Part shown: piece after piece, positions 1-64,000 of the stretch
Layout of the letters: the number at the start of each line of letters is the position of its first letter
How positions within the stretch are numbered: the first letter of the stretch is position 1
Origin: Mytilus galloprovincialis
Lineage: Eukaryota; Mollusca; Bivalvia; Mytilida; Mytilidae
Direction of reading: 5' to 3'
NCBI RefSeq assembly: GCF_965363235.1
Contig: NC_134844.1
Coordinates: 20,442,646 to 20,506,645, forward strand
Length of the DNA: 64,000 bases
Made by a program: the position numbers and the translations under genes
The notes under the pieces: generated by a model
What the model was told of the DNA's origin: nothing
Databases searched by the model: none
The model's input: only the letters and a program-made list of their open reading frames with translations

Positions 1-440
1 TTTCACGCCTTTAGTGGTTGTGATTCAGTTAGTGCTTTGTCTGGTAAGGGAAAAAGCAAAGCATTTGGCGTTTTGAATCGTTCTGTGGAGTTTTCAGAAG
101 GTCTATCCCGTCTTGGTGAAAATTTTAAAAGAGGTAGGCGAAGAACTGTCAAAAACACTCGAGAGGTTTTTGTGTGCTATATATGGATACGATTATAATA
201 ACATCAATGAAATTCAGATTATTTTTTTTTGCAATGCAAAAAACATTCATTGTCATCTACTGCCCCAACAAAAGATGCAATGTTAAAGCACATCAAACGA
301 TTCAACTTTCAGGCAAAGATTTGGAAATCTGCTCTATAACACAACACTGTTCCATCGCCAAACAATCATGATTGGATTGTTAATAACGATTTGATAAGCA
401 TCAATTGGTTAGACCAACCGCCATAATTCCATGCTTTTCC
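1..440 (+). pseudogene. Decayed fragment of a repeat-associated ORF (HAFSGCDS...GKGK type)
   Basis: Frame 1 reads FHAFSGCDSVSALSGKGK and continues to about base 180, running in from outside the window. The match then moves to another frame (AIYGYDYNNINEI) and again to a third (PTKDAMLKHIKRFNFQAKIW, then a stop, then DWIVNNDLISINWLDQPP). From memory, this GCD(S/T)-SAF-GKGK plus PTKDAL-HI-RA-YQA-IW plus W-TQPPAP pattern occurs in a multicopy family of invertebrate proteins tied to mobile DNA. I cannot name the superfamily. At least two frameshifts and one stop make it non-functional. It sits in the last intron of MCM8. Confidence 0.55.
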
Positions 441-1360
441 CTTTCTTACCGTTGAATTTTGTTCAACTGTCTTTAATTACTTGATGTTCTATGTTTCAAT
501 GTAAAAAATATACCTTTTTTATCAAGAAAACACTAGTATGTATGCTTTGGTTCATTCAACATCATGAATTTTGGATATTACCCTCCCTCTTTTTTTCTTG
601 GTCCTATACGATTTAAAAATTAAATAAAAATTAGCCTCCGTATTAATAAGATATGATTTGTTCAATTTAATAAGGGTAATTGTACCGAATACTTGATTAT
701 TTTTTCTTTTTTCTGTATATATGGGTGAAACAAAATTTTTGATATACTCTTAAATAAGACCCCTTTTAACCCCTTTTGGACACTTTTTCAAAAGTCTAAC
801 ACCTCTTAAAATATTCTTCAGACATTACTCTTTAGACTTATACCAAAAAATTGCGGTACCCTGGGGTGTAACACAGAACTGAAATTTTGCCTTACCAGCT
901 GATGGACTATGTCTTTGATTTATACAATGTAGATATGGTTTCAGCAGAACTTTATTTTTCCTGTGTTTACAGGAGTATTTCAAAGTTAAGTTTTGATAAT
1001 GTGCTTAAACTTTTGTATATTTTATAGACTTCTGTCTGTTGTTGAAGACTTACTGTAAATTCAGAAGTTATTGTGATGTTTTTATTATTGTGAAAAATGC
1101 GAAAGGGTTATAATGTCATTAGTTTAAACTTGCATTTTGAAACTTTTAATATGAATTTAACAGGATTTTTCTCGATATCAAAAACATTAAAATAGCATTA
1201 TAGTCTAAATTGACAAAATCGCAATAATAAATGCATGAAATAATTCCTGAATTTACAGTATATTGCCTTTTAAATGTCTTATGGTTATTTTGTTTGTTGG
1301 ATTGTCTCATTGAAGTATTCCCCACATCTCCTGTTATTCATATTTAAGTTTATTTTTCAG
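441..1360. other. Intron (last intron of MCM8), no gene seen
   Basis: AT-rich sequence between the decayed ORF and the MCM8 terminal exon. It ends in a good polypyrimidine tract and AG (tatttttcag, 1351-1360). I see no coding region or clear repeat here. Confidence 0.5.
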
Positions 1361-1474
1361 GATTGTGGAGTACAAGTGCTGGACTTTGAAGGTTTTATAG
1401 GTTCTCTTAATAATCAAGGATTTTTACTGAAGAAAGGACCTAAGGTTTACCAACTTCAGACTTCTGATTTTTGA
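1361..1474 (+). CDS. MCM8: DNA helicase MCM8, terminal coding exon (partial gene)
   Basis: This is the C-terminal 37 codons of MCM8, the MCM-family helicase that works with MCM9 in homologous recombination and crosslink repair in the nucleus. After the acceptor at 1359-1360 the phase-0 frame reads DCGVQVLDFEGFIGSLNNQG and then FLLKKGPKVYQLQTSDF, with the stop at 1472-1474. The end of vertebrate MCM8 is nearly the same (a DFE-FIGSLN-QG-LLKKGPKVYQLQT pattern), which makes the call specific rather than just MCM family. The segment is the small winged-helix-like tail; the AAA+ core lies left of the window. The gene is tail-to-tail with the aminotransferase gene that follows. Confidence 0.9.
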   Translation, partial: DCGVQVLDFEGFIGSLNNQGFLLKKGPKVYQLQTSDF

Positions 1475-1965
1475 AAAAGAAAGAAGCATGAGCGATAATC
1501 AATGATTGTTCCAAAGGAAAAAAGCAGGTTAACCATCTACAGAAGTCTGTTTTCAATAAGAGAAGCTTTATTTATACTAGGAAATTTTGCAATGAAAGGA
1601 CCAAATATGTACCAGATAAATATATCTGACATAAGGTTGAAAAAAAAGGAGTATCCATTAATGACCAATGATTCTGATCCAAGAAAAGAAAGATTTTCAC
1701 TTACAGATGCAACACACATATTGACCAATGCTAAGTTTAAAAATCTGTTGTCAATAATTGTTTACATTAACCAAAAAAAACACTCAGAACATCAAATATT
1801 TGTAAATTCAGATTTCCACTCTTCTACCTTATCTTCAGTAGATCTTTACTACACATTGACTTGATGTTTCCATTAAACATGTTTATTATGTTATTCATTT
1901 ATGCTTTGCTTACATATTTATTACTTGTTATTACTTTGATTGAATAAACTTGTTAGCATATTTCA
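1475..1965 (+). other. MCM8 3' UTR with an internal 120-codon open frame
   Basis: The sequence from the MCM8 stop to shortly after the AATAAA at 1943-1948 is taken as 3' UTR. It holds an open frame from 1502 to 1864 (starts MIVPKEKSRL) with no domain I recognise. Part of it (NFAMKGPNMYQINISDI) loosely resembles the MCM8 tail just upstream (GFLLKKGPKVYQLQTSDF), and the DNA is similarly alike. It could be an old duplicate of the last exon rather than a separate gene. Confidence 0.5.
1943..1948 (+). terminator. Poly(A) signal of MCM8
   Basis: AATAAA about 470 bases after the MCM8 stop, followed by a T/G-rich stretch (catgttttgtctgtt). This is the first canonical signal after the stop on the plus strand. 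Confidence 0.6.
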
Positions 1966-2728
1966 TGTTTTGTCTGTTATATTTAAATGTGAATATGCCC
2001 ATAGTTTGCCATAATCCAGAGATAAAATAATTGCAGGAAAGAATGGTTAATAAATCTGTGAGTGCTCTTAAAGAACATCAATCTAAAAATTTGATTCACA
2101 GGCTTCCAAATCAGTTTGTTAAATTTTGAAAAGCAAACATATAAAAATAAATGACTTCATGGTTCAGCTAACAAGCAAGCTAACCAAAGATAATACCTTT
2201 GGCTACACACTCAATACACCTTATCGCTAATCCCGGCTGACCCGGCCGCTTGAACTTTTGACACATACAACAATCACTTTTTCATTGTTGCGTCAGATAT
2301 TTTGTATTATGACGTCAAAATTTTACGGGAACCTGTGTAATATCCAGTAATGGCGGACAAACAGTGATAAGATGTATGATATCGGCTGTTAAATAAAAAA
2401 TATCTGTGACTGTTCAATTATTTGAAAAGCACAATAAAAACAAAGAGAATATGAGATGGTCCAAGGATTGGAACAGCATTAAGTTCTTTGAATAAAATAA
2501 ATATTGTTTTAAGTAGGTCCTTTACTACTGTTACGAACAAAAGCCACATCCAACAATAAACAAAAACCAAATTGATGCAATAAAACAAACCAATTATAAA
2601 TAAAGTATACAAATATTTACAACATTGTACCTATCTATGTCTAATCTCTTTTACAGGCACCTTACTCTATGAATAAAAAATAAATTCCTTGTAACATATT
2701 TAAAACATCTATAAGACATGCCAATTTT
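1966..2728. other. Intergenic gap between MCM8 and KYAT (tail-to-tail)
   Basis: Holds the solo arm of a foldback element (2158-2222) and, directly after it, a more GC-rich stretch to about 2370 (taatcccggctgacccggcc) that is probably another repeat. It also contains the KYAT 3' UTR on the minus strand. I see no gene. Confidence 0.5.
2158..2222. mobile_element. Solo arm of a foldback element (family D)
   Basis: Starts tcatggttcagctaacaagc and runs to ggctacacactcaatacacc. It matches the right arms of the two complete foldback elements at 23438-23638 and 41070-41346. No left arm is present here. Confidence 0.6.
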
Positions 2729-5700
2729 TCATATTGTTCCATTTGGAAGCTTCAGTGTTTTATGTTCCTCATCATTTGTGTTATCGTCATCTAGTCCTGT
2801 AATATTCCAGTTGTGAAGGATTTCTTTGGCTTTGTTTAGGGTTTCATCAGTCTACAATTAGATTTAAATCTGGGATTATAATAAGTGGTAAATAAACCAT
2901 TGCAACTGTCTAGGATATTTCTATCAAATATATATTAATAATAAATTCATAGAATTTTGTCAAACTTTATTTTTTCATTTTTAGCTCACCTGGCCCGAAG
3001 GGCCAAGTGAGCTTTTCCCATCACTTTGCGTCTGGCGTCCGGCGTCCGGCTTCGTCGTTAACGTTTACAAAAATCTTCTCTGAAACTGCTTGGCCAAATT
3101 AAACCAAACTTGTCCACAATCATCATTGGGGTATCTAGTTTAAAAAATGTGTCCGGTGACCCGGCCAACCAACCAAGATGGCCGCCATGGCTAAAAATAG
3201 AACATAGGGGTAAAATGCAGTTTTTGGCTTATAACTCAAAAACCAAAGCATTTAGAGCAAATCTGATATGGGGGTAAAATTGTTCATCAGGTCAAAATCT
3301 ATCTGCCCTGAAATTTTCAGATGAATCAGACATTCCGTTGTTGGGTTGCTGCCCCTGAAATGGTAATTTTAAGGAAATTTTGCTGTTTTTGGTTATTATC
3401 TTGAATATTATTATAGATAGAGATAAACTGTAAACAGCAATAATGTTCAGCAAAGTAAGATCTACAAATAAGTCAACATGACCAAAATGGTCAGTTGACC
3501 ATTTTAGGAGTTATTGCCCTTTATAGTAAATTTTTAACCATTTTTCGTAAATCTTAGTAATATTTTAGAAAAATCTTCTCCTCTGAAACTACTGGGCCAA
3601 ATTTAACCAAACTTAGCCATAATCATCATTGGGTATCTAGTTAAAAAAATGTGTCCGGTAACTCGGCCAACAAACCAAGATGGCCACCATGGCTAAAAAT
3701 AGAACATGGGGGTAAAATGCAGTTTTTGGCTTATAACTCAAAAACCAAAGCATTAAGAGCAAATCTGACAGGAAGTAAAATTGTTGATCAGGTCACGATC
3801 TATCTGCCCTGGAATTTTCAGATGAATTGGATAATGGGTTGTTAGGTTGCTGCCCCTGAATTGGTAATTTTGAGGAAATTTTGCTGTTTTTTTGTTGTTA
3901 TTATCTTGAATATTATTATAGATAGAGATAAACTGTAAACAGCAATAATGTACAGCAAAGTAAGTACTAAAAATAAGTCAGTATGACCAAAATAGTCAAT
4001 CGACCCCCTAAGGAGTTATTGCCCTTCATAGTCAATTTTTAACAATTTTCTTAAAATTTGAAGATTTTCAATAACATTTTCCACAGAAAGTACTGTTATA
4101 GATAGAGATAATTTTAAGCAGCAAGAATGTTAAGCAAAGTAAGATCTACAAACACATCACCATCACCAAAACACAATTTTGTCATGAATCCATCTGTGTC
4201 CATTGTTTAATATTCACATAGTCCAAGGTGAGCGACACAGGCTCTTTAGAGCCTCTAGTTAGATAATTGCATGACTTTAATTCTTATGTAAAATTATGTC
4301 AATATTTGCTTCTATTCCTGGTCTTGCAGGAGTCATATAACTTTCGAGAACGATAACTGTACTTGTACTCAGAAATCAACCAATCAAAGTCCTGGATTTG
4401 GGGTTATTTTTTTGCACAAATTTTGTACTTCGAGTTCTTCTTCTTCTTCTTTAAGGTCAACAAGGCTTCAATACTGAAGAATACATGTTCTGAGTAAAGT
4501 TTTATGACCGAGAGCCCAGATGAAAGTTAACTAGAATTTGTTGTTAACCTTTTAGATAATATGAAACTACCAAAACATAAAAGTTTATCGTCACTGGGTA
4601 AAATTTAAAAGCAGAAAGACAACACATACATATTCCTAACGAGAAGTTTTTAAATGTGCTACTATAGTGAGTACTTACCTTGACAAAGCAGATTCTCACA
4701 TACTTTTCTCCTAGATATTTATGTTCTTGGCTGTAACATATAGAGACTGGCATTGCACAGAATTTCTAAAACAACAATTAATTAATAATAGAAGTTTGTA
4801 ATAATATAGAAGTGGATCATCCGATGTGAGTAATTATACTGCCTTCATCAATGAGACAACCCATATTGTTTAGTCCACTATGATATGCCCTAACATAATA
4901 AATGTAAAAGAATTCAAACCAGGGAATTATGGTAACTTCCTAATTAATAACAAAACAATTTATGAAAAATGAACTGATGAAAACCACTGAATTACAGGGT
5001 CATTAACCTACAAATCATAATTTATTATAATTTTTTCCGAACTTTAGCCTACAAAAAATAATTCTGTGTAATAGTATTGTCCATAAAAGTAGTGCAATAG
5101 TTATAGAATTGAGAATGTGTCAAAGAGACAAAGAGCAGAAAACAGTCCTAGGCCACCAATAAGTCCTCAACACAGAAAATCCTGCTCCAGATTTTGGCTG
5201 GAATGAATAAGGTTATTTTATAGTATTTGCTCTTAAACCTAAGAAATACCATTATGGTATAGTATTTGCCATTTAACCTATAAAATAATACTATCATGTT
5301 ATAGTGTTGTCCCTCTATGCCACAATGTAAGAAATACTGTCATGTTATAGTATAGGCTCTATAATCTAGGCAATTATGTTATATTAAGTTTTGGACCTTT
5401 AATCTTGAAATACTATTTATATGGTATATTATTTGCCTTTTAACCTATAAAATAATAACTACTATGTTATAGTGTTAGCCCTTTATGGTTGGAATGACTA
5501 TTATGGACTTTTTAATAACCTTGAAATACCATTATGGTATAGTATTGGCCCTTTAACCTATGATATAATACTGAAGGGGAATTGACACTTAAACCTAGGA
5601 ATAATACTGTTATAATATTGTCCATTTAACCTGGGAAATACTGCTATTTTCAACATAGGAAATACTGCTATGGTATAATATTTTCAATTTAGCCTAGGAA

Positions 5701-7317
5701 ATACTGCAATTCTATAGTATTGTCTTTTTAATCAAGTCAATACTCCTTATATATAACATGATGATCCTTTTAACTTTACATTAAGTAATGCTAATACTTT
5801 GGAACAGTAGTGTTAATTTAACTAGGGAAATACTACTATGGTTTAGTATTGTCCCTTTTAGCAAGTAGTATTGTCCACTTAGCATAGGAAATACGTTTAT
5901 GATATAGTAATATAAAAAAGATGATGTGGTATGATTGCCAATGAGACAACTGTCCACAAGATACCAAAATGACACAGACATTAACAACTATAGGTCACCG
6001 TACGGCCTTCAACATGAACAAAGCCCATACCGCATAGTCAGCTATAAAAGGCCCCGATATGACAATGTAAAACAATTCAAACAAGAAAACTAACGGCCTT
6101 ATTTGTATAAATAAAATGAACGAAAAACAAATATGTACACATAAACAAACGACAACCACTGAATAACAGGCTCCTGACTTGGTCATTTGACTTAGGAACT
6201 AATACAATGATATGATATTGCCTACTAAACGTAAGAGATACTTCTTTGGTGCAGATCTAACCACGGAAATACTACTATGATAATATTGCCCATACCCGTT
6301 TTAATATAAAGTTACCTTTTTGTGTATTGCCCATTTGACAAATTTGTAATCATATGCCTGACCATCTTCATCTCTTGTCACACAACCATTGGTATCTAAA
6401 TTAAAAACACAGATTTAATTAAAATATGTACAACGATTTTTGTGCCCAATCTAGCACCCACTTTAAGGGCAAGGAAGAAGCCATTATTGCCATCTGATTA
6501 AAATCGGCTGTTAGTTTTCGTTAGGATACTATCCGCACAAAGAGCGTATCACAACATCGGTTTATGAGACTATATTCAATTGAATTTGATAGTAAGCTCC
6601 TGGTAGAAGGGAACCTGATTGAAATGTTCAAAGATCGATTTGACTCAACACATTCTCCTCTTTATGTAGTAGAACAAGTAAGAAATTACCACCATAAAGT
6701 AACATAATTAGAACCATGGAAATAGTACATTCATACATGTATATCATCCCGCATATTAAAATGACATCATGCAGAAATGCAACCAATGTGTAACTTCTTA
6801 TTTTAAATTTTTTGTTAATATCCAAAATCAAAGTTGTAGAAAACATTTTATCAGAATCATTTGGTAAAAAGTAAAATTACAAAAATAACGAACTCAGAAG
6901 AAATTTCTAAACGGAAGACCCTAAGCAAATGGCAAAATCAAAAGCTCAAACACTGCAAACGAATGGATATATCCATGCAACTATTGTCTCCTCCATGCCA
7001 GTCTTGAACATAAAAACATAATTTTAAATATACTGCACTAATAATTTTTAGTGTTCCTAAAAGATTGCTGTCATTGTAAACCACAGTTGAACATAGAACT
7101 CACGGGCACTCGCCTCAGAAAAAAAAATCGGTATATAGGATTTTTATTTCTGAGACGAGTGCCAGTGATAGAACTGTATGGGAAAAACAGCTACTATTTT
7201 GTCAAAAAACACTGTCAAACATTCAAACATAATATCCATACTGATCTGTGTTCACACTTGTGTAGTAGAAACAAAAATATTATAGGTGAAAAATGTAAAA
7301 ATGTAAACAATATCTAA

Positions 7318-7349
<32 letters not shown>

Positions 7350-10300
7350 ATAGATTTGAAAGGTAGGAAATTTTGAATTAAAAGATACTTGGAGAAATAT
7401 AGTATCTACTAATAGAAGTATACTGTCAAACAATTGAAATGTATTGTGTTCCTACCGAGCTTTGATATATCTGCTACAATGAAATAGCCACCTTCAGGCA
7501 CTACTACAGTAATTCCTGCCTCACTGAGGTATTTACACAGTAGATCACGCTTTATTTCCATATCCCGTGGGAGAGAGCTAAAATAACATTCTGACGAACC
7601 AAGGCGGGATAATTCTGTCTCTAATGATACAGCAATAGCTTCCTGTAAAATGAAGAATTCATAATTGGTAAATTATAAACGATTTTTATGCCCCATGTAT
7701 GGGCATTACGTTTTCTGGTTAATGCGTACATTCGTTCGTCCGTCCGTCTATCCCGCTTCATGTTAAAGTTTTTGGTCAGGGTAGTTTTTGATGAAGTAAA
7801 AGTCCTATCAATTTGAAACTTAGTACAGATGTTCCTTATGATATGATCTTTTTAAATTTGATGCCAAATTAGAGTTTTGACCCCAATTTCACGGTCCATT
7901 GAACATAAAAAATAATAGTGCGATTGGGGCATCCGTGTACTATGGACACATTCTTGTTTTTCAATTTATGCAACGTTATATAAAGGTATATAGGTATTAT
8001 TTTTCAGAGCAAGTGCCTATGTCATGTAAGCTGCCATTCTGATGTATTTGGTCTAGCTAGGTATTACCCATGCAAGGAATTTCTTCGTTAAAAGGGGATA
8101 TACTATTCTAATGCTACTTGAAATGAATTTTGTACATACCTGAGTTGGAGTAGGATTAGTCCTTAGTACTGCATCATGGATAGTCTTAATACCCTGGATA
8201 AGGTTTGCGGGACCTACAGCCCAACCGACTTTCCAACCAGTGACACTAAACGTCTTCCCAGCACTGCCTATTGTAACTGTTCTATCCCACATACCAGGTA
8301 AAGTTGCTGAAAACATATTATTTAGTCTGATCTTTACAAGCAGAAACATAGGTAAAGGTTTTATTTAATAAACTGCACATTCCGGACCCAATTCAAATAA
8401 GAGAAGTTCTTGTAACAATATTTCTTCGAGTCACAATAGATCTTATGTATAATCAGATTACGTCTGAACATTTTTCCCAAAAAAAAATATTCAGCAGCTT
8501 TAGTATTAGTATCATCACGAAAAACAAAAGATGGAACTCAATTTAAAAAGGAGTTAAGGATGATTTAATAAGATGTCAGTTAATTTGTACTGCTAACCTC
8601 CAAGTTCTTTCCGTGTGATAATAAAAGAGAAACTTACCAATTCGAATATGCTTTTTCCCATCATATATAAGCCATTCATAGACTTCATCAGCAATACACA
8701 TCACATCATGCTCATTACACAACTCAGAAATCAGGTTCAGCTCATCAAATGTAAACACCTGTAATATACAAATGCCCCTTTTATGTCAGTCAGCACCCTT
8801 AGGAAAAGTTCTGGATCCGCCACTGGTTATCGAAAAAGATATAGTAAAGTTGGCAAGTTTGAAATTTGATAGTTGGTTGCTTGCTTAAAGTCCAGTGGCA
8901 ACTATTTCTTGCAAGTTTAGGACGAAAACAAAAAGATGAAAAAAAAAACATTAGGTACTTGTTGTAATTACGGTATTTTGGGGGTCAAGGAAATTTCGAC
9001 TGCCACTGGAAAATGGGGATATATTGGAAAGGGAAAATAATTTGACCTTGGGACAGGCCACCTACTAGGCTACAGACCCTTCAAGACTTGTTGCAAGGAT
9101 TCTTGACATGCAGATAGCATGGCTATCTCTCTAAATGAGGCATCGTATTTAGCGTACCTGATCTGACCGAACGTGATTGTGTATTTGCTACATCCCGCAC
9201 AGCCATACGGACACCACACGTTGGCGAAGTTTTTACTGTCGGTCGGAGAACGACCAATGATGACAATAGTTCTATTCGTCAGTCACATTTGAAGTTAAAT
9301 GTCACAGCTGATATATAGAACTATTTCAATAGATTTCTGGACATATCTTCGTTCCACCTGAATTATAACCTGGACCGATAGCTTTATCTTTCAGACCACT
9401 GATAGGATCACAGTTAATGTATTGAAATAGTTCAGGGGCACATCTTGCATTTCTCACTTCTGCCACAAACAATGACTTTTAGTTGTTTCAAATATGCAGT
9501 GACCATGACGGTTCGTAGATGTTCACAAAGGGGTACAGATGCCCCTACACCCGAAATTTTGTACCACTGAATTGCCATGACCTCTCCAGAAAGTCATAAA
9601 TATGAGAGAGAAAAAAATAAGAAGATGTGGTATAATTGCCAACGAAACATCTCTCCTTCAGAGACCAAATGATAAAGGTCCCAATACGGCCTTAAACATG
9701 GAGCAAAATCCATATCGCATATAGTAAACTATAAAAGACGCCAAAATGACAGATGTAGAACAATTCAAACGGGAACGAGAGCTGATTTAAAGTTAAACCG
9801 TGTAAATCATTTTATGGAATTATACGCACCTTTCCAAGTGGATTCGATGGGTTGTTGACCACTATAGCTTTTGTCTTACTATTGAAGGCTTCTCTTATCT
9901 GACTAGTGTCAAATGTCCAGTCTTCGCTGCCCGTGACACTTTTACAAGTATTTGTCTACAATAAATAGAAATATCACTCGCACTTATTCTAAGGACATAA
10001 TATGAGACAGAATGGTGATAAAAAGGCAGTAAATTGTTTGTCTAAAGATTGCTACTTATGAAGGAAGAAGACTGAATAATCTATATATTAAAGACAGATG
10101 CCTTATGGTTTGAGATTTCTGTCTGACAAATGTATGTTTTTTTAAAAATAATTATACATAATATATTAAGTTGACATATGACATACTCACCATTCTAAGT
10201 GGTATGTAGACAGGCACAGCACCTGCTAAACGCAACATTTCTTTATATGGTTCATAAAATGGTTCAATCAGTATAACCTAAAATGATTCAGAAAACCATA

Positions 10301-13300
10301 GCGTAGCGTGAATTATAAATAAAACAAAATGATTTCAAATGTAATTCGCTTATTCATTAAATAAATGGTGTTCGTGTACTGATTTTATTGTTCGTTCTTT
10401 TCTGTACATTTTCTTAGTTTAGTTTAGTTTAAACATATTTATTTATAGAGGATTGGGAAACAAGTTATTGCAACTTATATTAATCCCTTTCCACTTTGCG
10501 GGTGCGAGTGCTGTCTTGTAGCGGCATTAGCCTACTATAAAGATTAAAAGAGAAGAGTTGAGATCTATACAAAAACTTGTTTAATGCTTACATATGATGC
10601 TTTATGTGTTTGTCCTTAGTCAGGACCATCTTCAGTGGTTGTCTTCAATCGAAGAGTTAAAAAAATGCAATTTGGAATTACTAACCTCGTCTCCGGGATT
10701 AATTAGTCCAATGAAGGTACAATATAATGCTTCAAATGCTCCAACGGTGACGTTTATGTTGGTCATGGCGTTTATTTCTCTTCCCAGGGTTATACTGTAG
10801 AGTTTAGAAAGAGCGTCGACAAGGCGCGGATGCCCCTGTAATGTATATTACAACATGCTTAAAATCATCTTTGGTCATCCTTTCTCTGGTCAGTGATTCG
10901 TGTGTTCTGTTTTACTTTTCACAATTGTCCCAATTTAGAGAAATCATATAATTGTCATTGTTTTTTTTATAATTTCAAAAATGCCAATATCTGTTTACAG
11001 TGTATACACTTAATATCTGATTGATATAATTTTTCCTTATAACAATCCAATTTTTCGTATAAAAATGGTTTCAAATGTAAAGACCGATGATGTTATCTTG
11101 TATAAATCCGATTTCAAATGTAACAGAACGGTAATGTTATCTTGTACAGGTGCGGTTTCAAATGTTACAAAACGATTATGTTATTCTTACAAATTCGATT
11201 TCAAATCTTACAGAACGCAGAGGCGGATTTAGTGGGGGGACGCCCCCCCCCCCCTTTTGAGAAAAAAAATTGGTTGCTTGTATAGGGAATCACTGAAGAG
11301 TGACGAGTTCGGGCCCCCTCTAAGGCAGCCAGTGGGCCCCCACTTATGAAAATTTCTGGATCCGCCACTGGAACAGGTAATGATGTCTTGTACAAATCCG
11401 ATTTCAAATGTTAATGAACGGTAATGTTACAGACCGGCTACAGTGTTGTCTTGTATAAATCCAATTTTAAATATTTCGGAACGTATAATGTTATCTTCTA
11501 CAAAGCCGATCTTAAATATTTCAGAACGCTAATGTTTTCTTGTACAATTCTGGTTTCAAATGTCATATAACGTGCATGTTAACTTATCTTGTACACATCC
11601 GATTTTAAATGTCAGACAATGTTACTGCGACGGTGTAGAATATTGGAATATTACATAACATTTATCTATTTATGGAAATAATTTATTATGTAGAATACCA
11701 AAACTGTTTTACGAGACAAGTACGAGAAATCAGAGTCACTTCATAGCCTAAACTGTAGATAATTAGTGTCATAAATAGAACAATAATGTAGCGATACAAT
11801 AATTCCTTTGTTCCTTTGGTGGCAAAAGTCTTCATAGTTTTAAATTAAATGGAGAATTATCATGCTTTAATCCATGCTTCTCTACCTGCTGATATAACTT
11901 ACATAAGCTCTTGTGTAGTGATTGATCATGTGGTTGTTCCCGATAACAGCATTGCTTAGAGATTCAAGAACATTTTCAGGTGGTCTGAAATCAGGGAAAC
12001 CCTGAAAAAGTATCGTTTAGGTCATTCACACGCACAGTATACGATGCAAATTTTCGTTGTCAATTCATCAAACGAATCAAATGTTTGCTTTAATCATATT
12101 TTAATGAACTTTTTACATAAATATTTTATTTCAAATAAATTTCTTGCAATTTATTCACGGGGACCTCGGTGGCCGAGTGGTCTGAGGAGTTCATCTACTG
12201 TGTTATTATCCTGTCAACACTGAAGTTGTAAGTTCGAACCCCGATATTAGAACATATCAGAGGCGTATGTAACGGTCTCGTTCGCCTTTAAATTTACAAT
12301 AAGCAGTTTCGTGTATATTTCTTACAATAGACAACTTTATACATGCTAGTACAATGAAACGACTGATATACAGTGACGGAATTTAAAAAGGACAGACACA
12401 AATATCGAATGGTTAATTTATAGAAATTTTACAATCTTATTTTTTTATTTGCTCCGCCTACTTTAAAAATCCTGGATAGTCACTATAGTTCCTTGCTGTC
12501 CCTGGTATAATTATGTTCTTTAACCTGTACCAAACGTACATGCAGTAAAAAAAACTTATTTCAGTATGTTTGTATATAAACAGAGCTGACTATGCGGTAT
12601 GGGCTTTGCTCATTGTTGAAGGCCATATGGTCACCTATAGTTGTTAATTTCTGTGTCATTTTAACTCTCTTGTGGAGAGTTGTCTCATTGGCAACCATAC
12701 CACATCTTCTTTTTTATATATATACAGCCATATAATACATGTATTTTATGTGTCTGATATAAGCAAAACACGATACGTATTTCAAATTTTTTTCGTATGT
12801 TCGCTCGCTTCATTTCTTGACAAGCTGGCTCTTATGCATGCAGTTTAAAAAATTACATAATCTTCTATCATCTATCTGCAGCGTATGTGAAAAAGAACAA
12901 AATTTTACCTACCATACTACTATGTTTGGTTATATACGTACCAGTGCCATGTTCAGCGCTCCATGTTGTAAAACAAGTCCCAATATTTCTACCCTGTAGA
13001 AATAATATACTAAGTTGATTGATTGATTGTTGGTTGCTTAACGTCCAGTTTCAAATATTTCATGCATGTTCAGGACGAGAACAAGTTAACAATAAATACA
13101 ATTTGTAGGTCTTGTAAAAGAGGTCATCAGAGATGATGGTCAGGGAAATTTGGACTGCCACTGGAAAATGAGGATATATTGGATAGGAACAAAAATTTTG
13201 CCTTGCAACAGGCCACCTACGGACCCCTAAAAGAGTTGTTGCGAGGGTTCTTAACATGTAAAGAGCTTGGCACTCTCTTTACAGTTAAACGGCCCCATTC

Positions 13301-13919
13301 TAACCGGACGTGGATGCAAATTTGAAACATCCCGCATATAGCCAAACGGACGCCCCACTAAGACAAGCGGTTTCAAGTTACTGCTGGTAGGAAGAAGACT
13401 AAGTGACCATATCTTTATTCCCAAGTCACCCTTGGGGGCTATACTAAGTTGATGTTAAACACTGTATATGCTGGTTTCTTAAAATGAATCTAAATTCCAT
13501 CTGGTAATGCCAGTTATCTGCGCTGCAAAATGACGTGGCATGACTGTCTTTTTACGGTATATTTTTTTTGGAATGATACTGGATAATTTAAGATAAGAAG
13601 TTGTGTGATTGCCAGACAGCTACACACTAGAGACAATGCGAATGTAAACAACTATATGTCACCGGTTGCTTTCAACAATGAGCAAATCCTATAACGTAAT
13701 AGAAAGCTTAACCTAACGGAATTGCTTTCGTTTTAATGCGGAACACAATGATATATTCACTCTTTATTCTTAATTAAAAACTGCAATCCCCAACCTTTTC
13801 TCGACATATTGTGGTCACATCATTTTGGCGTTAACCTTCATATCTTTCACAACTTACCATATATTTCCTTCGCATGCTTTGTCTTTAACTCTGTTTGCTA
13901 ATCCTAATTTTGATGCCAT
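2729..13919 (-). CDS. KYAT3: Kynurenine--oxoglutarate transaminase / cysteine-S-conjugate beta-lyase, complete, 12 exons
   Basis: PLP-dependent fold-type I aminotransferase: transaminates L-kynurenine to kynurenic acid and can cleave cysteine conjugates. CDS exons, 5' to 3' on the minus strand: 13858-13919, 12942-12993, 11903-12001, 10686-10835, 10191-10277, 9830-9955, 8638-8758, 8140-8306, 7456-7642, 6316-6395, 4679-4765, 2729-2851. All phases join, giving 1341 nt and 446 aa; human KYAT1 and KYAT3 are 422 and 454 aa. Visible: Trp of EGNIW near residue 21, GFPDF (Gly39), NNPSNPLGK (Asn188), SAGKTFSVTGWK with the PLP lysine at about 250, and YVRICFVK with the carboxylate-binding Arg at about 401. 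The usual NLGQGFPDF reads NMALGFPDF across the exon 2/3 junction. I see no obvious mitochondrial presequence at the chosen Met. The KYAT1/KYAT3 split is uncertain; IPLR favours KYAT3. Confidence 0.94.
2984..4258 (+). repeat. Large dispersed repeat starting agctcacctggcccgaaggg
   Basis: Starts agctcacctggcccgaaggg and ends near aaggtgagcgacacaggctc; the GCTCACCT/AGGTGAGC ends are inverted. Two internal copies of about 490 bp (roughly 3070-3545 and 3565-4050) repeat the same landmarks (tggccaaatt, ccaagatggcc, gttgctgcccctgaa, gatagagataaactg). A partial third copy follows at 4090-4170. I recall this as a very abundant bivalve repeat. It lies in the last KYAT intron. The 64-codon frame at 3651-3845 is part of the repeat, not a gene. 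Confidence 0.8.
4846..5000 (+). repeat. Diverged copy of SINE-like family A
   Basis: Contains aatgagacaaccc, agaattcaaacc and accactgaattacagg. These are landmarks of the better copy at 5911-6184, in the same order. Confidence 0.55.
5090..5195 (-). repeat. Fragment of dispersed family B
   Basis: gagaatgtgtcaaagagaca and the following 80 bases are the reverse complement of the right part of the family B copy at 19637-19985 (there, tctctttaacacattcctc). Confidence 0.5.
5205..6300. repeat. Degenerate minisatellite in a KYAT intron, split by a family A copy
   Basis: Many decayed units of roughly 55-60 bp built on gaaatactactatggtatag and gtattgtccctttaaccta. Each unit contains an imperfect palindrome around ATGGTATAGTAT. 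The array runs to about 5910, is interrupted by family A (5911-6184), and resumes to about 6300. Confidence 0.7.
5911..6184 (+). mobile_element. SINE-like dispersed repeat, family A
   Basis: Reads agatgatgtggtatgattgc, caatgagacaactgtccaca, gtcaccgtacggccttcaac, catagtcagctataaaaggc and ends accactgaataacaggctcc. It recurs at least nine times in the window on both strands. It interrupts the surrounding minisatellite, so it inserted after that array formed. Confidence 0.75.
7092..7157. repeat. Short hairpin (17-bp arms)
   Basis: ggcactcgcctcagaaa and tttctgagacgagtgcc are inverted with one mismatch around a T/A-rich loop. It may be a small foldback element; no target duplication is clear. Confidence 0.5.
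7688..7960 (+). repeat. Dispersed repeat family C
   Basis: Runs from atgccccatgtatgggcatt through tcgtccgtccgtct and gttaaagtttttggtcaggg to ctatggacacattcttgttt. Sister copies lie at 54473-54748 and 57209-57497, and a split one on the other strand at 36627-38195. Confidence 0.75.
8791..8826 (+). repeat. Terminus of a hAT-like MITE (ggatccgccactg end)
   Basis: ttctggatccgccactgg matches the right end of the short element at 11218-11370. Only this end is present. Confidence 0.5.
8863..9260 (+). repeat. Dispersed repeat family E
   Basis: Shares with 13009-13440, in order, gttggttgctt, gactgccactggaaaatg, ggatatattgga, caggccacctac and acatcccgca. No coding potential is seen. Confidence 0.65.
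9620..9790 (+). mobile_element. SINE-like repeat family A, partial copy
   Basis: agaagatgtggtataattgc, caacgaaacatctctccttc, aatacggccttaaacatgga and ctataaaagacgcc match the order of the copy at 5911-6184. Confidence 0.65.
11040..11625. repeat. Degenerate minisatellite (gatttcaaatgt...gtaatgtt), split by a MITE
   Basis: About ten diverged units of roughly 50-60 bp, each with atccgatttcaaatgt, cagaacgg and aatgttatcttgtacaa. The element at 11218-11370 sits inside a unit. Confidence 0.65.
11218..11370. mobile_element. Short hAT-like MITE (CAGxGGCGGATxx ends)
   Basis: Ends cagaggcggattt and ggatccgccactg are inverted with two or three mismatches. This resembles the widespread CAGTGGCGGATCC type of hAT terminus that I know from animals. 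The interior has C/G runs. No exact 8-bp target duplication survives in the diverged satellite around it. Confidence 0.6.
12159..12245 (+). mobile_element. tRNA-like SINE head
   Basis: ggtggccgagtggtctgagg resembles a Pol III A box and agttcgaacccc a B box, spaced as in a tRNA-Leu/Ser. The 5' ggggacc has no 3' partner for an acceptor stem, and the anticodon arm is not convincing. A SINE head fits better than a working tRNA gene. Confidence 0.5.
12570..12715 (-). mobile_element. SINE-like repeat family A
   Basis: Plus strand reads agctgactatgcggtatggg, catatggtcacctatagttg and gagttgtctcattggcaacc, the reverse complement of the 5911-6184 copy. Confidence 0.75.
13009..13440 (+). repeat. Dispersed repeat family E, second copy
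   Basis: Same ordered landmarks as 8863-9260 (gttggttgcttaacgtccag, gactgccactggaaaatgag, caggccacctacggacccct, acatcccgcatatagccaaa). It lies in KYAT intron 1. Confidence 0.65.
13590..13700 (+). repeat. Diverged family A fragment
   Basis: taagaagttgtgtgattgcc, caactatatgtcaccgg and ttcaacaatgagcaaat match family A in order. Confidence 0.5.
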
Positions 13920-14289
13920 TCTTGTCCACACACAATCTAAAAATAAATTTCATATAACTGTTGCACATTTTCCTTTTCATCTGGTACTTTTTTTATATAC
14001 AATACTGCGTTACTTTCGTACGGGAAAACATTTAAAAAATAAAAGAGCTCCAATTCTTACCTTGCTTATGTATGTCTACGTGTTAAGGAAAGACAAAAAC
14101 TTCACATACATAATTTATATACTTGTACTTATATGTCTCTCCCACTAAGCATGTCAACGGTGAGAAGGTATGATTAAATCAAGCCCTAATTATATCATGC
14201 AGGAAGATAACAATTCGTACCCTTGTTTAAATCATATCCCATAGACAAAATTATTACAGAACGTAACAATAAGGATGTAAAATTAGATA

Positions 14290-14765
14290 CAAAAGGATTT
14301 TCAAGGATTGAATGAAGAAAAAGAACACTTTCTTTTCAAGAATAAATGAAGAAAACTTGAAGAAAAACTTGAAAGCTTATAAAATGGAAAATGTTTCAAC
14401 GAGCTTGATTTTCCAATACCTGTGAGAGAGATTGCAAATGCCATATCAAAGATTAAAAAGAACAAATCTCCAGATTTGGATAAAATCACAAATAACATGA
14501 TAAAATGTAGTCAGTCAGCTCTCTTTAATGTTTTCAGAAGCTATTTAATGTCTGTTTAAGCTCAGAAATATACCCTACAAGCTGGGCAGAGGGTTACATA
14601 ACACCATTACATAAAGCACATAATATTCCTGATCCAAACGACTATCGTGGATGGACAATTACAAGCTCGATAGGCAAATTATTTAATTGTGTTTTAAATT
14701 CATGTCTTCACAAATTTTTAATTAAATTTACTATCATAGATGAGTGTCAAATTGTGTTTTTTTCT
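14290..14765 (+). pseudogene. LINE-type reverse transcriptase fragment with a frameshift
   Basis: The first frame reads FPIPVREIANAISKIKKNKS and then PDLDKITNNMIK. After a shift near 14540 the next frame reads SWAEGYITPLHKAHNIPDPN, DYRGWTITSSIGKLFNCVL and ends IIDECQIVFF. The order (KNKS-DLDKI, W-EG-I-PLHK, NDYRG, GKLFN, EcQ) is that of the N-terminal palm/fingers of non-LTR retrotransposon RTs of the RTE/CR1/Jockey type. The catalytic YxDD segment is missing, because another repeat starts at about 14764. It is 5' of KYAT on the opposite strand. Confidence 0.8.
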
Positions 14766-15140
14766 GGCCCCGCAACGAAGTTGTCGGTGCCATATAGTTT
14801 TACCCTTGTCCGTCTTTCCGTAATTTCGTCATTCCGTCATTCCGTCATTCCGCAACAAACCATTATACGGAGTTTTTTTTCTAAACGCCTTCTTATATAT
14901 ATGTTATCTCACTAACTTCAAACTGGGTCGATTTGCGCTTTTTAGCAATTGTTTTTTTTCTGATTTCATCTGTTGTCTACTTTTTTTTTTTAACAAAAAC
15001 GTATGTTAATTTGACACTTTAGATTGCTTTGTATGTTCACTTTCTAGATTATTGTTGAAGGGCGTACGGTGATCTATAGTTGCTAACTTTCTACATTGTT
15101 TTGTCCTTGGTTGATGAGTTTCCTGATTGGCAATCATACC
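14766..15140. repeat. Dispersed repeat ends plus a family A fragment
   Basis: ctggccccgcaacgaagttg with ccgtcattccgtcattccg repeats (to about 14880) looks like the end of another dispersed element. From about 15050, gaagggcgtacggtgatcta and tttcctgattggcaatcata are a minus-strand family A fragment. Confidence 0.5.
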
Positions 15141-15264
15141 CTAAATTCTTTTTCATATAATATGCTTTTAACAATTCAGTTGAACAAAAGAGTATATATC
15201 GAGATTTAGTTTGTTTCTTGTTACTCAATCAGGTCTATGTTTGTTTTGTTTTTTTTGTGTTTCG

Positions 15265-15345
15265 TCTTGAGACGCGTTGGCAAAGGCACAGGTTAGAAGT
15301 AGTAGTCGTTGATGCCTCAACAGTTTAAGTTCGAATTCCGCTGAG
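15265..15345 (+). mobile_element. Possible tRNA-like SINE head
   Basis: gcgttggcaaaggcacaggt (A-box-like) and agttcgaattccg (B-box-like) lie about 65 bases apart. The match is weak. Confidence 0.3.
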
Positions 15346-15394
15346 TCAACGATATAATTTGTAGATACAAAATTACAGCTCTAAGATTGTTAAG

Positions 15395-15776
15395 GTGAAG
15401 GAAGGTCTCACAAAACATGTTTAACCCCGCCTCATTTTTTGCAAGTCGGGAACCTTTAGTCTCCGTTAGCCTTGTGTATTTTTAAAAAAGAAATAGTTCA
15501 TTTGGTTATGTTTGAACTTTCAGAGTTTATAGTGTGGTGTCCATTTTGTGTTTTTAAAAGAAGTAGTTCATTTGGATATGTTTCAGAGTGGGGTCTATTT
15601 TGTGTTTTAAAAAGAAATACTAGTAGTTCATTTGGATATGTTTCAGAGTTTATAGTGTGGGGTCCCTTTTGCTGAACTATTACTAGTATAAGATTATTGC
15701 TAAAGGGCCCGCTGAAGCCCGCCCCGAGATTTTCTCGTTGAAGACCCATTGCTAAATTCACCGTTTCCATTTTCTA
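15395..15776 (+). repeat. Diverged family B copy containing a short tandem repeat
   Basis: aacatgtttaaccccgcctc and ctttagtctccgttagcctt match family B (19637-19985). Within it, agtagttcatttggatatgt, ttcagagt and the gtccattttgtg motif repeat about three times (15483-15670). Confidence 0.5.
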
Positions 15777-16556
15777 TCCCATTTGATTTAAATTCGGCAT
15801 ATAATCAATTACATTGTAAATTGCACTATTATGTAGCGTAAGAAATTTGGTTGGAAAAATAACATTTTCACACCTGTGTGTGTGTCATGAAAACTAGATA
15901 TTTAAAACTGTCAAATATAATTATATATAAGTTCTGATGCATCGTATAAAATTATCAGTATTAGTACTAAAAGATACTATTCTTATGTGCTTTCTATGCT
16001 TTTAAATATTATAGATGATATATAACAAATTATCCGATCAATCAATTTGGTTGTCACCATTGTAGCAAGTCTACATCATAGACAATGAAACACGTACAAA
16101 AACTTAACTTTATAAAGTGCACCAGAAGAAAGGCAAATTCTCCTTCATTTTTTTCCATTATCGAGATCATTTTGAAATCTCCTCGCAGCTCCGTCTAACG
16201 TTATTTTGAGGAGTTGTAGGTGCTAAAATCATAATGTTCTATTTTAAAGCGACTAAACAAGTTCAAATGCGTTATGATTCTCTGATAGAATGAGCAAATT
16301 CGATATATTTATATAAAACATCAAGAAATCTATATCCAGAGGATCGTCAGGGGTTGTCGTTTAAAAAAAACCAAAAAAACCCTCACAAATATAAGCTTTT
16401 CGTGTTTCCGAAATTCTACAGACAAATGTTAAGGGTATGGCGTAGCAGGAACGGCACATAAAATGTACCGGATGTAAACTAGTATGGTAGGCACCAACTG
16501 TGCAAACAAACGGTTATAAGCTTAACACCACTAGACACTGACTAAAAGCAATATTT
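15777..16556. other. Intergenic, no gene seen
   Basis: AT-rich DNA between the KYAT upstream repeats and the first homeobox gene. I see no ORF, RNA gene or clear repeat. Confidence 0.4.
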
Positions 16557-16594
16557 TTTTTGTTTGTTGTTTTGTTTTGTTTTGTTTTGTTTTG

Positions 16595-16625
<31 letters not shown>

Positions 16626-16697
16626 TGTTTTGTTGTTTTGTTTTGTTTTATTTTGTTTTGTTTTGTTTTGTTTTGTTTTGTTTTGTTTTGTTTTTCG
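16557..16697. repeat. (TTTTG)n microsatellite
   Basis: Roughly 27 near-perfect ttttg units with a few interruptions, about 150 bp downstream of the stop of the first homeobox gene. The minus-strand open frame across it is an artefact of the repeat. Confidence 0.95.
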
Positions 16698-16844
16698 TAG
16701 ATGAGGGTAGAAATATAGTATTAAATAAGACACGTTAATATATATCAATTTCCATTTATTTTCACATTAATAACAAATCAGAATAAATAAAACAAGCAAA
16801 TACATATTTTAACAAAGTTTAAGCACATTTTAAGTACTAGTACT

Positions 16845-17558
16845 TTAACGTTGCACTGTCTGTGGTGATACGCTGCTGTAGAACTTCTGACTATAACCAG
16901 GATACACACACGGTAACATACCACACATAGACGGCGAGAACACAGGAAACGGCGAGTATGACTGCTGACTAAAGTTACTATTCAATTCCATTATTCTTGA
17001 ACCAGGTTTGCCGACACCAACGAACTGTGATAATTCTGGTGAACCGTGGTAGCCGGTTCTTTTGATGTGACGTTTTTCTTTCATTCTTCGATTCTGGAAC
17101 CACCATTTAATTTTGTGCTGACTGAGTTTGAGTTTCTTGGCGAGTACTGGTCGATCTTCAAGCTGGAGGTATTTGCTGTTACCGTAGTATCTCTCTAGTT
17201 CTAACAGTTGTGAGTTTGTGAAGGGAACTCTCGCTCTCTTTGTTGGTTGATCGGACTTGGCCGAGTTGTCGGAGGACGAACCAGGCGACAAACAATCTTT
17301 TGATTCGGAGTCTGTAGAGCTAAAACTGTTATCATCTGAGTCATCGAGTCGTTTCCTCTTGCATCGCAGACGATGCGTTGAGATGGTTAGCGGAAGAATC
17401 ATATCTGCTGTAATTGGCTGGTTGATGTTTTGTAGATATTTGTCGTGGATATGGTTGACAACTGCATCAGTACAGACGGGATCCACAATCCTGCTGCTCT
17501 TTGATAGTTCTTCAATACTGAAGGACATCCTGGTTGGAACGTTTTGTTGATAAGCCAT
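16845..17558 (-). CDS. Divergent homeobox transcription factor, copy 1 (single exon)
   Basis: 237-aa nuclear DNA-binding protein. N-terminal FSIEELSKS (about residues 13-21) resembles an eh1-type Groucho-binding motif. Then come a basic patch (CKRKR), a Ser/Asp/Glu-rich linker (75-100), a homeodomain at 106-165 and a Tyr/Pro/Ser-rich tail. Canonical positions hold: Phe8, Leu16, Trp48, Phe49, Asn51, Arg53. The recognition helix reads KIKWWFQNRRMK, so position 47 is Trp where Ile or Val is usual. Helix I (FTNSQLLELE) recalls Hox2/Hox3-like ANTP proteins and the end (RRMKEKR) recalls Evx. The subfamily is not assigned. The Met at 17558 is the shared start of both copies and follows a TATA-like box by 72 bp. 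The frame is intact. Confidence 0.9.
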   Translation of the reverse strand: MAYQQNVPTRMSFSIEELSKSSRIVDPVCTDAVVNHIHDKYLQNINQPITADMILPLTISTHRLRCKRKRLDDSDDNSFSSTDSESKDCLSPGSSSDNSAKSDQPTKRARVPFTNSQLLELERYYGNSKYLQLEDRPVLAKKLKLSQHKIKWWFQNRRMKEKRHIKRTGYHGSPELSQFVGVGKPGSRIMELNSNFSQQSYSPFPVFSPSMCGMLPCVYPGYSQKFYSSVSPQTVQR

Positions 17559-17698
17559 TTGTATATATTACTAGTAGTAGATCACTGTGTGAGGACACTG
17601 ACAATGAGCTGCTCTTGTCATTTTACTTGTTTTATATTCTCTTGTGTTAATTACTCATAACGAGTCATAACGGTTCTTGTCAAAACAATTCAGTGGTC
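17559..17698 (-). promoter_or_regulatory. Upstream block 1 of homeobox copy 1 (duplicated)
   Basis: 140 bp directly 5' of the start codon. It differs from the matching block of copy 2 (21788-21929) by three substitutions and a 2-bp indel. It contains a TATA-like box (17630-17636) and ttaattactcataacgagtc. It most likely covers the core promoter and 5' UTR. Confidence 0.7.
17630..17636 (-). promoter_or_regulatory. TATA-like box, homeobox copy 1
   Basis: TATAAAA on the minus strand, 72 bp upstream of the ATG and identical in copy 2. This fits a 5' UTR of about 40-45 nt. Confidence 0.5.
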
Positions 17699-17755
17699 TT
17701 TCAAAGCCAAGCCAAGCTTTAAGTAAATTAATTACTCTAATCAGTTTATAGATTA

Positions 17756-17814
17756 TGTGCTTCAATCAGTCACGCTAATTAATCATGTCAAACAATTTTA
17801 CGATTTTAAATCAT
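17756..17814 (-). promoter_or_regulatory. Upstream block 2 of homeobox copy 1 (duplicated, homeodomain-like sites)
   Basis: 59 bp shared with 21967-22025 with one difference, while the 57 bp between blocks 1 and 2 is not conserved. It contains ctaattaat, a TAAT-type homeodomain core, and attttaaatcat. Confidence 0.6.
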
Positions 17815-17826
17815 TCTAGCTGATAG

Positions 17827-17992
17827 ATTGTTGTGCCATCCAAGCTAACATCATGTGATGGGTAGTTATGCCACCCAAGCTAAGATCATTTGATGGTTAG
17901 TTATGCCATCCAAGCTAACATCATTTAATGGGTAGTTATGCCATCAAAGCTAAGATCCATTTGATGGATAGTTATGCCACCCAGTTAGCTAA
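17827..17992. repeat. Minisatellite upstream of homeobox copy 1
   Basis: Four to five units of about 37 bp: ttatgccacccaagctaa, catcatttgatgggtag. The same array, shorter, lies upstream of copy 2 (22037-22150), so it was part of the duplicated segment. Confidence 0.8.
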
Positions 17993-18839
17993 CATTGAAA
18001 AGAATATGAATTACTAGTAAACAGTCTAAAATATAAACATTTTGGTAAGTATATTATTATTTACAGTATCGAATTTTATTTGTATAAATCAACCGTTTCC
18101 AAATTTCCTGGCCGTATATTTTTTTTACAAGGTAACCCCCGAGCTGATTTTTGGCATTAACACACTAGATACTTAATGAAATACTTAGCTTGCTTTGGAA
18201 CCCTTGGTGTTGCATTCTTTCGGAAAATATTTCACGATTAGTCTTGTTTTACAAAAAAAGAACACGAAAAAGCTGCACTACTTAAAAAGAACATATTATT
18301 ATAATACCAAGTAATGTCGAAACAGACAACCGAAAACATAAAAAAGCACACCAGTTCTGTCTATTTAATATTCAATCTCAAAATCAATATTAAATTCACA
18401 GCTATACATATCAAAGTATTGTACATTTGTTTTACTAGTATTGTATTTGACTATATTTTAAATTTTATATATAATTTTAGTATGTTTTAATGCACATATA
18501 AAGTGTATATACTGGTGGTTGGTGTCCAAATAAATAGTATTATTCAACTTTCAACATGTATTGGCCGTTTTTAACAAATGAAGATCGTAAGGATTTACGT
18601 ACAGTTTATGACGTCTGTCAACTAAATCCGTTGGATGTGTACTTCTTGATACTGTAATCTGAGAGAACCCGAGTTATTTATTAGTTGCTATTGACTTTGA
18701 ACTAGCTTTCAATAAATGTGAGTACTCGTATCAGTGCTTTACATGCAGTGTCCTGCTTAAACCTTTTTATTTTAAATTGTACACCAATGTCCAGGTAAGT
18801 TAACTTGTGACATTCTGTATGTACCTGTTCCAACCCCAG
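17993..18839. other. Spacer between the homeobox copies, no gene seen
   Basis: AT-rich; no open frame of note and no recognised repeat up to the family A copy at 18840. Confidence 0.4.
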
Positions 18840-19085
18840 AGTCTGTAATTCAGCGGTTGTCGTTCGTTGTTGTATATAATTTTGTTTTTCGTTTATTGTG
18901 TTGTATCATTATCTTTTGAATTGTTTAACATTACGGAGCCTTTCATAGCTTGTTGCGTGGTTTGGGTTTTATTCATTCTGGAAAACCGTACGGTGACCTA
19001 TGGTTGCTTAATTCATCATTGTTAGTGTCACTGTGTAACCGTAATGGTTGAGAGTTGTCTCATTGGCAATCAAATTACATCTTAT
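18840..19085 (-). mobile_element. SINE-like repeat family A
   Basis: Plus strand: ctgtaattcagcggttgtcg, gaaaaccgtacggtgaccta, gagttgtctcattggcaatc; the reverse complement of 5911-6184. Confidence 0.7.
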
Positions 19086-19479
19086 TTTGAGTCTACTAAC
19101 ACAATCAAAGTCCGAAAATCTACTTTATACATAATAGGAATTTTTGATAAAAATACAAAAATTATTGTTCGCTATGAGGGGAAAATTTGAAGCGAAACTT
19201 CGTTGCGTTGTCCCTTTAAGATTCTCCATTTTTTCATCATAATGACCTTCAAATGGGATATTGTTAAAGTTCACACCACGAAACAAAATACTTTTTTTAT
19301 TAGAGATTGTCTGTTAACTTTAACTCGATGTTGCAAGTTTCGCTTGGTGGCTATCTTTATGCAACCATTCTGTGAAACTTAACATAAAGGTTACATCTTA
19401 ATAATCTGTTGACACAGAGATATGTCTGGCCTGTTTTTAAATTTGACAAAATTTGCAATACTTTAACACGTAAATTAGG

Positions 19480-20520
19480 CAAAATATTTCGAATCAATGA
19501 TCCATGACTGAAGTTATAGGTTCATATGATTTTCAATGGAAATAAGATACTATGTATGCCAATGCTAATGGAACTGCATACCACGCATACTATGCGTTTA
19601 CTTTTCTACATTGGCTAGAGGTATTTAGGGGGGGGGGTGTTGAGATCTAAAAACATGTTTAACCCCGCCGCATTTTTGCACCTGTCCTAGGTCAGGAGCC
19701 TCTGGCTTTTGTTAGTCTTGTATGATTTTTAATTTTAGTTTCTTGTGTATAATTTGGAGTTTGGTATGACGTCTATTATCACTGAACTAGTATATTTGTG
19801 TAGGGGCCAGCTGAAGGACGCCTCCGGGTGCGGGAGTTTCTCGCTGCATTGAAGAACTTTTGGTGACCTTCTGCTGTTGTCTGTTCTATGGTCGGGTATT
19901 ATCTCTTTAACACATTCCTCATTTCCATTCTCAATTTTATAGTATATCATTATTTTTTCATAAGTGGTTCTCCTGAAACTGATGTAATCAAACTCAAACA
20001 TTTAATATATGAAATTGTTTTAAAGTTAATAGATCATGAATAAGAAGTCGGACTAAATAATCTCAATGGAAACGAGATGTACCAATGCTTATACAACTGT
20101 ATACCGTATATATCATTGACTTAACAAAAGTTTTCCCCCTTAAACTGACTCAATTACAACATGTTAACTATGCAAACGTTTCATTTTAAGTTAACACACC
20201 ATGAATGAGAGGCATGACCAAATAAGCAATGATCGCTAAGAAATTGAACTGTACCAAATTGATTGTACAACTGCATACCAAATACCATTGACTTATCATA
20301 TGTGGACTGGTCCCCAATTAAACTGACCTTATCACAATGTGTTAACATGTAAACGAAGCTAAATATTCGAAGTCAGTAAACCATGACTAAGAGGGTATGC
20401 CAAAAAAAAATCCATTGAAATGAGATGTGCTGATGCGTATACAACTGCAAACCACATATCACTGGTTTATCATTAGTGGTTACCCTTGATCTTACCTAAT
20501 CACAATCTTTAATAAATTGT
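19480..20520. repeat. Degenerate tandem repeat of about 175 bp, split by family B
   Basis: Four diverged units share caatggaaa(c/t)gagat, (t)atacaactgcataccac and the tgaccatgactaag type. Landmarks fall near 19536, 20064, 20236 and 20412. Removing the family B insert (19615-19990) brings the first gap to about the same period. Confidence 0.55.
19615..19990 (+). mobile_element. Dispersed repeat family B
   Basis: ggtgttgagatctaaaaaca, gtttaaccccgccgcatttt, aggggccagctgaaggacgc, gggagtttctcgctgcattg and ggtcgggtattatctcttta. I recall this as an abundant mussel repeat. Shorter copies are at 5090 and 15395. The 88-codon minus frame in it belongs to the repeat. Confidence 0.65.
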
Positions 20521-21103
20521 TGACGCCGATGCCATCGGCGGAAACAGTATACCCAAGTCTTACTTTTTCGACTCCGTATAGGGAAGACAAATAGAAATAT
20601 CGTTCAATATTTTATAATATTTCCAGTAAAGCAAAGATGTCCTGTTTTTTTGTTGTCTTGGAACGTTACAATAATAGAAAATAAACGTTACTATAAAGCT
20701 TACTAACAGTGACACTGACTGCAAGAAATTATCAATACAAACTCGGGTAAACTTTTATTATGATTTTAACAGAAATATAATGCGCGCTCATGTACATTCA
20801 AAATCTTAATTGCGACAGTAACCGCTCTCTTACTTCTGCCTTGCTTGTTTTGTTATGTTTTTGATTGTTTTGTTTTGTGTTATATTGTGTGTTTATTTTT
20901 CTCTGGGAAGAGATGGCTATCATAGAAAAAAGACACAAAATGCAGCAACATATTAATTTCCTTTGATTTCTACATCAATAACACATTAGAATTAACAAAA
21001 CAAACAAATACATATTTTAACAAAGTTGAAGCACATATATATTAAACAGCTGATTTTAGGTCCTGTAATGTTGCACTGTCTGTGGTGATACGCTGCTGTA
21101 GAA
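20521..21103. other. Spacer and 3' region of homeobox copy 2
   Basis: From about 20940, the sequence (tcatttc, aataacacattagaattaac, acatattttaacaaagttga) matches the 3' flank of copy 1 at 16745-16830. The duplication therefore includes the 3' UTR. Confidence 0.6.
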
Positions 21104-21787
21104 CTACTGACTATAACCAGGATACACACACGGTAACATACCACTCATAGACGGTGAAAACATAGGGTACGGCGAGTATGACTGCTGACTAATGTTATTA
21201 TTCAATTCCATTATTCTTGAACCAGGTTTGCCGACACCAACGAACTGTGATAATTCTAGAGAACCGTGGTAGGCAGTAGTTTTGATGAGACGTTTTTCTT
21301 TCATTCTTCGATTCTGGAACCACCATTTAATTTTATGCTGACTGAGTTTGAGTTTCTTGGCGAGTACTGGTCGATCTTCAATCTGGAGGTATTTCCTGTC
21401 ACTGTAGTATTGCTCTAGTTCCAACAGCTGTGAGTTTGTGAAGGTAGTTCTGGCTCTCTTTGTTGGTTGATCGGACTTGGATGAATTGTCGGACGAGGAA
21501 CCAGGTGAAGAACAATCTCTTGAATCGGAATCTGTAGAGCTGGTACTGTTGTCATCAGAATGTAATGAGTCGTCTTGTCGTTTCCTCTTGGACTGTGGAC
21601 ATCGAGTCGAGATGATAATTGGATGGTTCGTGTCTGCTATACATGACTGTCTGCTGTTAGGAAGATATATGTCGTGTATATGGTTGACAACTGCATCAGT
21701 ACAGACGGGATCAATGATCCTGCTGCTCTTTGATAGTTCTTCAACACTGAAGGACATCTTGGTTGGAACGTTCTGTTGATAGGCCAT
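21104..21787 (-). CDS. Divergent homeobox transcription factor, copy 2 (single exon, shortened tail)
   Basis: 227-aa tandem paralogue of the gene at 16845-17558, about 4.2 kb away on the same strand. Same layout: FSVEELSKS motif, KRKR patch, acidic/Ser linker and a homeodomain at 109-168 with the same unusual KIKWWFQNRRMK helix. About nine substitutions separate the two homeodomains (for example VPFT to TTFT, RYYGNSKY to QYYSDRKY), while helix III is identical. It ends at TAG (21104-21106) where copy 1 has AAG. Beyond it the frame still encodes FYSSVSPQTVQ, so the tail was lost here or gained in copy 1. Expression is inferred only from the intact frame and shared promoter. Confidence 0.88.
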   Translation of the reverse strand: MAYQQNVPTKMSFSVEELSKSSRIIDPVCTDAVVNHIHDIYLPNSRQSCIADTNHPIIISTRCPQSKRKRQDDSLHSDDNSTSSTDSDSRDCSSPGSSSDNSSKSDQPTKRARTTFTNSQLLELEQYYSDRKYLQIEDRPVLAKKLKLSQHKIKWWFQNRRMKEKRLIKTTAYHGSLELSQFVGVGKPGSRIMELNNNISQQSYSPYPMFSPSMSGMLPCVYPGYSQ

Positions 21788-21929
21788 TTGTATATATTAC
21801 TAGTAGAAGATCACTGTGTGAGGACACTTTGACAATGAGCTGCTCTTGTCATTTTACTTGTTTTATATTCTCTTGTGTTAATTACTCATAACGAGTCATA
21901 ATGGTTCTTGTCAAAACAAATCAGTGGTC
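21788..21929 (-). promoter_or_regulatory. Upstream block 1 of homeobox copy 2
   Basis: 142 bp matching 17559-17698 (three substitutions, one 2-bp indel), with a TATA-like box at 21861-21867, 74 bp from the ATG. Confidence 0.7.
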
Positions 21930-21966
21930 AGGTACTGTCATTTATTATAGTCGGCAATTTATAGCT

Positions 21967-22025
21967 TGTGCTTCAATCAGTCACGCTAATTAATTATGTC
22001 AAACAATTTTACGATTTTAAATCAT
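21967..22025 (-). promoter_or_regulatory. Upstream block 2 of homeobox copy 2
   Basis: 59 bp matching 17756-17814 except one C/T, which here gives ctaattaatta, two overlapping TAAT cores. Confidence 0.6.
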
Positions 22026-22036
22026 TTCATTTGATA

Positions 22037-22150
22037 GAGTTATGCCACCCAAGCTTACATCATTTAATAGGTAGTTATGCCACCCAAGCTAACATCATTT
22101 AATAGATAGTTATGCCACCGTGCTAACACTATTTAATAGGCAGTTATTCC
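22037..22150. repeat. Minisatellite upstream of homeobox copy 2
   Basis: Three units of gttatgccacccaagctaa plus catcatttaatag; the counterpart of 17827-17992. Confidence 0.8.
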
Positions 22151-22365
22151 ATTCAACATATATACAAATAAGCATTCACTAATATAACCAGTCTTTTACT
22201 CTCGTAACATTGAAGTTAGTATTTTTAATTATTTACCGTATCTTTTTCTTTTCAATAAATTAAAAATTAAGAAATGATTATTATCCAGCCTTTAACGTTT
22301 TTTTAAGAAAGGTAACTTCCGAACAGATAAATTTTCATCATTTTCTATTTGACATTATTTGCATC

Positions 22366-22737
22366 GTGTACATGTATCATGAAAATAAGCATCAGCCTGC
22401 TTGGTTGTATATTCAATATGTAAATAATGCAACAGCCTTTCCGACAGAAGAAAATATCCAACACGTATATATATATACAGTTGGCATTCCCAAAGAACAA
22501 ATTAATTCAACAAAGAAGACATTAAAATTCTTATTCACCCCAGCAAAGCACAGTAGTCAGTACATTCCCTGCACAAGAGCAAACTATCCGACAACAACAT
22601 ACTCAAAATTCCTAGACGAAACTACGATTTCTGAAATTGAACATCTGGAGGTATTTGCTACATACTGCATGAGAGTTGATATCGTGATACATCATGATGG
22701 TCCGAGACCACAATTATTTCGTAGTGCATTTCTTTAG
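22366..22737 (+). other. 123-codon open frame, unknown
   Basis: Starts MYMYHENKHQPAW and ends HHDGPRPQLFRSAFL. I recognise no domain, signal peptide or membrane segment. It is long for this AT-rich background but has no supporting splice or homology evidence. It could be chance, a repeat relic or an exon of an unseen gene. Confidence 0.2.
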
Positions 22738-23437
22738 AACATAAATGAAAATTAAAAAAATCCCACCTGCGCTTTCTCAATGAAATTTTTACAGTGTGTT
22801 GTACTACTTTTGGGACAAATTATATCAAAATGATAGAAAACTTCATCGGCTTTAACTCAAAATATGGACAATTTTATGTTTAGGGAGTCTTGGAAATCTT
22901 TTGACAGCTTCCGAAGTGCTAATTTTTAACTCATTTTTCAGCTGGACCAAATCACTACTTTCCTTTAAAATTCGGGACCAAATTTATTTAGTCTAATTTC
23001 AGCCCCCTTCTTGCAATTTGAGGCATTAAACATGGAGAAATAAATTTGTAAGGGGTGTAAAAATTAATGGCAAGTAACCCACGGTCAACACTAGGGACTA
23101 TATTAAGGGACGACAAGTGTGGTCTCGGACCACATGACATTATTTTTACATCAGTTATTGATTGAATAATAACATATTTAGAACTTTTTGTTGACTTTAC
23201 AAGCATAGGTCTGGTTAGCTAGAAGAGGAGGCATATACATGCACATTCGCTTTGTAGATGTATTTTGTGTTGGTCAATGATTTAGTAGAATCAAAATTAT
23301 ATGCCCGGTCATATTAAAAATACATCGTTTGGTAGTTCCTCTGACCATACAGATTAGAAATTTGTATAGAAGCCAATTTATCTTAGTGGTTGAGGGATTG
23401 TCTCGTCACAGATATGGTCTGTTATAGCAGAATGCAT

Positions 23438-23638
23438 GGAGTGTGTAGGTAAAGGTAGAATCTTTAGGTTGCAATTAGTTTGCTTGGTAGCTGAACCGTG
23501 AAGTCCTTATTAGGATAGGTATACCAGTCCTACTGACAATAGATTTATTTGTCGGAAGAGTCTACTATTAAGGACTTGACAACTTCACGATTCAGCTAAC
23601 AAGCTAACCTAAGATATTACCTTTAGCTACACACTAAG
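23438..23638. mobile_element. Foldback element, family D
   Basis: Left arm ggagtgtgtaggtaaaggta, ttagctgaaccgtgaagtcc; right arm ggacttgacaacttcacgat, ctttagctacacactaa. The arms are imperfect inverted repeats of about 70 bp around a short centre. Same family as 41070-41346. Confidence 0.7.
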
Positions 23639-23814
23639 AGGATTTTGCTGCAAGTCATTTTTTTGTAAATGTGGTTTTAGTTATTTAGCTGATGTTCATG
23701 TTGTTCTAAAAGATATCTCAGATTAATCAAATCAACAATTGCACTTACTCCTAAATGTTGCATACTACAGAATCAGCAAATATTTATTTCAAAGTCTGGT
23801 TGGACTCAGCCAGG

Positions 23815-23890
23815 GTTCAAACCTTCAAACTTCCACAATCAACAAGAAAACCAGACCACCTAAGCCAATATTTGGCAAACACTGAAATAT
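23815..23890 (-). mobile_element. tRNA-like SINE head
   Basis: On the minus strand, ttggcttaggtggtctggtt (A-box-like) and aggtttgaaccctggc (B-box-like) lie at tRNA-like spacing. Confidence 0.4.
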
Positions 23891-23899
23891 TAAGAACAG

Positions 23900-26800
23900 G
23901 CTAAGAATAGAATTTCATTATAACAAAAGATTTCATATGAAAGTTCTTCTTGAATACTTCACAGTTTCAGTTTTTCAATCTTTCACGATGTATACCAGTT
24001 TCAATATCTTATTTGCAATTCAAAATAATTTTCACCAGCTTATCAGTATGGAGAAATAAACTGAAACCAACAAGAGAAGAGCTTGTATGACATGAATGTC
24101 CAAAATTGCAGATCAACTAAGGTTTTAAAATGCAAGTCATCACTACACACTTAAGTACATTTTGTACCAAAAAATCTGATTAAAATCTTCAGGCATAATA
24201 ATTTTTTTTTTGACAACTTTAGATTCAAAAGATGAAGGAGGAACACAAGCACAACTTAATGCCATGGCCGAAGAGTGGCTGAGAGTCAGACATACAAATT
24301 ATAGGTTCATAACAAAGAATAAAACCAAAATAATGAAAAACAAACACAGAATGGATGAAATTTAAATTTTAATCAGACCCATGTTTTTATGTTTTCAATT
24401 ATTCAGCAACACATTTGATAATAAAGCCAGTCTGCACATCTACTGGTGTTTGCCATACAATATTCTGTGAAAATGTTGCATAAAAAGAAACAAACACGTG
24501 TCTACATGAAATTATTGAGGTCAAAACAATTTTCTAATGATTTTTTTTTTTTATCATTATGAAGAAACTATCTTTTTACCAACATTTTTGGTGCTGATAA
24601 AATCTCATTTTGTTTTTACAATTGGTAGCCAGGTTTACTGTACACATTTTCACATTTATAACTGAGTAGTACAACCTTTTTTTTTATTTTTTAGAATGAA
24701 CAGATATATAAATATTTCACTTACTCATTTTAAGCATATTTCAAATTGTAATTGGCTATATCAATCTACATTTCATATTCAGTTTACAAAGTTGTCAACA
24801 GAATACCATTGGTATGATCATCAATTAAACTCAAGAAGTGGTGGAAAATAGTTTTTTTTAAGAGTCAAATTTACTATTTATAAGGAACAATTGAAGAAAA
24901 CAGACTGCTTAGAAGTACTGCATATATTATTGAAATGTCCAAAAAATTTCATTTCCTTTCATTTAGAGTCAACATTTCACATAATATTGTAAAATGTCTC
25001 CAAGGATTTTAACAAATGCTGCTAACGTGACTGGCTCACAATCACATTATAATACCCAAGGTTTTTTTTTACTCGCAGCTATGTTCAACCAACACAGAAA
25101 TACATCATGTCAACATAAATCAATATTCAATGTCTGGCTCCATTTAACAAAGCAATTTTGACTAGACAATAAGCACAAGGCATTTTCTTAAAATATCAAC
25201 TGCAATCAAATCAAATCTCATTTTCTTTTCACAGATAAATATTACCCTAGTCAATCTAATAAACACTGCTCAGTAGGCACCAAAACTCAAATTTTCAATA
25301 CAAAATTAAACTACAAAGATGTTGCATCACTGATCACCAATCTGTTGACCAACTATCTTTTGAAGGGAGCAGCTTATTTTTTTTAAGCTACAGCTGCTAA
25401 AATTGAAGTAAAAAAATAAATTGGTAAGTCACAAGGAAAGTCCTTTTGTGCAATTTTTATTTCAACAGCTGACATTTTTAACACCCATCTAAATAAAATA
25501 GACCACTAGAAGACAATTGGTCAATAGATGGATGAACTTTGAAGCAATAAATAGTTCATTGTCATTGTATTGAAATTTTCACAAGAGCCTAACAATCCAT
25601 CATCACCACAATAGAAAATTCTATAATACCTGAAACCAGCATGGCGGCTAATTTGTCATCAATATTTCAACAGGTCTTAAAACCTCTCTTTTCTTACATT
25701 TTTCTTGGGGTCCGTCATTTTAAAATTACGTCAAGTCCCATGAGCATTACATTTATTTGTAATAAAATGCAGTATGATAAATTTCAACATTCTTTGATAA
25801 AATTTAAGATTCACCATATGTTTGTACTGTGAATTCATTAATTTTCCTGGTACCAATTTTCTTGAATTGAAGAAAAATTGTATTTTCGTGGATATTGATT
25901 TTGAGGATTTGCCTATCTGCAAACAAGCCTGGAGCAAATGTATAATTCAGTAACATAGTTTACCTAATACTTATATCAAGAAAATTGGCAACAGAGGTAC
26001 AATCATGAATCCACAGTAGTATATATTCATATTTAAAGAGTCATGTGGCTTAAAAATAAATTAACAAGCACTTACAAATGGTTACCTGAAAAATACAATT
26101 AAATTTGAAAGAAGTCCTTCAAAAATATATACACTGTACAAATAATGTTACAAGATGACAATAATATATATGAACAAGAACATTTATAACAAGTTATCTT
26201 TCATAACAATAAAAACTAGGTGAAGGATTTTGTTATTTTGAAAAACAGGTACATGTACATGTACATAAAATAGTCATAGTAAAATTATTGAAGAATTCTA
26301 GTTACTCTATGATGTCAGTCTCTTGGGTAATCCCTTCCAAAAATTATCATGCTTTTTTCACAATTCTGCAGTAATATATTATTTATTTTCAAACTGACAC
26401 TATTTCAATTAAATTTGAAAAAAAATCTTTACTTGTGTTAATTTGAGAAAATTCTTTTTGTTCACATTTCAATGTAAACATAAGACTAAAAAGACCAATT
26501 TCAATTTTTTTAATTTATTAACTACATTTGTTTGAATTATGGATCTTCTAAACCATTCAAAATCTTTCTTACATTTAAATTAATGGATTTATAAATGGAA
26601 CGACTTGTATGTGACATGAAGTGTGCAAACTATATGAAAACACTACTTCTTTTCTACTTAAATGATTTAGACATAACAAATGTCATACATTTATACAATA
26701 TTTTATTGGTTCTATAGGTGTTAATTCATTTAATTTCTGGTTTTCAGATACTGCATTGTAGTGGGAATTTACACAACCTTGTTATTAAAATCAAATAAAA

Positions 26801-28527
26801 GTGTAGGGAAAATAAATAAAATTTCTTTCTGTATCATTTGTCAAATTATTCTGCTTCAATCACTTCAAAAAATCATTGTAACTTTTTCTCCACTTGCCTT
26901 CATCATCAAAATACATCTCATTCTTAATACAAAATGGCCAGTCTTTAAGAGATTCAAAGTGGGTTTAAATGCCTTCAGTACATAACAATCAATATAAGAT
27001 AAACAAAACAAAACTGGTAATCCTGAATAATAAAACAGTCTTTAAAATCTATCAGACATAATGAAACATTAACATTTATGATTAATTCTAGTGAGAGACT
27101 AGACCCTTCCTCTATAGTAGCTATCATTATACATTTCATTTTTAACTTACCCGAGTGATCAATCATTTATATCAATGTAACAGGTTTGAATTGAAACATT
27201 AGTTTGAATCTAAGAATTATCTTTGTACAGCCTTCAGAATGTCATGGCAAGAATACAAACCACATTATGTTTGTTGGAGTTGAATAATTACAAAAAGGCA
27301 AAACTCCTTCATTTCTACTGTTTTCCAGAAATAATGGGCAAGGTCAACATTTTAATTACTGGAGTAAAAATTCACTCCAAAATGAACAACATGGTTAAAA
27401 AATCTGTTTTAACAAAATTTATTTTTGCTGATTTATAGAACTCAAATTACATGCTGCTGTATGAACAGGATTGTGAAACAACGATACTTGTAAATCTTTC
27501 CTTATTATTTAAAGATAAAAGCACAGTAACTAATATCAATCTTTCATGGTTCTTTTTGAATTGTAGATCTTGAACATGTTTTGTACTTCTATATTAAAGC
27601 ATTGAAACATACCATATCAAAACTAAATGCATTTATCTGATGTTCGATCACACATATACAAAAATATTCCCTTCTTGTATCTTATGACAAAACATTTGAT
27701 TTACAGCTAGTTTTAAAAGCAAATCATGAAGCTTTCAATCAAGCAACAAAATAAAGCAAATTCTTCAAAAAAAACCAAAAACAAACAAATGGTACAGCCA
27801 TAATAATGTATCCCTGGCCCATTTATAAAGTTGTTTTGAACAGTTACCTTGTATATTGATGGAAATATGCTAAGAATACATCTGTTGGCCATGCATAGCA
27901 ACTTTTAGCTGTAAATAGTTTAGTGTTAGTTCTTTCTTTTGCCACAAAAATATGGGTTTTTAAGTTAATTCAGTGTTCAAATATTCCACTTGTTAAGAGC
28001 AGCAGTAAACCAATCCAGTTCAGGTCCAAGGTAATCTGGCATTTGGTAAAATTAACAATTGGTAGAATGGTAGCATGATGCCACTCAATTTCAAAATGAA
28101 AAACCAGCCCTATTTCTTCTTTCTCAAGTAACATAAATTTTTAATTTATTGGCTACAATATCATTGCTACTTCATTTAACAAACGGTAAAATATTTCTCC
28201 ATGAAAGCAATAATTTATTTGTACAGTACTAAATTATATGGTTTTAACAATTTTGAAATACCACACAAATCTTAATTTATTGATAAATCAATTTGCTCTA
28301 ATATTTCTGAGATGCATAAATTTCCTCCTCAACAAGGTTAAAAGCATCCAAAGCTAATGCACTTCATCAGCGTATTATGCATTAATTACTATACATGACC
28401 GGATCTGATGCATACTTTGTCTTCTAAACAAAGATGAATATGGTTTATGTCAAAAGTTTAGACAAAAATAATAAAAATTTGACAAATGACTGACATGAGG
28501 TGATAAAAGTTTGTTCTAATGTCTTTT
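23900..28527 (-). other. Repeat-poor AT-rich stretch downstream of NAP1L1, possibly long 3' UTR
   Basis: 4.6 kb with no open frame above 75 codons of merit and few recognisable repeats, unlike the rest of the window. It follows the NAP1L1 stop directly. A long 3' UTR for at least part of it is an inference. Several minus-strand AATAAA signals exist (for example 28276-28281), so the true end cannot be fixed. Confidence 0.35.
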
Positions 28528-31500
28528 TCATTGTTGTTTGCACTCTTCTGGTTTACCTCCGGCAGTCTGAAAATAGAAATGCAATGAATGTAAACAATTG
28601 CTACACGATATGTATAAGAAAAAAAAATGCATTCAATATAAACAATTGCTACACGAAAGCTGAACGACTTACAACAACTTGAGCACCTGAGATCACTTTT
28701 GTTTATTTTGGTCTTTTATATTGTGTTGCGTCTGGCGTATCAAATTATAATCCTGGTACCTTTGATAACTATTTGGGCTAATTGTGTATTGCTGGTTGTT
28801 TTTATTTTTGGCCATGGTATTGTCAGTCTTGACTTTAATATCATTTACCAAAAACACATTTCTTTTATTATGTCAGAATTCAAACAACCAAAGAATCACT
28901 TTCAAATCAACTTTTTTACACTATTTCAATCATTCATATTTAGAGTATTGTACTTTTTAGGTAATCTAACCATAAAATTTACAATTGTAGAGGAGAGATG
29001 TATATTATGCAATTGACAAATTATGCAGTAAAAAAAAATATCAAAATTTCAGAAATGTGTTCAGTTTATATGTAAGAGTTAATAATAAAGACGGTCTTTT
29101 CAAACCAGGTGGTCATAAACCATGTAAAACATTCTGTGGTTGTAAAAACTTGCTGTCTCTTGGTTCATTGAACACATTGGACAATACAAACAAAACTTAT
29201 ATCAAGTACCTGCCCAGGCATCTAGTATGAAACATTTACAAGTCATGCACAAAGCCAAATGTCACAAAAACAAAACAACTGAACCCTCTCCATTTCAAAT
29301 CATTAACTTTGAAATAAAAGATGCATGTTTCAGTCAACAAAAATATGTAAAATCATGCAGACTTGAAATCATGCTAAAACCAGGAACTTCCTAAAACAAC
29401 TTAACAGAGAACCAATGCTGTACATGTTCTTATAATATGCTGATAACTATAAGTTAAGGTACCCAAATCAAGCACAATCCCTTGAAAGATTCATACACCA
29501 ATCACAAGTAATGTAATTGTAAAATTAAGTACAGTTTTTCAAATATAAATTATTATGCAACTTGAATATCTGAGTATAACATTTCATTAATAAATTTTAT
29601 GGGAATTGCTGAATATGATCTCAAGAATTTGACCACACTGAAATGTTTTTTTTCATGCCTGGGCCTATTAAAGCTGACTATAATGTATGGCTTTTTCTCA
29701 TTGTTGAATGCCGTACGGTAGCCTGTATTTACCTACATCCATTTCATTTGGACTTAAATAGTTATCTCATCGGCAACCATACCACATCTCCTTATTTGGT
29801 TTTAAACTATCAAAGGCAAGAAGATATAGATCTTAAAGCCAATAGTATAACAGTATTGATTGCATTTAATACAATTTTATCCCCAAAAATTACAGTACAT
29901 GCAAAAACAACAGACAAAGCAACAGAGTATAAACACTGACTGACTGAAAAGGATAACACGCTCTTCATCAATACTTAGAAGTTGTGAACAAGCAGAATTC
30001 TCTCAGATTGGAATAAATAAAAGCACAGCTTAAACAGTCATGTTTTGACAAGGGAAACACTTAATATAAACTTCAGCGCCATTAGGTGATGAAATTGTTT
30101 AAAGTTTTATTAGTTTATCATCAGTTGTGGATATGGTAAAGCACTCTACTTAGTTTAAATCATGTAGTCTTTGTGGTGTTATTATTTATCTTGAAGAATA
30201 AAAAATAATGATTATTTACGTTTTTTACCTAAATACATTGAGCAGTAAAGAAGCAATTTTAAAGTAGGAATGCAACTCCAATTATAGAAAGAACTCAATG
30301 ACAAAGTCCTGGTTTATTAGCTTCAAGACACAAACTATCATTAGAATAAAAATACATAGGAGGAGCATAATCATTAAATGCCATAAGGTACTGAAAATTC
30401 CATCATTAAAAAGGTTTTGTGCAGCCCATTCAATAGCTTAGGAGATGCTGATAAAAGGCAGTCACAAATTCACCTTCATCCTCATTATTATTTACCTTCA
30501 TTAATCACTTTAAGAAGGAGAAAAAAATAATACATTAATTGCAAAAGCGTATCCATTGTTCTGGAAACATCAATTCATCAACTTGCTAACTTTCCACTAC
30601 TTAGTAAATATTAACCAATCATTACTCTATGTAAGCTAAAACATCCCAAAAATTCACAAAGATTCTAAACAATATCCTTTTTCCTATAGATATGACATCT
30701 GCAAAAATTAAATAAAGGAAGTCTGCATTACTTGTGAGACATCTTAATTCTGCAGTGACCTTTATGGATTAACAGGCATGCAGACCTATGACAATGTGTT
30801 TCCATGAATTATGTATTGCTCATGTGACTGCTGAATAAATAATGACATAGACCACCAGAATGTAATGCATGTAACATTTTTTTCAAGAGCAGACTTAATA
30901 GTCAAATCTAATTTTAAAATGATTAGAATGACTTTAAACAAGTTGCTTGAGAAAACTCAAAACTCAATAAGAATAGTTTAAGAAAGCAAAATCAAGAAAA
31001 GGGGCCATCAGGGCATTTACAAGAAGTTTTATTTAAAGTAATGGTGCTTACCAAATTTAAGTCAAAAAGACAATCAAATATAACTTTCAAATTAGATTTA
31101 CCTAGTGTTTCTATTGGGATTCTTGAAAAGTTAAAGGCCATCTGATGTTATCTTACTCCTCCTATGGAAATGATGGATCTAGCAATTTCAAACCACAATT
31201 TTTGGAGAGAAAAAAATGTCATCCTTTTGCCTGTTCACAATTTCTTGCATGAAAATAATACAAAACCAACAAAACAATTACCAATTATTTTTATTTTCTT
31301 TTAAGCTGCATCCTAAAAGAAGATACTTATAATATTAACACATTAATAATAAAATAAAAAGTTTTGAGGAATTACAAAAATGGAAAGTTTATTTTTTTTA
31401 TAAATATATATAAAGTTACCCCTTTCAGTCAGACATATAATAAAATATAACTTGAGCTTAAAGATACAAGATGCTGAATGATATTTTGATATATTTTCAT

Positions 31501-34500
31501 GATAATGAATGTTTAAGATCAGTTTTCATAAGTTTTCATAAAACCAATTTACCTATAGGCAAATATATAGTCCTATCTTATTTGCTGAAGTTTCTCACAG
31601 AACCACAAACACATAAATCCTCAAACATTATTTCTTGCCATAACTGTATTTAAACTATCTCAAATAGGAGTGTAGTAGAAGCTGATTAAGGAATAACATC
31701 TGAAACCCCTTAGTAAAACAACCCAACATGTTGAAAAAGAGGAAACCATGTCCAGCTTGCATTATCATGCATCCTTGTTTAGTGAGCTTTAATCAGTCAT
31801 AATGGTAACTTGCAAAAAAAATGTAATTTTCACAATGGACATGTTGACATGACAACACAGTAATTATACACTAAGATTTAATGGTTCAGTGTTTGAAATC
31901 TGGATAAGTATATGATTCAAGATTTAAGATTCATGTTGATGTGATCAGCTTAACTAAATACATTTTGACACCACTCTCAGACTTCTCAAAGCAGCCAGTT
32001 TTTAATGTAGGAAAGTGTCCCTACAGAGAACCAAGAACATTTGCATTATTCTCATGATCCTAATCAATTAAGACACACTGGCTACCTGTGGGACTTGAAC
32101 TCATAACCTCAAGGTTGACAGGAAAGTGATATATTTTTTGAACTATATAGACCACTTGGCCCTTACTAAATACAAGACGGGCTAATTGGCGTACACAAGG
32201 CCCCCAGCATCTGTGGGTATGGCATAAATGTAACTAAATTGAAAAGGTTCCACCTCTTTGGAAGAAACTTTAAAATGGTAAAATGTATCTAAAAGTTCTG
32301 AGAGATCCCATTTCTCACAAATGAAAAGAAAATGGATAATGATGTCTCTCAGACTGTTTAACAAGAAGCAAATGAAACAAATCAAAGTGTATTAGATGCA
32401 CAATCATGTAAAATATTTACCTGAGGATTATAGTCTGGGTCTGCATCCTCATCATATTCACCTTCCTCTTCACCCTGTAAATATACAAACATGTTTATTA
32501 TGGCTTTTTAAGAAAGTTATGTAAGGTGGATACTCTTTTTAAAACTGTCTGACCGACAAAATGTCACAAAAATTTGTTTGGTCGGACAAAACCAAGATTT
32601 TTTGGTTGAATATATAGTAGAAAAGTTCAAATTTTTCTTTCGGTCAGACAAATCCTAAAACAGTTTGACATAGACTGCTTGACAAAAAAAGTTTGAATAT
32701 ATATAATTCTTGAAGAATTCAAATATAAATGAACATATCACATACCCCAGTCACCACTTGAATCCAGAAGTTGTGTTGTAGTGCTTTCCAATTATTACAG
32801 TGAATTAATATATCTGATTTTATTACCTTTATTGTTTCAAAAGTTGTATTTAAAAACAAATATTATCAAACATAAATCTAGATAATTTTATAGCAATAAT
32901 TCATCTTTGCACAGGACTCCTCATAGCCAAAATGGTGAGTCCTTTGACTTGGTTGTATAACACTTTAGTGAGAACAATGAACTTATCAGTAACTCTTACC
33001 TCCTCTTCTTCTTCATCAAACTGAAATAAAAAAATAAAAAGATTTCAGTATCTAGATTTGTTCATTTTTCAAATTTTCCAATCCTAGTTACATATATTAT
33101 TAAATCATTGATTTTGATAATCCTAGGAAATGAACAATTACAATTCAGCTTTTTTCAAAAGCTCCACATAATAATCACTTCTCTCTACCATCGAGTTCTT
33201 GAAAAAATATTAGTCTTTTGAATTTATACTCAATTACAGGTTTAACAAAAACTTCCCATGTTGGTTAAGGCATCCAAAAATAAATCCCTGTGATCTTTCT
33301 ATTATGTTAAGGCCAATAAAAAAAATATGTCTGTTTATCGTTACCCGACCGACCCTTTGCCATTTTGCCCCTGTCGTAAAGTGAAAAATAAATAGAACTT
33401 GTGTCAAAAGCATGTAAGGGTTGCCAATAAATTAAATAAATTGCCTGATACATCCCTATGTTCACAATTGTGTATATGACAGCTGTTTTAAGGAAACTCG
33501 CAAGTCGTGTAATGAAATAAAAACTTTGCAGCCATTTTTTCTCAACCAATAACCAAGGGAAATAATCCAATCATTAAAAATACGAGTAAACTCGGCCCAT
33601 GGACAACTGGGACCACACAACTCAAAATCATGGCGTAAAAAAATAAAATGGAAATACCGACTGACCTACCTACCCTATTTACTTTGATGATGTAACTTTA
33701 AACAGACATATATTTTTTTGGGCCTAATATTCAAGTGTTTTTGTTGCAATAAAAAGTGCATCCTCCTCAACAATTGGGTAATTTTCTTATATTGGATGAA
33801 ACTGATGAGTGAAATAAGAACCTGTTGACCAATACAATTTCATTATTTATTAAGCCAAAAAGAAGGAAAAAATTGATGGAAAAAAAAAAGAGAAAAAGAA
33901 AATAGGAAACGGTTGTTTTTGAAAGCCTGTAGAAATGGACAAGGCTGACAAGACAGGTATTATACAGAACCTAAAAGTTACAACTCATTGTGGCCAAGCT
34001 GCTGAACAAATATGGTCTATTTAAGTGTTGAGGAAATGTGAAATAATTTTATTTCCAAGAAAGTTTAACATATCGTACCAAAAAAATGCACACACTTTAA
34101 AACTCGTCAGTGTCAAGCTACAGACAAAATATGAAGTTCCCTAGAAAAAAAGCTGAAAATATTTGTTGGACAAATAGATACTGGCAGACAGCTGGTCACA
34201 AGACAACAATTGCACACTAGAAAGGTGCATATCATTTAAATTGGAATTCCTCAAATATCACAAAGAAAGCCATGCACACCAAATCAGAGGAAGTGTTGAA
34301 CAACACTTTAAGAAACCCATAGCATGCACCAGCTCAAAAAGCCTTAAATAGCAAAACTTGATCAGCAAATGGAAAGGAAATTGTCTGTCCTATTCAGAAA
34401 CACTCATGCTCTACTTTAAAATATCAAGAGTTTCAGATATTATGGGTGGCTGTGTCAAATAAATCAATGTATGCAAAATAATCACAATCAAAAAGAAGCC

Positions 34501-37500
34501 CATACATTTTTCAGTGATTTTTTCCCCCCTCTCAATTATTACTAAAAAACAAAGTAATAAGTTGTCATGACAAGAGCCCTTTATTTTTTCTTTTAAAAAA
34601 AATCTCCAGAGAAAAAAATATATAGAGGTTTTGGATATGGAGTGTCTAGTATGATGGTTTCATTTCAATGTGTGTTAAAGGTTTTGTCTTAATACTTTAT
34701 TCACTGAAAGAAGATCAAACCAAAGCTCAAGTGTTATCTGAGAATAATGAAGTAGACTGATGGCATGGCATTTATATATATTTTTTATGTTCCGACATCC
34801 GTTGTTGTCTTCAATGAAACCTGTCACATCGGTTAGATTACCACAGTTATATTGGCTGATGTTCATTTTGACTGTTTGACTAGTTACAGGTTGACTATAT
34901 ACTATTTAAAAGAAAGGATGTGGGGATATATATCATATGACAAAAAGGCAAACAAAAATAAAAATAACGTAAATTTTAAAATACGGCAGATTAGTAAATA
35001 ACTGTGTGCAAAGCGCTTCTCAGGACTTACCTTCATCAACCAGGTGCGCTGGAAGCCAAAAGTTTGGCATTGAAATTGCAATTAATACAGAAAATGCAAA
35101 AAAATCACCCCACCTCCCCTTCCTCCCATCAAAAAATAATAAAATAAAATTCAAAGATAACCAAACACATTATTTGCATTACACTAGTCTAAAGGTGGAA
35201 TTTTATGAAGAGTTCTCTCTAATATTGCATTTATTTTTTTGACAGCCTAGAAGGAACAAGAGACAATTTAAAAATATTGAAATATCTTGTACAAACTTAC
35301 ATCATCATCATTTTCTAAAGCCTCTCCAGTAAAATATAATACAGCTCTAGGCACTATTCTCTCTCTTATAAAATGTCCTATTTCAAAATCAGCTGCTAAT
35401 AATGCTTCTAAATCTTCATCCTGCATATTCAAAACAGAAAAATGTATTTCATAGTACGTAAAAAACAATCAACTATCGTAATTACACATTTATTGAAACG
35501 TACATATAGAATAGTGTAAAACTTAACAGTCAAATTTTTCTTTGCTCACTTGATTTAGTGCTTTATTTGTTTGTAAGGAAATATGGAAATTTAGCCCAAC
35601 CTTTTTCTTCTTAATTGAATGCCTCAACTCCTATTTTATTCTTTGTATGATTTTTAGTTTAATCATATTATATGCAGGGTCTGTAATCATTCACAAAATT
35701 AATCTTGTTTATCTGAAATTGTTTGATAGAATTATAACAACATGCACTGATAATATAATACCAAATAAAACCAAATTTTTGACAAAAAGAAAGTGAGAAT
35801 AGTTGACCGTATCAATCTGTCAAAAGACAAGACTATACTTTCAACCTGAAGTGTAAGGGTATTTTCTAAAAAAAAAAAAGAAATGTTTAGATTCATTTAT
35901 GTATGTTAATACACAACTATATCATTACACGTACCATTTCTGATTCATCTTCAGGAACTGAAAATAAAATTGAAATGATTTTGAAAAATATATGGCAATA
36001 CATGTAGTACTAAATTTTTAATAAACAAAGTACATTTTGCATCAAATGTGGAATTGCTTCCTTTAAAGAATTTGTGTGGTTTGAACATTTTTACAACCTT
36101 ATAAAATTTATTTAAATTATATAATTCTTCATTACTTTTCAAGCTACAACCATGAAATAACAAATTCAAGTTTGTGTGTTTTTTTTCTGTGCAATGTCAA
36201 CTGGTATCTTGTACCTGTTGTAGGGTAACTGCATTTTTAATGATAAAGTAAAAATAGTTATGAAATGTAATTATTATGTGGTATTGATATTCTCTAATGA
36301 AAGCATTAGTTAACTGAAACACATGGTTGTTAAAACTGAACTATTGATGTAAAGTTTAAACATTTTCTGACCTTGTAGATTCTAGTGCATTCTAGCATCA
36401 ATTTAAAGCTTACACACACAACCTTTGCTGAATAATTATACAAAGTATAATTATAATCCAGATGCAATTGTATGTGATATTTAAAGTTAATAAACTCCAT
36501 GTTGTCAAATTACCATGATTACTCAGACATATAATTCAAACATTTTGGAAATTCTAAAGTTTCATGCCAAATAATATTTGGAATATGGGGTATTGTTAAA
36601 AATGAAAATCTTGGAAGATCATCGTAACAAGAATGTGTCCATAGAACACAGATGACACACACACGCTAGCATTTTCAATGAACCATGAAATTGGGGTCAA
36701 AATTTGACATTATAATTAGAAAGATCATATTTTAGGAAACATGTATACTAAGTTTCAAGTTGCAGAGATGCAAACGTTTTTTTCCCTGTCAAACATTGGG
36801 GCCTACAGGGTACCAAGTTTTGCCAGACCCATCACATTTCTGCCGACCTATATTTTCACTCAAAAATCAAATGAGATGCTATTGAACAAACGTTAAGTTT
36901 GATTTTGTGTTATATTGATTCATAACAATTGTAGTTTATCGCAGGTACTGCTACGTTTCCAGTGCAAAATGCAAATTGTGCATGTCATCATGTTGTTGTT
37001 ATAAAGTAATTATGATTGTCACTTTTGCCATTTTGGGTTGAATGACCTTTCAGGTCATTTCTCCTTTTCGTACAAGGACAGCTAAATAGCTTTATTAACT
37101 TGTATAGGTGACTGGTTTGGCCTTTTACTGGGTTCCGACCAACTTACAAATTTTATCGGCCATGACATATTTCCTGAACTTATCAACTATGCTTAAGGTT
37201 TATGTACCCTTCTGTAGCCATTTTTGTACGAATTTTTTAAACATCAATTGTATCAAAACTACAGATATAACGAATAATAGAGACAGGCCATTTTGAACAT
37301 ATACTAGAAGGAAACTTGATGCAAAGCATTATTATTTACTGTTGCATTGCATTTAATAGAAAAGGAGTATTTTGTGGCAAATAAACCAAGATTTTTATAG
37401 AAAATCCACAGCCTTTAATACAGAGATTTTTGTTATAAAATTTGAAACATAGATTACTCACTTGCTTGTGTTTGTTTTTTACAAAAAGTTCTAACCAACC

Positions 37501-40500
37501 TGTAAATTCCAAAATACCTCGTGCAGAGTAACTAAATTTGAGCGCACCCTAAAAGGTGTACTTGATTTGGTACATATATTTATTTGTTCTAACCAATAAC
37601 TACATTAATAAACTTGTTTTAAGGAAATCAATGCTAGCACTGCATGTAATAATCCTATATCTATCGATCATCAAATTGCCAAATATGATAAAACAAGGAT
37701 AAAGGTTGTGGATTTTCTATAAAATTTCCATATGTTTATCATTGAAGCAACACAAGGGTACATAATCCTTAATAGACCTCCTTCCTGAAGAGTGAATTTC
37801 TAAAACCAGAAACATGATGGAAATATGGGGAATGGTTAGGGGCGAAATAAACATATTACAAAGACTGTCACTGGGCGGAAATACTGGTTCCTAAAGTTAG
37901 AAAAAGCAAGGAACAGGAAATTTACTTTTATTAAAGATGATCACAATTTTATAAACAAAATACTCTGCCGGGACTGACGGGGAATTAAGTTTTGGCGGAT
38001 CCCAAGCAGACTAAAATATTGCCAGCCATCAGGTCCTGCACAGCAACCAGTTTTGCCAGACCTGCATAAATTCTGTCCCTTAGGTCCGACTATTAGTTGC
38101 ATCTCTGAAATTGATTGGACTTTTTTAACTTCATCAAAAACTTTTAACCTGAAGCAGGACAGACGGAAGAAATAGACACCCTAGGTGAGGCATAAATACA
38201 TTTTAAACACTGCTAGCAAAGATAAATAATATAATTTAAGTATTTGAGTGATCAGTCAGTACATAAACAGATAAATGGTTAAACCTATTACCTTGTGGCG
38301 GACTAAAGAAATTGAAAAATGAATCATTTTGTACGGTTTTAGTTATTGTCCTAGTTGTTCCTCGTCCTTTATGTTTTTGTTTCTTTTTCACTGTTTTTAC
38401 TGTTACATTTTGTCCTTTAACCCAATCTATTTCACATCTGAAAAGGAAATTTGAGAAAAACATGTTTAGAAACACTTGTTGAAATGTAATTATCCTACAA
38501 CAGGACTTCAACAAAAACATTTTCATATTAAAACTTAATGTATATATCTTTGCATATTTTTTCTCCTATACTTGCAACATTCAAGTACAAATAAGTGTAC
38601 ATTAACTTGATAAAGCTAATGAAAGTAAAAATTAATTTAGCTTGAGATCTGTGTTCAGTCTGCACCAAAAACTTTTTCATCTACTAGTCCGGACACTCAA
38701 TATCAAAACTTGTCCCTATATGACTATAGAAAATTTTGAAAATTTTCACCAGTCCGAATTAATATATCACTAGTCTGGGGCATAGGACTAGTGGCTAACG
38801 GTGCAGACTGTGTGTTTATCGTAGTGTTGATCTGTTCATTACATAGTAATAAAGATGTGAAAAGCTTTTTTTATTTTTATCAATAATGAATATATTCTAA
38901 TTGCTGTTATAAATTTAGACATATACATTCCTACACGGCAACAAGTGTATTACGATATTTCTCCACTCGAGACAGTTAAATTTTATTATTTAAAGCGCGA
39001 GGCTTGCCGAGCTTTTTAAATAATTAAAAATTTAACTGTCAAGAGTGGAGAAATATCGTAATAAACAAGTTAAAGTGTCGGAATCTATTTCTCTAATGAT
39101 TTTTATCCTTCGTTTTCAAAGATTTTCAGAAACTTGTGTTCTTTATATGCGGCATGGTCGCCTTTTTTTATGACGTCACAATAGGAAAACTCCAAAGAAA
39201 ACAAAACATTTTGACGTCATAATCAAATTTCAACTAATCATTTGCCGAGAAGATTTTTCACTAGTGAGGAGAAATATTCTTCTCACACCGGTCAGGAAAT
39301 GTGAAAATAGCACAAAAATTAGAGAACATCTTTTCCTATTTTCCATTATAAAGTAAAAGTACTATACTACCTACCCTTTACACTTAATTATTTCTGGACC
39401 TTCAAATGAAAATGGATCCGCTTCATCTGGTTCTGATCTCATTGTGTATGTTTTTGTTAATAATGTGTTATTAAAAAATTTGTTTGATTCAAACTGGAAT
39501 TCTAATGTAAAACCCTGCAATGAAACATTACATACAATGATATAAATATTATGTAGTGCAAGACATGTTCTCAAATGTGTTCCATGTTATAATGCTATAA
39601 ATACTACAAATCAATACTATACAACAGTATTATTGCTAACATTGCAGTATACTTAATGAACCGTAAGAAGAGATTAAAAGTTGAATGTTTTCTGTTTAAT
39701 CGTTTCGGTTTACAAGGATTGCAGGACAGAGACCGTTCACCCATCTTAAGCACATTAACCATTAAGCCTTCTTTGAGACAGCTTAAGCTTAAAAAATAAT
39801 AAAAAAATAATGATGTGAAGAGCTTATATATATACATAAGTAACTCCATATACTTGCAATATTGTTTCAAGTATATCAACCTAACTTATACCTCTGATTG
39901 GCTAGGGAAAACACGTATAACAATGTGCTTTAATAATAACTTCTTGTAGAATATGAAAGTATGATTTGCTTTTAATATTTCAAGGAGTATATTATGCTCA
40001 GACAGAAAATCAATTGGACTGAAAGCAATCAATTTATAACAACTCTTTTGGAAGCACTCAAGACCTTAATTATTTTAAAACACTTACCATTTCTTCCCCA
40101 CTTAAAAATTTAACTTTAACATCTTGTAGATGGTTGAGTATAGGCTCATCATGATCCTAAAATAAAAAGATAATGTAATTTAAGTAAAATCGTTACTACT
40201 ATCATAAAAGAACATGTAGTTCAGATGGTTAATACTTATTGGTGCATGTGTAATTAAAACTAAAATTAGTTGGATCTCAATTTGACTGTTAAAACATATT
40301 TATTTGAGTAATAACAAATACTGATTCATACAGTGTTGTTTGCTCAACATCGAGTGACAAATATTTCATGCATCTTCAAAACAAATGTAAATAAATGGAG
40401 AATATGTCCATGTAGACAAGGGCAAAACTTAATGCACCCAAGGCTACAGTGCAAAAACAGAAGTTATGATTGTTTGCTTGTTATGGCAAGTGAAAATTAA

Positions 40501-43500
40501 TCTACTAATCTGAGGCCACTTGTATAAATTTTAAAGTTGAATAAGACTGTTTTAATAAAAGATTTATGTACATGGGACTCTAATGTATCTTGCTCAAATA
40601 AAATTCTTTCACCTCTCATGGCCGGAGTCTGATGAACTATAAATTAAGTTTGAGTCGCCTTACCTGAATCATTTCAGATAACATATCTACATTTTTGAAA
40701 ACTGTTAACCAGAAGCTAGGAATGCCTTTGACGTCAGCTCCTTCATCTTGAAAGAAAACATGTATCAAGATAGATATATCATATGTATTAATGCCAGTTT
40801 CAAATTATGGGAAAAAAAATACATTTTTTCTTATACAATATGATCTAAATTTTAATTGATCTGTAAAACTTATTGTGCACAGGATATTTACTATATATAA
40901 AATATCCCTTAGATTTTGGTTTAAGCTTATAATAGTGTGACCTTGTCTGTATAAATGTACAATTGACCTTTGAAATTAAGATTGACTGTTGTTAAGACAA
41001 ACTACTATGTAAAAATCCAAAACTACTTTGTTGAATAACTTGAAAACTTAAAATCTAAAATCTATATTACAGCCGATTGCAATGAGTGTATAGGCAAAGA
41101 TAGTATCTTTTGTTAGCTTGATTGCTAGCTGAACCATGAAGTCATTAGTAGATTAGGTAAACTACCCTTCTTTAATAAGAGTAGGCTTGTCTGACAGATT
41201 ACCAATCTATCTGCCTGTAGGACTAGGCTACTTTGAAATGAAGGTAGTATACATTACCTAATAATGACTTCACGGTTCAGCTAGCAAGCAAGATACGGTA
41301 ACCGAAAATATATTACCTTTGCCTACACACTCAATGCAATCGGCTGCAAACTATATTCAATGAATGCATGCATCATAATATAAAACCTAAAGCAAGCCAC
41401 AAATTAATGATGATAGAGGCCTTAGGGATGTAATTTGCCAATTCAATGACTAAACTAAAACTACACTTTCCTGCATGAATTAAGCAACAGAAAATCTAAT
41501 GAAGTCAAATGAAGGATCTCCTTATAGCTTGATTGATCAAAACAAATATATAAGCTAATTTATGCTCAGCTATACTACCTGTTTTGGGTTTTTCATTTGA
41601 CTTTTCCTCATCTAAGAAAACACACCAAGTAACTGATTTTTGTCTTTGTTTAATATATTCAGAAATTCATTTTTTTCAGACTACAAAATGATTTAAGTCC
41701 AATATAATTTAACACAAGATTACACGTTTTGGTAATGAAAACTGTAAAAATCACTCAGATCAAAATCTAAATTGGTATGAAATCAACTTATTTCTAATGA
41801 AAAATAATAAAGTGTGATGTGGAGGACTACAAAAGTGAACCCTTTCTTGAGCTACTCCTCTGCTGACGGACAATTTAGAATTTAGAGTGTAAATGATTCC
41901 AAGAGAAATTGACCATCAATCTACATTATCATAGAATCTTCCAGTTATTTTTATTAACAGTACTCACTATCTTCTTTTTTCTCTTTATCTTCAGAATCGG
42001 CCTTCTCTGCATCTCCTATTTTAGCTTTGTTCTTCACTTCATCCTATAACAAGAGGTTTATTTTATTGCAAAACTACATTTCTATGTTTATTGATGTAAT
42101 AAAGAAAAATTTGTCTTAAGAATCCATTACTGAATTTACAAAATTGTAGATGTAGATACAAAGAAGTCTTTGATATAGGTATTGCTATAATGTATTCAAC
42201 ATGAATTTTGCTTAATTTGTTGGGCATGAAGGTTAAATGATTACTCAATTAAAATTGATACTTGCTGACAGTAGCATTTTCATATATATAACCAGTATAT
42301 TTTAGATGCAAGAATGTTCAAATGTGGAATACAAATAATTGTTATAATTCAGTATTAGTTAAGATATTTAGCACTAGCTTAAGAAATAATTTACTTGATA
42401 AATAGTTAATATAAATCTTCACAATTTTAGATAAGTGTAAAGCAAATTATTAAGTGATCCCCTGAGGGCTAAATGACAATAAGAGAATTAAGGATTAGAA
42501 AAGTGTTATATATACAAAAAGGGATTTCTTACTTTTTAAGTTAATTTAGGTGATGTCACAAAGGCTTGATATTTGAGAAAATAGATAAACTAGCGTTATT
42601 ATGTAAATTAGATATTGAGTATTTATGTGATGTAAATTGAATAATGAAAAACAATATATATATATTAGTTGACCATGTAGTTGGGTCACTTGTATTTTTG
42701 ACACTTGTAGTTTACACTTGTGTTTTAGACTTGGATTTAGACAGTTGTACTGGATTTGATATAAGACATGCTGTTTTAATATGTCTCATGAACTTATGTG
42801 ATTATTGTGATTGATAAACTATACTGAATGCTGATTTAATAAACATTATATATTGAACTTTGAATCTGTGTTACGTTGACATGTATTCAAATGAAAGCTA
42901 CTAGCAAGTTCTCCCAACCTAGCAAGATGAGTAACGAGGTCAGGAACGAGCATAGTACTGGCCTTGGTTATACATAACCTAAAACATTTTAATATAATAT
43001 GTTCCACATTTCATCAATGCAATTCACCAGATTTTCTATTTGTTCTCTTAACATGATTTTCAACAGTGAATTTTCTTAAATTTTGTTCTAAAGTTGATCA
43101 GGGATGGGGTCGATTACTTTAAAATGTAATCGATTAAATTACAATTACTTTGCTAATAAAATGTAATCGATTACATTACAATTACACCCTATTTCATATG
43201 TAATCGATTACATTAGATTACTTTTCTTTATTGTAATCATGATTACTTTAGATTACTTATGATTACATTGTATATTGCTATATCAAAGCTTTTTATAACT
43301 TTTTATCTGCTTATTTTGGTGATTTTTTTTAAAAGCCTTAATTTATTCATCTTTTAAAAGAATTTATAGACAAGACAGCTACAGTTACAGTGTAAAATGT
43401 GTAATTTGATAAAATAGCTATAGACAAGTGTCCTTTCTTTATGTAAAAGATGTAACTTTATTTTTAACTACAAATTGTAACCAACTACCTAATTAACAAA

Positions 43501-46500
43501 AAAACTGAAAATAAGGAAAAATTAATTAAGTATAGTTTTATTGTCTGTTGGGACATAATTGACACATCCATTAATGTTTTTACAGGTGTTAATCACTACT
43601 TCCATTTTTTTAAACAAACAATGGGTGGGCTTGGGTATTAAAATTTTATTGTCTTAATAACGTTATAAATAAAGTTAAAAGTCGTTGATCATGTTGATTG
43701 TCATTATTTGTTTGAAAATTTTTAATACTTGATCTAATTGAAATTAATAGAATTATTGTCAGGTGAAAACACAAAACAGTTTTGTAACTTAGGAAAGATT
43801 ATACATTTCTCTTTATATTAAGCAACAGTTTATTGTATTGATGAAACTTCTGATGTCACCTTTTGTTTACTATGCATATTGTTTGCAATATTTGTACTTG
43901 TTTATACTGGTGAGCCTTAAGGCTAATAAAGTTAATAAAGAATAAAAATAAGAAAGCACATATTATACACAATTTATGGAAAATAAAATTCATTCTATTT
44001 TGTCAATAAATGAAACCTGGTTTTAACTTCCATTTTGAATTAAGTGGGCTTATATATTTATGCCGACCATCAAAGTCAAATAGGAACTAAATGTTTTCTG
44101 CATTTGAATTTCAATGTATTTATGTAAAAATATTGGGTAAACTAATATGAACATGATGAAATTGGAGTTGATATCAGAAGTTTTCAATCAAGGAAAACAA
44201 ATGCTTTCAAAGCATATTCTTGTATCATAAGAGCTCAATTTCACAAAGAAATATTGGACAGTAAATTTCTTTTTGTAAACTGTTAAAACAAAATAAAACA
44301 CTTGGTTATACAAATTTGTTATATAGATGATCACATTAAACAAGGTCCCATCATTGTGATTACTTAAGTTCCATGATTTTTCATTCAAGCTTAACATTTT
44401 CTTATTTTCATCTTGTCTATCAAAAACTATTTTCATATTTATACAAGATTTGTAATCATCAAGTAATCTGATGAATGTAATCTTAAAGTAATCTAAAAGT
44501 AATCATGATTACACCTGTTTTTTGCCATGTAATCGATTACATTACGATTACTTGTAATCAGAAATGACATGATTACAGATTACTGATTACGATTACCCCA
44601 TGCCTGAAGTTGATACAGAACTGAAAAGGCTCATTATATCATATTGTTAATGATTGAAATAAAGTGTTATACATGTACGAGTACACTACACAAAGAGATA
44701 GACATAATCAGACAAGAAATTTACTTGAACATACATACAGAATAATAAATAGATAAAGAAACTACATAAACAACAATGGTAAAGATATCTTTACCGAAAG
44801 TTGAGCCACCTTTTCATCTTCTTTCTCTTCATCGCTTGGCCAATCACAGTCATCATCTGTTGGTTCTACTCCCCCAGTTACAACTTTAGATCTCTGAAAT
44901 AACAAATGCCATATTCCTTTAAAGACTTTTTTGATTTTTATTCTTATTTTTAAAATTCACTTTTATTTGGGGTTGTGGTAGTAGGAAGAACGTAAGGCAC
45001 TCAAATCAAATATTTCTGGGTCTTACCATTTTCCTTTAATTTTGGAAGAGTTACAAGTATAAAATGAAAATTTATTTTTATGGTTTGTTGGGGTATGAAA
45101 AGTATCTCACTTCCATATAATTATTGAACAATCCTTATATATATACATGTATATACACTTTTAACAGCTTCAAGAATCAGGCTAGTTCACACCAGTGTCT
45201 ATGTATGAAAGGGACTTGTTTTTGCTCAGAAACTGGTCTTTTTTATTCAGTTTTAATATAAAATTTAACAAACTAATTTGATAAAAATACAAAGAAAGTT
45301 AACTTGGTTTCAAATATTTTGGCATCAAATTTATACTAAATATACACCATTTGTGAATAAAACATTTTTAAAATCCTGTAAACGAAGACAAGCATGAAGC
45401 TAAATTTACCTTCTCGAAAAGTGGTATATACTTGGTAGCATATTTACATTCCAATTCATGGACTTCTTTGTAGAAATCACCTTCAATCTTGGAAGAGTCA
45501 AATTGTAGTTTTTTCAGAGCTTTTATCTTTCTCTTGACCGACTTTGGTAAACTGAAAGAAATTAAATAATTATAAAGAAATAAATAAGCAAAGAATTAAG
45601 TCTCTTGATCTTGAGACAAGACATTAATGACTTACTATTTCCCAACTTGAATAAAGAAACATAACAATTTGACTTATTGCCTAATCAACAATCACCTCAG
45701 TCTTCACGCTGAATGGCAGCCCTGGCAGCCCAGGCTTGTAAAATTGCTGTAAAAATCATATCTACAGGTCAACAGAATCTAACTAAAAATTTTCAAAAAT
45801 TGAGCTCTGGGCCTGTAGATTTAACAGTTCATCGTGAAGACTGTCACCTTGCTACAATAATTTGTGCCTGTTCTCTGTACCCCTTTTCAGGTTTTACTCC
45901 AAAGTGAACATCTGTTGTTTAAATTTTAAAATCTAGAGTAGATACTGCAATTTTAAAGTATCAAAATTACAAGGTTTTAAAACAATATCATGTATATTGA
46001 AATCATATCTGCATTTATCATTTGAAAATAACATTTCTTTCAAAAATATTGACATACTATGCAAATCTATTGAAAAGGCAACAGATTTTAAGGATTTGAC
46101 CACCAAAATTTTACAAAGGACTGACATAATTTTAGTATTTTGCATTAGAAATAATAGTGGAACCAGCAGATTTTCTTTAAGGACCACAAAGGGAAAAGAT
46201 TTCGCAACAACTCTTTTAAGCCAGAGAACATTGCAAAATTCATATTAATTTTCATGTCAAAGTTTGGATTGTGAGAAGAATTATACCTCTGAATATATCC
46301 AGAAGGTGTACCAACTATTCCATCCATTCTGGACTGAAGTGCTGCAAGAACCTGTGGATTCTGCATTAGCTGACTGGTCAGCCCTAGAGCTGTTTGATTG
46401 GGTGGAACATCATCTTCTAGAGAAAATAAAACATCATTTATCAATTCACATGCTACTCAAGTTACATCCACTTTACAATAGTAGTTCAAGCCAATAAACA

Positions 46501-46855
46501 ATGTTGGAAAACTAAATAAAATTCCAGAGATGTAATGCAACTCAATCAATAAGTCAAAGAACTTAAATTACAATACCATTATCTTTGAAGAGAGTATCTT
46601 TCTAAGATTGAAGATTTACATATATAGTATACAAGTTTTTCAATTCATGTACTGCAGTGATGGGTGGAAAGATGTCTAACATTCATTCAGTGGCAAATCA
46701 AATGCATATTTAGGAACAATGTAATGCAAATGAAAAAGGTTTTCTGCTGCAGATGTTAATTTTTTTTCTTAACTAGCATTTTCTCAAGCAAGGCCAAAAA
46801 AAAAAATAGGTGTGTTTCCTGTTGCATGCCCCAAAAAATTAGGGTCGGTAGGTAG

Positions 46856-46900
<45 letters not shown>

Positions 46901-49900
46901 GGCCTGCTTCGGTTGTTTTTTGTGTATTTTTATAATCAGTTTGTTATTCTTTCAGGTTATTTTCATCAGTTCATTGTATAAAGTATACAAGATATGAATA
47001 GTCCATGTTCAAAAGTTGCAGAAGACTTGGCCAGGACTTCCAGCTTATAAAATTTTCAAACTTTTCAGAACTGATATGCCATCTGTACGGGTCAGGCTAT
47101 AGTCTTACACAGAAAGCCCATCAAAGTCTGTCTCAGCAAAGACCTGTTTTATAATCAGTTTCTTTCAGACAATTTAGTTCACAGAACTGATGCCAGCTTT
47201 TCTACAAATACCAAATATTAATAACATGATAGAGGGATGGGTGAAAATCTTTGAAATTTTGATTATATACTAGCTGTTTAAAAGAAAATCAATTACAAAT
47301 TGAGTTTTGGGGCTATGGTTGAGCAAATATCAGATATTAAAATTAAATTTAATCCTAAATTGAACGTTTGGCTTCCCTCTTGTATTAGAAAAGACTGTCA
47401 GAAGTAAATGCCAAAACATTGTAAACTTGTTATACTGTCAATTTTATTCCTATAAAATTCTGAACAAATTATAAACATCGAAACAACCGAAACATTCAAA
47501 TAATGTGAGGCAAATATTGCATTTTGTAGAATGCAAATAGTCATTGAATGATATAAAAAAACAAATTTATCACAATTGCAAAATTAACATGTATCAACAA
47601 TCAATTGTATAAATCTTTAATGTGCAAAACAATGTTTATGCTCTGAAAATAAATGTATAATTTTCACTATGACTTAGACCTTTGTCAATAAAAACTGTTT
47701 AAACACACTTTGACTGATGGCCATAGCAGAAGCCATGCCGTTGTTTGACTTCAATCTGTATCACACAAATGCTTACTGTATTAAAATTTTATTTGAAATC
47801 AAACGTTTAAAAGATGCCATTCAAAGGCTATACTAAACAAAAACCGTTTCCGGAAAAAAACGAAAAAAATCCGGATTTTTTTTTTTTTTTTTTTCCTGGA
47901 AAAAAAAGTTAGGGTCGGCGCCAAAAAATTAGGGTCGGTCGGGCGACCGGAAACACACCTATTTTTTTTTTTGGCCCAATCAGAACTTCTTGGGATATTC
48001 ATTCTCTTATCTTATCAATTTCGACATGCCTGTAATCCTTTAACCCTTTCCTCAATTGATTTTTTTTTTATACTTTTAAAATTTGCATAGGATTTTTCAA
48101 TAAAATGCTGAAAATATGCTTAAAAGTATTAATGCATTGCAAAAAACAATGATTTCATCAAATAAATTTAAGTCAGATATTCTTATGTATATTCTTTTCA
48201 TATTTGATATATGAAGGCTGAGAAAGTGAAGCCATACTACACTTATTCATTCCTCTTAATTACCTTCCTCCTCCTCATCTACTTCCTCTACATCAGGATC
48301 AGTTTCTTCAACAGTTGTTGGGTTGCTGTAACAGTTACAGATATTAAAATGATTTACATTGTGATGTACATGTAGCATTTGAATATCTCATTAAAGTGTG
48401 CAACACAATGTGTTGAGAAAAAGAAATGCTTAGGTCTGATGTAAATATAATTTGTTTGCATTTCACAAGGTCATGTTTTTCTGACTGTTTATGACGTCTT
48501 TACACTAAATCCATTGGTCGTCATTTATTGCTTTGTTACATATTTATTTTTTGTTCATTTTTTTGTACATAAATTAGGCCATTAGTTTTCTCGTTTGAAC
48601 TGTTTTACATTTGTCATTTCTGGGCCTTTTAAAGCTGAATATGTGATGTGTTCATTGTTGAAGGCTGTACAGTGACCTAATGTCAAGGTACCCAAATTGC
48701 ACCTATTTAGCAAAAAAAGCAGCAATAACCTTACAAGATTTTCTAGAGGCTAAACAATTTGTATTTTTATGATTTGAAACTATGCACAACTTTCAACATA
48801 GATAAAAATATTTAGATATTTACAAAACGTTCACAGTATTTATCAATAGATGAAGTGTTTACTGAAAAATCAACATGTACGGAAACGTCGCCATGCGACG
48901 TCATCTTTTTAAAATAAGCAAATACAATATGTTACAAGTATCAATTTCGAAAAAAATGAAGAGTAAGCATGGACAAATATCCAATTGTTCAAAATATTTG
49001 AAGAAATTAAACAAAAGCTGTTATTCAACTTTTGACGATGCGATTTTAAGCATAGATGCAATTTGGGTACTCCTCATTCCAGAATCATTGATGATTTGGA
49101 GGTAAGTTCAGACCAATTTTTCTATGATTTCATATGGATTGAAAATCAAATTGGTGTACCTTTACAATAAAGAAGAATGCGGCTACAACATAAACACAAA
49201 ATGGATTTTTATTTTCTTGATCATAAAAAAACGTAGTTAAAAAAACTGTCAAAATAGGTGCAATTTGAGTACCTTCACGTTATAGTTGTTAATTTCTGTG
49301 TCATTTGGTCTCTCAAGAGGAGTTGTCTCATTGGCAATCATAGTGACATACCACACATTTTTTTAATTAAAAATAACAATTTCTTTTATAAAAGAGGGTT
49401 GCACAGCTACTAGCTATGACACTTATCTTTACTTTTGTTTTGAAATATAACTAGACAGTAAGTTTGTGAAATTATTCTGCATCTAAAATTACACAGCTTC
49501 ATTATGTAATATGTTTCTACAAATATTTTTTCATTTCTTTTGTGATTGAGTGTGTACTTGTGTAGATTTTTTCAGGGATGTTGGTAAAATAGATTCTTGG
49601 AATAATCTTGTAACCATTTCATCATGTAGGAGGAGTATTTCGTGTTGACAAATCATGCAAGTATCGAATAATTTATTTTAAATATTCTAATTTTAAGTAA
49701 TCAAGACCACGTCCAATTTTCAGTGGGGGTAGTTTTTTCTCAATTTTCAATGTAGTCTTTGTGGAATTGTTTTGTCTTTAGATTTTTGAAATTGAATTAT
49801 GAGGTTTTTCTACTACCTCTATTTTTTATTCTTTGAGATGACTTTAAAATATTTTTTGTAAAAAATCCATTTGAACTATAATATCAAGGCATAATTTTAT

Positions 49901-50074
49901 CTCCTTAAATTTCATTTTTTAATAAATCGTTATCAACGAACTGAAAAACGAAGAACTTTTTGTATATATTGATGCCAATTCAAGGTACTGATGGATTTAA
50001 CAGAATTAACCAGAAATAGATTTCAACGTTTCATAAAGATAAATTTATCAAACATACCTTTCTGGATCAGCCAT
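28528..50074 (-). CDS. NAP1L1: Nucleosome assembly protein 1-like (histone chaperone), complete, 16 exons
   Basis: H2A-H2B chaperone. CDS exons, 5' to 3': 50058-50074, 48264-48325, 46287-46416, 45410-45551, 44795-44893, 41968-42043, 41579-41611, 40664-40746, 40088-40156, 39375-39514, 38292-38437, 35935-35957, 35301-35420, 33000-33020, 32421-32474, 28528-28566. Phases all join (1254 nt, 417 aa; human NAP1L1 is 391). Visible: MADPE start; MQNPQVLAALQSRMDG; dimerisation helix (LPKSVKRKIKALKKLQ); IPSFWLTVFKNVDMLSEMIQ; MRSEPDEADPFSFEGPEI; KKKQKHKGRGTTRT with the basic NLS-like stretch; NDSFFNFFSPP; DFEIGHFIRERIVPRAVLYF; acidic tail; C-terminal CKQQ, the prenylation box of NAP1L1 and NAP1L4. Several introns carry transposons. 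The gene is head-to-head with DHX29. Confidence 0.96.
29645..29800 (-). mobile_element. SINE-like repeat family A
   Basis: Plus strand reads gctgactataatgtatggct, gaatgccgtacggtagcctg and tctcatcggcaaccatacca. Confidence 0.65.
32085..32165 (-). mobile_element. tRNA-like SINE head
   Basis: Minus strand: gggccaagtggtctatatag (A-box-like) and gagttcaagtcccacagg (B-box-like) at tRNA-Ser/Leu-like spacing. No acceptor-stem pairing. Confidence 0.45.
33311..33724. mobile_element. Non-autonomous DNA transposon, GGCC termini, 3-bp TSD
   Basis: Left end ggccaataaaaaaaatatgt and right end (reverse complement) ggcccaaaaaaatatatgtc are inverted, followed on both sides by ctgttt. It is flanked by TAA at 33308-33310 and 33725-33727. 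A 3-bp TAA duplication would suit PIF/Harbinger, but no transposase is present. 414 bp, in a NAP1L1 intron. Confidence 0.7.
36627..38195 (-). repeat. Family C repeat split by a nested element
   Basis: Left half caagaatgtgtccatagaac to actaagtttcaagttg, right half attggacttttttaacttca to ggtgaggcataaat. Together they read as the reverse complement of the 54473-54748 copy, separated by the insertion at 36763-38107. Confidence 0.7.
36763..38107. mobile_element. Nested DNA element with CAGAGATGCAA termini
   Basis: Ends cagagatgcaa and ttgcatctctg form an 11-bp perfect inverted repeat. Flanks aagttg and aaattg look like a 6-bp target duplication with one change. 1345 bp with no transposase frame. 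Near each end the words ttttgccagacc and tctgccg(a/g)cc/ctgccggg recur. Confidence 0.65.
38656..38810. mobile_element. MITE with CAGTCT termini and 6-bp TSD
   Basis: cagtctgcacc and ggtgcagactg are a perfect 11-bp inverted repeat. TGTGTT at 38650-38655 and 38811-38816 is an exact 6-bp target duplication. 155 bp. Confidence 0.8.
38950..39061. repeat. Palindromic foldback of 112 bp
   Basis: ttacgatatttctccactc is perfectly inverted at 39043-39061. The arms continue (gacagttaaat / atttaactgtc, tttaaagc / gcttttta) with a short GC-rich centre. It is probably the head of a longer repeat that extends to about 39290. Confidence 0.75.
41070..41346. mobile_element. Foldback element, family D (best copy)
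   Basis: cagccgattgcaatgagtgt ataggcaaag is inverted at the right end (ctttgcctacacactcaatg then caatcggctg) with two mismatches in 30. The inverted similarity continues inward through gctagctgaaccatgaagtc. Confidence 0.8.
43099..44606. mobile_element. Non-autonomous hAT-like element with 8-bp TSD
   Basis: CAGGGATGGGG and CCCCATGCCTG ends are inverted with one mismatch. AAGTTGAT at 43091-43098 and 44607-44614 is an exact 8-bp duplication, the hAT signature. About 150 bp at each end is packed with GTAATC/GATTAC words (tgtaatcgattacatta). The longest inner frame (82 codons, minus) shows no transposase. 1508 bp in NAP1L1 intron 5. Confidence 0.85.
45698..45843. mobile_element. MITE with CAGTCT termini and 6-bp TSD, second family
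   Basis: cagtcttcacgctgaa and ttcatcgtgaagactg are inverted (15 of 16). TCACCT at 45692-45697 and 45844-45849 is an exact 6-bp duplication. 146 bp. Confidence 0.8.
46792..47976. mobile_element. Non-autonomous DNA transposon, GGCC termini, 3-bp flank repeat
   Basis: Both ends read, inward, GGCC, A-run, taggtgtgtttcc, then ccaaaaaattagggtcgg-type sub-repeats. CAA flanks both sides (46789-46791, 47977-47979). 1185 bp with poly(T) tracts and no transposase. Related in design to 33311-33724 (shared ccgaccgaccct word). Confidence 0.7.
48490..49360 (-). mobile_element. Family A copy split by a TA-flanked element
   Basis: Left part (ctgtttatgacgtctttaca to aaggctgtacagtgacct) and right part (tatagttgttaatttctgtg to gtctcattggcaatcatag) together form one family A copy. 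They are separated by the insertion at 48680-49280. Confidence 0.75.
48680..49280. mobile_element. Non-autonomous element with TA target duplication
   Basis: Ends atgtcaaggtacccaaattg and (reverse complement) acgtgaaggtactcaaattg, both followed by caccta, form inverted repeats with three mismatches in 24. TA flanks both sides, as for Tc1/mariner-type elements. 601 bp; the inner 76-codon frame has no recognisable transposase. Confidence 0.7.
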
Positions 50075-51903
50075 GACTGGTTACGCCCTACAATTTAACA
50101 AATTTAATAGTACTTTCTTTTGATTAAGTGGACAATATTGATGAATATTGTCTTACTTTATCATACTAGATATGTGATATGTGGAGGATTGTCATATGCA
50201 GGTTATTCGGTCATACATCAGTCTGTGCCAAACATTTTTTGTTTCTATCTGACCAAATGTCAGACAATGTTGTTGTAGATTTTTTCTGACTGAACAGATT
50301 TTTTCGTTTGTCCAAACAAAAACAAAAATCAATTAATTAAGCTTATTGTGTTGTTTTTGTTTTTAAATGTACTGTACATGTGTTGTTTAATGATATTCAT
50401 GGTAAACATTGCTTTTCTGGAAGGCAGTTGATATATGCACTTATTGTCATGATTGCTTCTTTAATCAGTCATGTTACATTTTCAAGGGCTTACCGGGAAT
50501 AGTCCCTTTGACCATACCTCAGAGTACACAGTACCAGGCAGTTTTCATTTCTATTGATTTATGGACAGGCATATTATAATACAATAACAAGTAACATAAC
50601 AGAGATGGTGAAAACACCCGAAATTGATATATGATTTGGCGGACCCGAGTCTATTTCATTGGTAAAGACTGTCAGACCTTTGACATTTGGCAGACATATT
50701 CATGAGAGGCGGCTGGAAAAAAAAACAGGGCATAGTACCTATCCTTTTTTTATTTCAGTTATTTTGGCACCAAGTTCTTATCAAGTTTGTCCTTCCCTTT
50801 ATACACAACTGAATTCACAATTATTGTCCACCAATTTGCATAAAGTTTCTCAGTAAATTTTATAGTCGGCTAATGTAAATTGGACAATTCAATCAACTCG
50901 CTTGCCAGATTGGGAGTCAACAATACTGTTATCTGAGGGTTGAAAGACTTCTGTTGCTCAAGTCCGACTATAGAGCATTGAAGTGCTTCAAAACTGCTCT
51001 TCACACCTCAATAATTCCAGTGCGCTCTCTATCGTTGTGTTAAAGCCAGTATTGGTATCCACACAGTACTTATACAGATACAGAACCTGTGGAGTTCCCA
51101 AATGATAGTTTTCTTCATTTTTTTTTTATTTTAGGGCCTTTAATTTAATAATTATAATACTAATAGTCATAATTTGGAGTACTTTACGGAGTAATATATT
51201 TTAATCAACATGACTTAAAATGACAAATCTAATTTCAGACAAAATACACACATATTGATTGATTGCCAGTAACAAACAACTCTGCACTAGGGGAGACATT
51301 ACGCATCCCACAAAAATTTTACGGGAAAAGAGCACGAGTGTTCTGTTGAAGTCCTCATTTTACGTCGAATAAGTATCGACTTTTGAACTATGATAATTTT
51401 TAAATAAACAATTATGGAATCGATAACTAGTTTATAAGGTTCGATTTTTTATATCTTTGTTCTAGAATTAGGAATTCGTTCTTCTTCATACCTTTGTCGG
51501 TCTTGGAACACGAGGGAATATGGTGGAAAAGGAAAGGTTTTGTAAACTTATTTTTGATTGGATTACAATTTTGATCAATTTATGCAATTCACCAATCATA
51601 ATTGTTTAAACAGGAAAGGTTTGGGCGTTGGCGGGATTTTCGTCTGCAAGGCACTTGCTGCCTTATTTGTCGTAAAACTTTAAAACATAAATTGATTTGA
51701 TATAAAAGTTTTGAATTCAATTTAAAAACAATTAAACGACAGCTTGGTTTACCCTTAATTCTCTTTTTTGCCTTTTGAAATGTGTATGAGCAAACAATGT
51801 TAATTATCTAAGGGAGATAACCTGACATTTTTTTTTACAAACAGTTATCTTTCTTTGTGCCAACTGTCGACCTGACTCGAGGTGTTCAATATTAGATGAA
51901 AGC
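50075..51903. promoter_or_regulatory. Shared upstream region between NAP1L1 (-) and DHX29 (+)
   Basis: 1.8 kb between the two start codons, which point away from each other. It must hold both promoters and 5' UTRs, possibly non-coding first exons. I see no TATA box placed convincingly for either gene and no CpG island. The 65-codon frame at 50659 is not supported. Confidence 0.5.
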
Positions 51904-54900
51904 ATGGGAAAGAAAAGACAGCAACAGAAGAACACAGAAACTGAAAAATCTGCTCCACACAAAATTGACAAAAGTAAATGTCTAATATTGAAAATACTAG
52001 AATAAACAGAAGTTCTGATATATTTTTGAAAGATAACAATCGATGATTCCGCTACTTTGTTATATCGGCCCGCTATCAGAAATGGGGTTATTTCGCCCCA
52101 AATCCCTTTCGCCCTTATTTAAAAAGTTTATTGCTTTTTGGATTTGATTGATTGATTCGAGTTTAAAACCACTATTAAATTTGATCACTGACATGCTTTT
52201 TCTTGACTGTCAGTTTGTTCTGGTAGGGAAGCCTGTGTGCCAAGAGGGAACCACTGACCTTTGGCAGGTAAACAGACAATCCTTGTCAATTATATTGGTG
52301 TCAAGCACACCAGTCATATGTGGTATTTGATATCACAACCATATTGATGACATTCTAGTGATACAGCTTAAGTTTCATAACATAAACAAAAGTGTATTGT
52401 GGCTGTTTTTTCACCTAAAATGTATCCCGTGTACAGACATACCTGTGCAGTTGGAAAAGTGTTTGGCCTAGCTTTTTCTAGATACACAAAAGTTGGTAAA
52501 AGTATTTTGTGTTCCAAAGAGATATTTTTTTTAGTTTGATATTAAAGCATTTTTTTTTCTTTTTCTGCAGAATGTTTATATTAAAGTCATAAGAAACCTC
52601 AAATCAAAAAAAAATAATGCATATGATTTTTATAACTCAATGGATAGTTTTCATTATAAAACTTATGTACATACACTTTTTTCTGAAGAAAATTCTTTAA
52701 TTTATTCATATTTAGAAGAAGTTTACTTTATTTGAATAGCTTCCTTCCAGCAAGCAATTCCCCCGACATATTTTCCGTATGCAAGGTGACCTCAGTGTGA
52801 CCCATCTCGTAAAAATCCGGTGACCACAATACGCATGGATGTCCTTAAAATAAACTATTATCTGAATTTATATGTTAAACACGTGCTCAATTTCCATGCT
52901 TTTTTGTTTATTTTTCGTCAATTGTTGACAAACAGGTGACAATCGTTAAACTTCGGCTTCAAAACACGAACTTTAATTACCTGCCATATTTTCACAACAA
53001 CACTGACCGATTGAAGAAAAAAAATTGACAATTATACGAAATTTACACGAAAAATTTATAAATTCGAGCACAGAAGACTAAGTTTATGATGTTTGTCTGC
53101 ATTGGTTCAAGAATTGGAAGAACATTATTTTTCACCGGTCACTCGTTTCTTATGACTTTAAGCTTAAGTTGAGTTAAATCTTCAAGATGCCCGTCTCAGA
53201 TAACAGCTGTATTGTATTGATATTTACACAACAATCACTCAATCAGTGATTTAAAATGTTATATCCAATGTATTTCTGTTTTATTTTTGTTTTTAATTTA
53301 ACAGGTTGGGGACAACCCACCAAATGGGGAACTGTTCCCCAAATGAGTAACACTCCCTCATTTGAGTAATCATTTGGTAGTGCTAAAAAAAAAAAATTTC
53401 TTAACTGATTCTTTTTTCTTTAAATGGCACATATTCAGAAAAAATGCAGCAACTTTTCCGAAAGATGATTATCCTTACAAGCCTATGAAAAATCAGAAAA
53501 TTTAACTATTTTCAAGGCTTCTAACTTTAAAAACCCATAATAGAAATATAATTCTTTGGGAGAAGTTGTTCCATTTTCCAATTTTCTATAAATTTGTGCC
53601 ATTTTACCGTAAAAGACCCATTTTTAGAAAATTTATTTTTCAGCACTATGAAATGATAACTCAAATGAGGGATTGTTACTCATTTGGGAAATAGTTCCCC
53701 ATTTGGTGGGTTGTCCCCAACCTGTTTAATCATTAACAATATTGTTAAACCAGGCATCCGCCAGAAAGTAATCATCAACCAGTTGATGTTTTTTTGTACA
53801 TAAAGAAGAAGAAGAATTGTGTACCGGTAATATGCCATTTAACAGCTGTATGTTCTGGTGACCAGTGAATCGGGAGGCATATGACTTAGAATTCAATCAG
53901 CCTTGTATGCTTTCAGGTAAAAAGACCTACTCATTACCAACAGCTAAAGTAGATGATCATGACCAAGATTTAAAGGTAATTATATCATGTATATGTTTGG
54001 TTGTTTAATCTTGAAGTCAGTAAAACTAGTTTAGACCCTGAGCTATTGCAAGTTTGTCCAAGGTTACTTTCCTTTTTTGCCACCTCTTTTGTCAAAACTA
54101 CATTGTTCATCACTCCTAATTTTTTTCTGCAAACTGGCATGAATGCATTTTTGTTAAGAACTTATAAATTGTTTTTTTCTTCTTACTTACAATTTTTTTT
54201 CTCTCACTTTGTAGCAATGTAAGCTCATTTCTTATAATTCTATGCATCTGTTTATATCTAACATTGTAACAAATGAAAACAAATGAGTTTCCTGACTACA
54301 TGTTAAAATTTCCTTTTGTTGACAATCATGTCACTTTTACCTTTTTTGGCAGGTACATGTACATGTAAATATTGGGGAACACCTTAATAACAGACAACAC
54401 TGTTTGGTTATTTATAGGCATTTAAACTCCAACTCAAATTTATAAATTGCCTGTTTAATTACATTTCAATTTTCATGCCCCACCTACGATAGTAGAGGGG
54501 CATTATGTTTTCTGGTCTGTGCGTCTGTTCGTCCGTTTGTCCCGCTTCAGGTTAAAGTTTTTGGTCAAGGTAGTTTTTGATGAAGTTGAAGTTCAATCAA
54601 CTTGAAACTTGGTACACATGTTCCCTATGATATTTCTTATTTTAATGCCAAATTATAGTTTTTATCCCAATTTTACGTACTGTCCACTGAACATAGAAAA
54701 TGATAGTGTGGATGGGGCATCCATGTACTATGGACACATTCTTGTTTATTTAAAAATTGCAAAATGAGTGCTTAACCCTTCACTGACTTTGAATATCCAT
54801 TTAACCTTTCTCTTGCATGCTTACCTATAGTGCATATTTTAAGAATTGGTAATGAGTTTAACATGTTTAACATTTGAACTTTATTTCCGTGAGATCGTAT

Positions 54901-57900
54901 GCTGAAGTTCAAATTCATTTAAATTTATAATTATACATGCATATGGCGATTTTTGGAGATGAGGGAATGATTGCCTTTGTTCTATAATTTTTTGCAGATA
55001 AGAATACCACAAGATTTGGAAAAGGAGATTGTTGATGTGATTCAGGATGATTATAAAGAGCTGAAAATTACAAAAGACCTGTCCAACAGACTGACAACAA
55101 AAAAGCTCACTGTATGTTAACTTTTATTATCATGGTCTGGTCACAACTGTTAGTTAAGTTTAAGAATAAGAAACTTTCCATCACATCATACATTTTGCTT
55201 TGAATGTATTTGGAACAGAGAAAAGGAGCCTGAGTGCAATTGTTTCCAACCTTTTCTATTGAAACAAATTTGCAACCATACTGTACGTGAAAAGAGGGCT
55301 TCATTTTCTTAATTTAGTGGAAACTCCCACATTGAATTAATTTTAGAAAAAGTCTGGAAAAGGCCATGATATTTAGTATACATGTACTTCAAAATTATAG
55401 AAATGTTACAAATCTTTGAAAGAGGGCTCAAAAATTGTGTAATCAACTCCTCCAACAGTTATCAACCAAGATCCCTGAAAATTCTCAGGAATATTGCATT
55501 ATATTGAAGTTGTGAACCTACTATTATGGAACAATTTCAAAAAATATATTACATCTCATATTTTAAATATTTCAAAGCTCATAATATTTTAGCGCTCCCC
55601 ATTGCTTTAGAAACATTCTGCACACCTAGTGATTCCAGCCTAAGATCTGTTATTTTTCAGGACATGTACACCAGTTTAGCTGGAGCAGGATTTAGTCATT
55701 CACAGATAGAACAAACAATGACCAATACAGTATTACATGGAGGAGATCTTATTGATGCATTAGATTGGCTTTGTTTGAATTTAGCTAATAGTAATTCTTT
55801 CTTATATGTTAACAACTATGTGCACACAAATGATCACAAGTAGCTTAATTTATTTACATATAATACCACATATAATTCATTGACATTACATACATGTACT
55901 AGAGACAAATTAGCAACTATGAAAATTTCATTGAAATGTACTATGAAATTGATTTTATCTTAGACATTTAAAGTGATTTAATTTATATTATTTATTTTAT
56001 AAAATGGAGTTCATCTTAAACACACCCGTTAAAACTATTGATTGATTGATTCAGTAGAAAATAGTAAAGTCATATTCAGGACAAAACATGATGTCATACG
56101 AAATACCCTGCTATGTGCTAGACTTGTGTGCTGTGTGTCAATTTTAACATGCTAAACTCAAAAATATTAGTTTATCGTTACCAGGAATACATTTTACTAG
56201 ATTTACAGATTAAACCAAATCTGAGCATTTTGCTATTATTCTTTAAATGCTGAATGCTTTGCATAATAACAACAAACAGCAATTTTAAACTCTTTGGTTT
56301 GAAAAAACTAGGTAAAAAGCCAACAAACAATCTTTTGTACTTGAGGTAGTAATTGCTTAATAAGTTTAGACAATTTTAGTACTTAAATTTGCATAAATAT
56401 TTATTCTTTCAATGAATGCATTATAAAGTACATTCAAATATTCTCTGAATGTTTTTGCTGACAGAAAATTTACATGAACTTTGTTTGAAAAAAAATATGT
56501 CACTTGAATTTTTTGTGAACGTGAAAGACAGGTTCATATGTTTGTAGATCAACTGCCTCAAGGATTTTCGGACACACTAGCAAAGGAAGAAGTGAAGAAC
56601 ACTCACAGACCAAAATTTGATGACCAGCTTACAGAACAGAAAAAAATGCTGCCATCAACAACTGCAAAAAAGATTACAGCTGAAAAATCAAATACAGATG
56701 AAAAACCTCACGGAGTATAGCAGGCTTATAGATCAATTATGGGGTTGAAAACTTGAATCAAGACACCTAAAAATTGCACAAGTTTATGATTAGTTGAGCT
56801 ATTTTTAAATAAGAATTCTCTGAGTTTTATCTATATGTCAACGAAAATTAATTTGCTTTCAGATTATAGTTTGTTTCATTTAAAGAGGATAAATTATTTT
56901 GAAAAAAAAATGTTTTTTAAATTATTTCATGGTACAATGAATTAAACTATTTAACACATTATAGGATTGTAAACAGGGGGACAGTACTGAGTGTGTGTAC
57001 ATCATGTTAAATACTTTTATTTAACTTTATTTGTATAGAAAAATAATAGTGTACTAAATTGTTAGCATGATCTTCTCAGAAATCCTCCAAATCGTCTACA
57101 ATGAAGGACTGGATTCTACAGTATACTGAGAACAGCTCTGATGAAAGTCAATCTGAAGAAGAATATGACCCAGTAAGTGGGTATGGAGTATGAAATATCA
57201 AAAGGTTTTTATGCCCCATTTATAGGCATAATGTTCTCGGTCTGTGCATCTGTTCATTCGTTTGTCTGTCTGTCTGTCCTGTCCCTCTTTAGGTTTAAGT
57301 TTTTGGTCAAGGTTGTTTTTAATGAATTTGAAGTCCAATAACTTGAAACTTAATACATTAGTACACATGTTCCCTGTGATATGATCTTTCTCATTTTAAT
57401 GCCAAATTAGAGTTTTGATCCAAATTTCAAGGTCCTCTGAACTTAGAAAAAGTTTGAGCGAGTGGGACATCCAGTACTATGGACACATTCTTGTTTTACC
57501 TTCAATTACTTTGTGTTTTGGCATTCTGTCTCATTGAATTGTCTTTTATCTATACATACTTGTTCTCTTTTCACAACATAACATTAGGAGTAAGAAATGT
57601 ATATTATTTTTAGATAGTCCTAGCCTATTGAACTTTTTATCCCTTTGACCAGAACTTAAGCTCATCATTTGTTTAAAGTCAGATATGAATGCTGGCTAGG
57701 TAAAGGGTATGCCTTTTAAAATGTTGGCAATTTCAAAAACATCCCTTGTGTGTTACCTAATAATTTCAGCTTTTGACAAATTTGAATAAATGAAACTGAT
57801 GTAAGAGTTGAATGTAAACTATTTGATTTTCTGAAAAGTTGTTTTGCCCTTGAAAAATAAAGATTTATCAACATTATTGAGTCATAAAAATATATATATT

Positions 57901-60900
57901 TCAGAATGAAAAATATCTTGAGCTAACAGCGAAGCTTTTGGATGCCAGAGAAGAAGCAGTTCAAGCTAAACTAGAGGGAGCCAAATCTAGACAGAAAGAA
58001 ATATCAAATAATATAAGAAAACTAGTTCAAGGTACATTTTTCAGTTTTCATAATGGTAAATATATTTGTAATACACAGAAACTTTGCTATGTAAATGAAC
58101 TGGAAGCAGAATAATCAATTGAGGAAATTTTGTAGATAAATCAATTTTTGTTCTGTCCATAATAATGTAAGCATCCCCAGTATTTTTATTTGAAGTAGAA
58201 AGCTACAGTTATTACATGTGTAACTGTTAGTTCAAAATTCTATGACTATAATTTTGCACTTTCTTAAAGGATAAAAATGAAAACAAACTGGAGGGGCCCT
58301 GAAGGTCTTACAATACATAAAATGAAAAAAAAGACAGGCAATGAGTTAAACTAGTGGTCAACTTAATCAATTGAAAATCATGTGTTCTTTAAATAAAAAT
58401 TATCTTCTGATATGTTGTAGAAATGAATGCTATAGAGGAAGATAGCAGGTTTAACCCAGCTGTAAAAATAAAAGACCTAGAAAAGGAAAAGATTAATGAA
58501 TCGGGTGATCAAGGACAGGCATCAACAGTTATACAGTCACATGACACACCATGTGATCAGGGACTGGCAGCATCACTTAGTCAGTCACATGACAAACCAT
58601 CTTTACCATGTCAGCAGGATGAATCACCAGATGAACAAGAGGAGTCAGAAGACTTTGGTGATGCATTTACTATGTTTGAAAATCAAGCTGCAGAAGAAAA
58701 ACCAAAAGGTAAGAAATACAGTTGGAACAAGTACTTATAGATTATCGTTGATCATCTCAACGAGATTGATTTTCTCGCTTGAGCTGGTACAGCGAAAGTG
58801 AGAAAAGCAATCGAGTTGAGATGACCAATGATAATCTGTTTATCGCTATTTTATCTATGACGACGTTGTCAATTTCATGTCAATTTCGTAAGCAACGCCA
58901 CGTGGCCTCCTTAGTTTCTAGCGATAATTTTTCCATCTCAAGCGAGAGGCATGATATGAAAATTATCACAAAAAAACATCAAAAGAAAAATGCACAAAAT
59001 AGCGATAAACATGGTTATTACAAAATAAACTGTTTAATATATATATGCTAAATAGGGGAGTTTGATCCAGATTTCATGGTTTTCTGAACATGGAAATGTC
59101 ATATTGTTCTATTGACATATATTCTTGTTTTTTTTAGAAATTGCCATTGCTTTATTTAAAGCACTGTTTAAATTAGAAAATACAGAGCAATTCATAGGAG
59201 TTTATAATGTGAGGACTGGTTTTCCCAAATGTATACTAAATTTGAAATTTAATCACGCATTTATATGAATCCGGCCATATAGTTCATTTAATCATTTAAA
59301 ATAAAAATGATAAGATTTGAACAAAATGAGATTTGAACCCATTCACATTTTCTCATTAACTAAGACAAAGTATTCATATATGAATGTACAGTTTGTTTAT
59401 TTATATATATTTACAGAACCTAAGATTGATTTGAGCCAACTAGATATCAGACAATTTGAGTACACTCGGCAACAGTGGACTGGTAAATCTCCTAAACAGT
59501 TTCTCATAGATTGGTGTCGAAAACATAAAGTTGATTCTCCAAAGTATCATAAAATGAACCCTGTCAGAAATCTGTGGAAATGCAGGTATGATATAGTTGA
59601 AGTAAAATAATGGCATTGCAGAAGGGAGGGGGGGATGGAACATTCAGTAAAAGACCAAAGATTATCTTTAATGATTTATTAGTGAGGCCACCCCTTAACA
59701 TATTCTTTGTTTATGTACAGTTGGGAAGGTAGGTAGATTTTTTTTTTTAAATTTCGAACATCATAAGTTACAAGTTTGTGAATAAGATATTGCAAAATGA
59801 AGGCTGTATAATATTTTTGCTGGTTTTTTTTTCAGAGTGACAATAGGAAGAAAGAAAGAAGAAACTATTGAAGCTTGTCCTGATATTCTATGTGAAAATG
59901 TGAAAGAAGCTGAGCATTTGGGATGTACTCTGGCATTATATCAATTATGTAAGGGACAGGTAAGAAGACTGTTAATTAGTATCATTTGTGCTATTATATT
60001 CATCACTCTTACATTACTGAATAGCTGGTATGATAAAAGATTACTACTACGAACAACTGATATATGATTTAATTATTTTCTTCAATACATTTTTAACCAG
60101 ATTTTTGTGTCAAAAATGTCGATTATTGATTTGGGGATGTACGGCGGTCGAGCAGGCGGGCGTTTGTGCGGGCGGCAACCAAATGTTGTCCGTTCATTTA
60201 CTCATGAAGCGTTCAACCAAACCTTTTAAAATTTTAATATGTTGTTACTGACAACAAAATGGAGGTCAAGTTCAATAATGACGATTTTGACTTTTACTGT
60301 TCAGGAGTTACGGTTCTTGAAAGTTTAAAATATGTGGTGTCCGTGCATTTACTCAAGAACTGTTCAACCAAACCTTTCAAAATTTTAATATGTTGTTACT
60401 GACAACATAACGGAGGTCAAGTTCAATAATGACGATTTTTACTTTTACCGTTCAGGAGTTACGGTTCTTGAAAGTTTAAAAAATGTCGTGTCCATGCGTT
60501 TACTCATGAACCAGTCAACCAAACCTTTTAAAATTTTAATATGTTGTTACTGACAACAAAATGGAGGTCAAGTTCAATAATGACGATTTTGACTTTTACC
60601 GTTCAGGAGTTACGGTTCTTGAAAGTTTAAAAATGTTGTGTCCATGCATTTACTCATGAACCGTTCAACCAAACCTTTTAAAATTTTAATATGTTGTTAC
60701 TGACAACAAAATGGAGGTCAAGTTCAATAATGACGATTTTGACTTTTACCGTTCAGGAGGTCCTTGTAATATTGATAAATGCCAGAACACAAATAAATGT
60801 TAAAGAATCCGGTTTACTGTCATTTTGACAGCTCTTGTTATCTGTAATTATCATCTATAGTATTTTTTGTGGACTTAGATGTTTTTTTGTAGGGGAATGT

Positions 60901-61879
60901 AATGCTTTGCTGCTGTCTAATAAGTATAATCTTTGCATCTTTTTTTTTCATACTTAGTGGCTAACATATGATTTCAAATTAAACCAGAGACAATTTTATA
61001 TGTTAGGCTTTAAATCTTGTCTAGTTGAGACCTACTGTATATAAATATAGTAGTACCTTCAAAAAGTCTGTCTGTCTTATTCTAATATCTGAACAAATCT
61101 TGGATATGTAAAGAATTGTCTTTTATTATGATTGTTTAGGCTATACATCAGTTATTGCCTCCACCGTACAGAGATGTTTGGTTAGAATGGCAGGATTCAG
61201 AGAAAACCAAGGCTAAGGAAGCTCAGACAACAGAAAATAAGGTAAAGTAGTTTTGTAAACACATTGTAAAATTTTACATTTTTTAATTGATTATCAGCAT
61301 TATCAGATCTCTCAGAAATTTTTCATTTAAAGTTTTGAACCTTTTTGCAGAATATCATTTTATGACACATTTTAAATAGAGCAATCATCTAATTGCATTA
61401 AAGTAAACATGATGCTGAACACGTATCAATTGGTGCAATACTGAAAACTTTATATTTATTAAAGATTGCAAGACGTGTTGGAATTCAAAAATCTGAACCA
61501 AAAGAATCATTTGTCTATTTTAGAAAACTTTTCATAAGCTTTGGATGTTAATATTTTGTAGTTAAGTACATGAGAAATGTGTATGTTTTTTACTATTTGC
61601 AGGAAGATTATACCAGAATATTATCCTCATAATGTTATTTTATTGTTATAGCTTACATGTGCTTTAAATGTACTTGTATAAAAATACACTATTTGATAGC
61701 ATGTGTGATTTATCTGCCAATTTACCAGAAGAATTTATTAATTGCAGCCAAGAGATCAGCTTATAACTAAGTTGATGAAGAAATTACAGTTGGGCAGTAA
61801 AAATAGTGAAAATAAGACTACAGAGGGAACCAAAGATGATGATGACACTGTTGACTCATGGGAAAATTTAGAAGAAGAC
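51904..61879 (+). CDS. DHX29: ATP-dependent RNA helicase DHX29, N-terminal 12 exons (gene continues past the right edge)
   Basis: DExH-box helicase that binds the 40S subunit and aids 48S assembly on structured 5' UTRs. CDS exons: 51904-51973, 53917-53975, 54998-55111, 55661-55790, 56548-56714, 57080-57172, 57905-58031, 58421-58708, 59417-59585, 59836-59959, 61140-61241, 61748-61879. Phases all join, giving 525 codons. Visible: MGKKRQQQ start; KTYSL; UBA-like segment FSHSQIEQTMTNTVLHGGDL then DALDWLCLNL; MKDWILQYTE; YLELTAKLLDAREEAV coiled coil; FNPAVKI; WTGKSPKQFLIDW; dsRBD-like part with EHLGCTLALYQLCKGQ and LLPPPYRDVWLEW; RDQLITKLMKKL; DSWENLEED. Human DHX29 has the same order before its helicase core, so motifs I-VI lie outside this window. 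Exon 8 has a local peptide duplication. Confidence 0.95.
51974..53916 (+). other. DHX29 intron 1
   Basis: Contains the inverted-repeat element at 53302-53724. I see nothing else coding in it. Confidence 0.6.
53302..53724. mobile_element. Inverted-repeat element with ~83-bp TIRs and 5-bp TSD
   Basis: caggttggggacaacccacc...gtagtgct at the left is mirrored at the right (agcactatgaaatga to tgtccccaacctg) with few mismatches. TTTAA at 53297-53301 and 53725-53729 is an exact 5-bp duplication. 423 bp. Confidence 0.8.
54473..54748 (+). repeat. Dispersed repeat family C
   Basis: atgccccacctacgatagta, gttaaagtttttggtcaagg, gaacatagaaaatgatagtg, ctatggacacattcttgttt; the same order as 7688-7960. In DHX29 intron 2. 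Confidence 0.75.
57209..57497 (+). repeat. Dispersed repeat family C
   Basis: tatgccccatttataggcat, gtttgtctgtctgtctgtcc, tggtcaaggttgtttttaat, ctatggacacattcttgttt. In DHX29 intron 6. Confidence 0.75.
58739..58839. repeat. Palindromic foldback in DHX29 intron 8
   Basis: agattatcgttgatcatctc / gagatgaccaatgataatct, with the pairing continuing through aacgagattgattttctc. AT-rich and GC-balanced sequence to about 59035 (cacgtggcctccttagtttc, tctcaagcgagagg) is likely the rest of the same repeat. Confidence 0.7.
60190..60770. repeat. Tandem repeat, ~151 bp x 4, DHX29 intron 10
   Basis: Units start near 60190, 60341, 60492 and 60642. Each has catttactcatgaaccgttc, aaccaaaccttttaaaattt, gttgttactgacaacaaaat, ggaggtcaagttcaataatg and gttcaggagttacggttctt. 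Copies differ at a few percent. A GC-richer head (cggcggtcgagcaggcgggc) precedes the first. Confidence 0.9.
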
Positions 61880-62207
61880 GTAAGAATTAGAATTGAGAAA
61901 TTATTTTTTTATAAAGTGAAATTAATTTATGGATTGACTGATTTGTGCTTTGAAAAGGTAGATATTACTTGTTTATTAAGGAAAAAAATATGTCGAAACT
62001 TGTTTCATTTAAACTTTTTTGTACAAAACTACCTTGCTGAACCAATGTTTTAACTTGAAATCTCACAAGCTAACAATTTGCAGAAGACAGAAGTGCCTCT
62101 TCCTTCAGCCACTACCTAGTTGTAATGTGATCAGATTAACCACATCAATAAAACACTTTTATTCAATATAGTGAAGCAAAATATTATAAGATCAACTAAG
62201 GATTGTA
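61880..62207 (+). other. Start of DHX29 intron 12
   Basis: The donor is gtaagaatta at 61880. No further DHX29 exon is seen up to the window end, so this intron is longer than 2.1 kb. The open frame running on from exon 12 to 62053 is intron read-through. Confidence 0.6.
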
Positions 62208-62210
62208 CAT

Positions 62211-62762
62211 CTATAATAGGTTGTCATTTAAATGAAACTTGAGATCCACATTTATATATAAAATGTACCTGACCATACATCTATAATAGGTTGTTATTTA
62301 AATGAGACTTGAGATCCACATTTATATATAAAATGTACCTGACCATACATCTATAATAGGTTGTTATTTAAATGAAACTTGAGATCCACATTTATATATA
62401 AAATGTACCTGACCATACATCTATAATAGGTTGTCATTTAAATGAAAAACGAGATCCACATTTATATATAAAATGTACCTGACCATACATCTATAATAGG
62501 TTGTCATTTAAATTAAACTTGAGATCCACATTTATATATATGTACCTGACCATACATCTATAATAGGTTGTCATTTAAATGAAAAACGAGATCCACATTT
62601 ATATATAAAATGTACCTGACCATACATCTATAATAGGTTGTCATTTAAATTAAACTTGAGATCCACATTTATATATAAAATGTACCTGACCATACATCTA
62701 TAATAGGTTGTTATTTAAATGAAACTTGAGATCCACATTTATATATAAAATGTACCTGACCA
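62211..62762. repeat. 70-bp tandem repeat, 8 units
   Basis: Units start with ctataataggttgtcattta at 62211, 62281, 62351, 62421, 62491, 62558, 62628 and 62698, spaced 70 except one at 67. Identity is very high, so the array is young. Confidence 0.95.
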
Positions 62763-62980
62763 ATGAATAATGAAGGAAAGTGATAAAATACATCAAATAC
62801 GAACAAACAGATTGTGTGATGATCTTAGCAGTTCATTGTTTGAGATTTGAAAAAGGCTGTACCATCAATTATACTGAATATGTTTTTGATATTGCCTATT
62901 GGAATTTGTGTAAACAAATGTATTGTTTAATAATTAAAATTGACAACAACACTTCAAAAGATCTGCAATTTTATTATCTA

Positions 62981-63021
62981 TGTCTACATGTTTCGCCTGC
63001 AAGGCAGGCTTCATCAGGACA
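62981..63021 (-). ncRNA. Minimal hammerhead ribozyme motif, copy 1
   Basis: Minus strand reads TGTC, CTGATGA, A, GCCTGC-CTT-GCAGGC (6-bp perfect stem II), GAAAC, AT, GTA, GACA. This is the hammerhead core: CUGAUGA, stem II, GAAA, a two-pair stem III (A-U, C-G with an AU loop), the GUA cleavage triplet, and stem I from UGUC with GACA. The predicted cut lies between 62985 and 62984. Very short stem III is typical of the retroelement type. Confidence 0.72.
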
Positions 63022-63862
63022 ATTTTTATACAGAAATTGAGCCCCTGAAGTACTCCAAAGTGGTGCATTGAATTTGACGTCGTCATGGTGAGAGAAACAA
63101 TGAAAAGTGAAAGTAGCAATACAGAGTTATAAATAGATAAGATAAATATAGAAAATTAAAGTTTGTATACAATGTAACTTGAGTTTGTTTTACTATTATA
63201 TGATACATGAAATTGTTCTAAAGGCTTGGCATCTAATAGGACGAACTTCCCATGGTTCCTACCACTTCGCAAGGCTTCTCTTCCAACCTGGCCATAGTTG
63301 GAGGTTACTACTTCCCGGCGCGTCGGCAACAATAGGAAGATTATGATCGCCGCTGTGGATAATAAAATCGTCAAAAACTGTACCTTTGTTAATTATTCGG
63401 TGACTCTATATAATTTTTGGATCGTCTGCAGTAGTTGGTCTGTATAATGGCATAGTTGTGAATTCCTGGTTCATTTAAGATTGGCGCCCGTGGTACGTTT
63501 CTTCTGCAATCATTTATATCTGCTATCATTTATAGATGTATAGGTGGTATCGGACATCTTGGTCATCTTGATTCAGTTGTTATTTCGTCGTAAGTATGGA
63601 ATATTCCTTGGTCCATGTATATGCTGGTGGCCTGTAGATCGGCGCTGTTAGCTTGGCGGTTCCTTTCGGATGCAGGGGTTCACGATTAAATAATAAATTA
63701 AATTCCGCGAGGTGAACCAACGCCTGTGACATCGTTTTGGTAGAGTCCCTGAAGTGGATACCTTGGTATGCCGGGTTGTCAAATCATGCAAATGAATGCA
63801 ATCCTTAAATAATAATTAAAATTGACAACAACACTTCAAAAGATCTGCAATTTTATTATCTA

Positions 63863-63903
63863 TGTCTACATGTTTCGCCTGCAAGGCAGGCTTCATCAGG
63901 ACA
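63863..63903 (-). ncRNA. Minimal hammerhead ribozyme motif, copy 2
   Basis: Identical to copy 1 at an offset of 882 bp, with CTGATGA at 63893-63899 and GAAAC at 63872-63876 on the minus strand. Cleavage at both sites would release an 882-nt RNA. Confidence 0.72.
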
Positions 63904-64000
63904 ATTTTTATACAGAAATTGAGCCCCTGAAGTACTCCAAAGTGGTGCATTGAATTTGACGTCGTCATGGTGAGAGAAACAATGAAAAGTGAAAGTAGCA

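Follow-up and report, generated by a model that had tools for sequence, protein, structure and literature searches.

Penelope-like elements (PLEs) with pLTRs, among them those of the rotifer Adineta vaga (PMC3846280) and the lizard element PAc (PMC11167929), have a known layout consisting of an inverted terminal copy, an optional tail at one end and a target duplication (available sections of PMC3846280). How the mirror-image copies are formed is left open in those sections. According to the available text of PMC11167929, PAc cuts and extends both strands of its target, two reverse transcription start sites bound its tail, and its ribozyme is protein-assisted. PLEs also carry minimal hammerheads without helix III, arranged in tandem, for which action as dimers has been proposed (PMC7761336 and PMC6466107, in part), and the accessible portion of PMC7761336 calls the role of these hammerheads a mystery. 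Another group of related systems are the animal non-LTR retrozymes of coral, mussel and axolotl, and PLEs have been proposed as the movers of these retrozymes (PMC7229834).

The element that we compare here with these systems lies at the end of the window, that is, the whole 64,000-nt stretch of Mytilus galloprovincialis DNA that was analysed, and its part within the window (62928..64000, minus strand) runs on to about 65350. Positions 62928-63118 recur without a single difference at 63810-64000 (191 bp), the second copy being cut by the window end, which bears out the direct repeat at an exact 882-bp offset claimed in a preliminary description of this DNA. Repeat comparison delimits a complete 882-bp unit (62928..63809, minus strand) and the start of an identical second one (63810..64000, minus strand), ended by the window edge. 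The complete unit extends from one short (S) site to the next. The S end (62928..62983, minus strand), placed by end scoring, reaches 56 nt past the ribozyme, and an internal copy of the 112-nt tail leading from S to the long (L) end is found at 63698..63809 (minus strand); in each two-armed copy of the family this tail is present at a single end only. A third ribozyme in the opposite orientation is located beyond the window, at window coordinate 65149-65182, the two copies inside the window pointing left and the third one right. The whole insertion, of ~2.4 kb, is bounded by a 14-bp target duplication, AAATGTATTGTTTA, whose left copy (62916..62929, no strand assigned) has its last 2 bp in common with the element end and whose right copy lies outside the window at about 65349-65362. 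The window holds one arm of this insertion, and the direct repeat is half of the structure.

The element adjoins exons of DHX29 on the opposite strand and is probably located in an intron; the antisense position with respect to DHX29 given in the preliminary description is supported by a match of 59380-59607 to DHX29 (E 1.4e-13) and a weak one of 61742-61879 (E 0.09). The spacer between the ribozymes had been described as encoding nothing recognisable, a statement that must be corrected: positions 63643..63783 (minus strand) match the N-terminus of a Penelope ORF, with 44 of 47 residues identical to those of a relative in the same genome. Pfam analysis of the tested ORFs of the unit gave no domain, with only two matches below the cut-offs, and both reverse transcriptase (RT) and GIY-YIG were absent from these ORFs; no match was obtained when the 73-aa ORF that covers the ribozyme was used as a protein query. 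As to the surroundings, a 70-bp AT-rich repeat in eight head-to-tail copies (62206-62762) ends about 165 bp before the insertion, and a 151-bp tandem repeat (60187-60759, 3.8 copies) is situated between DHX29 exons. Two similar long homeobox ORFs, at 16848-17567 and 21107-21796 (minus), have 35-bp tandem repeats near them (17830-17983 and 22027-22151), the close named relatives of the second ORF being Mytilus proteins. By eye, 14383-14912 (plus strand) resembles a LINE reverse transcriptase fragment, and Pfam gave no match there.

Both ribozyme copies read UGUC-CUGAUGA-A-GCCUGC-CUU-GCAGGC-GAAA-CAUGU-A-GACA on the minus strand, and we annotated them as minimal type I hammerheads of predicted activity at 62981..63021 (copy 1, with a 4-bp stem I) and 63863..63903 (copy 2, annotated from the sequence motif plus simulation). 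Cleavage is predicted between 62985 and 62984 in copy 1 and between 63867 and 63866 in copy 2. The conserved hammerhead residues are all present in both copies. Of the hammerheads announced in the preliminary description, the CTGATGA box, the perfect 6-bp stem II, the GAAA, the GTA triplet and the 4-bp stem I stood, while two departures had to be added: one extra A sits between A9 and stem II in both copies (63010 in copy 1), and the stem III hairpin is absent, only the self-complementary ACAUGU (ACATGT) being found between GAAA and the cleavage site. Loop II consists of 3 nt. Since a lone copy has no stem III and two copies together form one of 6 bp, the fold needs two copies, and the palindromic ACAUGU suits dimeric cleavage as far as a motif can indicate it. 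In these traits the mussel motif is like the small dimeric PLE hammerhead variants (Cervera 2014 and Lunse 2017, as described in the available parts of PMC7761336 and PMC6466107), which share the missing helix III, the palindromic loop, the tandem arrangement and the proposed dimer action; it differs from those descriptions in the extra nucleotide between A9 and stem II. The same extra A, between A9 and G10.1, is known from the plus-strand hammerhead of Chrysanthemum chlorotic mottle viroid (CChMVd), a plant viroid and not a retroelement, in which it slows cleavage moderately and a C at this place is very harmful (PMC3705267, in part).

A full motif, defined as the core, a stem II of at least 4 pairs, a self-complementary stem III of at least 4, H17 and a stem I of at least 4, occurred at these two places only in the window and in 0 of 2000 simulated windows built with its dinucleotide make-up; of the core with a 6-pair stem II alone, 60 simulated windows yielded 5 chance occurrences. 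A scan with the plain hammerhead consensus found neither window copy. No Rfam family reached its gathering threshold in the whole window, and hammerhead was absent among the 7 weak matches obtained for 62000-64000 at a relaxed E of up to 10. The preliminary description had named the lack of a match above threshold as the outcome that would overturn its hammerheads; it counts for less because minimal Penelope hammerheads lack helix III, as the accessible text of PMC7761336 describes. Stem I gave no covariation between subfamilies, one of which has U-A as the fourth pair where the other has a mismatch. In folding predictions that leave core contacts outside the model, the two-copy transcript folded as a double hammerhead was less stable by 11.7 kcal/mol than in its free fold. 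The predicted 882-nt circle had a z of +0.63, with 76 of 100 shuffles folding equally well or better; a viroid-like fold was rejected. Hammerhead pattern scans gave 0, 1 and 13 matches in viral_contigs and 5 in genome_contigs. The single viral_contigs match and the 5 from genome_contigs all have a stem II of at most 3 pairs. Among the 13, stem II reaches 6 pairs in four near-identical matches and 5 pairs in another, but a self-complementary stem III is lacking throughout. All of these matches were taken as unrelated.

The 34-nt ribozyme had 152 matches with up to 3 mismatches in the mussel genome, about 100 of them listed individually, against 0 for a reversed control. These dispersed copies rule out a simple local segmental duplication, which the preliminary description had named as another finding that would refute it. 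The genome-wide comparison that it suggested brings out dispersed and multi-unit insertions together with a Penelope-like relative carrying RT and GIY-YIG. Using BLAST against two reference units, 40 loci were resolved into 42 elements, of which 24 were two-armed and 18 one-armed, a proportion that is no frequency estimate, since the presence of several ribozymes largely guided the choice of the first 20 loci. Because loci were seeded on the perfect 34-nt ribozyme, conservation of the ribozyme itself cannot be read from them. All 24 two-armed elements were head-to-head, with the arms pointing outward, and a single insertion carried up to seven ribozymes (locus L046). The same arrangement was seen in opposite-strand ribozyme neighbours, 22 being minus-then-plus and 0 in the reverse order among the 100 listed of 120 places.

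The outer ends fell into two classes, S at about 54-68 nt and L at 167-177 nt past the ribozyme, and each of the 24 two-armed elements had exactly one S and one L end, so that the tail was present at one end only. In this count the right end of L040 was taken as S by eye, the automatic scorer having labelled it otherwise, and the ends of L043a, L043b, L052, L053 and L065 were judged from BLAST segments, the L end of L043b aligning about 13 nt short. Single-armed elements ended at S in 11 cases, at L in 6 and elsewhere in 1 (L047b). Target duplications of at least 11 bp, typically about 13 bp, bounded 18 of the 20 scored two-ended loci, the misses being L040, with its mislabelled end, and L043, where two elements were scored as one. 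In a second search, 15 of 19 loci had a repeat of at least 12 bp at the opposite edge of the element; L032 and L060 had none, L059 had 10 bp, and a repeat about 970 nt away at L057 was left uncounted. As the two ends differ in all 24 two-armed elements, a DNA transposon with terminal inverted repeats was discarded.

A genome search with the 112-nt tail, in which 4 places were opened of 40 scored from 218 candidates, led to a Penelope-like relative at C2:94788200-94792600. It has the ribozyme region, the S site and the tail as in the window unit, after which comes an ORF that agrees with that unit at 44 of its first 47 residues. A 630-aa frame carries RVT_1 (reverse transcriptase; 1.9e-10) and GIY-YIG (3e-6) and is followed by a C2H2 zinc finger ORF (L076:360-1070, minus strand), which stands between the RT-endonuclease ORF and the 3' ribozyme region, the latter again ending at S. 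Upstream, 746 bp are repeated at 100% as a partial direct tandem, and in this copy the reading frame is broken between the first and second ORF. Compared by eye, its hammerhead shows 5 substitutions with respect to the window, at N7, the extra base (A in the window unit, C in the relative), loop II, a C-to-U change that keeps a G-U pair, and H17, all of which appear compatible with the fold. Apart from 22 bp, the central part of the unit (roughly positions 204-729) had no counterpart in this PLE. Four PLE ORF starts taken from a GIY-YIG list and examined as 1-kb pieces contained no hammerhead and no convincing likeness to the unit. A head-to-head order was also seen at other PLE places of this genome: among 147 GIY-YIG matches, obtained from the 150 best of 1001 candidates, neighbours within 8 kb formed 19 minus-plus pairs and 1 plus-minus pair.

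Judged from its sequence, the window element is a non-autonomous, and not an autonomous, Penelope derivative with the known Penelope layout. With the described PLEs (PMC3846280 and PMC11167929, available sections) it shares the head-to-head inverted copy, the tail at one end, the target duplication, the minimal hammerhead near the ORF start and the location of the tail inside the first codons. It differs from them in having no RT or endonuclease and a tail of 112 nt instead of 30-40, and its family in that all 24 two-armed copies bear the tail at one end and one end only and that an insertion can reach seven ribozymes. In the accessible account of PAc the RT start is equal between strands, in contrast to the strict S/L difference of the mussel copies.

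Units within one insertion proved to be uniform. Their spacing is constant within a locus and equal in both arms (894 in L045, 877 in L046 and 879 in L042). Among the 22 complete units, of 877-908 bp, the 15 that belong to the 4 multi-unit loci show zero substitutions or indels within each locus, and in L042, L045 and L046 the two arms contain the same unit sequence, whereas first units compared across loci are 2-75 substitutions apart. Over 23 of the 24 elements, the arms of one locus had 38 mismatches in 12,653 aligned bases, gaps uncounted. L032 and L042 are 4 substitutions apart, though their 4 and 2 units are each uniform; differences common to all units of a locus require a single-unit bottleneck. 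Units that are uniform per locus and different between loci most likely had a single unit as the template of each insertion, and the 882-nt circle proposed in the preliminary description gains indirect support from this pattern, a ligated one-unit circle being what would most simply explain it. The identity test relies on 4 loci, and short-lived or young multimeric source loci, or gene conversion, could mimic the result.

The inner junctions, in contrast to the outer ends, were variable. Inner-end coordinates were obtained by BLAST against the two reference units, so the value of 664 on both sides of L036 and L037 may reflect the reference; both also look symmetric in self-comparison. Of the 24 elements, 16 had a distance of 68-360 nt between the inner ends of their arms; in the other 8 it was at most 36 nt, against about 2 such near-symmetric junctions expected with independent ends. 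When 23 elements were compared with themselves, 11 aligned to their own reverse complement through the centre, the alignments of L029 and L040 being gapped and reaching just 90% and 75%; another 11 showed a loop of 139-355 nt, and no alignment was obtained for L065. Inner ends fell within 3 nt of S or L in 6 of 66 cases against about 1 expected, a category chosen after looking. Two further observations were made at particular loci. L042, L046 and L063 have insertions (+6, +4 and a longer one, respectively) at the S site, confined to the L arm and absent from the internal units. L043a and L043b (L043:691-1488 and 5694-8276), counted as two elements, have a common inner junction and different ends and flanks.

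The one-short-one-long rule and the one-unit-per-insertion pattern suggest, on this comparative evidence, that the template was a circular RNA on which both target strands primed synthesis. Our main reading, to which we give a probability of roughly 60%, is that the element is an internally deleted derivative of an endonuclease-bearing PLE, inserted in antisense orientation, that spread via ribozyme-cut, circularised RNA primed from both strands of the target. A transcript with two or more ribozymes would cut itself through the double hammerhead, by ACAUGU pairing, into unit-length RNA, which would be ligated into a circle. The PLE protein would cut both target strands and each 3' end would prime reverse transcription, one at S and the other at L, 112 nt further. 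The polymerase may travel around the circle more than once, generating tandem units, and would stop at variable points, after which the two cDNAs would be joined head-to-head.

Several results count against this route. Cleavage is called into question by the 11.7 kcal/mol excess of the double hammerhead over the free fold and by the C that the Penelope relative carries at the position where the available text on CChMVd reports such a harmful effect. The circle is argued against by its fold, no better than that of shuffles, and by the in vitro behaviour of PAc: according to the accessible sections of PMC11167929, ribozyme mutants still insert, RNA that has not been processed is described as the main substrate, the cut site is never the start or end of a read, and the ribozyme needs the protein to be active. 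The equal RT start of PAc on both strands, set against the strict difference in the mussel copies, is a further point against the route. The PAc results on insertion also favour a different explanation, according to which existing arrays yield linear tandem transcripts that remain uncut and serve as templates for a non-autonomous PLE, with no role for the ribozyme in insertion and no circle; the ribozymes inside the arms were indeed copied uncut. We nevertheless regard linear copying as unlikely, although it is the kind of alternative that deserves real weight: units identical within 4 loci and 2-75 substitutions apart between loci are not what it predicts, and for L032 and L042 it would need the single-unit bottleneck.

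The junctions bear on fold-back self-priming, in which the first cDNA folds back and copies itself into the inverted arm, and which is the preferred explanation for rotifer Penelope elements in the available part of PMC3846280. The near-symmetric and centre-inverted elements are also expected from self-priming and to that extent weigh against the circle; they leave room for fold-back or for joining at small palindromes. The common junction of L043a and L043b with its different flanks counts against the circular route too. The asymmetric group, on the other hand, with its distant inner ends and loops, speaks against simple fold-back, which alone does not predict that the second arm should end at S when the first starts at L, and we consider it improbable as the general route. 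A canonical animal retrozyme family is a far weaker candidate still, which we hardly credit. The non-coding unit is like those retrozymes (PMC7229834) in being non-autonomous, in its type I hammerhead and tandem units, and in its host, since they occur in M. galloprovincialis. Yet the mussel retrozymes form tandem repeats of 350-390 bp, and the units described here are more than twice as long and outside the 150-450 bp range; the hammerhead is minimal and non-canonical (no stem III hairpin, an extra A, a 3-nt loop II, no Rfam match), a strong circular fold is absent, the arrays are head-to-head, and the PLE ORF remnant and PLE ends provide a direct sequence link to a PLE that contradicts it. 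Of the two origins left side by side in the preliminary description, retrozyme or Penelope-derived, the second is the one favoured, through the ribozyme region, tail and first codons shared with the RT/GIY-YIG relative and through the target duplications and layout; the hammerhead, the unit length and the weak fold turn against the first.

Returning to the circular template primed from both strands, the Penelope layout, the cutting and extension of both target strands and the two start sites that bound the tail were known already (PMC3846280 and PMC11167929, as far as their available sections go). New, from the genomic copies, are the strict rule of one short and one long end and the pattern of one unit per insertion; these, and an RT-less ribozyme element linked to its Penelope, were not found in the literature searched, mostly non-subscription. 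Whether the reading may be extended to Penelope-type elements at large, which would retrotranspose from a ribozyme-made circle copied simultaneously from both cut strands (at S and at L), with rolling-circle synthesis giving identical units in both arms, we can say only tentatively, the odds being somewhat against it. If it is true, two polymerases would have worked on one circle and left their traces in the insertions at the S site of L arms in L042, L046 and L063 and in the arms stopping at S or L. Each copy of this family lends itself to being read as the record of one insertion event, and two sharp rules open to testing follow: an insertion has a short end together with a long one, and it has a single unit sequence. 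In the mussel, an RT-less ribozyme element is tied by sequence to an RT- and endonuclease-bearing Penelope of the same genome, the kind of partnership that PMC7229834 proposed for retrozymes.
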